Shown here: piece by piece, positions 1 to 46,083 of the stretch
Numbering within the stretch: the stretch's first letter is position 1
How the letters are laid out: every line of letters begins with the position of its first letter
Origin: Gammaproteobacteria bacterium
Lineage (GTDB): Bacteria > Pseudomonadota > Gammaproteobacteria > Steroidobacterales > Woeseiaceae
Direction of reading: 5' to 3'
Assembly: GCA_009937505.1 (NCBI GenBank)
Contig: JAACFJ010000013.1
Coordinates: 1-46,083, forward strand
Length of the DNA stretch: 46,083 nucleotides
Program-made: the position numbers and the translations under genes
Notes under the pieces: model-generated
What the model was told of the DNA's origin: nothing
Seen by the model: only the letters and a program-made list of their open reading frames with translations
Database searches by the model: none

Positions 1-1724
1 TTTCTCACCGCCGCGAACTCGACGCGATCCAGCGCGAGCTCAGGGACATCCCCGGCGTGACGGTGCTTATCTATGCGCAGACCTGCGCCACGGAGAAGCG
101 CCGGCGCCGCAAACGCGGCCAGATGGAGGACCCGGACAAGTTTGTCGTGATCAACGATCTGGTCTGCGAAGGCTGTGGCGACTGTTCCGTCGAATCAAAC
201 TGCCTGTCGGTCGTGCCGAAAGAGACGCCGTTCGGGCGCAAGCGGGAGATCGACCAGAACAGCTGCAACAAGGATTATTCCTGCGTCAACGGGTTCTGTC
301 CGAGTTTCGTCACGGTCGAGGGTGGCAAACGGCAGCCACCGGCGGCGCTGTCAGGCACCGCGCGCCTGGAAACGGCAGCCGCGGACCTGCCCGATCCCGC
401 TATCGCGGACATCAACCACTGTTACGATGTGCTGGTCACGGGCGTGGGCGGCACGGGCGTAGTAACCGTGGGGCAGTTGATCACGATGGCCGCTCATCTC
501 GAGGGCAAGGGTGCAAGCGTGCTCGATTTCATGGGCTTCTCGCAGAAGTTCGGACCGGTTCTCAGCTATATACGTATCGCCGGGCAGCCGTCCGACATCA
601 ACCAGGTGCGCATCGAGCAGGCGCGCGCCGACGCGCTGATCGGCTGCGACCTGGTCGTCAGTTCGTCACCCAAAGCCTCGAAGACATACCGGCCCGGCCA
701 TACCCGGGCGGTCGTGAATTCGGCGGAGATGTCGACGGGCGATTTCGTCCGGCATCGCGACGCGAGCCTTCGCGCGCGCGACCGGGTTGCCGCAATTAGC
801 GATGTCGTCGGCGACTCGAACCTGACCCTGCTGGACGCGAACAAGATGGCGCGTCGCCTGATGGGCGACACGATCTACGCCAACGTGCTGCTGCTGGGCT
901 CGGCGTGGCAGCAGGGTCTCGTGCCCGTGTCGCACGCGGCAATCATGCGAGCGATAGAACTGAACGGCGTCGAGATCGAGAAGAACAAGCAGGCGTTCAC
1001 GTGGGGCCGTGTCGCCGCGGATCATCCGGAGCACGTCGAGGATCTCGCGGTGACGCAGAAATTGCGGGTTCCCGAGACGCTCGACCAGATCGTCGAACGA
1101 CGTGCCGCCTTCCTCGTGGATTACCAGGACGAAGAATTATCCCGTCGCTACACGGCACTGGTCGACAAGGTGCGGGACGCCGAAAGCGAGATCGGCGGCG
1201 ACGACCGGTTCGCCAGAGCCGTCGCCAGAAGCTATTTCAAGCTCCTCAGCTACAAGGACGAGTACGAAGTTGCGCGGCTGCACACGCAGACCGGCTTCCT
1301 GGAGTCGGTGAAACGCGACTTCGGCGACAAGGCGAAAGTGCGCTTTCACCTCGCCCCGCCGATCCTGAACTCGAAGACCGATGCGCGCGGCCGGCCGCGG
1401 AAGAAGGAATTCGGCGCCTGGATGATCCCGGTGTTCCGGCTGCTTGCCTCCCTGCGCGGACTGCGCGGCTCCCGCTTCGATCCCTTCGGTATGACCACCG
1501 AACGCCGTATGGAGCGCGCCCTGATCCTCGAATTCGAAAACCGGGTCGAACAACTCCTGGGTGCCGTCGACGCGTCCAACGTGGATCTCGCGACCGAGAT
1601 CGTGAGTCTGTACATGGACATCCGCGGCTACGGGCCTGTCAAGGAACAGGCAGTCGAGGATGTCCGCACGCGCGTCGCCAACAAGATCAACACGCTCGCC
1701 ACCATGGACCAGCGGGCGGCGTGA
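1..1724 (+). CDS. Indolepyruvate:ferredoxin oxidoreductase, fused form, C-terminal part (5' end outside window)
   Basis: The reading frame is already open at base 3, so this is the last 573 residues of a longer protein; fused members of this family run to about 1150 residues. The enzyme oxidatively decarboxylates indolepyruvate or other aryl/branched 2-oxoacids to acyl-CoA and passes electrons to ferredoxin. Visible parts are the end of the thiamine-diphosphate half (ELRDIPGVTVLIY, then a basic KRRRRKRG stretch), a cysteine-rich iron-sulphur segment at about nt 165-300 (CEGCGDC followed by four more Cys), and a gamma-type Rossmann domain starting DVLVTGVGGTGVVTVGQ near nt 426. A long C-terminal domain typical of the fused proteobacterial form follows. 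Its TGA overlaps the GTG of the next gene, so the two are probably co-transcribed. Family assignment is strong; the exact oxoacid preference is inferred. Confidence 0.9.
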   Translation, partial: SHRRELDAIQRELRDIPGVTVLIYAQTCATEKRRRRKRGQMEDPDKFVVINDLVCEGCGDCSVESNCLSVVPKETPFGRKREIDQNSCNKDYSCVNGFCPSFVTVEGGKRQPPAALSGTARLETAAADLPDPAIADINHCYDVLVTGVGGTGVVTVGQLITMAAHLEGKGASVLDFMGFSQKFGPVLSYIRIAGQPSDINQVRIEQARADALIGCDLVVSSSPKASKTYRPGHTRAVVNSAEMSTGDFVRHRDASLRARDRVAAISDVVGDSNLTLLDANKMARRLMGDTIYANVLLLGSAWQQGLVPVSHAAIMRAIELNGVEIEKNKQAFTWGRVAADHPEHVEDLAVTQKLRVPETLDQIVERRAAFLVDYQDEELSRRYTALVDKVRDAESEIGGDDRFARAVARSYFKLLSYKDEYEVARLHTQTGFLESVKRDFGDKAKVRFHLAPPILNSKTDARGRPRKKEFGAWMIPVFRLLASLRGLRGSRFDPFGMTTERRMERALILEFENRVEQLLGAVDASNVDLATEIVSLYMDIRGYGPVKEQAVEDVRTRVANKINTLATMDQRAA

Positions 1725-2704
1725 AGCCGCAGTACGCATTCGATTCGAAGCCGGAGACGGGAACCACGATGCCCGTTGCGGACGGCATTCACTGGCTGCG
1801 CATGCCGCTACCCTTCGATCTGGACCATATCAACCTGTGGCTGCTCGAGGACGGCGGCGGCTGGGCCATCGTCGACACGGGAATTTGCACCAGCACGAGC
1901 AAGGATATCTGGCGCAAGACCTTTTCGAACACGATGGCGGGCCGGCCGGTTACGCACGTTATCGCGACGCACCTGCATCCCGATCACCTTGGCTGTGCCG
2001 GATGGCTGACTCGCCATTTCGATGTCGACCTGTGGATGACCCGCGAGGAATACATGCTGGGCCGCCTGCTGCTTGCCGACACCGGCAAACCGGCACCCGA
2101 GGAAGCCATCCGCTTCTACGCGGCCGCCGGCTTCTCCGAGGAAAACCTGCAGGAGTATCGCGACCGTTCCTACCTGCGAATTCACGAGAACGACCGCCTC
2201 TCGCTCGGCGAGCTTTCCTGGCGGGCGCTCATCGGACGGGGGCACTCCCCCGCGCATGCCTGCCTGTATTGCGAAGAACAGAACCTGCTGATCTCGGGCG
2301 ACCAGGTGTTGCCCACTATCTCGGCCAACGTCAGCGTCTGGCCCACCGAGCCCGCGGCCAACCCGCTGAAGCACTGGCTGGAGTCGCTCGCTGCGCTGCG
2401 TCAGCAGATTCCGGAAGACGTGCTCGTATTGCCGGCCCACGGCAAACCGTTCCGCGGCGCGCACGATCGTATCGACGCCCTCATCGCCGAGCACGTGCAG
2501 CGGCTCGAAAGCCTGCACGAGTACCTGGGCAAGCCTTGCCGCGCTATCGACACCTTCGAAATCCTCTACAGGCGCCGGGTGCCCGGCACCCACCGGATGA
2601 TGGCAACCGGCGAGGCAATCGCGCACCTGAACTACCTGGTAGCAGCCGGCGACGCCGTCGCGCAGGATGACGCCGACGGCGTCATCTGGTTCGCGAGGAG
2701 CTGA
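1721..2704 (+). CDS. Metallo-beta-lactamase-fold hydrolase
   Basis: The product is 327 residues. It has the zinc-binding HLHPDH motif near nt 1970-1990, followed by later MBL elements (GRGHSPAH, LLISGDQVLP and LPAHGKPF) in the expected order, so the dinuclear metal site looks intact. I place the start at GTG 1721, in a GTGA overlap with the preceding stop. The residues it adds (KPQYAFDSKPETG and so on) resemble the usual N-terminal extension before the WLRMPLPF segment. ATG 1769, which has a GGAG 12 bp upstream, is an alternative. Proteins of this type are often simply called MBL-fold hydrolases, and the substrate is unknown. A thioester or lactone substrate linked to the upstream acyl-CoA-forming enzyme is possible but only inferred from translational coupling. 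Confidence 0.85.
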   Translation: MKPQYAFDSKPETGTTMPVADGIHWLRMPLPFDLDHINLWLLEDGGGWAIVDTGICTSTSKDIWRKTFSNTMAGRPVTHVIATHLHPDHLGCAGWLTRHFDVDLWMTREEYMLGRLLLADTGKPAPEEAIRFYAAAGFSEENLQEYRDRSYLRIHENDRLSLGELSWRALIGRGHSPAHACLYCEEQNLLISGDQVLPTISANVSVWPTEPAANPLKHWLESLAALRQQIPEDVLVLPAHGKPFRGAHDRIDALIAEHVQRLESLHEYLGKPCRAIDTFEILYRRRVPGTHRMMATGEAIAHLNYLVAAGDAVAQDDADGVIWFARS

Positions 2705-2715
2705 CGCGCGGGAAT

Positions 2716-3543
2716 TCAGACGTGCTGCATGAGCACGGGCAGTTTCGTTTCGTGAATCAGAAACTCCGTCGTTCCGCCCAGCACCTTTTCATACCAGCGT
2801 TGCCGGCTGTACGCCCCTGAAACTATCAGGTCGGCGTTCGCCTCCTGGCAGGCCTCCATGAGTTCGGTTTCGACGTGACGGCCACGCGTCCTGACGCGCT
2901 TCGCTTTCACGCCCCAGTGTTTGAGGTAGGCGACGAGCTGCGCCGCTTTCGGTCCGGGCCGGTCTTCCGGTCCACACGTCACAATGGTGACCTCGTCGGC
3001 AAGCTGCAGCAGCGGAATGGAGGCAGTCACGGTCCGCGTAACGCCGGCCCCCTGGTCCCAGGCGATGCAGACGCGATGACCGATCCTGATGCGGCCGGCT
3101 TGCGGCAGCAACAGCACCGGTGTGGTGCAATGCATGAGCGCGGCATGGAGGAACATGCCGGCCACGCCATTCTTGCGCCTGGGCCGCGAAATCACGATCA
3201 GGTCGGAAAGCGGCCCGACGATACTCATGAGCTTGTGTGGAGATCCCACGCGTTCCGCCCACAATGCACCGGGCGTGGTGCGTGGACGATGTATCAATTC
3301 ATAGCCGTGCTTTTCGGCCATGCGCCTGTACAGCGTCTCTGCGGCCGCGCGGGATTGGCTCGTGCTCTTTTTGTGCCAGGCCGCCGCCACAAATTCGGAC
3401 GACAAGGTCAGGTCGGAACCCTTGTGCAACCGGAAGTGACAACCGCTTACGCTGGCGCGGAGCTTCTTACCGAGTGCGAACGCCGTATCCAGCGCCCTGG
3501 CGCATTCAGGCCGGTCGGCAACCGGCACGAGGATTACTCGCAT
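2716..3543 (-). CDS. UspA-type universal stress protein, tandem domains
   Basis: The product is 275 residues, about twice the length of a single UspA domain. The first half starts MRVILVPVADRPECARALDTA. The second half begins near residue 150 (RIGHRVCIAWDQG) and ends with SGAYSRQRWYEKVLGGTTEFL, which fits the nucleotide-binding G-x2-G-x9-G region in degenerate form. Such proteins are cytosolic and linked to stress survival; no specific partner is visible. The ATG at 3543 is preceded by a strong AAGGAGG seven bases upstream, which fixes the start. It is convergent with the MBL gene, with an 11 bp gap, and no strong promoter could be assigned in the 160 bp upstream. Confidence 0.88.
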   Translation of the reverse strand: MRVILVPVADRPECARALDTAFALGKKLRASVSGCHFRLHKGSDLTLSSEFVAAAWHKKSTSQSRAAAETLYRRMAEKHGYELIHRPRTTPGALWAERVGSPHKLMSIVGPLSDLIVISRPRRKNGVAGMFLHAALMHCTTPVLLLPQAGRIRIGHRVCIAWDQGAGVTRTVTASIPLLQLADEVTIVTCGPEDRPGPKAAQLVAYLKHWGVKAKRVRTRGRHVETELMEACQEANADLIVSGAYSRQRWYEKVLGGTTEFLIHETKLPVLMQHV

Positions 3544-3622
3544 GGCTCGCCTCCTTGTTTATACAAATCAGGATGGCACCGACTTATTCAATGAACAAGC
3601 AGGTTTTATACGTAGGCGCGGT

Positions 3623-3708
3623 CGCGTTTCGAGAACCGCTCCGACGGTATTCGGGCAACCTGCAGGAGCGCGCCTGGGCTCGCGACTGCGGTTCGACAAC
3701 CGCTCCTA
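3623..3708. repeat. Two REP-like hairpin elements after the PLP-enzyme gene
   Basis: Two related GC-rich units share the core TTCGAnAACCGCTCC. The copy at 3688-3708 forms a perfect 6-bp stem (GCGGTT/AACCGC, loop CGAC) and runs into the TAG stop of the PLP-enzyme gene. The second copy, at 3623-3642, has one changed stem base. Similar units occur at 16838-16856, 30153-30172 and, more weakly, 45549-45585, each beside a stop codon. The pattern matches extragenic palindromic (REP) sequences of gammaproteobacteria. A role in transcription termination or mRNA 3'-end stability is inferred. Confidence 0.6.
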
Positions 3709-4911
3709 GGACAGGACCCGGTCGAGGTCCCCGCAAAGGTCTGCGGCATCTTCGAGGCCGACCGACAGCCGCATCACGCCGTCGCCCGCGTATTCCCGGA
3801 AGCCCGCGAGCTGCTCCCCTTCGAGCCGGTAACTCGACTCCATGATCTGGTCGGTGCCGATCCAGTAGATGAGGCTGCGATGGTGGCCGAGACTCACCGC
3901 GTAGTGGATGATGCGCAAGCCGTCGATCATCCTCGCTGCTATCGCCGGGCCGTCTTCTACCTGGAACGACAGCATCCCGGAGAAGCCCGACATTTGCCTG
4001 AGCGCGATATCGTGCTGGGGATGGGATTGCAGCCCGGGGTAATTGACGCGCTTTACGGCGGGATGGCTTTCCAGAAATTCGGCCACCTGCATCGCGCTCG
4101 CGGAATGCGCCTGCATGCGGAGGGGCAACGTCGCAATGCCGCGCATGATCAGCCACGCATTGAACGGACTGATCACGCCGCCGTAATGTATGAGCGCTTC
4201 CTCGTTCAGCTGCATGAGCACATCGCCCGGACCCAACAGGGCTCCTCCGAGCGCATCACCGTGACCGCCGATGTATTTGGTCAGCGAATGAATAACGAAA
4301 TCCGCACCCAGCTCAATTGGGCGGGACACGACGGGGGATGCGAATGTCGAATCCACTGCCAGGCGGACGTCATGTGCCTTGCAGATTTCCGCTATCGCTT
4401 CGACATCCGCGAGCCTGATGATCGGGTTGATCGGCGACTCGATGAATATGAGCCGTGTGTTGTCCCGGATCGCCGTTTCCACGTGCTTCACGTCGCTGGT
4501 ATCGACCGGCGTCACCTCGATACCGAAGCGCGGCAGGGTATGTCGCACGAGTTCCGCGCTGCCCGCGTACTGCACGTCGCTCACGATCAGGTGATCGCCC
4601 GGTGACAGATAGCCGAGGAGCAATGCGGACGTAGCTGCCATGCCCGAGGCGAACGCAAGGCATGACTCCGCCCCCTCCAGCACGCGCAGCTTGTCCTGCA
4701 GTTGATTGACTGTCGGATTGCCCCAGCGCGTGTAGATGTAGGGCATGTCGCTCTCGTCGAAATCCTTGATCGAGAATGCTTCGGCATCCTTTGTCGTAAA
4801 GGTCGTCGACATGACGATGCTCGGTGACGAAGCGCCCGTAATCTCGTCCGGTGCCTCCCCGGCGTGCACGGCCAGCGTCTGTGGTCCGGCGTCTTTCGGC
4901 AATTTGCTCAC
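3706..4911 (-). CDS. Cys/Met metabolism PLP-dependent enzyme (cystathionine gamma-synthase / beta-lyase / methionine gamma-lyase family)
   Basis: The product is 401 residues from GTG 4911, which has AGGGGA seven bases upstream; an in-frame start further upstream adds an arginine-rich stretch that looks untranslated. Family landmarks are YTRWGNPT at 60-67 (phosphate-binding Tyr/Arg), the SGMAA loop near 89-93, AVDSTFASP with Asp187 contacting the PLP pyridine, and SLTKYIGGHGD with the Schiff-base lysine at 212. The family covers transsulfuration enzymes and methionine gamma-lyase. Which reaction is catalysed cannot be settled from the sequence, and no other methionine gene is adjacent. A REP-like hairpin abuts the TAG stop codon. 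Confidence 0.88.
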   Translation of the reverse strand: MSKLPKDAGPQTLAVHAGEAPDEITGASSPSIVMSTTFTTKDAEAFSIKDFDESDMPYIYTRWGNPTVNQLQDKLRVLEGAESCLAFASGMAATSALLLGYLSPGDHLIVSDVQYAGSAELVRHTLPRFGIEVTPVDTSDVKHVETAIRDNTRLIFIESPINPIIRLADVEAIAEICKAHDVRLAVDSTFASPVVSRPIELGADFVIHSLTKYIGGHGDALGGALLGPGDVLMQLNEEALIHYGGVISPFNAWLIMRGIATLPLRMQAHSASAMQVAEFLESHPAVKRVNYPGLQSHPQHDIALRQMSGFSGMLSFQVEDGPAIAARMIDGLRIIHYAVSLGHHRSLIYWIGTDQIMESSYRLEGEQLAGFREYAGDGVMRLSVGLEDAADLCGDLDRVLS

Positions 4912-4969
4912 GATAGTTCCCCTGCTGCGTGAGCGCCCGATTCTACGCCAGCGCATGTAGAATCGTCAC

Positions 4970-5166
4970 ATGGTTACGGCTCTGTATACAGCGCGGCTCG
5001 TGCTGCGTGCATCCAGCCAGCAGGATTTCGACGACTTCGTGGCGGAAATGGCTTGATCCGCGTTCTCGAAAAACCGGGCTTTCAACTTGAAGGGCAGAGA
5101 GAAGCCTACGGCAGTAACCAGATGTACCTGTATAGCTTGCACGCGACCGATGCGGAGGCGCACTGA
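4970..5166 (+). pseudogene. Collapsed GNAT acetyltransferase remnant (RimJ/RimL type)
   Basis: The ATG at 4970 opens a short reading frame with a typical GNAT N-terminus (TARLVLRASSQQDFDDF) that ends at TGA 5054. From about 5051 a different frame reads LIRVLEKPGFQLEGQREAYG and ends at TGA 5164. This closely resembles the C-terminal GNAT motif in which an asparagine- or isoleucine-rich helix leads to LEKLGF-x-LEG. About 100 central residues, including the acetyl-CoA-binding motif, are missing and the two ends are out of frame, so the gene appears to be an internal-deletion remnant. It lies immediately upstream of the glycosyltransferase gene, with two bases between its stop and the next ATG. 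The two ends are recognisable by eye; the ancestral substrate is unknown. Confidence 0.7.
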
Positions 5167-5168
5167 CG

Positions 5169-6263
5169 ATGGCGATTCGTTCACTTTGTGTTACCGAGGG
5201 AGGTGACCGTCCGACCATAGAGACGTTTGTCGGCATGCATCGCGCCGGCATAGAAATAACGGTGACCTGCCCGCCCGATCATCCCAATCGCCAGCCGCTC
5301 GTCGATGCGGGCGTGCCGACGCTACCGCTACAGCTCAAACACAATTTCAACAAGGACGATATTGCGACGCTGCGCCGGGAACTCGTTCGCGGCGACTATC
5401 ACATCCTGCACACCTTCAACAGCAAGGCCGTCACCAACGGTTTGCGCGCCTGCAAGGGCCTGCCTGTCAAAGTCGTTTGTTATCGCGGCATCGTCGGCAA
5501 CCTGAGTTTTCTCGACCCGATGTCCTGGATGCGTTACCTCAACCCGCGCATCGATCGCATCATCTGCGTCTGCGAGGCAATACGGCAGTGGTTCCTGCAC
5601 ATGCAGCCGGCGTTCCTGCGCATGCCGGCGGAGCGGCCGGTTACGATCCACAAGGGCCACAAACTCGAGTGGTACACGGATGCGCCCGTCGACCTCGGGC
5701 AGTTCGGCATTCCCGACGATGCTTTCGTCATCGGCTGCACGGCGGCCTACCGGCCCCGCAAGGGCATCGAGTACCTGATCGATGCAGTAGCCATGCTGCC
5801 GTCCGATATCCCGGTGCACCTCTTGCTTATCGGGCGCATGGACTCGGACAAGCTCACGAAGAAGATACATGCGAGTCCCGCCGCCGAGCGCATACATCGC
5901 ATCGGCCATCGCACCGACGCGCCTGCCGTGACGGCGGCCTGCGACGTATTCTCCCTGCCCTCGACCAAACGCGAGGGTCTTGCCCGGGCCATTATCGAGG
6001 CCATGGCCTACCGTGTGCCATCGGTCGTCACTGACTGTGGCGGCAGTCCCGAACTGGTCGTCGACGGCGATTGCGGATACGTGGTGCCGATCAGGGATGC
6101 GCGAGCACTCGCCGACGCGTTCGAGAAACTCTACCGCGACCCGGAGCTGCGGCAACGCATGGGCGAAGCAGCGCGCAAGCGCATCGGCACACATTTCCGC
6201 AACGAAGATACGGTCAAAAAGACGATCGCCCTTTACGAAGAACTGGTCCCGAATCCTGATTGA
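5169..6263 (+). CDS. GT4-family glycosyltransferase
   Basis: The product is 364 residues with a GT-B architecture. The N-terminal domain includes HILHTFNSKAVTNGLRA and VVCYRGIVGN. The C-terminal nucleotide-sugar domain starts near residue 188 (AFVIGCTAAYRPRKGIEYLIDA) and carries the EGLARAIIE (E-x7-E) motif and CGGSPELV. Such enzymes transfer a sugar from an NDP-sugar or similar donor during lipopolysaccharide, exopolysaccharide or glycolipid synthesis in the cytoplasm; donor and acceptor are not known here. The gene starts two bases after the GNAT remnant. Its coding sequence is partly duplicated as a decayed copy at 13886-14084, and it contains two ACGGCGGCCT 10-mers (5739-5748 and 5931-5940) that coincide with the deletion junction of that copy. 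Confidence 0.9.
   Translation: MAIRSLCVTEGGDRPTIETFVGMHRAGIEITVTCPPDHPNRQPLVDAGVPTLPLQLKHNFNKDDIATLRRELVRGDYHILHTFNSKAVTNGLRACKGLPVKVVCYRGIVGNLSFLDPMSWMRYLNPRIDRIICVCEAIRQWFLHMQPAFLRMPAERPVTIHKGHKLEWYTDAPVDLGQFGIPDDAFVIGCTAAYRPRKGIEYLIDAVAMLPSDIPVHLLLIGRMDSDKLTKKIHASPAAERIHRIGHRTDAPAVTAACDVFSLPSTKREGLARAIIEAMAYRVPSVVTDCGGSPELVVDGDCGYVVPIRDARALADAFEKLYRDPELRQRMGEAARKRIGTHFRNEDTVKKTIALYEELVPNPD
6113..6263 (+). repeat. Long direct repeat, copy 1 (3' end of GT4 gene)
   Basis: These 151 bases match 13934-14084 in the same orientation and at equal length, with about 15 mismatches counted by eye (about 90% identity), up to and including the TGA stop. Homology does not obviously continue beyond the stop. 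The two copies bracket a 7.6 kb block of sulfotransferase, methyltransferase, CPBP protease and regulator genes. Confidence 0.85.
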
Positions 6264-6371
6264 CCCGGTCGCGTTCTCGGCAGGCAGTGGCCGTTTTCCG
6301 TGTGCCGCGCCTCAACCGGACGATAGAGTTTCCTGTCCTTCATACCCGGCGATTCGATGCTGAGGGTCGGC

Positions 6372-8315
6372 CTAGCCTCCGGCGCCAAGTAACGACACCA
6401 GCGGCGCCAGCTGCTTTTCATAGTGCCGCCAGCGCTGCACGGAGCGGTCGTAGATCGGCTCGCGAACCTGCATGCTGCTTGCGGTTCGAACCGCACGCCG
6501 ATTCCTGTGAAAATCCAGGCAGGCCGGATCCCAGTCGAGGCCCAGATGGTCGATGAGCTCTCGGCTCGTCGATTCCTGGTCGTCGACCAGGTCTTCGTAG
6601 CGGATCTCGAGCATATCGGCGGCGAAGGCATCGCGCCAGTGCGCCATCAATCTCAGGTAGTCCCTGTAATAACGGCCAAGCTCTTCGAGATCGTAGGAAT
6701 ATTCGTTGCCCGCGACAAAATAATTGAAGTACATGGACACGCAGGTGTCGAGTGCATTGCGACGGCAATGGACGATTTTCGCGTTCGGGAACAGTAGCCG
6801 GATCAGTCCGATTCTCAAGAAATTGCTCGGTGCCTTGTCGGTGATACGCGTCGCCGCGTCAGAATGCGTGCGCAGGGCCTCGAGGTAACGTCGCGACGCA
6901 TCCGCCGCCACGATACGGCCGCCCTGTCGCAGGGAATCCGGGTAATCGGGGATCGCCTGCTCGAAGCTGGCCATCTGCGGCAATTCCCCCGCGCCGTGCA
7001 CCCGCGGATGACTGGCGACGATCTGCTCGATCAGGGTCGTGCCAGACCGGGGCATACCCACGATGAACACCGGCAACTCCGAGTTCGAACCCCACTCGCG
7101 CACCTGGTCGCGCAGCCCCTGGGAGTAGGCCTTGATCAGTCGGTCGATGTACCTGGCATGGCGGTCAGCATCGTAGTCGAGGGAGGTACGCCGGATCCGG
7201 TTCGCGGCGGCGTAGTGGGCAAACGCCGTATCGTACTGCGCCCGCTTGTCGCAGATTCTCGCCAGCGCATAGTGAAAGTGCATGCGCTCCGCATCCCTTG
7301 TTTCAGGCCGCCCGATCTGCTGCTCGATCACGGTCGCAAGTTCCGTGTCAGGGTGCAGGTTGGCAAGGTGCCGGTATGCCTCGGCGAACGTCGGCCGGAT
7401 CGCGATCGCCCTCCGGTACTGCTCGGCCGCTTCGTCGCGTTGGCCGAGCTGGAATAGCATATTGCCGAGGTTGTTTCTAGCATCGGCAAAGTCAGGGTCG
7501 ATGGCGATCGCCCGCTCGTAGCTGTCCACGGCGTCCTGCGGACAGCCGGTCTCGTCGTAAAGCAGACCGAGATTATTGAGTGCCATCGCGAAAACCGGCT
7601 TCAGCTCCAGCGCCTTTTTGTAGTGGTCGACGGCTTCGCCATAGCGGCCGAGGTCCTTGAGCGCGGTACCGAGATTGTTGTGCGCTTCGGCAAAACCCGG
7701 GTCTGCAGCGATGGCACGCTGGTAGTGGCTTATCGCGTCCTGCGGACGGCCGAGATCCCTGAGGGCATTGCCGGCATTGCTGGAGGCTTCAGCGTACCCC
7801 GGCGCGATCGACACGGCGCGCTGGAAATGTTCCAGGGCCTCTTCGGGTCGGCCGAGGGACTTCAGGACCAGCCCCAGATTGTTGTGTGACATAGCAAAAT
7901 CCGGGCTGATCGTAATCGCGCGCCGGTATTCGGCGGCCGCATCGTCGAGCCGGCCCAGTGTCATGTAGACGTTGCCGAGATTGTTGTGTGCGCCGGCAAA
8001 CTGCGGCTCTATCTCGATAGCGCGGTGGTAATGCCCGATGGCTTCGTCGTATTGCCCGAGCGCACCACAGGCGTCACCGCACATATTGTGCGCGTCGGCG
8101 TAATCGGGACTGATCGCAATGGTTCGCTCGAATTGCTCGCGGGCGGCCTCGGGTTGCCCGGTCTGCAACGCCACAACGCCGAGCAGGTACAGGGCGTTCG
8201 GATTATCCGGCTGTTCGCCAAGGACCGACCGGTAGATCGCTTCGGCTTGGCGCAGACGGCCTGATTGATGATGCGCTACGGCTGTCTGCAGCAAATGCGA
8301 GACACTCGAGGACAT
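6372..8315 (-). CDS. TPR-repeat sulfotransferase (copy A)
   Basis: The product is 647 residues. Residues 1 to about 330 are a run of about nine 34-residue tetratricopeptide repeats with the usual A-x-x-NLG and P-x-[FY]A spacing. A PAPS-dependent sulfotransferase domain follows. It has the 5'-phosphosulfate loop FIVGMPRSGTTLIEQI (near 420), a HCRRNALDTCVSMYF motif for the 3'-phosphate, and a C-terminal RTASSMQVREPIYDRS block. The start at ATG 8315 is chosen because MSSSVSHLLQTAV aligns with the start of copy B (MSSSSSQLIQTGL). An in-frame GTG upstream would add 26 unlike residues. The domain pair suggests sulfation of a protein or cell-surface glycan, with the TPR binding the acceptor; the acceptor is unknown. 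It is arranged in tandem with copy B, 135 bp apart. Confidence 0.88.
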   Translation of the reverse strand: MSSSVSHLLQTAVAHHQSGRLRQAEAIYRSVLGEQPDNPNALYLLGVVALQTGQPEAAREQFERTIAISPDYADAHNMCGDACGALGQYDEAIGHYHRAIEIEPQFAGAHNNLGNVYMTLGRLDDAAAEYRRAITISPDFAMSHNNLGLVLKSLGRPEEALEHFQRAVSIAPGYAEASSNAGNALRDLGRPQDAISHYQRAIAADPGFAEAHNNLGTALKDLGRYGEAVDHYKKALELKPVFAMALNNLGLLYDETGCPQDAVDSYERAIAIDPDFADARNNLGNMLFQLGQRDEAAEQYRRAIAIRPTFAEAYRHLANLHPDTELATVIEQQIGRPETRDAERMHFHYALARICDKRAQYDTAFAHYAAANRIRRTSLDYDADRHARYIDRLIKAYSQGLRDQVREWGSNSELPVFIVGMPRSGTTLIEQIVASHPRVHGAGELPQMASFEQAIPDYPDSLRQGGRIVAADASRRYLEALRTHSDAATRITDKAPSNFLRIGLIRLLFPNAKIVHCRRNALDTCVSMYFNYFVAGNEYSYDLEELGRYYRDYLRLMAHWRDAFAADMLEIRYEDLVDDQESTSRELIDHLGLDWDPACLDFHRNRRAVRTASSMQVREPIYDRSVQRWRHYEKQLAPLVSLLGAGG

Positions 8316-8450
8316 GCGATTCTCGGGATCGAAGTCGGGACTTCCCGGCATTGTACCTGTTTCCGCCATTGCGGACGCTGGGTGCCGGATCACACTCGGT
8401 GTACTGCCCTATCGACGATCCCGGCAATTGGATCAGTTCATTAAACCCGG

Positions 8451-10412
8451 TCAAGCCCGATCTAGGATTTTAGCCAGCGGCAATAATTGTTTTTCGTATT
8501 GTTTCCACCGGTTTACTGAGCGCGTGTAAATAGGCTCACGCACCTGAGAACTGCTGGCGGTTCTGACGGCTCGCGTGTTGTCATGAAACCGGAGGCACAG
8601 ATCGTCCCAGTCCAGACCTGCATGATCGATCAATCGACGGCTGACTTCTTCCTGATTCTTAACGAGATTCTCATACTCCACGGTCATGATGTCTTCAGGA
8701 AAGAGGGATTTCCAATGAGACATCAAATTCTCATAGTCGATATAGTAGTGTCCGAGCTCGTCCAGGTTGAATGCGTACTCATTGCCCTTTGCAAAATGAT
8801 TGAAAAATATTGAAGCGCACGTATCCATGGGATTGCGTTGGCAATGAAATATGCGTGCTTTGGGGAACAACGTTTTTATCAGGCCGATTCTATGAAAGTT
8901 GCCTGGGTCCTTATCGGTAATACGAACTGCTTCTCCTGAATATCGTCTGACTTGCTCGAGGTATTCCCGGGCCAGTACAACCCGTGTTTCTTTGCTGCAC
9001 GAGTTCATACATTCGGGGTAATCGCTTTTCGCTGCATAATCTCCGGCCAGGCGTTCTTCGATACGCCCGATAAATTCGATTTCGCCGGCGCCATACACTT
9101 GCGGATGACTTGAGATGATCTGTTCGACCAGGGTCGTACCCGATCGCGGCATGCCGACTATGAACAACGGCAGGTTCGAGTCTGACCCGCCCGGCCCCAA
9201 ATTCCGGAAGTAGGTCTTCGAATAGGTCTCTGTCAGTCTATCGACAAAGTCCGTGTGGCTTTGCGGTTCGTATGTGATCGTATTGCGCTTCAGCGTGTTC
9301 GCGACAAGATAATGATCAAACGCCTGCTCGAATTGTTCGGCGTCGTGATAGATATTGCCGAGCGCGAAATGGCAAAGAACCGTATCTTTATCGTCGAGTG
9401 AGGACTGCTCAAGAAGCGCTTCAATAACGGATGCTTGCTCCAGCTGCGGCTCGATCATCGATAAATGAAGGTATGCAGATGCATATTCAGGCTTGTGGGC
9501 GATAGCACGTTGGTAACTTGCAATCGCTTCATCCTTACGTCCAAGGTCCTGAAAAGCGAATCCGAGATTATGGTGAGCCTCGGCGAAACCTGAATCAATC
9601 GAGAGGGCCTGCAAATAGCTGGCTATGGCTTCTTCTGCGCGTCCCGTTTCCTCGAGCGCGATCCCCAAATTATAGTGACCCATTGCAAAATCCGGTTTGC
9701 AGCTGACCGCCTCCTTATACTGACGAATAGCGTCCTCGAGTCTGCCCGATTGCCTGAATGCGTTTCCGAGATTGCTGTGAGCCTCGGCATATTTCGGTTG
9801 GATGGCGATAGCCTGTTCAAACCGGGAAATCGCAGCGTCGAACCTGTCCACGGCCAGCAGTGCGTTCCCCAGGTTGTTGTACGCCTCGAAATATCCCGGG
9901 GCAATTGCAAGTGCTCTTTCAAAACGCGTGATTGCATCCTCTGTACGCCCGATTTCCTTCAGCGCGATCCCGAGGTTGTTAAGGGCTATGGCAAAGTCGG
10001 GCTGGAGGGCAACTGCCTTTTCGTAGTGACCAATGGCTTCCAGTACCCGGCCCGTCTCCTTGAGGGTGTTTCCCAAATTTAGATGGGCCCCGGCAAATCC
10101 CGGATTAATGGAAAGCGCCTTCTCGTAACAGTGGGTTGCCGAATCATATTCACGCATGGCGCGGTATGCCTCACCGCAAGTCACGTAGTAATCCGCTACG
10201 TCAGGTCGTATATCAATCGCCTTTTCGATCAATTCGACTGCAACTTCGTCCTTTCCGATCTGCTGGGCAATTACGCCCAGCAGATGCCATGCATCCGAGT
10301 TCTTTGGCTGCTCTCTGAGGACGGCCTGATAGCACGATTCTGCTTCCTGCAGGCGGCCGGCCTGATGAAGCTTCAGGCCGGTTTGTATCAGCTGGGAACT
10401 GCTTGAAGACAT
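8451..10412 (-). CDS. TPR-repeat sulfotransferase (copy B)
   Basis: The product is 653 residues and is a clear paralogue of the downstream gene: the same TPR array, the loop FIVGMPRSGTTLVEQI near 417, HCQRNPMDTCASIFF, and the C-terminal block RTASSSQVREPIYTRS. ATG 10412 is preferred over TTG 10439 by alignment with copy A. By eye its DNA is richer in A+T and less biased towards G/C at third codon positions than copy A and the flanking housekeeping genes. This suggests a separate acquisition, or older divergence, rather than a recent tandem duplication. The role is presumed to match copy A, with a possibly different acceptor. No ribosome site stands out before either start. Confidence 0.87.
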   Translation of the reverse strand: MSSSSSQLIQTGLKLHQAGRLQEAESCYQAVLREQPKNSDAWHLLGVIAQQIGKDEVAVELIEKAIDIRPDVADYYVTCGEAYRAMREYDSATHCYEKALSINPGFAGAHLNLGNTLKETGRVLEAIGHYEKAVALQPDFAIALNNLGIALKEIGRTEDAITRFERALAIAPGYFEAYNNLGNALLAVDRFDAAISRFEQAIAIQPKYAEAHSNLGNAFRQSGRLEDAIRQYKEAVSCKPDFAMGHYNLGIALEETGRAEEAIASYLQALSIDSGFAEAHHNLGFAFQDLGRKDEAIASYQRAIAHKPEYASAYLHLSMIEPQLEQASVIEALLEQSSLDDKDTVLCHFALGNIYHDAEQFEQAFDHYLVANTLKRNTITYEPQSHTDFVDRLTETYSKTYFRNLGPGGSDSNLPLFIVGMPRSGTTLVEQIISSHPQVYGAGEIEFIGRIEERLAGDYAAKSDYPECMNSCSKETRVVLAREYLEQVRRYSGEAVRITDKDPGNFHRIGLIKTLFPKARIFHCQRNPMDTCASIFFNHFAKGNEYAFNLDELGHYYIDYENLMSHWKSLFPEDIMTVEYENLVKNQEEVSRRLIDHAGLDWDDLCLRFHDNTRAVRTASSSQVREPIYTRSVNRWKQYEKQLLPLAKILDRA

Positions 10413-10609
10413 TTGAACGCCGCGAACCAAGGTTGCCAATCAAAAATAGCATACCTCGCTCAAACTCACATCGCCGGTCCCCTGCGCACTTTTCGCAATC
10501 AATTGGATTTCGCGAACGGGTGGTTTCCTGGCATCGCGAGTTTACTTGTGGCCTCTGGGCATACCTGGCAATGCCCCGCGCGTGTGCGCTTCAAGTAGCC
10601 GACATCGGC

Positions 10610-11215
10610 TCACGATAGTTTCTCGGCTCGTCCCCAAAAGTGATAAAAACTGAACGGGCTGTTGTCGTGGGTTTCCACGTCGAAACCCAAAGCCTTCAGC
10701 TCGTCGACAAATTCCTGTTCTCTGAACATTTCGTCGTAGGGATGATCCGCTATTCTTTTGAAGGGTATCCCGATCCCTCGCTCCCAGGTTTCGACCGGCA
10801 GGTCCTCGAACAGAAACTCACCACCGGGTTTCAGCGTCCTGTGTACTTCCGCCAGCGCGTCTCTCCAATTGGGTACGTGGTGTACGATCCCAAAATCCAT
10901 AACGAGATCGAAAGTCGCATTCGGGAACTCGAGGCTTGTAACATCGCCTTCCATAAAGGTGGCATTCGGCAACGCGCCCGATCTTCTCCTGGCCCTTCGT
11001 ATCATTCTGGGATCCAGATCGATGCCGACGTATCGTTGAGGGCTGAACAGGTCGTAAATGACCCTCGCGCCAGCCCCCTGACCGCAGCCGATCTCGAGGA
11101 TATCGTTCGCCGACCCGTCCGAAAGTCGCCTCAGGCGAGGAGCTTCGTAATGTCGTTGAACAAACCCGCGCACCGGGTTGTTCATCGCCCAGTACTCGAT
11201 CGAATTCATCAACAT
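10610..11215 (-). CDS. Class I SAM-dependent methyltransferase
   Basis: The product is 201 residues. It shows motif I DILEIGCGQGAGARV, an acidic loop YVGIDLDPRMI, motif II TFDLVMDFGIVHHV and the post-loop LKPGGEFLFEDLPVE, in the order of the Methyltransf_11/25 group of small-molecule methyltransferases. The substrate cannot be read from the sequence. ATG 11215 lacks a clear Shine-Dalgarno; the ATG at 11209 is equally possible. It points the same way as the two TPR-sulfotransferases but is separated from them by 197 bp in which I see no gene, so co-transcription is uncertain. Confidence 0.85.
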   Translation of the reverse strand: MLMNSIEYWAMNNPVRGFVQRHYEAPRLRRLSDGSANDILEIGCGQGAGARVIYDLFSPQRYVGIDLDPRMIRRARRRSGALPNATFMEGDVTSLEFPNATFDLVMDFGIVHHVPNWRDALAEVHRTLKPGGEFLFEDLPVETWERGIGIPFKRIADHPYDEMFREQEFVDELKALGFDVETHDNSPFSFYHFWGRAEKLS

Positions 11216-11496
11216 GGGACTGCCACGTTCGTGATTCCTTTGCGCAATTAGCGGGTGCTCAGCACGATGTTAGCCTGCCAACTGATTCCCAGGCAAAGCA
11301 GTCGCTCGAATGGCTGCTCCTGGGAAATGTTGACTGACTGCTATCGGCCAATAGCGGACGTTCGCCACGATCCGATCAGCCTGACGACCGGGACGGTAGT
11401 GATCGCGGGGTAGACGATCAGCGGCCAGGTTCGGCTCCAGAAAAGGTAATACAATCAGCATAGAGAACTATCCCGAACGGTAGCCACAAACGTCCC

Positions 11497-12258
11497 ATGA
11501 TCGAGTCCACAGACGCCCGACGCGACGAGAGCGAATCCGACACACTTCCCGGGCAAAGTCGCTCGGTCGTCTCCGATATTCGGCGCTTTGTGCTTCAGAG
11601 GCCAACCATCCCGACGTTGATGGATTCCAAGTCCGATGCAGTAAGAGAGGACTACGAGCATCGTATCAGGCAACGCCTCGAACTCAGTGTCTCCGATTAC
11701 GCGATTATGAATATCCACAAGATCGGCGTCTCGGCCCCGGCCAGCTATGTTTTTGAGGAGCTTTTAGACTGGCAGGCAGTGCTGCGCTGCTGGCCTGGAC
11801 ACATCGCGACTTTGGAACGGGTCAACGGCGACTTTGAACACTTGCGTGTGTATCTGCTTGGCCGAAAGAAGAGATTATTCGGTCTCAAGTACGACCTGCT
11901 CGGTTTGAACATTGTCCCGCTATTTACGATGAAGGCGATCAAGGTACAGCGTGTGCCGGAACCGTCTGATTTCGACAGTCAGAGGTACGTGCTCTATGAG
12001 TGCAGTGGCGGTTATCCGGTGGGATTGTTTTGCTGCTATGTGCGCTCGTCGATCGATGAATTGGGAGAGACGGAACAGTCACAAGTCATCATGGCGGTTG
12101 TCTTCAACTTCTACGGCAAGAAGAACTGGCCGGACACACACATCGTCAACACCGCGTGGGAATCGATCCATAATCGGGTGACGGCGAATATCCTGAACAG
12201 GTTCAAGCAACTGTGTGAGTTCAAATTTCAGGCAGACGGTGCGACGGTCATGGAGTAG
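11497..12258 (+). CDS. Unassigned protein, possible SRPBCC/START-like fold
   Basis: The product is 253 residues with no signal peptide or membrane segment. From about residue 75 the sequence (NIHKIGVSAPASYVFEELL, later LRCWPGHIATLERVNGD) has the feel of an SRPBCC/polyketide-cyclase-like domain: a beta strand, then Ala-Pro, then an amphipathic helix, with a C-terminal helix ending NILNRFKQLCEF. The match is weak and by pattern only. Residues 1-41 are low in structure, so the true start may be ATG 11620 (MDSKSDAV); neither start has a good ribosome site. A 280 bp region upstream holds no supported gene. It faces the CPBP protease gene convergently. I do not assign a function. Confidence 0.6.
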   Translation: MIESTDARRDESESDTLPGQSRSVVSDIRRFVLQRPTIPTLMDSKSDAVREDYEHRIRQRLELSVSDYAIMNIHKIGVSAPASYVFEELLDWQAVLRCWPGHIATLERVNGDFEHLRVYLLGRKKRLFGLKYDLLGLNIVPLFTMKAIKVQRVPEPSDFDSQRYVLYECSGGYPVGLFCCYVRSSIDELGETEQSQVIMAVVFNFYGKKNWPDTHIVNTAWESIHNRVTANILNRFKQLCEFKFQADGATVME

Positions 12259-12320
12259 AGCCTCTCCCCGGACCTGGACCAGCCATACCTGGAATTTCGG
12301 GCTGCTTGTCGCCTTACAAA

Positions 12321-13097
12321 TCAGCCTGGCGCGATTGATCTGCTTGAGCCGAACAATGCTCCGTGGTTCTCCCCCATCCCTTTCAACCGCCACAAAAGGA
12401 ACAGACCCCAAGCCAGTGCGATGGTACCGGCAAACAGCATTCCGGTGACCATCTGCTCAACGTTCTCAAAAGTCTGGCTGATACTGCCCTTGGCGGTTAT
12501 CGCAAGAAAATCAAACACGGCATGGACAGCAATTGGCAACAGAATCGATACGTCACGGGCCCGTGCACCAGCGAAAATGACTCCCAGCGCGAAAGCAAAA
12601 TAGACCTGAGAGAGAACCACTGCTGGATGCATTTCGGTTCCAAGGCCTGCCAGGTGCATCGCGCCAAATGAACTGGCTGACACGAGTACTACGGCCCGCG
12701 GAGACAACCTGCGAAACCAGTGAAAGAGAAGGCCCCGGAACATCAGCTCCTCAGAGATGCCAACAGCGATGCAAAAAACGAGAATTTTTGCGGCGTCCAG
12801 GACACTGGGTGAGCTTTCAGAGCCAAGCCAGATCAAGCCGAGGATTAACGCCATCGGCCAATACAGGGGAAGAGTTCGCCAGTTTACCTGCGCCACCAGG
12901 CCTGCCTGCCGGCGCAGACCCGTGCTCAGCACAGCGCCGAGCACCAGTATCGCAAGCAGCCATTTGTTAACGATGTAATAGTCAAGCTCGGACGTGAGAC
13001 CCAGCACAGGCCGCAATTCGGCCATAGGCAGCGAGTACAAGAAAACCGATAGCATCATTAGAGCCAGGAATATCAGTGGCTTGGCGAGTTGGGTCAT
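12321..13097 (-). CDS. CPBP-family intramembrane metalloprotease (CAAX/Abi type)
   Basis: The product is 258 residues with about seven hydrophobic membrane segments. The family motifs are present in order: GISEELMFRGLLFHWF (EE-x3-R), FGAMHLAG and HAVFDFLA, which supply the glutamates and histidines of the metal site. CPBP proteins include prenyl-protein CAAX proteases, bacteriocin self-immunity proteins and anti-sigma proteases. The start is ATG 13097 with AAAGG ten bases upstream; the in-frame GTG at 13106 sits too close to that site. It is divergent from a TetR regulator across a 97 bp gap containing inverted repeats, so control by that regulator is likely. The substrate is unknown. Confidence 0.87.
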   Translation of the reverse strand: MTQLAKPLIFLALMMLSVFLYSLPMAELRPVLGLTSELDYYIVNKWLLAILVLGAVLSTGLRRQAGLVAQVNWRTLPLYWPMALILGLIWLGSESSPSVLDAAKILVFCIAVGISEELMFRGLLFHWFRRLSPRAVVLVSASSFGAMHLAGLGTEMHPAVVLSQVYFAFALGVIFAGARARDVSILLPIAVHAVFDFLAITAKGSISQTFENVEQMVTGMLFAGTIALAWGLFLLWRLKGMGENHGALFGSSRSIAPG

Positions 13098-13126
13098 CTT
13101 TTGCACACCTTTAATGTAATCGGGCG

Positions 13127-13170
13127 TTCACAATATCAGATGATTATGCTATTGTAAACATCTGTTCACA
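13127..13170. promoter_or_regulatory. Candidate TetR operator region between CPBP and tetR genes
   Basis: TTCACAATA (13127-13135) and TATTGTAAA (13150-13158) form an 8-of-9 inverted repeat. An overlapping AACA-TC-TGTT palindrome follows, and GTTCACA occurs at both 13126-13132 and 13164-13170. The repeats sit between the two divergent starts, where a TetR-family dimer would repress both genes. No experimental consensus is available for this regulator, so the call rests on symmetry and position. Confidence 0.45.
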
Positions 13171-13194
13171 TAACCAGCGGGTTGTACCCTGAAA

Positions 13195-13869
13195 ATGACT
13201 AAAGAGTTAGTCCACACGCCCAAGCAGACGCGCTCCCAGAATACCCAGGAGAGAGTGCTGCGGGCACTGGAAGAAATGTTGAGTGAGCGCTTTTTCGAAC
13301 AGATCACGATTCGCGACCTGGCGGCCCGGACCGGCGTAGCAAGTGGCACGATTTACCGACGGTTCAAGGATAAGGAGGCTCTGCTGCCGGTGTTATACGA
13401 GCGTTTTGATCACAAGATGAGTGAGTGGACAACAGAATTTTGGGACGACTTCGACCTGGACACTGAACGCTGCGTAATGCCAAGAATAAGACATCTGGTT
13501 GGCAAGCACTTGGTCTTCTACAAGGTGCATGCTCCGATCTTGCGTACCGTTTATTTGTACATGCGTCTGCATGGAGAGCTTAGTCTCGAAGATATTGACG
13601 AGAAGCGCCAATCCCTCTACCAGCACATGCTGGAGCCCGTGCTTGCAGCCCTGGCGAGTGAGGAGATGGTCGAGCCAGGCGCTGATCAGGTCAAGCTGTT
13701 TCTCTTGCTGCTGCTCAGCAGCATCAGTGAGCGCACGTTGTTTGGCGATCTTAAACCCGCGCGTACTCTGCAGATAGATGACGAGGCGTTTGTCACGGAG
13801 TTGACAGCCGCGCTGCACGCATATCTGGGCATGGGGAATACACGGAGGAATAAGCCTGCAACAACTTGA
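13195..13869 (+). CDS. TetR/AcrR-family transcriptional regulator
   Basis: The product is 224 residues. The N-terminal helix-turn-helix is unmistakable (ERVLRALEEML, then ITIRDLAARTGVASGTIYRRF with KDKEALL). The remainder is an all-helical ligand-binding dimer domain with no recognisable subfamily motif. It is transcribed divergently from the CPBP protease gene and probably represses that gene and itself. The ligand is unknown. The last codons overlap the decayed glycosyltransferase copy that follows, so the C-terminal tail (MGNTRRNKPATT) may be partly shaped by that junction. Confidence 0.88.
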   Translation: MTKELVHTPKQTRSQNTQERVLRALEEMLSERFFEQITIRDLAARTGVASGTIYRRFKDKEALLPVLYERFDHKMSEWTTEFWDDFDLDTERCVMPRIRHLVGKHLVFYKVHAPILRTVYLYMRLHGELSLEDIDEKRQSLYQHMLEPVLAALASEEMVEPGADQVKLFLLLLLSSISERTLFGDLKPARTLQIDDEAFVTELTAALHAYLGMGNTRRNKPATT

Positions 13870-13885
13870 GCCAGCCTGATTGCAA

Positions 13886-14084
13886 CGTCGGGTTCGCCGA
13901 GGATGCTTTCGTCATCAGCTGCACGGCGGCCTGCGACGCGTTCGATAAACTCTACCGCGACCCGGAGCTGCGGCAACGCATCGGCGAAGCGGCGCGCAAG
14001 CGCATTGGCACGAATTTCCGCAACGAGGATACGGTCAGGAAGACGATCGCTCTTTACGAGGAAATTGCCCCGATTCCTGATTGA
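13886..14084 (+). pseudogene. Decayed partial copy of the GT4 glycosyltransferase
   Basis: The reading frame from about 13886 gives GFAEDAFVISCTAACDAFDK, then continues to the end of the GT4 sequence (ends YEEIAPIPD, against YEELVPNPD in the intact gene). The first 35 bases match the start of the nucleotide-sugar domain, near 5712. About 190 bases are then missing up to a second ACGGCGGCCT, and a further segment is missing up to CGACGCGTTCGA. The remaining 151 bases match 6113-6263. The 10-bp ACGGCGGCCT repeat at 5739 and 5931 in the intact gene, and a 5-bp CGACG match, sit exactly at the two deletion joins. About half of the ancestral gene is absent, so no active enzyme is expected. Confidence 0.85.
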
Positions 14085-14110
14085 ATGCGTGCGATGCGCG
14101 GACGCAGACG

Positions 14111-14142
14111 GGCCGGGGAGTTCGAATCGTCTGCCCCCGGCC
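14111..14142. terminator. GC-rich stem-loop after gshB
   Basis: GGCCGGGG (14111-14118) pairs perfectly with CCCCGGCC (14135-14142) around a 16-base loop. The stem begins two bases past the gshB stop on the minus strand and lies just after the GT4 remnant on the plus strand. No T-run follows on either strand, so simple intrinsic termination is doubtful. Confidence 0.35.
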
Positions 14143-14144
14143 GG

Positions 14145-15179
14145 TCAAACCCGCCATTCGGCACAGCAGAAAGTCCGCGGGATACGATGATGGTGAGACG
14201 TGCGTTCGGCTCGTCGTTCGCCACACGGTTTCCGGGCGATCCTTGCAAGCATCGAATCCACGATCCTGTGCTGCACCTGTTCACCGCTCAGCTCGTTGAT
14301 TTGCCGGATTGCTGAAGGGCTTGTGATGTTGAGCTCCGTCAGGTAGCCATCGATAAAATCTGCCCCGGCCAGGAAGATACCGTGATCGAGAAGAAAAGGA
14401 GCGATGGTATTGATAATGTGATTTTCCCTTGCGCTAAGTTGCGCGGGCTCACATTTTGCCCCTTGGTGAATGTTGGCGAGATAACTGCCGGGCTGCGGGA
14501 TCCGGTTGACTATGCCAAACGGTTCACCGTTTACAAGATAAACTCTCTTGTCGCCCTGACTCACGGCGGGCAGGTATTTCTGGGCCACCAGGAAGCGGGT
14601 CTTCCCATCCAAGTTAATCAACGCTTCGTCAATCTGTTTGCGGAAATCTCCACTCTCATCCCAATCTATTTTTGAAATGCCACGCCCGGAACAGTCGTTC
14701 AGCGGCTTCAACACAAGGCTCCGGTGTTCAATGGCGAATCGCTCAAGCTGATCAGAATTCATGGTAATTAACGTGGGCGGCGTGAATTCCGGCCAGCGCA
14801 GCGGCAACATCTTCTCGTTGAAATTCCTGAGTGCTTTCACATCGTTGAACTGGGCGACGTCAGGATCGAGATGATCAAGAATCAGCGTCAGCTGAAGGTA
14901 TTCGGTATCAAAAGGCGGGTCTTTACGCACCAGGACCGCATCAAACCGATTTAACTTCGACCAGACCGGCTCCGCACGCGCTAAAGGATCGGTGCCTGTA
15001 ACGGGAAACACCAAACCCATCGGCTCGTCGTGCACCAGGGCGAGGTCTTCCTGCTGTAACCAGTAGACGCCGTGTCCCCGCTCGATCAAATCCTGCATCA
15101 GCACAAGGGACGTTTCTGTTTCCAGGTTTAACGTTTCGAGCGGGTCCATGACGAACAGAAACTTGGTGGTTGCGTTCAT
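14145..15179 (-). CDS. gshB: Glutathione synthetase
   Basis: The product is 344 residues. It joins gamma-glutamylcysteine and glycine with ATP. The N-terminus FLFVMDPLETLNLETETS matches the family's MDP start. The ATP-grasp core is present: LVLKPLNDCSGRGI, QGDKRVYLVNGEPFG, and the C-terminal catalytic segment ADFIDGYLTELNITSP. ATG 15179 has GGAAG six bases upstream; the in-frame upstream extension overlaps the permease stop and is not supported. After ARIARK, where the family usually ends, there are about 24 extra residues (including HHHR and CC). They look like read-through of former non-coding DNA, so an original stop may have been lost. It follows the arsR-permease pair by 32 bp on the same strand, which suggests glutathione supply as part of a metal or metalloid response. 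Confidence 0.9.
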   Translation of the reverse strand: MNATTKFLFVMDPLETLNLETETSLVLMQDLIERGHGVYWLQQEDLALVHDEPMGLVFPVTGTDPLARAEPVWSKLNRFDAVLVRKDPPFDTEYLQLTLILDHLDPDVAQFNDVKALRNFNEKMLPLRWPEFTPPTLITMNSDQLERFAIEHRSLVLKPLNDCSGRGISKIDWDESGDFRKQIDEALINLDGKTRFLVAQKYLPAVSQGDKRVYLVNGEPFGIVNRIPQPGSYLANIHQGAKCEPAQLSARENHIINTIAPFLLDHGIFLAGADFIDGYLTELNITSPSAIRQINELSGEQVQHRIVDSMLARIARKPCGERRAERTSHHHRIPRTFCCAEWRV

Positions 15180-15211
15180 ATCCAACTTCCATCTGCGCTT
15201 GTGTGAATCAC

Positions 15212-16269
15212 TCAAATCAGTAAGAGAAACGCCTGGTAGGCGCATCCTGCAGTGATTGCGCCGATCAGTGCCAGCAGGACATACCAGAAAAACAGCGGCC
15301 GCTTTACCAGTGAGAACACGGCAATGGCGGCCGGTATGCTGGTCATGGCGCCAGCCAACATGAAGCTGAGCGCGGCAGCCGGCGCCATGCCATTTTCAAT
15401 CAGGCCGGCCACTACGGGGACAGCCACAAAACCATTGAGATAGGCCGGAACTCCGATCACGGCAGCCAGCGGAATCGCCCACGCAGATTCAGAGCCCAGC
15501 CATTGCCCGAGCAATTCAGCCGGCACGAAGGTGATCATCAGGCTTTCCAATACGAATGCCAGTGTCAGCCATTTGCCAAGGATCGCTCCGGATGTTTCCA
15601 GACGCGCCATTCGGTCACGGTGTCTTTGATCATGTGAACGGGATTGTCGCCAGCACAGGACGAAACCTGTAAGGGCCGCACGGCGTCGCTGAACAGGCCC
15701 AGCCGTTGCAAAAGCAGTGTCAAACCCCCTGCAGACAGCCCGACAGCGATGGCCGAGATCGTTTTCACCATGGCAAAATCCAGGCCGAGACCGGCTGCAG
15801 TCACCACGAACATGGACGGAGACATGATCGGCGAGGCCACCCAGAATGCCATCACGGCCGGCAGCGGAACACCAGCCACCAGCAGCGCCGCAATCAACGG
15901 AATGACACCGCAGGAACAAAACGGCGACACGGCCCCGATAATTGCGGCGGAGCCGATCGCCAGAACCACGCGGTCAGCGAATATCTTGCCAATTAATCGA
16001 TCGGCACCCGCGGCATCGAGGTATCCCGCCACGGTTGCAGACAGCAGCAGGAACGGTGCGATACCCCATAAACTGCTGGTTGTGAACCGGACGCTCTCAA
16101 GTAAGTGTGATGGCAATCCGATCGCGATCGCCAGGAAGATAAGCCCAATCAAAAGCCAGGTCCTGTCGATCCTTTTCAGGTAATCCAGTACACGATTACC
16201 GGACCTGCTCCAAGCCCGCGGACCGCACTGACTGTCCAGAGCGTTGCAACTGGATTGGTTCGAGATCAT
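15212..16269 (-). pseudogene. ArsP/YraQ-type permease (PF03773-like), broken by a single-base frameshift
   Basis: The first frame, from ATG 16269 (GGAG six bases upstream), encodes membrane segments with the family hallmark SPFCSCGVIPLIAALL and a following VASPIMSPSM. It runs out at a stop near 15565. The next frame picks up with TSGAILGKWLTLAFVLES and continues to a normal end (AFLLLI). Inserting one A in the AAA run (15595-15597 on the plus strand) would join the halves as WKTSGAILGKW, giving about 352 residues, the usual family size. The deletion could be real, a reversible homopolymer change, or an assembly error. The intact family exports organo-arsenicals or other oxyanions and metal-thiol species; the CSC motif supports thiol or metalloid chemistry. 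It lies between arsR and gshB in one apparent operon. Confidence 0.85.
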
Positions 16270-16285
16270 TGTATTCTCCACTATC

Positions 16286-16309
16286 CTAGAAATATCGAAT
16301 TATTCGATA
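16286..16309. promoter_or_regulatory. Perfect inverted repeat between arsR and permease; candidate ArsR operator
   Basis: TATCGAAT-T-ATTCGATA (16293-16309) is a perfect 8-1-8 palindrome 24 bp upstream of the permease ATG. The adjoining CTAGAAATATCG (16286-16297) recurs in reverse orientation at 16667-16678, upstream of arsR. A shared, A+T-rich palindromic site near both genes is what an ArsR/SmtB dimer would need. Confidence 0.55.
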
Positions 16310-16322
16310 AAAAAAAGTGCGG

Positions 16323-16631
16323 CTATTTAGCCACCTGAATGCACGATTCCTCAGCACAACAGTTACGAACCAGGAATGTCATCAATGCGTCCATGTTCTT
16401 GAGGTCTGCTTTGCAATACAAGCTGCGGCTGTCCCGTTCCTGCGTAATGAGCCCCGAATGCACCAGCTTGGCAATGTGGTGTGAAAGCGTCGATGCCGGT
16501 ATGTCGAGTTTCTTCCTGATTTCACCGACAGGGCTACCCTTATGGCCGAGCCGGATCAGGACTCGGTAAATGGCCAACCGGGTTGGGTTACCCAGCGCCT
16601 CGAGCTGTCTTGCTGCATCTTCAAGTTTCAT
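16323..16631 (-). CDS. ArsR/SmtB-family metal(loid)-responsive repressor
   Basis: The product is 102 residues with the winged helix of the ArsR family (ALGNPTRLAIYRVL, then LDIPASTLSHHIAKLVHSGLI). Cys91-Cys92 and Cys97 in the C-terminal NCCAEESC motif resemble the thiol sensor sites of As(III)- or Sb(III)-responsive regulators, while the CVC motif of the alpha-3 helix is absent. ATG 16631 is preferred; an in-frame GTG at 16646 adds YFPV only and has no better ribosome site. It heads an operon with the permease and gshB. Two related A+T-rich repeats lie just upstream (16667-16692) and just downstream (16286-16309), consistent with autoregulation. Direct sensing of arsenic is inferred. Confidence 0.88.
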   Translation of the reverse strand: MKLEDAARQLEALGNPTRLAIYRVLIRLGHKGSPVGEIRKKLDIPASTLSHHIAKLVHSGLITQERDSRSLYCKADLKNMDALMTFLVRNCCAEESCIQVAK

Positions 16632-16666
16632 AACTGGAAAATACACTCTGCTGCGCCGCGTGTCAA

Positions 16667-16692
16667 CGATATTTCTAGTATCATCGAATATA
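16667..16692. promoter_or_regulatory. A+T-rich repeat upstream of arsR; candidate ArsR operator
   Basis: CGATATTTCTAG (16667-16678) is followed by an imperfect direct copy, CGAATATATAG (16685 onwards). The first element is the reverse complement of CTAGAAATATCG beside the arsR-permease palindrome. It lies 35-60 bp before the arsR start, where it would overlap a promoter. No clean -35/-10 pair could be set. Confidence 0.45.
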
Positions 16693-16837
16693 TAGCGTAT
16701 TTCAGTATTGGATCCGCATTGGTGCGAGGAACTTTTGCGGGAGTCGGTCCTGCAGCGTCATGCACAGTGCTGCATTCAAGTCCGTGGACGCCTCCTGATT
16801 AATCAATAAAAACAACCAGTTAACACCCAAGGCGTGG

Positions 16838-16856
16838 ATTCGGGAACCGCTCCTAC
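16838..16856. repeat. REP-like element at the end of the SDR gene
   Basis: GAACCGCTCCTACAGG on the plus strand overlaps the TAG stop codon of the SDR gene, and the unit ATTCGGGAACCGCTCC matches the 3623-3708 elements. The other arm of the stem is not preserved. It is the third copy of the dispersed element in the window. Confidence 0.5.
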
Positions 16857-17617
16857 AGGCGCAGCGCCCCGTCCACCTCTATGCAGCGGCCGTTCACGTA
16901 GTCGTTCTCGAAAATGAACTGCACCGTATGCGCGATCTCGTCGGGTTCGCCGAGGCGCCCGGCGGGAATCGGCCTGGTCATTTTTTCGCGAGCTTCCGGC
17001 TTCATCGACAGCACGAGTTCCGTGCTGATGAATCCTGGCGCGATCGATGCCGAACGGATGCCGAACCGCGCAAATTCCTTGGCCCAGACCACCGACATGG
17101 CCTGCACGCCGGCCTTGGCCGCCGAGTAGTTTGCCTGGCCCATGTTGCCCGACCGAGAGATCGACGAAATATTGATGATGCAGCCCTTCTGGCCGGACTC
17201 GATCATCTTCGCGGCAGCCTCACGCCCGCACAGGAATACGGCGGTCAGGTTAACGTCGATGACCGCCTGCCACTGATCCAGCGTCATCTTGGAGACCTGC
17301 TCGCCGTCCTTGTATTTGAGCATCAGGGCATCACGGATGATGCCCGCGTTGTTGACAAGCCCGTGGATCTCACCGAAGTCTTCGGCAATGCTGTCGAACA
17401 GCGCCTCTACCTCGCCTTCATTCGCCACGTTGGCGATGTAGCCCTGTGCTTGTGGCGCGCCCGCCTCACGACATTCGTCGGCCGTGGCCTGCAGCGCCGC
17501 CTCATCCAGGTCTACGAGCGCCACCCGGCTCCCGGCGCCCGCCAGCCGCTTCGCCATGGCTGCACCCAGTCCGCGGGCGCCTCCCGTGATCACGATTGTC
17601 TTCCCTGCGAGATCCAT
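16853..17617 (-). CDS. SDR-family oxidoreductase, FabG/PhaB-like (3-oxoacyl reductase type)
   Basis: The product is 254 residues with the classical short-chain dehydrogenase pattern: TGGARGLG for the cofactor near 11-18, NNAG at 89-92, Ser151, Tyr164 and Lys168 as the catalytic set (GNMGQANYSAAKAG), and a C-terminal VDGALRL. These features match 3-oxoacyl-ACP and acetoacetyl-CoA reductases, which use NAD(P)H. The exact substrate is not certain, and no other polyester or fatty-acid gene is adjacent. ATG 17617 has GGGAGA nearby; the long upstream in-frame extension is rejected. A GCCGCC-AC-GGCGGC stem and a perfect 19-bp inverted repeat (17663-17681) lie in the upstream region and may control it. 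Confidence 0.85.
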   Translation of the reverse strand: MDLAGKTIVITGGARGLGAAMAKRLAGAGSRVALVDLDEAALQATADECREAGAPQAQGYIANVANEGEVEALFDSIAEDFGEIHGLVNNAGIIRDALMLKYKDGEQVSKMTLDQWQAVIDVNLTAVFLCGREAAAKMIESGQKGCIINISSISRSGNMGQANYSAAKAGVQAMSVVWAKEFARFGIRSASIAPGFISTELVLSMKPEAREKMTRPIPAGRLGEPDEIAHTVQFIFENDYVNGRCIEVDGALRL

Positions 17618-17662
17618 CGAGTTCTCCCTTACGTTTTGTCCCAAACGCCGCCACGGCGGCAT

Positions 17663-17681
17663 TATTGTGCGGTGCACAATA
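17663..17681. promoter_or_regulatory. Perfect inverted repeat upstream of the SDR gene
   Basis: TATTGTGC-GGT-GCACAATA is an exact 8-3-8 palindrome 46 bp before the SDR start, in the divergent gap shared with the DUF2189 gene. Its TTGTGC/GCACAA half-sites resemble TGC-containing operators of polyhydroxybutyrate regulators, but this resemblance is only suggestive. A second GC-rich stem (17647-17660) lies between it and the start codon. Confidence 0.5.
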
Positions 17682-17777
17682 CCAGAAAATCTCGGAAAAC
17701 GCCTATAGCTGTGTCGTTGCCTGGCAACCCCAAATAGTCGATGATCAAAGCAGGCTGGATTAGGGCCTGTTAACACA

Positions 17778-18629
17778 ATGAACAAGCATCGCAACGCCGC
17801 TCTCGACCGCGACAAACTGCCTTTCGTCGCACCCTGCCGGAAACTCTCGCTCTGGGCCCCGTTTCGCTGGATTCGCCTCGGCGTGGCCGACCTGATCCAG
17901 GCGCCGCAACAAAGCCTCGCCTACGGGCTGGCCGTCGCCGTCCTGATCGGCGCGGTCTCACTCGTCGCGTGGTTCCGCGGCAGCCAGTGGATTATGTTCG
18001 GTATGCTCGGCGGTTTCGTATTTCTCGCACCGCTGACCTGCGTCGGGCTCTATGCGATCAGCGCCCAGCTCGAGCGCGGCCAGGAACCGGTCCTGGCACG
18101 CAGCCTTCGTGCCGCGTTCAAGCGCCACATCGGCAACGAGGCGGTGTTCGCCTTGGCCCTCCTGGTGATCTTCCTGGTCTGGTCGCGCGCGGCCGTGATC
18201 GTCACAGCGGTCATGTACCCGACGGACGGCGACCCGACAACGGCCGAACTAATCAGCTTCCTGGCTTTCGGCAGCGGTGTGGGCGCGATTTTCGCCGCGG
18301 TCACGTTCTCGGCGAGCGCGTTTTCGCTGCCGATGATCATGCACCGCGACGTCGACAGCATTACGGCAATCGTCACCTCCGTCAACGCGGTGCTCAGGAA
18401 CAAGGGCGCGATGATCGTCTGGCTGACGATCATTATTGGCGCACTGGCGCTCGGCGTGGTTACGGCCTTCGTGGGTCTGATCGTAATGATCCCCGTCATC
18501 GGCTATGCGACCTGGCACGGTTACGAGGAAACCATAGATGCCGGCGAGTTTCCCCGGCATAGCGAAGGCATCACGGCGACGCCACGCCCGAGCTCGAGTT
18601 CCGCCATGGAACACGATCCCGTTATCTAG
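17778..18629 (+). CDS. DUF2189-type integral membrane protein
   Basis: The product is 283 residues. An N-terminal PFRWIRLGVADLIQAPQQSLAYG segment precedes about six hydrophobic helices (for example AVAVLIGAVSLVAWF, MLGGFVFLAPLTCVG, AVFALALLVIFLVW and IIIGALALGVVTAFVGLIVMI). A cytoplasmic tail rich in Ser and Pro follows. This is the layout of the uncharacterised DUF2189 membrane family. No enzymatic motif is visible and no ribosome site stands out before ATG 17778. It is divergent from the SDR gene and convergent with glucokinase, with 12 bp between stops. Function unknown. Confidence 0.78.
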   Translation: MNKHRNAALDRDKLPFVAPCRKLSLWAPFRWIRLGVADLIQAPQQSLAYGLAVAVLIGAVSLVAWFRGSQWIMFGMLGGFVFLAPLTCVGLYAISAQLERGQEPVLARSLRAAFKRHIGNEAVFALALLVIFLVWSRAAVIVTAVMYPTDGDPTTAELISFLAFGSGVGAIFAAVTFSASAFSLPMIMHRDVDSITAIVTSVNAVLRNKGAMIVWLTIIIGALALGVVTAFVGLIVMIPVIGYATWHGYEETIDAGEFPRHSEGITATPRPSSSSAMEHDPVI

Positions 18630-18641
18630 CCGCACCCTGGC

Positions 18642-19643
18642 TCAGGTTTCGTACAGTTGCAGCGCGCAGTAGGCGGCGCCCAGGAGTCCCGGCTCGTCGT
18701 GCAGGATGAGCTGCGTCGGAATGCGCTCCATGAGGGACCGGTGCCGGCCCTTGTTCTCGAAACCCGAACGGAAACGGCTGTTTTTCAGAAGATCCGGGTA
18801 ACGCTTCGCGATGCCGCCGGCGATGTAAATGCCGTCTTCCGCGCCCAGTGTCAGCGCAAGATCGCCGGCGACCTGGCCGAACACCTCGAAAAACATCTGC
18901 ACCGCTTCGGCGGCCAGCGGATCCGAGTTGTCGATCGCTGCCTTGAAGATCCCGGCCGGCGCCTGGTGCGCCCGCTTCTCACCGTGGATGCGCATCAATG
19001 CCCAGTAAATGTTCTCGAGCCCCGGACCCGAAACGAGACGTTCGCTCGACACGCGATCGAAGCGTTCGCGCAGTGCATTCAGGATATCGATCTGCACCTG
19101 TGTCTCGGGCGCAAACCCGCCATGACTCGCCTCACCGGCGGTCGGCAAGTACAGATCACCATGCTTGCGCAAGCCGACGGCGCCCAGACCGGTACCGGGC
19201 CCGATGATACCGACCATGTAGTCGTCGGCATCGAGAGGCCTGGACTCGGGCAGGCCGATTGGCATGCAATCGTCCTCGCCAAGAAACGGCACGGAGTAAG
19301 CGATCGCCTCGAAGTCATTCAATAACTGCACTGCATCGATGGAAAATTCGGCGGCAAGTTCGTCCGTTGCGATCTCCCAGTGGTTGTTGGTGAAGCGTAC
19401 ACGCTTGTCAATGATCGGGCCGGCCGCCGCAAGGCAGATCACCTGTGGCGTGCCGGCATGTACGGATTTCAGATAATGCTTGATCGCGACGTCGGCTGAC
19501 TCGTAGTCATTACATTGCAGGGTTACCGCATTCGAAAACGCCGGTCTACCGGGATCTGCTATCGCGAAGCGCGCATTGGTGCCGCCGATATCTCCGATCA
19601 ACAGGCTTGTTTCGGGTGTCTTGTTGCGTCGAGCAGAATTCAT
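18642..19643 (-). CDS. glk: Glucokinase (ATP-dependent, proteobacterial Glk family)
   Basis: The product is 333 residues. Phosphorylation of glucose by ATP feeds the Entner-Doudoroff genes nearby. Landmarks are IGDIGGTNARFAIA (phosphate 1 motif), the TNNHW segment, LLNDFEAIAYSVP with the catalytic Asp, and IGPGTGLGAVGL. ATG 19643 is preferred over the earlier in-frame start, which adds a hydrophobic non-family stretch; GGGGA lies about 12 bases upstream. This is distinct from the polyphosphate glucokinase at 26494-27252, so the strain probably has two glucose-phosphorylating enzymes with different donors. No HexR-type site was found in its upstream region. Confidence 0.93.
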   Translation of the reverse strand: MNSARRNKTPETSLLIGDIGGTNARFAIADPGRPAFSNAVTLQCNDYESADVAIKHYLKSVHAGTPQVICLAAAGPIIDKRVRFTNNHWEIATDELAAEFSIDAVQLLNDFEAIAYSVPFLGEDDCMPIGLPESRPLDADDYMVGIIGPGTGLGAVGLRKHGDLYLPTAGEASHGGFAPETQVQIDILNALRERFDRVSSERLVSGPGLENIYWALMRIHGEKRAHQAPAGIFKAAIDNSDPLAAEAVQMFFEVFGQVAGDLALTLGAEDGIYIAGGIAKRYPDLLKNSRFRSGFENKGRHRSLMERIPTQLILHDEPGLLGAAYCALQLYET

Positions 19644-19880
19644 CGATTGTCCGCATCCCCTTTCCTGTTCGCGCCCTACTATACAGATAATGATTTGACT
19701 GGCCAGCGGGGCAAACTCCGGTTCCACGTCATCTTTTTTCAGGCATCGTATGCTGCGCTCATTCCTATTAAATTCATCGGCAGGGTACTTCTGCGTCGCA
19801 CCAGCGGTATCATGCTAATTTCCGCGTACGCGGTTATACGCGTCGGCAATTTCTGACAAGTTGATTGGAGTAAACGCCTC

Positions 19881-19907
19881 ATGCGCCGAAAAAGTGGTAG
19901 GCACTAA
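19881..19907 (+). CDS. Eight-codon leader ORF overlapping the ZntB/CorA start
   Basis: ATG 19881 encodes MRRKSGRH and stops at TAA 19905-19907, whose last base is the first base of the transporter ATG (TAATG). It has a better-looking ribosome site (TTGGAG, ten bases upstream) than the transporter start itself. The arrangement would allow translational coupling, or regulated stalling as seen for leader peptides of Mg2+ transporters. It could also be chance; no peptide evidence is available. Confidence 0.45.
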   Translation: MRRKSGRH

Positions 19908-20887
19908 TGGCATCGAAAACGCCTGAAGGCCTCTTGCACGCGTTGCTGCTCGACCGGAACGGGAGTGCGAAGACCATCGGTCCCGCCGATATTGAAAAGT
20001 GGCGCCCCGAGGATGGCCTGATATGGCTGCATCTCGACGTCGGGGAACGGCCACCGAGAGCATGGTTGCGTGACACAATCGGGCTTGAATCTCAGGTGGT
20101 CGAGGCGCTTACTGCCGATGAGACAAGACCCCGGTCACTCAACGTCGGTGAAGGACTGCTCACGGTCCTGCGCGGTGTAAACACGAATCCCAGCGATAAT
20201 CCGGAAGACATGGTGTCGATTCGCTTGTGGATCGAGCGCGACCGCATCGTCAGCACGCGGCGCCGACGACTGCTGTCCGTACAGGACCTGAAAAATCAAC
20301 TCGAACAGGGTGTCGGACCCCGGAGCAGCGGGGAGTTCCTGTCAGAACTGATCGGTCGTATGGCCGACCGGATCGGTGGGTTCGTAGACACGATCGAGGA
20401 CAGATTGTCGTCGATCGAAGAGGTCGAAACCGATGAATCGCTTCAGGTTCGACGGCGGTCACTCGCCGCGCTGCGGCGGCAGACGGCGTCGGTGCGGCGA
20501 TTCGTCGCGCCGCAACGGGATGCGCTCGACCGCCTCTATCGCAACCCGGGCAAGCTGCTGTCCGATCCCGAGACCAACAGCCTTCGCGAGGAAGCCGACC
20601 GCGTCACGCGTTACCTGGAAGACCTCGACCTCGCCCGCGAGCGTGCTGTCGTTCTGCAGGAGGAACTGCTAAACGAACTGGCGCAGCTGCAGAATACGAG
20701 GATGTATGTGCTCTCCGTAGTCGCCGCCATCTTCTTGCCGCTTACGTTCGTAACGGGACTCCTCGGCATGAACGTCGGCGGTTTGCCAGGCATCGACTCA
20801 CCGCGCGGATTCCTGATTGCGCTGGTTTTGATGGTCGCGACGAGCGCGACGATGCTTGCCTACTTCCGTTTCCGCAAGTGGCTGTAA
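19907..20887 (+). CDS. zntB: CorA-superfamily metal transporter, ZntB type
   Basis: The product is 326 residues. A large cytoplasmic N-domain (IWLHLDVG, RSLNVGEGLLTVLRGVNTN) is followed by a long coiled-coil helix and two C-terminal membrane segments. The signature GMN motif is present in LLGMNVGGLPGIDSP between them, so a pentameric channel-like transporter of the CorA/ZntB group is likely. The GGLPGI context after GMN matches ZntB-type proteins, which move Zn2+ or related divalent cations. Cation direction cannot be inferred. The start ATG 19907 overlaps the stop of the leader ORF at 19881. It is convergent with eda, and an imperfect hairpin lies between the stops. Confidence 0.88.
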   Translation: MASKTPEGLLHALLLDRNGSAKTIGPADIEKWRPEDGLIWLHLDVGERPPRAWLRDTIGLESQVVEALTADETRPRSLNVGEGLLTVLRGVNTNPSDNPEDMVSIRLWIERDRIVSTRRRRLLSVQDLKNQLEQGVGPRSSGEFLSELIGRMADRIGGFVDTIEDRLSSIEEVETDESLQVRRRSLAALRRQTASVRRFVAPQRDALDRLYRNPGKLLSDPETNSLREEADRVTRYLEDLDLARERAVVLQEELLNELAQLQNTRMYVLSVVAAIFLPLTFVTGLLGMNVGGLPGIDSPRGFLIALVLMVATSATMLAYFRFRKWL

Positions 20888-20911
20888 CGTGCCCGCAAAA
20901 AGCCTGGCACG
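20888..20911. terminator. Stem-loop between convergent zntB and eda
   Basis: CGTGCC (20888-20893) pairs with GGCACG (20906-20911) around a 12-base A-rich loop, directly after the zntB stop and 14 bp before the end of eda. It could serve both convergent transcripts, but the stem is short and lacks a T-run. Confidence 0.35.
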
Positions 20912-20924
20912 ATAACGGCGATGC

Positions 20925-21542
20925 TCAGAGTTTCGCGGCCGCGGTTGCGAACTCCGCTATTGCATCGAAATTCTTTTCGCGCAGCAGCGCCGGCGGCGCG
21001 ATCCAGGACCCGCCGATGCAGGTGACGTTTGCCAGTGACAAGTAGTCGCTTGCGTTATCAGGACCGATTCCGCCGGTCGGCATGAAGCTCACTTCAGGGA
21101 TCGGCGCAGCAATAGCTTTAAGATATGCGGCGCCGCCTGAAATCTCGGCCGGGAAGAATTTCTGCAGCGTGTAACCGAGATCCAGCAGTTTCAGCGTTTC
21201 GGACGCAGTGACGGCGCCGGGTACGAAAGGCAATTCCGCATCGGCCACCGACTCCAGCAACGCGTCGCTCGAGCCGGGACTTACCGCAAATAAAGCGCCC
21301 GCGGCCTTCACCTCCGCGACCTGTGCGGCGCGGCGTATGCTGCCGGCGCCGACAAGCATGTCCGGCACCTCGCTCGCAATCCGCTCGATCGCTTCGAGAC
21401 CCGCCCCGGTCCTGAGCGTCACCTCGATCGCGTCAAGACCGGACGCAAGCAGCGTCTTCGCCAGCGGCACCGCGTCGTCTGCGTTGTCGATGACGACGAC
21501 AGGAACGACGCGTTGCCTCGCAAGCAGGTCGGCAGCGTTCAC
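20925..21542 (-). CDS. eda: 2-keto-3-deoxy-6-phosphogluconate (KDPG) aldolase
   Basis: The product is 205 residues. It cleaves KDPG to pyruvate and glyceraldehyde 3-phosphate, the last step of the Entner-Doudoroff path. Class I aldolase residues are visible: Glu40 in AIEVTLRT and Schiff-base Lys128 in LQKFFPAE, with [11 protein letters not shown] and CIGGSWI later. The start is GTG 21542 in a GTGA overlap with the edd stop, so translation is coupled to edd. It is the last gene of the zwf-pgl-edd-eda operon under probable HexR control. Confidence 0.95.
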
Positions 21543-23353
21543 GCGTTCACCGTCGTGAAGATGCCGGCGCCCTGCTCCGCACCTGAACTGTGCTCCCGGA
21601 ACGCGGCGAACAACTCGCGACCCATGCCGATCTGCTGGTTCACGATGTCGGACTCGGGGGCAGAGCGCGATTCGATGTCTTCGGCATCGACAGCCAGCGT
21701 GCCGCTGTTCGAATCGATCGTTACGACATCGCCATCTCGAATCTTGCCGATGATGCCGCCCGCGAGCGACTCCGGCGTCACCTGTATGGCCGCAAGGACC
21801 TTGCCGGACGCACCCGACATCCGCCCGTCAGTCAGCAGCGCGACCTTGAAACCACGATTCTGCAACACGCCGAGGTACGGCGTGAGCTTGTGCAGTTCGG
21901 GCATACCGTTGGCGCGCGGTCCCTGGCCGGGCAGCACGGCCACGAAATCCGTTTCCAGTTCACCGTCGTTGAAGGCCCGGATAAACGCCGCCTGCGACGT
22001 GAACACGCGCGCGCGCGCTTCGATCGAGTAGTGCTCCGGCGCGACCGCCGAGACCTTGACGATCGCACGGCCGACGTTGCCGGATACGAGGCGAATTCCG
22101 CCTTCGGCATCGAATGGATCGCTCGCCGGGCGGACGATGTCCGCGTCGAGAGTCTGCGCGGCCGCGTCCCGCCATTCGAGCTTGCCGTTCTTCAGGAACG
22201 GCTCACGACAGAAATTCCGTAGCCCGGAGCCGAGTATCGTCTGCACGTCTTCATGCAGCATGCCCGCATCCAGCAACTCGCTGATGACGAAGCCGAGTCC
22301 GCCGGCCGCATGGAAATGATTTACGTCGGCCATGCCGTTCGGATAGACGCGCGCGAGCAAGGGCACGGCCTTCGACAACTCCGCGAAATCTTCCCAGTCG
22401 ATAACGATGCCGGCCGCCTTCGCGATGGCCACCAGGTGGATCGTGTGATTGGTCGAGCCGCCCGTTGCGAGCAATCCGACGATCGCGTTTACGATGGCCT
22501 TTGCGTCGACGATCTCGCCGACGGGGATGTAGTCGTCACCGAGATGGGTGATCTTCAGGACGTTGTTCACGGCTTCGCGCGTCAACTGTTCGCGCAGCTC
22601 CGTGCCGGGATTCACGAACGATCCGCCCGGCAGCTGCAGGCCCATGAACTCCATGAGCATCTGGTTGCTGTTCGCCGTACCGTAAAAGGTGCAGGTGCCG
22701 GGCGCATGGTAGGAGGCGGATTCCGCGGCAAGCAACTCGTCACGCCCGACACGTCCCGCGGCGTATTCTTCGCGAACGTGTGCCTTTTCCTTGTTGGACA
22801 AACCGGAAACCATCGGACCGGCGGGTGCGAACGTGACGGGCAGATGGCCGAAGGAGAGCGCGCCGATCAGGAGGCCCGGCACTATCTTGTCGCAGATACC
22901 GAGGCAGATCGCGGCATCGAACACGTTGTGCGACAAGGCCACCGCCGTCGACAGCGCAATGACGTCGCGGCTGAACAGCGACAGGTCCATGCCGTCCTGC
23001 CCCTGGGTCACACCGTCGCACATCGCGGGCACCCCGCCGGCAAACTGCGCGATGGCTCCCTGCTTCGCGGCCGCATCCTTGATCACGGCGGGGTAGGTCT
23101 CGAACGGCTGGTGCGCACTCAGCATCTCGTTGTAGGCGGAAACGATGCCGATATTCGGCACTGCGTTCCCCGACAGCGCTTTCTTCTCGATATCGCTGCC
23201 GGCGGCCATCGCGTGCGCCAGGTTGCTGCACGACATCGAGGCTCTCGACGGGCCACCATTGGCGGCATCACGGATGCGCGCGAGGTAGGCGCTGCGAGAC
23301 GCGCTGCTGCGCTGCTGTATTCGTTCGGTCACGCGCTGGATCGTGGAATTCAT
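21539..23353 (-). CDS. edd: 6-phosphogluconate dehydratase
   Basis: The product is 604 residues, the normal length for Edd, and an IlvD/Edd-family [4Fe-4S] dehydratase that converts 6-phosphogluconate to KDPG. Family marks include [23 protein letters not shown] and [17 protein letters not shown] (cluster cysteines), [15 protein letters not shown], and [12 protein letters not shown] near the C-terminus. The start ATG 23353 lies 15 bp after the pgl stop and the end overlaps eda by four bases. Position and order zwf-pgl-edd-eda match a standard Entner-Doudoroff operon. Confidence 0.96.
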
Positions 23354-23368
23354 AAAGACCTCGGTGTG

Positions 23369-24064
23369 TCAGGGTGCCCAGTAGACGTGCACGGGCGCAC
23401 GCTTCTGCCGCAGCAAATGGGACACGGGAGAGCCGTTCGTAGATGTCCTGGCGGTCTCGTATACGTCGCGCTTCGCGTCACCGAAGATCAGCAACACGAT
23501 TTCGTCGCTGCGCGACAGTGCGGACAGTGTAAGGCTCACTCGTGGGTGCGGGCTCGCCGCGGTGTGAACGGGAATACAGAGCTGCCGCGAATCGACGTCG
23601 AGCCCTTCCTGCAGGTTTTCCGCATCCGGAAACAACGACGCGAAATGCCCGTCCTCGCCCATGCCGAGGAGCGCGCAGGAAAAGGGAAACGGCGCCAGCA
23701 GCAACTCTTCATCGATTTCGCCGCAGCGCTCCTCGATCGTCACACCCTGCCGGTATACCGGCAGCATTATTGCCGCCTGCGCGTCCCCGGTCAGAAGCGT
23801 TTCACGTACCAGCTTTTCGTTACTCTCCTCGTGCTCGGCAGGCACCCAGCGTTCATCACTCAGGACCACGTGTACGTCAGACCAGGGGAGCGTCGTTTGC
23901 GCGAGCTTACGGAATACGCCCGCCGGGCTGGATCCGCCGCTGACGACGACGGATGCCGCGCCCTGCGCATCGAGCCGCCGCAGGAGCGCTGCGCCGATAC
24001 GCTGTGCAGCAGCGATCGACGCTTCTTCTCGAGTTTCGTACATATGTTCCATCTGATTGCTCAC
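23369..24064 (-). CDS. pgl: 6-phosphogluconolactonase
   Basis: The product is 231 residues. It hydrolyses 6-phosphogluconolactone, the product of zwf, before edd. The glucosamine-6-phosphate-isomerase-like fold shows VVVSGGSSPAGVF, VLSDERWVP and LGMGEDGHFASLFP in the usual order. I choose GTG 24064 (MSNQMEHMYETREEAS), which has GAGGA seven bases upstream and leaves 22 bp to zwf. ATG 24094, which would overlap the zwf stop by eight bases, and the downstream ATGs at 24052 and 24043 are alternatives. It lies within the zwf-edd-eda operon. Confidence 0.92.
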   Translation of the reverse strand: MSNQMEHMYETREEASIAAAQRIGAALLRRLDAQGAASVVVSGGSSPAGVFRKLAQTTLPWSDVHVVLSDERWVPAEHEESNEKLVRETLLTGDAQAAIMLPVYRQGVTIEERCGEIDEELLLAPFPFSCALLGMGEDGHFASLFPDAENLQEGLDVDSRQLCIPVHTAASPHPRVSLTLSALSRSDEIVLLIFGDAKRDVYETARTSTNGSPVSHLLRQKRAPVHVYWAP

Positions 24065-24086
24065 ACGTAGTCCTCGCACGTCGTCC

Positions 24087-25559
24087 TCAGACATCCGGGT
24101 GCCATTCACGACCGTCCCGGTCCAGCAGCAACGACGAAGCCGCCGGACCCCAGGAGCCCGCAACGTAGGTCTCTACTTTTTGTTTCGATGCTGCCCAGCT
24201 CTCGATGATCGTGTCGATCCAGTGCCACGCCGCCTCGACCTCGTCACGACGCATGAACAAGGCGGGATTACCTCGCAGCACTTCCATGAGCAGGCGTTCG
24301 TAGGCGTCCGGATAACGCACGCCGAATGTCTCCTCGAAACTGAGATCGAGTGACACGGGACGCAGGTCGAATCCGCCCGGGCCGGGTTCCTTCGCCATGA
24401 CCGAGAGTTTTACGCCCTCATCCGGCTGCAACCGTATCGTCAGACGATTTGGCGCCACGTTGTATTTCTGCTCCGGGAATATCGAATGCGGTACTTCCTG
24501 GAACTGCACGACGATTTCGGAATGCTTGCCTTTGAGGCGTTTGCCTGTGCGCAGGTAGAACGGCACGTTGGACCAGCGCCAGTTATCGATCTCGAGTTTC
24601 AGGGCGACGAATGTCTCCGTGCTGCTCTTGTTCTCGCCCAGCTCTTCTGCGTATCCGGCCACCGTCTTGCCGTCGATGGCACCCGCGGTGTACTGGCCGC
24701 GGACGGTGCTCGTTCTTACTGCTTCTTCGTTAATCGGCCGCAGGGCACGCAACACCTTGATCTTCTCGTCGCGCACTGCGTCGTGGTGCAGACTCGACGG
24801 CGCCTCCATCGCGACGAGACAAACGAGCTGCAGCAGGTGATTCTGAACCATGTCGCGAAGCGAACCGATCTTGTCGAAGTACTCGATGCGTCCCCCGACC
24901 CCCAGGTCTTCCGCGACCGTGATCTGCACGTGATCGATCGCGCCGCGCCGCCACAGCGGTTCGAACAGGGAATTGGCGAAACGCAGTGCGAGCAGGTTCT
25001 GCACCGTCTCCTTGCCGAGGTAATGATCGATTCGGTAGATCTGGTTCTCCGCGAAACAGTCACCCACCTCGTTATTTATCGTACAGGCGGACTCGTAGTC
25101 GTGCCCCAGCGGCTTCTCGAGCACGATGCGGCTATTGGAGGAGATGAGGCCGTTCTTCTTCAGTCCCTGCGCGATGGTGCCGAACAGGCTCGGCGCCGTC
25201 GCAAGGTACGCGACGCGTATACGGTCTTCGCCGTCCGCAAGCAGGTCGACGAGTGCGCCCCAGTTGTCGTGGTCGTACGCGTCGCTTTGCACGTAATGGA
25301 TGCGATCGCGCAGCTTCGCCCACTCGGCGTCATCGAAATCGCCACTGCCGAGATTGTCCTGCAGCGCCTGCTCGACGAGACCGAGGTACTCGTCGCGGCC
25401 CAGATCACCGCGGCTGGCCGCAATGACGCGGCTATCGCCCGTGATCTGACCGTCACGTTCGCGGTGGTACAGCGCCGGCAGCAACTTGCGCATGGCCAGG
25501 TCGCCGGTACCGCCGAATATGACGAGGTCGAAAACATCGACCGGTACGAAATTAGCCAT
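24087..25559 (-). CDS. zwf: Glucose-6-phosphate 1-dehydrogenase
   Basis: The product is 490 residues and the first enzyme of the operon, oxidising glucose 6-phosphate to the lactone with NAD(P)+. It has the dinucleotide-binding FGGTGDLAMRKLLPAL at the N-terminus and the catalytic RIDHYLGKETVQNL with the active-site His and Lys, plus the C-terminal YERLLMEVLRGN. ATG 25559 is preceded by GAGGGA. Upstream on the minus strand a TTGTCA and a TAGTAAAAT lie in a -35/-10 arrangement, and a HexR-type operator (25580-25594) covers the -10 region. Repression by HexR with release by KDPG is the established mechanism for this regulator and is inferred here. Confidence 0.95.
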   Translation of the reverse strand: MANFVPVDVFDLVIFGGTGDLAMRKLLPALYHRERDGQITGDSRVIAASRGDLGRDEYLGLVEQALQDNLGSGDFDDAEWAKLRDRIHYVQSDAYDHDNWGALVDLLADGEDRIRVAYLATAPSLFGTIAQGLKKNGLISSNSRIVLEKPLGHDYESACTINNEVGDCFAENQIYRIDHYLGKETVQNLLALRFANSLFEPLWRRGAIDHVQITVAEDLGVGGRIEYFDKIGSLRDMVQNHLLQLVCLVAMEAPSSLHHDAVRDEKIKVLRALRPINEEAVRTSTVRGQYTAGAIDGKTVAGYAEELGENKSSTETFVALKLEIDNWRWSNVPFYLRTGKRLKGKHSEIVVQFQEVPHSIFPEQKYNVAPNRLTIRLQPDEGVKLSVMAKEPGPGGFDLRPVSLDLSFEETFGVRYPDAYERLLMEVLRGNPALFMRRDEVEAAWHWIDTIIESWAASKQKVETYVAGSWGPAASSLLLDRDGREWHPDV

Positions 25560-25579
25560 CGGGAATCCCTCTGCGAATC

Positions 25580-25594
25580 TGAAATTTTACTACG
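25580..25594. promoter_or_regulatory. HexR operator 1 (zwf side)
   Basis: TGAAATTTTACTACG matches the HexR consensus TGTARTWWWAYTACA at 13 of 15 positions. It lies 21 bp upstream of the zwf ATG and overlaps the TAGTAAAAT -10-like element on the minus strand. Binding would block RNA polymerase at the operon promoter. Confidence 0.75.
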
Positions 25595-25607
25595 AAATAA
25601 CCCGAAA

Positions 25608-25637
25608 TTGACAAATTATCTGGCTTTTTAGCAAAAT
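25608..25637 (+). promoter_or_regulatory. Probable hexR promoter
   Basis: A perfect TTGACA -35 element (25608-25613) is followed after 18 bases by CAAAAT (25632-25637), which keeps four of six -10 bases. Transcription would begin near 25644, inside HexR operator 2, leaving a 5' leader of roughly 12 bases. Confidence 0.5.
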
Positions 25638-25641
25638 TCTT

Positions 25642-25656
25642 TGTAGTTTTACTACA
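25642..25656. promoter_or_regulatory. HexR operator 2, touching the hexR start codon
   Basis: TGTAGTTTTACTACA fits all 15 positions of the HexR consensus TGTARTWWWAYTACA and is a near-perfect palindrome. Its last base is the A of the hexR ATG. The operator therefore covers the predicted transcription start and implies direct autorepression. Confidence 0.88.
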
Positions 25657-26489
25657 TGTTACACCGGATCGAACAGCAAGCCGCGTCCCTGAGCCGCGCC
25701 GAAAAGCGCGTTGCGAACTGGGTCCTGGCTCATCCACGCCAGGCGGCCGATGCTACCCTGGCCGAGGTTGCGCGGGCCTGCGGCGCCAGCGAGCCGACGG
25801 TGATCCGCTTTTGCCGCAGCGTCGGGCTCAGCGGTTTCCGCGAGCTGACGATACGCCTGACGGAGGCGTTGAGCCGCCCCGCCAGCTACGTGCACCGCGA
25901 CGTAAGCAGCGACGATGCGACGTCCGATGCGGTCACCAAGGTGCTCGACGCGGCAATCTCGTCGCTAATGGACATGCGTGCGCAGTTACTTGCCATGCCG
26001 ATCGACGAGGCGGCGGCCGCCCTTTACAAAGCCCGGCAGATCACATTTATCGGACTCGGCGCATCGGGACACGTCGCTGCCGACGCGCGCCACAAGTTCT
26101 TCCGTCTCGGCACGCCGTGCAGCGCGCACACGGACACGCCCAGCATCCTGCAGGCCGCTGCCATTGCCGGGGCGGGCGATGTCCTGATCATTGTTTCGCA
26201 CCTCGGAGGCTGGGCCGAACTCGACCGGGCCGCAGCCGCCGCCCGGGAAAACGGGGCGACGGTCATCGCCCTGACGAACCCCTCTTCCCAGCTTGCGCGC
26301 AACGCGAACCTCGTTTTCGGCTGGGACCCGCACGAGGACACGAGCGTCTACACGCCGATGAGTTCGCGCCTCGCGCAACTCGCACTACTTGACGCGCTGT
26401 ACGTCGCCTTTGCGCTGTCGCTGGGCGATGTTGCCGCGGAAAACCTGCGCCGCAGCAAGGACGCGTTGCAGGCGATCGTCCAGCGATAG
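25656..26489 (+). CDS. hexR: HexR, RpiR-family repressor of glucose catabolism
   Basis: The product is 277 residues. An N-terminal RpiR helix-turn-helix (ADATLAEVARACGASEPTVIRF) is followed by a SIS sugar-phosphate domain (ITFIGLGASGHVAADARHKF, IIVSHLGGWAELD), whose ligand in characterised HexR proteins is KDPG. The gene is divergent from zwf and lies over two HexR-type operators, which supports the name. No Shine-Dalgarno precedes ATG 25656: the upstream bases are the operator itself and the predicted leader is very short, so the mRNA may be translated as a leaderless or near-leaderless message. It is convergent with the polyphosphate glucokinase gene, with four bases between stops. Confidence 0.92.
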   Translation: MLHRIEQQAASLSRAEKRVANWVLAHPRQAADATLAEVARACGASEPTVIRFCRSVGLSGFRELTIRLTEALSRPASYVHRDVSSDDATSDAVTKVLDAAISSLMDMRAQLLAMPIDEAAAALYKARQITFIGLGASGHVAADARHKFFRLGTPCSAHTDTPSILQAAAIAGAGDVLIIVSHLGGWAELDRAAAAARENGATVIALTNPSSQLARNANLVFGWDPHEDTSVYTPMSSRLAQLALLDALYVAFALSLGDVAAENLRRSKDALQAIVQR

Positions 26490-26493
26490 GCGG

Positions 26494-27252
26494 CTACCTC
26501 TCGTTCGCAGCCGCCAGTGCCGCGCCGATAATGCCGGCATCGTTCCTGAACGCTGCAACATGGATCGGCGTATCAACGAGAATCTTGTTTTCGTACTTGT
26601 GCAGCTTCTTGCTCGCGCCGCCGCCCAGGATGAAATGATCCGGTGAAAACACCCTTACGACACGCTCCAGGAAATAGTTGAACCGTTCGCCCCACTCGCC
26701 CCAGGAGAGATCGTTGTCCTTCCTGGCTTTGTCCCCGGCATAGAACTCGATCGGCTCGCCGTCCTTGCCGGGCATGCGCCCAAGTTCGATGTTGGGAATC
26801 AGCTGCCCGTTATAGAAAATACCGGTGCCGAGGCCGGTGCCGATGGTCACCATGATGACCATGCCCTGCAATCCCCGTCCAGCGCCGTTTTGCATCTCGG
26901 CGATGCCCGCGGCATCCGCATCGTTGATCATCACGAACGGCTGCCCGGTGCGGCCCGCAAACAGCTCGTCCGCCTGCACTCCGCGCCAGGACTTGTCGAT
27001 ATTGCCTGCTGTACGCGCCCGCCCGGAAATGATCACAGCCGGGAAACTGCAACCGACAGTGCCGCTGTAGGCGAAATGCTCGACGAGTTGCGCAACGACC
27101 TCGGCGATATTCTCCGGCGTCGACGGTTGCGGTGTGTCGATGCGGTGCCGGCCGCCGACGAGCCTCGCGTCATCAACGTCGACCAGCGCAGCCTTGATGC
27201 CGGAACCGCCAACGTCAATACCGAGAAGCTGCGAGCTTGTAGGGTTGTACAT
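26494..27252 (-). CDS. ppgK: Polyphosphate glucokinase, ROK family
   Basis: The product is 252 residues. ROK kinase features are [17 protein letters not shown] for phosphate binding, [13 protein letters not shown] with the catalytic Asp, and a glycine-rich [16 protein letters not shown]. The [14 protein letters not shown] and [13 protein letters not shown] segments are characteristic of PpgK-type enzymes, which can use polyphosphate as well as ATP, in place of the zinc-binding cysteine motif of other ROK proteins. ATG 27252 is preferred; an in-frame TTG ten codons upstream has no better ribosome site. It probably provides a second, energy-sparing route to glucose 6-phosphate beside glk. Donor preference is inferred from the family. 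Confidence 0.88.
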
Positions 27253-27426
27253 ACTCCGAGGAGACCGGTTGCGCGCAAACAAGAACTATATCGGGTTTGC
27301 CGGCATCTCGTAAGTAACTGATTTTATATGACCTAAGTACTTCCACGCATTGCCGTTTCGGGCCCGTTCAAGCACAAATAAGGGCAGCGTAAGGTAGGGC
27401 GGATGCGCCGCCCAAGGGAGCACGAA

Positions 27427-28032
27427 ATGCGCAGATTCCTCATCGCCAGTATTGGAGTTTTCTCGCTGGCATTCTCGTCTGCCGCCGCGGCGGGCGACTA
27501 CCAGGATGGCCGTGACGCCTACGACGTCGGCGACTTCGACACGGCCATGGCCGTATGGGCGCCGGCGGCGGAGAGCGGCGATGCCGACAGCCAGTACGGC
27601 ATGGGACTGCTGTATTCCGAAGGCATAGTCGTCCCGATGGACGATATCCAGGCCTTGAAGTGGTTTGGCCTCGCAGCCGACCAGGATCAAGGTGAGGCAC
27701 AGTACAAGTTGGGCGTCATGCACGCCAACGGCTGGGGCGTACCCATGAGCGAAGTCGATGCCATGAAGTGGTACAAGCTCGCTGCCGAGAACGGCGTAAC
27801 GGCTGCCCAGGTGAGTCTCGGAACCATGTATCAGAACGGCTTTAGCGTCGAGCAGGACAAGGTCGAAGCACTCAAGTGGTTCACCATTGCCGTGAAACTC
27901 GGCGACGGAGACGCCGGCATGCACCAGGACTACCTGGCTGAACGCATTTCGGCCGAGGAACTCGCCAAGGCAGACGCCGACGTCAATGCCTGGTTCAACG
28001 ACCACCAGACGATGCTGGCGGAAACCCGCTAG
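27427..28032 (+). CDS. Secreted Sel1-like repeat protein
   Basis: The product is 201 residues. It begins with a signal peptide (MRRFLIASIGVFSLAFSSAAAAG) and continues with about four Sel1-like repeats of 36 residues (for example AQYKLGVMHANGWGVPMSE and AAQVSLGTMYQNGFSVEQD). Such solenoids bind partner proteins in the periplasm or outer membrane. The AGGGAG seven bases before ATG 27427 fixes the start, and an in-frame ATG eight codons earlier is rejected. No partner is evident. Two tandem hairpins follow its stop and probably end this transcription unit. Confidence 0.85.
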   Translation: MRRFLIASIGVFSLAFSSAAAAGDYQDGRDAYDVGDFDTAMAVWAPAAESGDADSQYGMGLLYSEGIVVPMDDIQALKWFGLAADQDQGEAQYKLGVMHANGWGVPMSEVDAMKWYKLAAENGVTAAQVSLGTMYQNGFSVEQDKVEALKWFTIAVKLGDGDAGMHQDYLAERISAEELAKADADVNAWFNDHQTMLAETR

Positions 28033-28052
28033 CGCGACAAAGCTTGCCCATA

Positions 28053-28114
28053 GGACGGCCACCCGCCGTCCATAAATTTCGGGGCGTCCTTCGCGGCGCC
28101 CCGAATTGTTGTTA
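28053..28114 (+). terminator. Tandem stem-loops after the Sel1 gene
   Basis: GGACGGC-CACCC-GCCGTCC (28053-28071) is a perfect 7-bp hairpin. Seven bases later TTCGGGGCG (28078-28086) pairs perfectly with CGCCCCGAA (28097-28105), and TTGTTGTTA follows, giving a probable intrinsic terminator. The first hairpin may add 3'-end protection. Confidence 0.65.
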
Positions 28115-28276
28115 CGAACCCGTACTCGATTCGTGCAGAACGGCGACGTAACGCGAACAGCCCCTCGAGCCACCTGGCCACGGCCGCGAAAAATCCCGGG
28201 GTCATGCTGTGACGTGCTTCGGCTATAGTGATCGTTGCGGAATCGACGAAGCACTGACTGACGATCGGGAGACATC

Positions 28277-30130
28277 ATGCGACTAGTGAGACTGGCCATT
28301 ATTGCCTTCCTGTTGACGCTTTCTGCCGCACCCGGCGGCGCCCAGGAAATCGAACGTATCGAGCCGCCATTCTGGTGGGCCGGGTTCGAGCACCGCGAAC
28401 TGCAGCTGATGCTTCACGGCAACAACATCTCCTTGCTCACGCCCGCCGTCGACCACGAGGGCGTTTCGATCAGCAGGGTCGTGCGTGTCGCAAGCCCGAA
28501 CTACCTGTTTGTCTACCTCGACATCGGACCGGGTGCCGAACCGGGCCCCTTCGATATCGCTTTCTCGGAGGGCGATTACACGATTACGCGCACCTACGAA
28601 TTGCGCCGCAAGAATCCCGATGCCGGTCACGTGAAAGGGTTTACCTCCGCCGATGCAATCTACCTGATCATGCCGGATCGCTTTGCCAACGGTGACCCGA
28701 ACAATGACGAATTCTACTTTCTCGACGACAAGCTCGATCGCGACGACCCTTACGGCCGTCATGGCGGCGACCTGAAGGGAATCGAGAACCACCTCGATTA
28801 CATTGCCGGCATGGGCTTCACGTCCGTCTGGCTGAATCCTGTTCTCGAAATCGCGATGCCGGTCGCGTCATACCACGGCTACGCCACGACCGACTATTAC
28901 GCCGTGGACCCCCGCCTGGGCACTAACGAACAATTGCGACAACTCGCCGCGAAGATGAAAGCGCGCGGCATTGGCATGATCATGGACCAGGCCGTCAATC
29001 ACATCGGCAGCGGGCACTGGTGGATGGACGACCTGCCCACGAGCGACTGGCTCAACTTCCAGGGCGACCCGGTCATGACGCCGCACCGGCGCACGACCAA
29101 CATGGACCCGCATGCGTCTGAGTACGACAAGACGCTGCATGCGGACGGCTGGTTCGTGGAGTCCCTGCCGGACCTTAACCAGCGCAACCCCTTGCTCGCC
29201 GACTACCTGATCCAGAGCTCGATCTGGTGGGTCGAATATGCCGGCCTGCAGGGCATCCGCGTGGGTTCCTGGCCCTACCCGGAAAAGCACTTCATGAGCG
29301 AATGGACCCGGCGCATCCTGCAGGAATTCCCCGACTTCAACATCGTCGGCGAAGAGTGGAGCGAGCTGCCGGCCGTGACGTCCTACTGGCAGCGCGGTCA
29401 GCATAAGGATGATGCTTATGAGTCGTTTCTGCCGAGCGTGTTCGACTTCCCCACCCAGGCGGCGTTCACACGCGCGCTGACCGGGGACCCGGAAAGCTAC
29501 GGCGGCGTCTGGATGTCGCTGTACGAGATTGTCGCCATGGATTTCCTGTATCCGGACCCGATGAACCTGGTCATCTTCCCCGGCAATCATGAAATGGATC
29601 GCATCTACACCCAGCTCGACGAGAACTTCGACCTGTATCGGATGGCGATGGTCTACTACGCTACGATGCGCGGCATCCCGCAGTTCTTCTACGGCGACGA
29701 AATTGTCGCCTCGCACCCCGGCACGAGCAGCCACGGCGAGCTACGCAGCGATTTTCCGGGCGGCTGGGATGGTGACACGGTGAATGCATATACCGGTGAA
29801 GGTCTCACTGAGAAGCAACGGGACGCGCAGCAGCTCGTAAGGACGCTGCTGAACTGGCGCAAGAACAACTCAACGATCCATCACGGCAAGTTCATGCATT
29901 TCGCGCCGATCGGGAATGTCTACGTGTATTTCCGTTACGACGCGGACCTCACGATCATGGTCATTCTCAACCGTGACGAAGAGACGGTTGCGTTGGATAC
30001 CGGTCGCTTCGCCGAACGCATTGGTGACGCGACGCACGGCACGGACGTGGTCACCGGACAACGCTTCAACATCGAGGACTCACTCGTGCTGGAGCCGCGC
30101 TCGGCACTCCTGCTGGAACTGGAGCGCTAG
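28277..30130 (+). CDS. Secreted GH13 amylase-like protein with substituted catalytic residues
   Basis: The product is 617 residues with a signal peptide (MRLVRLAIIAFLLTLSAAP, cleavage near AQ-E), an N-terminal cyclomaltodextrinase-type beta domain (about 25-130), a GH13 barrel (about 140-520) and a C-terminal beta domain. It resembles periplasmic neopullulanase or cyclomaltodextrinase-like enzymes. Region I keeps Asp237 and NH241-242 (MDQAVNH), and the acid/base Glu359 is present (IVGEEW). Region II, however, reads GIRVGSWPY where family members have G-x-R-x-D-T-x-P-Y: the nucleophile Asp is Gly330. In region IV the catalytic Asp is Glu439 (FPGNHEMDR). The protein is probably not a normal hydrolase and may bind maltodextrins. 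ATG 28277 has GGGAG five bases upstream. It precedes malQ and the glg operon. Alignment was by eye. Confidence 0.85.
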   Translation: MRLVRLAIIAFLLTLSAAPGGAQEIERIEPPFWWAGFEHRELQLMLHGNNISLLTPAVDHEGVSISRVVRVASPNYLFVYLDIGPGAEPGPFDIAFSEGDYTITRTYELRRKNPDAGHVKGFTSADAIYLIMPDRFANGDPNNDEFYFLDDKLDRDDPYGRHGGDLKGIENHLDYIAGMGFTSVWLNPVLEIAMPVASYHGYATTDYYAVDPRLGTNEQLRQLAAKMKARGIGMIMDQAVNHIGSGHWWMDDLPTSDWLNFQGDPVMTPHRRTTNMDPHASEYDKTLHADGWFVESLPDLNQRNPLLADYLIQSSIWWVEYAGLQGIRVGSWPYPEKHFMSEWTRRILQEFPDFNIVGEEWSELPAVTSYWQRGQHKDDAYESFLPSVFDFPTQAAFTRALTGDPESYGGVWMSLYEIVAMDFLYPDPMNLVIFPGNHEMDRIYTQLDENFDLYRMAMVYYATMRGIPQFFYGDEIVASHPGTSSHGELRSDFPGGWDGDTVNAYTGEGLTEKQRDAQQLVRTLLNWRKNNSTIHHGKFMHFAPIGNVYVYFRYDADLTIMVILNRDEETVALDTGRFAERIGDATHGTDVVTGQRFNIEDSLVLEPRSALLLELER

Positions 30131-30152
30131 GCGTTGACTCGATTCGGAACGA

Positions 30153-30172
30153 GGTTCTCGAACCGCGATCGC
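30153..30172. repeat. REP-like element after the GH13 gene
   Basis: GGTTCTCGAACCGCGATCGC lies 22 bp after the GH13 stop. Its reverse complement carries the TTCGAGAACC core shared with the elements at 3623-3708 and 16838-16856, and it can fold as a GGTT/AACC hairpin. It fits the same stop-codon-linked distribution. Confidence 0.5.
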
Positions 30173-30310
30173 CGCCCCTGCCGTGCTCCCGGGATGGTCC
30201 TGATCCTCCCTGCAGGCGCCTGACCGATACCCGGTCTGCACGCCAGGACAACAACAACCTGGCTCGAGTGGGGTTTAATAAGACATTATTTGCAACTTCT
30301 CCTGTATCTC

Positions 30311-31855
30311 ATGACCCAGTCAACAAACGGACACTCCGTATCTGCGCGGCAAGCCGGCGTCTGCATGCACCTGACGTCACTGCCGGGCCCTTACGGTATC
30401 GGCGAGATCGGCCGGCACGCCCGGACCTTCATCGATCGCCTGCGGGACATGAAGCTGACAGTCTGGCAATTCCTGCCCACCGGCCCGACCGCGTACGGCG
30501 ATTCGCCGTACCAGCCGCTTTCGACCTTTGCCGGCAACGAGATGCTCATCGACATTGGCGACCTCATCGGGAACGGCTTCCTGACAGAGGAGGAAGTGAG
30601 CGAACTAACGACCCTGCCCCGAAGTTTCGTCGACTACGGCGCGCTGATCCCCGTCAAGAGCCGGCTGCTCAGGACGGCGGCGGGGCGGTTTCGGGAGTCC
30701 GCGAGCCCCGAACTGCAAGAGGTGTATGGGCGGTTCCTGGCGGCGCACGACGCGGGGTGGCTGCACGACTACGCCCTGTTCCGGGTCCTCAAGACGCGAC
30801 ATGGAGAACGTCCCTGGCCCGAGTGGCGGCAGGATTACGCCCAACGCGACCCCGAAGCGATCCGCGAGCTCGAAACGTCTGCGGCACTCCAAATCGAGCT
30901 GATCAAAATCACACAGTGCATGTTCTACTACCAGTGGCAGGCACTGCGAGACTACGCGCGCGAAAATGGCGTGCGTCTTTTCGGGGACATGCCGATCTAC
31001 ATCGCGCTCGACAGCTCTGACGCATGGGTGAACCGCGACATCCTGCAGCTGGACGAGGAAGGCAGGCCGAGCCACGTCGCGGGCGTGCCGCCGGACTACT
31101 TCAGCGAAGACGGTCAGCTCTGGGGCAATCCCCTGTATGCCTGGGAGCATCACAAGGAAACCGGATACAGCTGGTGGATCGACCGGCTACGTGCGTCGGC
31201 GGAGCTCGCCGATCTCGTGCGAATCGACCATTTCCGCGGCTTCGAAGCCTACTGGTCCGTGCCCGCGGAATCGGAAACCGCCCGTGTCGGCGGCTGGGAG
31301 CCGGGTCCGGGCGACGCGATCTTCGACGCCATGGAGGATGCGCTCGGTGACCTGCCGATCGTCGCTGAAGACCTCGGCGTGATAACCCCGGAAGTGGACG
31401 CCTTGCGCGAGTGCCACCACATCCCCGGCATGCACGTGCTGCAGTTCGACGTCGTGGACGAAGAAATCGACGTAAGCGATTTCGACGAGAATTCGGTCTG
31501 CTACACCGGCACCCACGACAACGACACGACCATTGGCTGGTTCAGCGGCAGCCCGGACGACATTCGATCCCGCGACGAGATCGTTGCCACGCAGCAGGCC
31601 GCACTGCGGGTCACCGGCGGAAAGCCCGAAACCATCCACCTCGACATGATACGGACTGCGTTCGCCACCCGGTCGAAGATCGCGATCGCGCCAATGCAGG
31701 ACTATCTCGGACTGGGCTCGGAGGCAAGATTCAACGTGCCGGGCACCTCCGGCAATAACTGGCGTTGGCGCATACTCGACGCACAATTGAGCGACGCAGT
31801 CTGCGACAATGTCGCAGCAATGGTAGCGGCCGCAGGGCGTGCGCCGGCCCGGTAG
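30311..31855 (+). CDS. malQ: 4-alpha-glucanotransferase (amylomaltase, GH77)
   Basis: The product is 514 residues. It transfers alpha-1,4-glucan segments between maltodextrins and releases glucose, working with GlgP and GlgX. GH77 marks are TSLPGPYGIGEIG near the N-terminus, WQFLPTGPTAYGDSPYQ, VRIDHFRGFEAYW with the nucleophile Asp, PIVAEDLGVI with the acid/base Glu, and YTGTHDNDT with the third Asp. ATG 30311 is favoured; a TTG seven codons upstream is also open and neither has a good ribosome site. It precedes glgC by 83 bp and is probably part of the same glycogen locus. Confidence 0.93.
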   Translation: MTQSTNGHSVSARQAGVCMHLTSLPGPYGIGEIGRHARTFIDRLRDMKLTVWQFLPTGPTAYGDSPYQPLSTFAGNEMLIDIGDLIGNGFLTEEEVSELTTLPRSFVDYGALIPVKSRLLRTAAGRFRESASPELQEVYGRFLAAHDAGWLHDYALFRVLKTRHGERPWPEWRQDYAQRDPEAIRELETSAALQIELIKITQCMFYYQWQALRDYARENGVRLFGDMPIYIALDSSDAWVNRDILQLDEEGRPSHVAGVPPDYFSEDGQLWGNPLYAWEHHKETGYSWWIDRLRASAELADLVRIDHFRGFEAYWSVPAESETARVGGWEPGPGDAIFDAMEDALGDLPIVAEDLGVITPEVDALRECHHIPGMHVLQFDVVDEEIDVSDFDENSVCYTGTHDNDTTIGWFSGSPDDIRSRDEIVATQQAALRVTGGKPETIHLDMIRTAFATRSKIAIAPMQDYLGLGSEARFNVPGTSGNNWRWRILDAQLSDAVCDNVAAMVAAAGRAPAR

Positions 31856-31938
31856 CGCAATCGCGGCGCGACCTCGGGCAAGTCGCGGTGTACCCTGCAG
31901 CCTGATTCGACGATCATCGACTGCGGAGGAATTTTTGA

Positions 31939-33228
31939 ATGGTCAGCCAAGCCGCCACTGAAGACGCGCGCTTTGTAAGCCGGCTCACGCGGGAAACCGT
32001 CGCCCTGATTCTCGCGGGCGGCCGGGGCTCGCGCCTGCACGAACTCACCAACTGGCGCGCAAAGCCGGCACTGTACTTCGGCGGCAAGTTTCGAATTATC
32101 GATTTCCCGCTGTCGAACTGCATCAACTCAGGCATTCGCCGCATTGGCGTGCTCACCCAGTACAAGGCGCACTCGCTGATCCGGCACCTGGTGCAGGGCT
32201 GGTCATGGTTCCAGGCAGGGGCCGGCCAACGCGAATTCGTGGAGATATTGCCTGCGTCGCAGCGGGTTGGCGGCGAGTGGTATCGCGGCACCGCGGACGC
32301 CGTCTACCAGAACCTCGATATCATCCGCACTCACGACCCGCGCTTCGTGCTCATTCTCTCGGGCGACCATGTCTACAAGATGGATTACGGAGCCTTCCTT
32401 GCCGCGCACGCGGAGCGGGAAGCGGACATGACCGTATGTTGCCTCGAGGTGCCGCTCGAGGAGGCGGCCGGCCAGTTCGGCGTCATGACCGTGGACGAGA
32501 CCGGCCGCGTTATCAAATTCACGGAAAAACCGGAGCATCCGGATCCCGTTCCCGGCAAGCCGGATATCTGCCTCGCGTCGATGGGCAACTACGTCTTCAA
32601 CACCGAGTTCCTCTACGAACAGGTGATCAAGGACGCCGATACGGTGGGAACGCAGCACGACTTCGGCCGTAACATCATTCCCTCGATCATCGACAACTAC
32701 CGCATCTATGCCTACCCGTTCCGCGACTCGAAGACCGGCGAGCAGGCCTACTGGCGGGACGTCGGCACACTCGACGCGTTCTGGGAGGCAAACATGGAGT
32801 TGGTCGCGGTGACGCCGCAGCTCGACATGTACGACAAGGTCTGGCCAATCTACACGCACCAGACGCAGGACCCGCCGGCCAAGTTCGTATTCGACGAAAA
32901 AGACCGCAGGGGCTATGCCCTGAATTCGATGGTATCCGGCGGCAACGTAATCTCCGGTGCGTTCGTCAACCGCTCGCTGCTGTTCTCACGCTGCCACGTG
33001 CATTCGCACAGCAAGATAGAAGACTCCCTGATCCTCCCCGACGTCGATATCGGCAAGCGCTGCCGCATCAAGCGCGCGATCATCGACCGCGGCACAGTGC
33101 TCGAGGAGGGTACGGTCGTCGGCGAAGATTCGGACGCCGATCGCGAACGCGGCTTTCGCATCACGGAAAACGGCATTACGCTCGTGACGCCGGACATGCT
33201 CGGCCAGCAATTGCATTTCACGCGTTGA
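31939..33228 (+). CDS. glgC: Glucose-1-phosphate adenylyltransferase
   Basis: The product is 429 residues. It makes ADP-glucose, the committed step of bacterial glycogen synthesis. The nucleotidyltransferase core is intact: [44 protein letters not shown] and [16 protein letters not shown]-terminal left-handed beta helix with hexapeptide-like repeats follows ([20 protein letters not shown]). GGAGGA lies about eight bases before ATG 31939. It starts the glgC-A-B-P-X run, with the next gene beginning one base after its stop. Confidence 0.96.
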
Positions 33229-33229
33229 G

Positions 33230-34798
33230 TTGAGGCAGGCCGTTATCGCTACCAGGCAGGTCCTTTTTATTGCCGCAGAGAACGGCGCATTGCCAGGCGG
33301 CAAAGTCGGCGGTGTCGGCGACGTCGTGCGCGACCTGCCGCGCGCACTGCATGCCGAGGGGTGGCGGGCGGTCGTTCTGACGCCGTCGTACGGCGCATTT
33401 CACCGCCTTCCCGGTGCCACCGAACTACCGCCGATCGCGGTCCGGTTTCGCGGTAGCGAGCACGACGTCCGCGTATTCGAACTGGTCGTGGAATCGGTGA
33501 CTACCGTGCTGTTCGAGCACGATCTCCTCGTGCCGACGGAAACCGGGCGTGTCTACCATGACGACGGCCCTTTACGCCCGTACGCAACCGACGCCAACAA
33601 GTTCGCGTTCTTCTGCGCTGCCGCCGCAAGCTGGATCGATACGCTGGCAAGCCTGCCCGATGTCGTGCACCTGCACGACTGGCATGCCGCATTTTATCTG
33701 CTGCACCGTGAATTCTCGCCGGACGGGGAACGCCTCCGGCAGATCCCGACCGTTTTCACGATTCACAATCTTACTTACCAGGGCCAGCGCCCGCTGCGAC
33801 ACAACGAATCTTCGCTCGAAGCCTGGTTCCCGGACATGAACTACGATGCCAGGGTGCTTGCGGATCCGTTTGCCGACGACTGTATCAACCCGCTGGCGTT
33901 CGCGATCCGCCGCGCCGATCGTATCAATACGGTTTCACCGACCTATGCGCAGGAAATACAGTGCCCCAGTAATCCCGACACGGGTTTCATCGGCGGTGAA
34001 GGCCTGGAAAAGGACCTGACCCGGGCGGCCGAGCAAGAACGCCTGTTCGGAATTCTGAATGGCTGCGAATACCCGGCGAGCCTCGGACGGCGCCCCGGCT
34101 GGCAGCGGCTCCTGATGGCCGGATGTGAAACCGCAGAGGCCTGGCTCCGGGATGATCCAGGCACTGCCGTTCACGAACTCGCTCTCGGCCGCCTGAACGC
34201 GCTGCCGAATCGCCGGCCTCTGCATATACTTACCAGCGTCGGACGAATCGTCTCGCAAAAAATGCAGCTCTTCTTCGAGCCGCTCGCGGACAGGCGCAGC
34301 GCGCTCGAACACATCCTGAACAAGCTGGGCCGCAGCGGCGTGCTGATACTGCTCGGCAGCGGTGAAAGCGACTACGAGGAGCGCCTCGAGCGCATCGCCG
34401 CGAAGCACTCGAACTTCGTGTTCCTGCGCGGCTACGCGGAGGAGTTCGGCAGTTTGCTGTATCACGGCGGCGACCTGTTCCTGATGCCGTCGAGTTTCGA
34501 GCCTTGCGGCATCAGCCAGATGCTTGCGATGCGCGCCGGCCAGCCATGTGTCGTGCACGGCGTCGGCGGCCTGCACGACACCGTCGAGAGCGGCGCCACG
34601 GGTTTTGTGTTCGCCGGCCGGACACGTGCGGAGCAGTCCGCCGCATTCGTCGATTGCGTCGAACAGGCCCTGAAGCTGCGGCACGATCACCCGAATCGCT
34701 GGCAGAAGATAAGGAATGAGGCCGCGGCGCAGCGTTTTGACTGGGCCTCGTCGGCACGGCAATACATCGGACAACTGTATGAACACGATCGCAACTGA
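33230..34798 (+). CDS. glgA: Glycogen synthase (GT5)
   Basis: The product is 522 residues, somewhat longer than the 477 typical of the family. It adds glucose from ADP-glucose to the glucan end. The start appears to be TTG 33230, one base after the glgC stop. No ATG or GTG occurs before the conserved N-terminus ([21 protein letters not shown], where K-x-GG holds the substrate loop). Later motifs are [29 protein letters not shown], and the C-terminal [20 protein letters not shown] with the E-x7-type acid pair region. The extra length is spread over insertions in both domains. Its 3' end overlaps glgB by 20 bases, so the two are coupled. Confidence 0.93.
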
Positions 34799-36971
34799 CA
34801 CCGCGAACAACAAGGATGACTACGCGGCACTCGCGGGCGGTCATCACGGCGATCCCTTCAGCGTACTCGGCGTCCACCAGGCGGGCGGTTCGCGCATCAT
34901 CCGCACGCTGCAGCCTCACGCCGAGCGCGTCGAGATCATCGACAGCCAGGGCACGCTGCTCGCGGAGACGGCACGCGTGCATCCCGACGGCATTTTCGCC
35001 GCCGTCATGCCGCCGCGGCTGCGCCACTACCGGCTGCGCCTGACCACGACCGTCGGCGACACTCTGGAAATCGAGGACCCGTACCGCTTTCCTACGACGC
35101 TGGGCGACCTCGACCTTTACCTGTTCGGGGAAGGCTCGGACAAGCAGATTTACGCCAAGCTCGGCGCGCAACTGCGCACTGTATCGGGCATAAGCGGTAC
35201 GCGTTTCGCCGTTTGGGCGCCGAATGCCTCGCGTGTCAGCGTCATCGGCGACTTCAACGACTGGGACGGTCGCCGCCACGCGATGCGCCTGCACCCGGCC
35301 AACGGGCTATGGGAAATATTCATCCCGGGGGTCGGCAGCGGCGAGAAATACAAGTTCGAACTGCTCGACCACAAAGGTCACCTTCTGCCGCTGAAGAACG
35401 ACCCGTTCGGGCATTACCACGAGCCGCCGCCCGGCAACGCATCCATCGTGTTCGCGAGCAAATACCAGTGGTCGGACTACCCGTGGATGCAGCGCCGCAC
35501 CGCGGGTCCGGAACTCGACCGGCCTATCAGTATCTACGAAGTGCACCTCGGCTCCTGGCGGCGCCGGACCGAGGGCGGCGACCGTTATTTGAGCTACCGC
35601 GAACTCGCCGACGAACTTGTCGACTATGTAAGCGACATGGGTTTCACGCACATGGAATTGCTGCCCGTGTCGGAGCACCCGTTCGACGGTTCGTGGGGCT
35701 ACCAGCCAATCGGCATGTACGCACCGACGCAGCGCTTCGGCAACCCGGACGATTTCCGTTACTTCGTGGATCGCTGTCACGCGGCCGGCATTGGTGTCAT
35801 TGTCGACTGGGTGCCGGCGCATTTTCCGCGCGACGAACACGGCCTGCGCCGCTTCGACGGCACGGCGATATACGAGCACGAAGATCCGCGCAAGGGCGAG
35901 CACGCGGACTGGGGCACGCTGATATTCAACTTCGGCCGCCGCGAAGTCATCAACTATCTCATCGGCAGCGCGCTTTACTGGATCGACGAATTTCATGTCG
36001 ATGCGCTGCGGGTGGACGCCGTCGCGTCGATGCTCTACCTCGACTACTCCCGCGAAGACGGGGAATGGGTGCCGAACGAGTTCGGCGGCAACGAAAACCT
36101 GGAGGCCGTCGCTTTTCTCAAGCGCCTGAACACCGAACTGCACGCACACGGCGCGACGACCTATGCGGAAGAGTCCACGGCCTGGCCCGGCGTGTCGCGC
36201 CCCGTGGACCAGGGTGGCCTGGGCTTCACATTCAAGTGGAACATGGGCTGGATGAACGACACCCTGTCGTACATGGGCGAAGACCCGGTGCATCGCAAGC
36301 ACCATCACGACAAGATGACCTTCGGTCTCGTCTACGCCTTCAACGAGAACTTCGTGTTGCCGTTGTCACACGACGAAGTCGTGCACGGCAAACGCTCCCT
36401 GCTCGGCCGCATGCCCGGCGACGAGTGGCAGCGTTTCGCCAATCTGCGCGCCTATCTCACCAGCATGTATGCGCATCCCGGCAAGAAACTGCTGTTCATG
36501 GGGTCCGAACTTGCGCCCTACGACGAATGGAGCCACGATCGCTCGCTCGACTGGCACCTGCTCGACTATGCACCGCATCGGGGCGTGCAGTCACTGGTGC
36601 GCGACCTGAACGCACTCTATCGGAGCACACCGGCGCTCTACGAAATCGATTTCACCGATGCCGGGTTCGAGTGGATCGACTGGGGCGACCGCGACAACAG
36701 CGTACTCAGCTGGCTGCGCCGCGACGCCTCCGGCAACTTCGTGATATGCGTCTCGAACATGACGCCGGTCGTCAGGCATGATTTTCGCATGGGGGTTCCC
36801 GGGGGAGGCCGTTATCGGGAGCTGCTGACCACAGACGACGTGCGTTACGGTGGCAGCGGCGTCCTCAATGGCGACCTCGAAGCGAGCAACACCGGGATGC
36901 ACGGGCGCGAATTCTCTATCGCAATGTCCTTGCCGGCGCTCGCGACCATTATCGTAGGACCGGTGTCTTAG
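34779..36971 (+). CDS. glgB: 1,4-alpha-glucan branching enzyme (GH13)
   Basis: The product is 730 residues, the normal length for the full bacterial form. It makes alpha-1,6 branches in glycogen. Domain order is an N1/CBM48 region ([32 protein letters not shown]), the GH13 barrel, and a C-terminal beta domain. Catalytic residues are Asp413 in [16 protein letters not shown], Glu464/465 in [15 protein letters not shown] and Asp532 in [13 protein letters not shown] use ATG 34779; the longer frame from 34716 starts inside glgA and adds a non-family basic stretch. It overlaps glgA by 20 bases and precedes glgP by 24 bp. Confidence 0.96.
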
Positions 36972-36995
36972 TGAGGCACTCCAGGAGACCGTTGC

Positions 36996-39512
36996 ATGGC
37001 AAGCAAATCTGACAAGTCACTGGGATTGGGCGATATCGAGCTGTTGCAGACACCGAGTCTGCCGATGACGGCGGATGCCATCCTGCAGGACTTCACGCAT
37101 TACTTCGGCCGCATGCTCGGCCGCCGCACGATACGCACCAAGTCGCCATTCCTCTACCAGGCCGTCGTGTTTACGGCGCGCGACCGCATTATGGAGCGCT
37201 GGGCCAAGACGCGTCTTGCGATGGAACGCGACCAAGTACGGCGCGTGAGTTACCTTTCGCTGGAATTCCTCATGGGTCGACTCCTGCACAACGCGCTGCT
37301 CAGCGTGGGCATCGAGAATGAGACACGCGAAGCGCTTGGCCGGCTGGGCCTCGACCTCGAGACGGTATTCGACCGCGAAGCCGATGCCGGCCTCGGCAAC
37401 GGCGGCCTCGGCCGTCTCGCGGCGTGCTTCCTCGACAGCTGCGCGACCCTTGCCCTGCCTGTGGTCGGCTACGGCATCCGTTACAACTACGGCATGTTCC
37501 ACCAGCGCATAGAAAACGGCCGCCAGGTCGAGGAGCCGGATCCGTGGTTGCGCGAAGGCTTCCCGTGGGAGGTCGAGCGTTATGAATTTGCGCAGACCGT
37601 CAAGTTTGGCGGCCACACGACGACGTACAGGGATATGTCGGGCAAGACCCGCTATCGCTGGGCCGACACGCGGGATGTGCTCGCAATCCCCTACGACGTG
37701 CCCGTGCCGGGCTATCGTAACGACATCGTCAATACGCTGCGCCTCTGGTCCGCGGCTGCCACCGACGAGTTCGACCTCAATGAGTTCAACGCCGGCAGCT
37801 ATACCGACGCGGTGGCATCGAAGAACGAAGCCGAAAACATCACGATGGTGCTGTACCCGAATGCGGCCACCGAGACCGGGCAGGAACTGCGGCTTCGGCA
37901 GCAGTACTTCCTCGCCTCGGCAAGCCTGCAGGACGCGCTGCGTTACTGGAACTACCACCACGATGGCGACCTGACGGGCTTCGCCGAGAAGAACTGCTTC
38001 CAGCTCAACGACACGCACCCCGCCGTCGCGGTCGCGGAGCTCATGCGGCTGCTGATCGACGACTACATGCTCGATTGGGACGAGGCCTGGGACATTACCC
38101 GCAAGACCATGGCCTACACGAACCATACGCTGCTGCCGGAAGCGCTCGAGATGTGGCCCGTGTCGATGTTCCGGCGCCTGCTGCCGCGCATTCTCGACAT
38201 CATCTACGAGATAAACGCGCGCTTTATCGCCGAGATCAACCGCCGCTGGCCCGGCGACACGGATCGCATCGCCCGCATGTCGCTGATCCAGGAAGGCCAC
38301 GAGCCCATGATACGCATGGCCTACCTCGCCCTCGTCGGCAGCTATTCCGTCAACGGCGTCGCCGAGCTGCATTCACGGTTGCTGCAGAAAGGTTTGTTCC
38401 GCGACTTTGCGGAGCTGTGGCCGGAGAAATTCAACAACAAGACGAACGGCGTGACCCAACGGCGCTGGCTCGCCGCGTGCAACGGCGGCCTGGCTGATCT
38501 AATCAGCAGCAAGATCGGCGACGGCTGGGTGACCAACCTCGATGAGCTGGAGCAATTGCGGGAATTCGCGGACGATACCGAATTCCAGAGCGAGTGGCGC
38601 AAGGTCAAGCTGCTCAACAAGAATCGCCTCACGCACGCGCTGCAGGAAAAGACCGGCATCAACGTAGAGAGCAACATGCTGTTCGACGTGCAGGTGAAGC
38701 GCATCCACGAATACAAGCGGCAGCTTCTGAATGTCCTGCATGCCATCCACCTGTACGACCGCATTCGTCGCGGCGAGGCAGACGACCTGCCGCCGCGCGC
38801 GATCATCATTGGCGGCAAGGCTGCGCCCGGCTACGTCATGGCGAAGCACGTCATCAAGTGCATTAACAATGTCGCACGCGTCATCAACTCTGACCCATTG
38901 ATGGACGACCGGCTGCGCCTGCTGTTCTACCCGGACTACAACGTGTCCGCGATGGAGATCATCTGTCCCGCAGCCGATCTGTCGGAGCAGATTTCGACTG
39001 CCGGCAAGGAAGCGTCGGGCACCGGCAACATGAAATTCATGATGAACGGAGCCGTAACAATCGGTACGCTCGATGGCGCCAACGTGGAGATACGCGAAGC
39101 AGTCGGCGAACAGAATTTCTTCCTGTTCGGACTTACCGTCGAAGAAATCCAGGCGATGCGTGGCCAGTACGATCCGCAGGCCATCATCGATGCGGACGAG
39201 GATTTCAGCCGCGTCATGCACCTGCTCGACAGCGGGCACTTCAATCGCTTCGAACCCGGCGCGCTGGATGCGGTCGTCCAGTCGATTCGGGAACCCGCCG
39301 ACCAGTGGATGACGGCCGCGGACTTCCGCGGCTTCATCGACGCACAGCGCGAGACTGACGCAAGCTATCGTGAACCGGAACGCTGGACCCGCATGAGTAT
39401 TCTCAACACGGCGGCATCGGGGCGCTTTTCGACGGACCGCACGATGCGCGACTACAACGACGACATCTGGCACCTCGAACCCATCAGCCTGGATGTACCG
39501 AAGCCCGAGTAA
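36996..39512 (+). CDS. glgP: Glycogen/alpha-glucan phosphorylase (GT35)
   Basis: The product is 838 residues. It releases glucose 1-phosphate from glycogen ends with phosphate. The PLP site is intact: Lys680 in EASGTGNMKFMMNGAVTIGT. Other marks are VRRVSYLSLEFLMGRLL, DAGLGNGGLGRLAACFLDS and VQVKRIHEYKRQLLN. AGGAG precedes ATG 36996. It sits between the branching and debranching genes, so it probably works on outer chains before GlgX trims the limit dextrin. Allosteric behaviour is not predictable here. Confidence 0.96.
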   Translation: MASKSDKSLGLGDIELLQTPSLPMTADAILQDFTHYFGRMLGRRTIRTKSPFLYQAVVFTARDRIMERWAKTRLAMERDQVRRVSYLSLEFLMGRLLHNALLSVGIENETREALGRLGLDLETVFDREADAGLGNGGLGRLAACFLDSCATLALPVVGYGIRYNYGMFHQRIENGRQVEEPDPWLREGFPWEVERYEFAQTVKFGGHTTTYRDMSGKTRYRWADTRDVLAIPYDVPVPGYRNDIVNTLRLWSAAATDEFDLNEFNAGSYTDAVASKNEAENITMVLYPNAATETGQELRLRQQYFLASASLQDALRYWNYHHDGDLTGFAEKNCFQLNDTHPAVAVAELMRLLIDDYMLDWDEAWDITRKTMAYTNHTLLPEALEMWPVSMFRRLLPRILDIIYEINARFIAEINRRWPGDTDRIARMSLIQEGHEPMIRMAYLALVGSYSVNGVAELHSRLLQKGLFRDFAELWPEKFNNKTNGVTQRRWLAACNGGLADLISSKIGDGWVTNLDELEQLREFADDTEFQSEWRKVKLLNKNRLTHALQEKTGINVESNMLFDVQVKRIHEYKRQLLNVLHAIHLYDRIRRGEADDLPPRAIIIGGKAAPGYVMAKHVIKCINNVARVINSDPLMDDRLRLLFYPDYNVSAMEIICPAADLSEQISTAGKEASGTGNMKFMMNGAVTIGTLDGANVEIREAVGEQNFFLFGLTVEEIQAMRGQYDPQAIIDADEDFSRVMHLLDSGHFNRFEPGALDAVVQSIREPADQWMTAADFRGFIDAQRETDASYREPERWTRMSILNTAASGRFSTDRTMRDYNDDIWHLEPISLDVPKPE

Positions 39513-39516
39513 AGCC

Positions 39517-41565
39517 ATGGAGACCGGCAGCCCTGCCCCGCTCGGCGCTACGCCGGACGACGACGGCGTCAATTTCGCCGTCTATTCCTCGGTCGCCGAG
39601 TCGGTCGAGCTATGCCTTTTTACCAGGCACGGGAAACTCGAGCGTTCTCACCGGCTGCCCGCCTGTACGGACGGCATCTGGCACGGCTACCTGCCGCGCT
39701 GCAAGCCCGATCAGCACTATGCGTATCGCGTTCACGGTCCGTGGCGCCCTGAAGAAGGCCTGCGCTGCAATCCCAACAAGCTGTTGCTGGACCCCTACTC
39801 CCGCGACGTTGCCGGAGACTTTCACTGGCACGACGCGGTGTTCGACTACCTGCCGGGCGCCGATGTCTTCACGATGAGCCCGGCGGACAGCGCCGATTAC
39901 GTTCCGAAATCGGTCGTCTGCTCGCCACTGGATATCCCGCTCCATGCGCGCCCCGCGGTACCGTGGTCGAAGACCATCATCTACGAGTCGAATGTGCGCG
40001 GTTACACCATGCGACATCCGGCGGTCAGCAGGAAACATCGCGGCACCTTTGCCGGCATGTGCAATGCAACCGTACTCGATTACCTGAAATCGCTGGGTAT
40101 CAGCTCGATTGAACTCATGCCGGCTCAGGCCTACATCGACGAGCATCATCTCGCGAAGCGAGGCCTGCGTAATTACTGGGGCTACAACACCATCGCATTC
40201 TTCACGCCGATGCCGCGGTTCGCGGCCGGCGATGCGCGGCACGAATTCGTCGACATGGTCAACGCCATCCACGATGCCGGCATGGAGGTGATCCTCGATA
40301 TCGCGTTCAACCATACCGGCGAAAGTGACGGCCACGGCCCGACGCTCAGCTTCCGCGGCCTGGACAACCAGGCCTACTACCGCCTCGAACCGCACGACCC
40401 TGCCGCCTACATCAACGACACGGGCACCGGCAACACGCTTAACGCCGATCACCCGCAGGCCCAGGCGTTGGTGCTTGACTGCCTGCGCTACTGGTCGGGC
40501 GAGCTCGGGGTGGATGGATTCCGATTCGATCTCGCGACCATCGTCGGACGCCATGCGCACGGTTTCTCCGCCGAACACCCCTTGCTGAACGCGATCAGCG
40601 ACGACGCACAGCTCAAAGACGTCAAGCTTATCGCCGAGCCGTGGGATCCGGGCCCGGGCGGCTACCAGCTCGGTCAATTTCCCGATCGCTGGGCGGAATG
40701 GAATGACAAATATCGCGACACGGTGCGTCGCTTCTGGCGCGGTGACGCCAACATGAACGGCCGATTCGCCCGCCGCCTGCATGGGTCGGCGGATATTTTC
40801 GACCACCGCGGCCGCGCGCCGTATGCCAGCGTGAACTTCGTGACGAGCCACGACGGCTTTACGTTGGCCGACGTCGTCAGTTATGAACATCGCCACAACG
40901 AAGCCAATGGCGAAGACAATCGCGACGGCCATGCACACAACTACAGCAGCAATCACGGCGTCGAGGGCGACACGGACGACGCGGACGTAATTGCCGCGAG
41001 GCGGAGGCATCGCCTGAACCTGATGGCGTCGCTGCTGCTGTCACAGGGCACGCCGATGCTGCTCGCGGGCGACGAGTTCGGTAATACGCAGGGCGGTAAC
41101 AACAACGCCTACGCGCAGGACAACGAAACGGGCTGGCTGGACTGGTCCGGGCTCGAGGACGACCCTGAATTTGCGATGGAGGTTCGCGAGCTGATTCACC
41201 TGAGACAGGAGTGGCCCTTGCTGCGCCTCCCGGAATACCTGCACGGCGAAACGGTGGTCGGCTCTTCTTCAGTGCACATCGACTGGCTGAACGCGGATGG
41301 CAACGAAATGCACGAAGGCGACTGGTCGGGACCGGCACCGTTCAAGGTCATGTTCGCCGAGGCATCGAGGGACGGCGTGAATTCACGGGTGGCGGTGTTA
41401 TTCAATAACGGCGACGACGCGGTCGATTTCCGTCTGCCGAACGGGAGTCCCGGCCAGTCCTGGCGGGTTGCGTGGTCCGCGGACGAAGTCTCGGTCGCCG
41501 ACGACGGCTGCTCGTTCACGGCGCCAGGGCGCTCGATCTCCTTCCTGGTGTCAGACCCCGGCTAA
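39517..41565 (+). CDS. glgX: Glycogen debranching enzyme, isoamylase type (GH13)
   Basis: The product is 682 residues. It hydrolyses alpha-1,6 links in phosphorylase limit dextrins. A CBM48-like N-domain (GVNFAVYSSVAESVELCLF) precedes the barrel, which carries GVDGFRFDLATIVGR with the nucleophile Asp, LIAEPWDPGPGGYQLG with the acid/base Glu, and FVTSHDGFTLADVVSY with the third Asp. ATG 39517, four bases after the glgP stop, gives the normal METGSPAPLGAT start; ATG 39493 inside glgP is a weaker alternative. Its TAA overlaps the TAG of the convergent Lrp gene, so no terminator fits between them. Confidence 0.94.
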   Translation: METGSPAPLGATPDDDGVNFAVYSSVAESVELCLFTRHGKLERSHRLPACTDGIWHGYLPRCKPDQHYAYRVHGPWRPEEGLRCNPNKLLLDPYSRDVAGDFHWHDAVFDYLPGADVFTMSPADSADYVPKSVVCSPLDIPLHARPAVPWSKTIIYESNVRGYTMRHPAVSRKHRGTFAGMCNATVLDYLKSLGISSIELMPAQAYIDEHHLAKRGLRNYWGYNTIAFFTPMPRFAAGDARHEFVDMVNAIHDAGMEVILDIAFNHTGESDGHGPTLSFRGLDNQAYYRLEPHDPAAYINDTGTGNTLNADHPQAQALVLDCLRYWSGELGVDGFRFDLATIVGRHAHGFSAEHPLLNAISDDAQLKDVKLIAEPWDPGPGGYQLGQFPDRWAEWNDKYRDTVRRFWRGDANMNGRFARRLHGSADIFDHRGRAPYASVNFVTSHDGFTLADVVSYEHRHNEANGEDNRDGHAHNYSSNHGVEGDTDDADVIAARRRHRLNLMASLLLSQGTPMLLAGDEFGNTQGGNNNAYAQDNETGWLDWSGLEDDPEFAMEVRELIHLRQEWPLLRLPEYLHGETVVGSSSVHIDWLNADGNEMHEGDWSGPAPFKVMFAEASRDGVNSRVAVLFNNGDDAVDFRLPNGSPGQSWRVAWSADEVSVADDGCSFTAPGRSISFLVSDPG

Positions 41566-42026
41566 TCCGACAGCGGCAGCATGGTCGTGTACTTGACGCG
41601 CTGCAGGACAAAAGTCGAACTCGCCGACCGCACTGCCGGGTGCTTGAGAATTTCAGACTGCAGGAATTCCGTGTAGGTCTCCATGTCCGGCACTACGACG
41701 TGCAGTACGTAGTCACGTTCGCCCGCGACCGTGAAGCATTCGGTCACCGCCGAAAGACCGGCAATGTGCTCCTCGAAGCGCTGCCGGTTCTCGTCGGTGT
41801 GCTCGGTCATCGCGACAGCGAGCAATACCTGGATGTGGAATCCGGCCTTCTGCGGATCCAGCACCGCCACCTTCCCCTGTATGAGCCCGCTGTCCTCGAA
41901 ATCGCGGATGCGCCGCCAGGCCGAGGTGCGCGACATGCCCGCGATTTCGGCGAGGTCGGCCTGCGGACGCGTGGCATCCTGCTGCAATGCGTCGAGAAGG
42001 CGCTTGTCTGCACTGGATAGTTTCAC
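41562..42026 (-). CDS. Lrp/AsnC-family transcriptional regulator
   Basis: The product is 154 residues from GTG 42026; GTG 42044 (160 aa) and GTG 42053 (163 aa) are close alternatives and no ribosome site separates them. The helix-turn-helix is ADLAEIAGMSRTSAWRRIRDFEDSGLI, and the C-terminal RAM ligand domain ends TECFTVAGERDYVLHVVVPD with FVLQRVKYTTMLPL. It is divergent from hppD, so control of tyrosine or phenylalanine breakdown with an aromatic amino acid as ligand is a reasonable inference. Its stop shares bases 41563-41564 with the glgX stop. Confidence 0.9.
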   Translation of the reverse strand: MKLSSADKRLLDALQQDATRPQADLAEIAGMSRTSAWRRIRDFEDSGLIQGKVAVLDPQKAGFHIQVLLAVAMTEHTDENRQRFEEHIAGLSAVTECFTVAGERDYVLHVVVPDMETYTEFLQSEILKHPAVRSASSTFVLQRVKYTTMLPLSD

Positions 42027-42059
42027 TTGCGCATCATATCTCACAGAGCCCACTTTTTT

Positions 42060-42073
42060 GAAATAATTGTTTC
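42060..42073. promoter_or_regulatory. Near-palindrome in the Lrp-hppD intergenic region
   Basis: GAAATAATTGTTTC is symmetric at 12 of 14 positions and A+T-rich, as Lrp/AsnC-type sites often are. A second repeat, TGCGC-ATAATTC-GCGCA, lies at 42111-42127, and TGCGCAT recurs at 42028-42034. Together they could form a multi-site Lrp operator. A TATATAAAGG sequence nearby may be the hppD -10 region. Confidence 0.4.
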
Positions 42074-42169
42074 GTTTTTGCTCTATATAAAGGCATTTCA
42101 GGACACATGGTGCGCATAATTCGCGCAAAATGTCGGGATACCCCGTATAACTATAAGCAGGAGATTCCC

Positions 42170-43267
42170 ATGCCGGACCTGTTCGAAAACCCAATGGGCC
42201 TCGACGGCTTCGAATTCGTCGAGTTTGCGTCTCCCGAACCGGGCGCGCTCGAGCCTGTATTCCACGCGCTGGGCTTCGAGGCCGTCGCACGTCACCGCTC
42301 CAAGAAAGTCACGCTTTACCGCCAGGGCGGCATCAACTTCATCCTCAACGAAGAACCGAAGAGCCTCGCGTATTACTTCGCGCAGGAACACGGTCCGTGC
42401 GCGGCCGGTATGGCGTTCCGCGTCAAGGACGCGCACCTCGCCTACAATCGTGCGCTGGAACTCGGCGCGCAGCCGATCGAGATTCCTACCGGCCCGATGG
42501 AGCTGCGGTTGCCGGCGATCAAGGGCATCGGCGGTGCGCCGCTCTATCTCATCGACCGCTACACGGCGGGCAACACGATCTACGACATAGACTTCGAGTT
42601 CTTCGACGGCGTCGATCGTCACCCGGAGGGTTGCGGCTTTACCGAGATCGATCACCTGACGCACAACGTGTATCGCGGACGCATGGAATACTGGGCGAAG
42701 TTTTACGAGGACCTCTTCAATTTCCGCGAGATCCGCTACTTCGACATCAAGGGCGAGTACACCGGCCTGCTGTCGAAAGCGATGACGGCACCGGACGGCA
42801 AGATTCGCATCCCCCTGAACGAGGAAGCGTCGAAAGGCACGGGCCAGATCGAGGAATTCCTGATGGCCTACAATGGCGAGGGTATCCAGCACATCGCGTT
42901 GTCCTGCGATAACCTCTTTGAATGCTGGGACCGGCTGAAAGAACGCGGCATGCCCTTCATGACGGCGCCGCCGGAAGCGTATTACGAGATGCTCGAGGAA
43001 CGGTTGCCAGCCCACGGCGAGCCCGTGCAGGAGCTGCAGACGCGGGGTATCCTGCTCGACGGTTCGACCGAGGGTGGCGAACCGCGGCTCTTGCTGCAGA
43101 TCTTCTCCGAGCTCATGATCGGGCCTGTCTTCTTCGAGTTCATCCAGCGCAAAAAGGACGATGGCTTCGGCGAAGGAAACTTCAAGGCGCTGTTCGAGTC
43201 GATCGAGCGCGACCAGATTGCACGCGGTGTCGTGTCAGCGGATGATGCTGCACAGGAGGCGAAATGA
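42170..43267 (+). CDS. hppD: 4-hydroxyphenylpyruvate dioxygenase
   Basis: The product is 365 residues. It converts 4-hydroxyphenylpyruvate to homogentisate using Fe(II) and O2. Two VOC-type domains are present. The metal ligands are the His in [10 protein letters not shown], the His in GIQHIALSC and the Glu in [13 protein letters not shown] 42170 is preceded by AGGAGATTCCC; the in-frame ATG at 42107 lies in the regulatory region. Its end overlaps the next gene in an ATGA arrangement, forming an operon with the VOC, FAH and maiA genes. Confidence 0.95.
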
Positions 43268-43803
43268 ACCTGAAGCGTATCCACCATGTTGCGTACCGCT
43301 GCAAGGACGCGAAGGAGACCGTCGAGTTTTACCAACGCGTGCTGAACATGGAGTTCACCGTCGCGTTCGCCGAGGACAAGGTGCCCTCCACGAAGGAACC
43401 CGACCCGTACATGCACGTCTTCCTCGACGCCGGCATGGGCAACGTGCTCGCGTTCTTCGAGCTACCCACGAGGCCCGAGATGGGACGCGACGAGAATACG
43501 CCGGAGTGGGTGCAGCACATCGCGTTCGAAGTAGAAGATTACGACGCGTTGCTCGCCGCCAGGAAACACGTCGAGGCCGAGGGCGTCGACGTGATCGGGC
43601 CGACGAACCACGGCATCTTCCAGTCGATCTATTTCTTCGACCCTAATGGTCACCGCCTCGAACTTGTCGCCAACACGCAGACGCAGGAACAGGTCGACGA
43701 GTTGAAGCGTGTCGCGCCCGACATGCTCGAGGAGTGGAGCCGCACGAAAAAAGCGCCGCGTCATGCCGCGTGGCTGCACGAGCTCGAATTCACGGGCAGT
43801 TAG
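43264..43803 (+). CDS. VOC-superfamily metalloprotein in the tyrosine-degradation operon
   Basis: The product is 179 residues with two beta-alpha-beta-beta-beta units of the vicinal-oxygen-chelate fold. Potential metal ligands are His8 (RIHHVAYRC), Glu66 (AFFELPT), His85 (VQHIAFEV) and Glu133 ([10 protein letters not shown]), the His-Glu-His-Glu pattern of glyoxalase I. It is translationally coupled to hppD (ATGA) and precedes FAH by 70 bp. The usual homogentisate dioxygenase, a cupin enzyme, is not in this window, and this gene occupies its place in the order. It may act in the pathway or detoxify a by-product; neither is proven. Glyoxalase-like or extradiol-dioxygenase-like chemistry are both possible. 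Confidence 0.8.
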
Positions 43804-43873
43804 GAACCGGCACTGTCCTGACAACGACAGGCAGACCTGGAAAAGAACAGAAGATCCAAACAGGAAATTTCTA

Positions 43874-44875
43874 ATGAAACTGGCATCACTAAAGAACGGC
43901 CGCGACGGCCGGCTCGTCGTCGTGTCGCACGACCTGTCGCGTTACCTGCCGGCGGACGAGGTCGCGGGGACGCTGCAGGAAGCCCTCGACAATTGGGCCA
44001 GCTGCGAACCGAAACTGCAGGTCATCGCAAAAAGACTGCATGAAACAGGATCCGGCGATGCCTTCGACCCGGGGCAGTGCGAGTCGCCGCTGCCCCGCGC
44101 CTTCCAGTGGGCGGACGGCTCCGCCTACGTGAATCACGTGGAGTTGGTGCGCAAGGCGCGTGGCGCAGAGATGCCCGAGAGCTTCTGGACCGATCCGCTG
44201 ATGTACCAGGGCGGCTCCGATTCCTTCATCGCGCCGAACGAGCCCATTCTCGCGGCGACCGAAGACTGGGGCATCGACTTCGAGGCCGAAATCGCCGTGG
44301 TCACCGACGACGTGCCGATGGGCATCAGCGCGAAGGATGCGCTCTCGCACATCAAGCTCGTCATGCTGGTCAACGACGTCTCGCTCCGCAACCTGATCCC
44401 CGGCGAACTTGCCAAGGGCTTCGGCTTCTTCCAGTCCAAACCCTCCAGCGCGTTCTCGCCGGCCACCGTTACTCCGGATGAGCTGGGTGACGCCTGGAAA
44501 GACGGCAAGCTGCATATGCCGTTGCTGTCATTCCTGAACGAAGACCCGTTCGGCCGGCCCGACGCCGGTGTCGATATGACCTTCGACTTCGGCCAGCTCA
44601 TCGCTCACGCGGCGAAGACACGGCCACTTTGTGCGGGCACGATCATCGGCTCGGGCACGGTATCGAACAAACTCGACGGTGGTCCCGGCAAACCGATCGA
44701 GGAAGGCGGCGTGGGCTACTCCTGCATCGCCGAGGTCCGCATGATCGAGACCATCGAGTCCGGCAAACCGAAGACCGGATTTCTCGAGTTTGGCGACCGC
44801 ATACGCATCGAGATGCGCGATGCCGACGGCCTGTCGATCTTCGGCGCGATTGATCACGAGGTTCAGCAGTACTAA
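43874..44875 (+). CDS. Fumarylacetoacetate hydrolase-family protein
   Basis: The product is 333 residues. In its context it should cleave fumarylacetoacetate to fumarate and acetoacetate, the last step of tyrosine catabolism. The FAH fold is marked by the catalytic/metal region DWGIDFEAEIAVVTDDVP, the QSKPSSAFSPATVTPDEL segment, and GTIIGSGTVSNKL with GVGYSCIAE. ATG 43874 has AGGAAAT upstream; the longer frame from 43709 starts inside the VOC gene and is rejected. It shares the hppD-VOC-maiA operon. Confidence 0.88.
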   Translation: MKLASLKNGRDGRLVVVSHDLSRYLPADEVAGTLQEALDNWASCEPKLQVIAKRLHETGSGDAFDPGQCESPLPRAFQWADGSAYVNHVELVRKARGAEMPESFWTDPLMYQGGSDSFIAPNEPILAATEDWGIDFEAEIAVVTDDVPMGISAKDALSHIKLVMLVNDVSLRNLIPGELAKGFGFFQSKPSSAFSPATVTPDELGDAWKDGKLHMPLLSFLNEDPFGRPDAGVDMTFDFGQLIAHAAKTRPLCAGTIIGSGTVSNKLDGGPGKPIEEGGVGYSCIAEVRMIETIESGKPKTGFLEFGDRIRIEMRDADGLSIFGAIDHEVQQY

Positions 44876-44884
44876 CCTGCCTCG

Positions 44885-45535
44885 ATGGCCGTAAAACTCT
44901 ACACCTACTGGCGCTCTTCGGCGGCGTACCGCGTACGCATCGCACTCAATCTGAAGGGTGTCGATTACGAGCCGGTACCGGTGTCTCTGAAGCCCGGCGA
45001 CGACGAGCAGCGCAAGGACGAATACCGGGCGATCAACCCGCAGATGCTCGTGCCGTTCTTCGACGACGGCAATGTCGCAATCGGCCAGTCCATGGCCATC
45101 CTCGAGTATCTCGAGGAAAAGTATCCGGAAACTCCGTTGTTACCGCTATCGGAACCGCTGCGCAGCAAGGTGCGTGCGTTCTGCAACGCTATCGCGTGCG
45201 ACATCCATCCGCTCAACAACCTCCGCGTACTGAAATATCTCGGTGGCGAGTTCGACGTATCGGACAAACAGAAGGACAATTGGTACGCGCACTGGATCGC
45301 TGCCGGGTTTCAGGCCTGCGAGCAATTTTCGGTGCGCTACGCACACGACGGACCGTATGCATTCGGCAAGCAAGTCACGCTCGCCGATGCGCTGCTGGTG
45401 CCGCAGATGTACAACGCACGCCGCTTCAACGTGCCGCTCGAGGAATACCCGCGCCTCGTCGCCGTGACGGATGCCTGCAACGAGCTCCAGGCGTTCATCG
45501 ACGCCGCCCCGGAAAACCAGCCAGACTACGCGTAG
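44885..45535 (+). CDS. maiA: Maleylacetoacetate isomerase (zeta-class GST)
   Basis: The product is 216 residues. It isomerises maleylacetoacetate to fumarylacetoacetate using glutathione. The zeta-GST signature YWRSSAAYRVRIAL is at the N-terminus, with NPQMLVPFF (the cis-Pro) and the helical C-domain CDIHPLNNLRVLKYL. It begins nine bases after the FAH stop, so it is co-transcribed. Glutathione need links it to the gshB gene at 14145-15179. Confidence 0.93.
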   Translation: MAVKLYTYWRSSAAYRVRIALNLKGVDYEPVPVSLKPGDDEQRKDEYRAINPQMLVPFFDDGNVAIGQSMAILEYLEEKYPETPLLPLSEPLRSKVRAFCNAIACDIHPLNNLRVLKYLGGEFDVSDKQKDNWYAHWIAAGFQACEQFSVRYAHDGPYAFGKQVTLADALLVPQMYNARRFNVPLEEYPRLVAVTDACNELQAFIDAAPENQPDYA

Positions 45536-45548
45536 CCGGGGTGAGATC

Positions 45549-45585
45549 TGTAGCAGTGCTTCCGGAAGCGTGACCGGTTCCCGCG
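45549..45585. repeat. Degenerate REP-like element between maiA and typA
   Basis: TGTAGCAGTGCTTCCGGAAGCG contains a perfect GCTTCCGGAAGC palindrome (45558-45569) and resembles the TGTAGGAGCG-type REP head. A GCGCCGAGGCGC stem follows at 45582. It lies in the convergent gap after the maiA stop and may also act as a transcription barrier. Confidence 0.4.
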
Positions 45586-45613
45586 CCGAGGCGCGATCGC
45601 AAGACGAAGATTC

Positions 45614-46083
45614 TCAGGCGCGCATGCGTGAATCGCGCTTGCGTTCGACTTCTGTCAGCAATTTCTTACGGAGCCGGATGCTCTGCGGCGTCACCTCCAC
45701 GAGTTCATCATCGTCGATGAACTCGAGTGCCTGCTCCAGCGAGTACCGTATGGGTGGCGACAGCACAAGGTTCTCATCAGTCCCGGCAGCACGAATATTC
45801 GTCAGCTGTTTCGCCTTCGTCGGATTGACGACGAGGTCGTTGCCGCGACTGTGTATGCCGATAATCATGCCTTCGTAGACCGGTTCGCCGTGGCCGAGCA
45901 TGAGCCGGCCACGCTCCTGCAGATTGAACAACGCGTAGGCAAGTGCCTTACCCTGGACCATCGATACCAGCACGCCGTTGTTTCTCTGGCCAAGGTCCTC
46001 CGGGATATAGCGGTCGTATTTCTCGAATACGTGATACATCAGCCCAGTGCCCGATGTCGCGGTCAGGTACTCGGTACGAAATC
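45614..46083 (-). CDS. typA: Ribosome-associated GTPase TypA/BipA, C-terminal end (5' part outside window)
   Basis: The frame enters from base 46083 and gives the final 155 residues. The sequence (RTEYLTATSGTGLMYHVFEK, GALVSMVQGKALAYALFNLQ-like, GEPVYEGMIIGIHSRGNDL, RLRKKLLTEVERKRDSRMRA) matches the C-terminal domain of TypA/BipA, a translation factor that binds the ribosome under stress. The GTPase and elongation-factor-like domains lie beyond the window. It is convergent with maiA. Confidence 0.93.
   Translation of the reverse strand, partial: FRTEYLTATSGTGLMYHVFEKYDRYIPEDLGQRNNGVLVSMVQGKALAYALFNLQERGRLMLGHGEPVYEGMIIGIHSRGNDLVVNPTKAKQLTNIRAAGTDENLVLSPPIRYSLEQALEFIDDDELVEVTPQSIRLRKKLLTEVERKRDSRMRA

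Follow-up and report, generated by a model that had tools for sequence, protein, structure and literature searches.

The window, a stretch of 46,083 nucleotides from contig JAACFJ010000013.1 of a Woeseiaceae bacterium, encodes a GH13_46-type protein with an exported-looking N terminus and a degenerate catalytic triad (28277–30130, + strand). Profile matches place zwf (−) and a hexR-like regulator (+, below the curated cut-off) upstream of it at 24087–26489, a flank common to the intact loci of relatives, followed by a polyphosphate glucokinase gene (26494–27282, −) and a gene for a Sel1-repeat protein (27403–28032, +; PF08238) whose N terminus also looks exported. On the 3′ side, malQ, encoding 4-alpha-glucanotransferase (30290–31855, +), opens a glycogen cluster of glgC, glgA (below its curated cut-off), glgB, glgP and glgX (31939–41565, +), the setting that a first-pass annotation of this DNA had named. 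A minus-strand ORF at 27286–28299, which overlies the Sel1 gene on the opposite strand and matches no family, was rejected as a gene.

Translation of the 28277–30130 ORF gives a protein of 617 amino acids, full length and free of frameshifts as annotated, in which three domains match above cut-off: Cyc-maltodext_N, or domain N, at residues 27–111 (28355–28609, +; PF09087, 90.6 bits), a GH13 (beta/alpha)8 barrel with domain B at residues 131–491 (28667–29749, +; PF00128, 159 bits, and the structural model) and Cyc-maltodext_C, or domain C, at residues 540–614 (29894–30118, +; PF10438, 83 bits). Residues 1–22 (28277–28342, +) are a likely Sec signal peptide, as previously annotated; by eye, cleavage falls between MRLVRLAIIAFLLTLSAAPGGA and QE, the N termini of relatives are similar and the model has a helix at residues 2–16. 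Because the signal peptide has no Cys, the protein is not a lipoprotein. Its domains and alignment make it GH13_46-type, that is, of the Flavobacterium cyclomaltodextrinase and SusA kind. The closest solved relatives are the cyclomaltodextrinase of Flavobacterium sp. 92 (1h3g, 647 bits) with its mutants, SusA (9fyz) and 9dcq; 1h3g is 47% identical across 593 residues, aligned from residue 23. The predicted fold is intact and superposes on 1h3g at 1.5 Å over 593 residues, which agrees with the subfamily fold. We rejected a low-confidence stretch of the model (residues 191–210) as a sign of damage, as the intact sister P0006, modelled in the same way, was no better there (block means of 45 and 51, versus 52 and 70 for the window protein).

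Three motifs hold the catalytic positions: GIRVGSWPY (326–334), VGEEW (357–361) and FPGNHEMDR (434–442). Gly330 (codon GGT, not GAT; 29264–29266, +) aligns with the Asp of GLRID in 1h3g and with D331 of SusA, the nucleophile position that is Asp in intact relatives, and codon 331 is TCC (Ser). The acid/base Glu359 (GAA, 29351–29353, +) is retained and aligns with the first Glu of GEEW in 1h3g, a position that is Gln in the 3edd and 3edf chains. Glu439 (GAA, 29591–29593, +) occupies the place of the transition-state stabiliser, Asp in intact relatives, and aligns with the Asp of GGNHD in 1h3g. All four residues are thus as the first-pass annotation had read them. Its further point, that the Gly before NHE (Gly436) was part of the loss, had to be dropped: 1h3g has GGNHD, and PGNHD also occurs in 7 of the 23 rows with an intact triad in the clade described below. 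Sequencing error as the source of G330 and E439 is ruled out, since both recur in P0003 and P0004, metagenome proteins from other sources that are 87% and 86% identical to the window protein; orthologues therefore do share the changes.

The 108 sequences that define GH13_46 had to have an intact triad, one of several selection criteria, according to the available part of the defining report (PMC9781549), so the definition itself excluded triad-less proteins. With the solved members (1h3g and 3edd–f, SusA 9fyz, BcGH13A 9dcq) the window protein shares domain N, barrel and domain C, the predicted fold, a signal peptide (by eye in the window protein) and the Glu that immediately follows the proton donor in CSR-III (E359–E360). 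It differs in the triad, with Gly and Glu in place of the nucleophile Asp (beta4) and stabiliser Asp (beta7) that flank the Glu on beta5. Two other subfamily signatures deviate as well. CSR-V reads LPDLN at 297–301 in place of MPDLN, Met297 being retained in eight examined rows of the P0033–P0048 group of relatives, and CSR-II, which in the subfamily ends in two Tyr with Gly, Ser or Pro between them, ends in WPY (332–334). As WPY is also found in the intact, 81%-identical sisters P0005–P0017 (n = 13), it is a clade trait and not part of the loss. By descent and fold the protein is of the GH13_46 kind; by its residues it is not a GH13_46 enzyme.

SusA and a relative from B. ovatus provide an experimental parallel: the D331N form is called catalytically inert and has one acarbose site where the wild type has two (PMC11633381, available part). 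Judging from the residues and from this mutant, hydrolysis by the window protein is very probably dead or nearly dead. Other GH13 proteins with unusual active sites offer partial likenesses. BmaN1, of GH13_45, is a natural GH13 protein that has a changed nucleophile and stabiliser, retains the acid/base Glu and is reported to be active despite its aberrant triad; it belongs to a different subfamily and has a Lys followed by a conserved Asp, possibly its substitute nucleophile, and a His at the stabiliser, whereas the window protein has Gly-Ser and Glu at these places (PMC5347038, available part). The plant isoamylase ISA2 is described as a conserved protein of GH13 type whose catalytic site is not functional (PMC12510319, available part). 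It differs in that it works with an active paralogue in a complex; the window genome (88% complete) yielded no second GH13_46 gene. The heavy chains rBAT and 4F2hc are subunits of animal amino-acid transporters. Likened here by description, they are non-enzymatic and GH13-related (PMC9781549, available part). Among the matches listed, titles and opening abstract lines of the open PMC literature describe no dead GH13_46 protein.

Our first search for relatives scored 7,999 candidates, of which the best 120 were listed, and a tree of 125 rows was built without the active-site columns. It sets apart a clade of 54 rows that includes the window protein (support 99). At positions 330/359/439 this clade reads DED in 23 rows, DQD in 10, GEE in 5, DEE in 4, AEE, PEE and ADE in 3 each, and DND, HED and DTE in 1 each. 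The nucleophile Asp or the acid/base Glu is missing in 27 of the 54, a count that includes near-copies (P0002 differs from the window protein at two residues). P0002 and P0003 represent 29 and 26 member sequences, respectively. Outside the clade, DED is present in 70 of 71 rows. A profile search with 13 degenerate rows gave, in the best 120 listed, no new row more than 61% identical to the window protein, and viral contigs held one relative, at 52%.

On a smaller tree, built with more care from 46 of the 54 clade rows plus 9 others (55 in all), the states require three changes at 330, four at 359 and two at 439. Forcing the trio to which the window protein belongs and the P0033–P0048 group into one nucleophile-less clade was rejected (p-AU 1.5 × 10−7), and a single clade of all Glu439 rows was weakly rejected (p = 0.034). 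The residues have therefore been lost repeatedly, and the nucleophile loss in the window protein is independent of the other large nucleophile loss. A branch uniting the trio, the Glu439 group and the Q359 group has support of 73/81, and one loosening of constraint at its base is possible. Ten relatives (P0018, P0019 and P0021–P0028) retain both Asp but have Gln in place of the acid/base Glu, the same letter as in the 3edd and 3edf chains; these may possibly be a natural substrate-trap form. A second branch of the clade (P0051, P0052, P0058 and P0093) is also degenerate round the active site (DGHD, DGQD and HHD), with H330 in P0052 and N359 in P0093. P0114 is intact except that its region IV aligns as FFNDPATTE, which probably reflects a local frameshift or misalignment.

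The pattern of replacements bears on whether the chemistry was altered. Of the 15 nucleophile-less rows, 14 combine Glu439 with Gly, Ala or Pro at 330, and Glu359 is retained in 11 of the 14. With a small residue at 330, the longer Glu439 on beta7 might reach the anomeric carbon and, together with Glu359, carry out a relocated or transferase-type reaction; Asp330 and Glu439 occur together in P0020, P0030, P0032 and P0034, and the activity of BmaN1 would be a precedent. No common new chemistry explains the relatives that lost the acid/base instead (Q359 in ten rows; T, N or D elsewhere), however, and the equivalent SusA mutant is inert. Altered chemistry is thus unlikely in the window protein, and as an account of this gene we give it very little weight. 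Less probable still is the wider proposal that secreted amylases in one bacterial lineage turned several times, independently, into non-cutting glucan-handling proteins in which, with Gly, Ala or Pro at 330, Glu439 would be a new reactive carboxylate for a relocated or transfer reaction. The repeated and differing losses suggest that the protein is kept for something other than cutting starch.

We compared the locus with 20 stretches carrying a GH13_46 gene, from 18 other genomes of the family and two of the same order. hexR is present on seven of the 20 and malQ on five, never together on one stretch, so the position of the intact gene between them is a composite of different genomes. Genes for alpha-glucan utilisation surround the intact relatives. 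On stretch L071, for example, hexR is followed up to the stretch end by a LacI-type regulator, a GH13 gene, an MFS transporter, GH97 and the intact copy, then an FG-GAP-repeat ORF, GH31 and a GH13–esterase ORF; on L073 a TonB receptor adjoins malQ. Between hexR and malQ in the window and in G037, the other genome with a degenerate copy, only that copy and the Sel1 gene were recognised, together with the glucokinase gene in the window. In G037, hexR (ending at 11360) is directly followed by the Sel1 gene (from 11474), with no glucokinase match at that place. Two further observations concern the intact loci: tryptophan-halogenase-like flavoproteins lie near intact copies (L070:9194–10708, by Pfam; L070:17678–19186 and L073:7455–8957, by their opening residues only), and a single ORF at L071:16195–18960 fuses a GH13 match to an esterase match.

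A GH13_46 gene was present in 29 of 107 family genomes. Reading one copy per genome (two of the intact copies are partial, and a second copy in G098 is outside the count), the triad is intact in 27 and degenerate in two, the window genome and G037 (88% and 95% complete). Neither of these two has the MFS gene at E ≤ 1e−80, with only distant MFS matches, or GH31; the MFS gene was found in 26 of the 27 intact-copy genomes (the exception, G075, is 73% complete), GH31 in 24 and at least one of the two in all 27. The MFS gene occurs without GH13_46 in 11 further genomes, and GH13_46 is likewise missing from 67 of the 70 genomes that lack the MFS gene. GH97, searched for in eight genomes, was not found in either degenerate-copy genome and was present in four of the other six. 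A search for TonB receptors gave no match in the window genome, weak matches only in G037 and many in the others. Orthologues of GH31, GH97 and the MFS gene were thus not found in two genomes that are few and related, so their absence may be one event. Among the 107 family genomes, 396 genomes of the order (taken from a larger set) and 23 loci, no further genome of the 54-row clade was found besides these two.

Missing pathway orthologues are what would be expected of a leftover gene, in which the pathway was lost, the hydrolase became unneeded and the catalytic residues drifted in a protein not yet broken. Evolutionary rates speak partly for such slow decay, to which the different residues lost in different lineages would also conform. 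Relative to its neighbours, the degenerate gene has evolved 1.5 to 4 times faster between the window and G037 than intact orthologue pairs, depending on the neighbour: the rate ratio is 4.3 against zwf (1.6–2.0 in 6 intact pairs), 2.7 against hexR (0.7–1.3 in 10) and 1.9 against malQ (1.1–1.3 in 3). To follow conserved positions, we used 168 near-invariant sites defined from the 70 intact rows outside the clade. Because the sites were chosen on those rows, pairs among them are necessarily low (ratio of near-invariant to other-site differences, 0.016), the intact sister group (0.10) is the fairer control. The ratio is 0.33 in the window trio, where conserved sites thus change about three times more than in the sisters, 0.25 in the P0033–P0048 group and 0.36 in the Q359 group. 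Changes at the near-invariant sites number 11–13 of 168 in P0001, P0003 and P0004, versus 3–9 of 168 in the 13 intact sisters.

Against slow decay, the gene has a dN/dS (NG86) of 0.176/1.132 = 0.16 between the window and G037, with dS near saturation and a path that may include time as an active enzyme; this resembles the neighbouring genes pgl and sel1 (both 0.16), zwf being at 0.06. P0001 and P0003, both with G330 and E439, differ at 9 of 168 near-invariant sites versus 69 of 423 others (p = 1.3 × 10−4), and in six tested pairs with both members nucleophile-less, conserved sites change about three to six times less than variable ones. After the loss, constraint is therefore clearly present, though looser than in the intact sisters. 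The protein retains its hydrophobic N terminus and all three domains, and the 31 non-DED rows of the clade, from groups with differences at up to 24% of sites, all have lengths of 611–618 amino acids, although intact ORFs are favoured in protein databases. In these 31 rows, most of 18 further cleft or barrel residues are also retained. The conserved cleft regions, with boundaries from our own reading of the GH13 regions, show no significantly stronger retention than conserved sites elsewhere (2/41 versus 11/123, p = 0.32), so a binding role is not singled out. The claim of the first-pass annotation that selection has kept the fold stands as to continuing constraint; the faster evolution and the orthologues of surrounding genes that were not found indicate that part of the pattern is relaxed constraint. 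Slow decay, the main rival to a retained function, seems to us less likely.

The Sel1 gene directs attention to a possible partner. Sel1-repeat proteins often bind other proteins, and this one adjoins the degenerate copy in both genomes (82% identical between them) and is absent from the other stretches fetched for the rate comparison. Sel1 relatives are nevertheless present in 73 of the 107 family genomes, and in five they lie 11–28 kb from an intact copy on the same contig, so the adjacency may only reflect lost intervening genes. The protein could be a non-catalytic subunit, binding to an active amylase or some other protein and regulating it, in the manner of ISA2 with ISA1 (PMC12510319, available part), and SusA, which is periplasmic, and its B. 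ovatus relative are dimers (PMC11633381, available part). The window genome (88% complete) contains only three PF00128 genes, which limits the choice of an amylase partner: the other two are GlgX and GlgB. These we take to be cytoplasmic glycogen enzymes, whereas the window protein looks exported. A partner subunit is accordingly an improbable reading.

We consider it rather likely that the gene encodes a dead or nearly dead periplasmic pseudoenzyme derived from a GH13_46 cyclomaltodextrinase, held under moderate constraint and putatively glucan-binding. That its retained role is non-hydrolytic is probable; that this role is glucan binding is a more tentative proposal, as is the maltodextrin binding or sensing that the first-pass annotation had suggested. 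The ancestor would have been a periplasmic maltodextrin hydrolase in an alpha-glucan utilisation locus near zwf/hexR and malQ–glg. In the window lineage, the import and hydrolysis genes of that locus would have been lost and the nucleophile Asp and stabiliser Asp replaced by Gly and Glu, in an order that we infer as gene loss followed by residue change, while the three-domain protein was kept under continuing, looser purifying selection. Its most likely role would be to hold malto-oligosaccharides in the periplasm, uncut, through the preserved cleft and domain N. Several results count against this reading: a maltodextrin transporter was not found in the degenerate-copy genomes, which number only two, the gene evolves faster relative to its neighbours than intact orthologues do, the cleft is not singled out and BmaN1 is active with an odd triad.

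The host is a marine bacterium that keeps an intact-looking, exported copy of a starch-cutting enzyme with its cutting residues replaced. Its 54-row clade forms a natural series of intact proteins, stabiliser-only changes, acid/base losses, including the Gln known from crystallised mutants, and nucleophile losses, with the genomic setting available for two degenerate copies. The series permits direct tests of the route from bacterial glycoside hydrolase to pseudoenzyme and of whether binding outlives catalysis. Labelling such genes glycosidases can overstate starch use in these bacteria.
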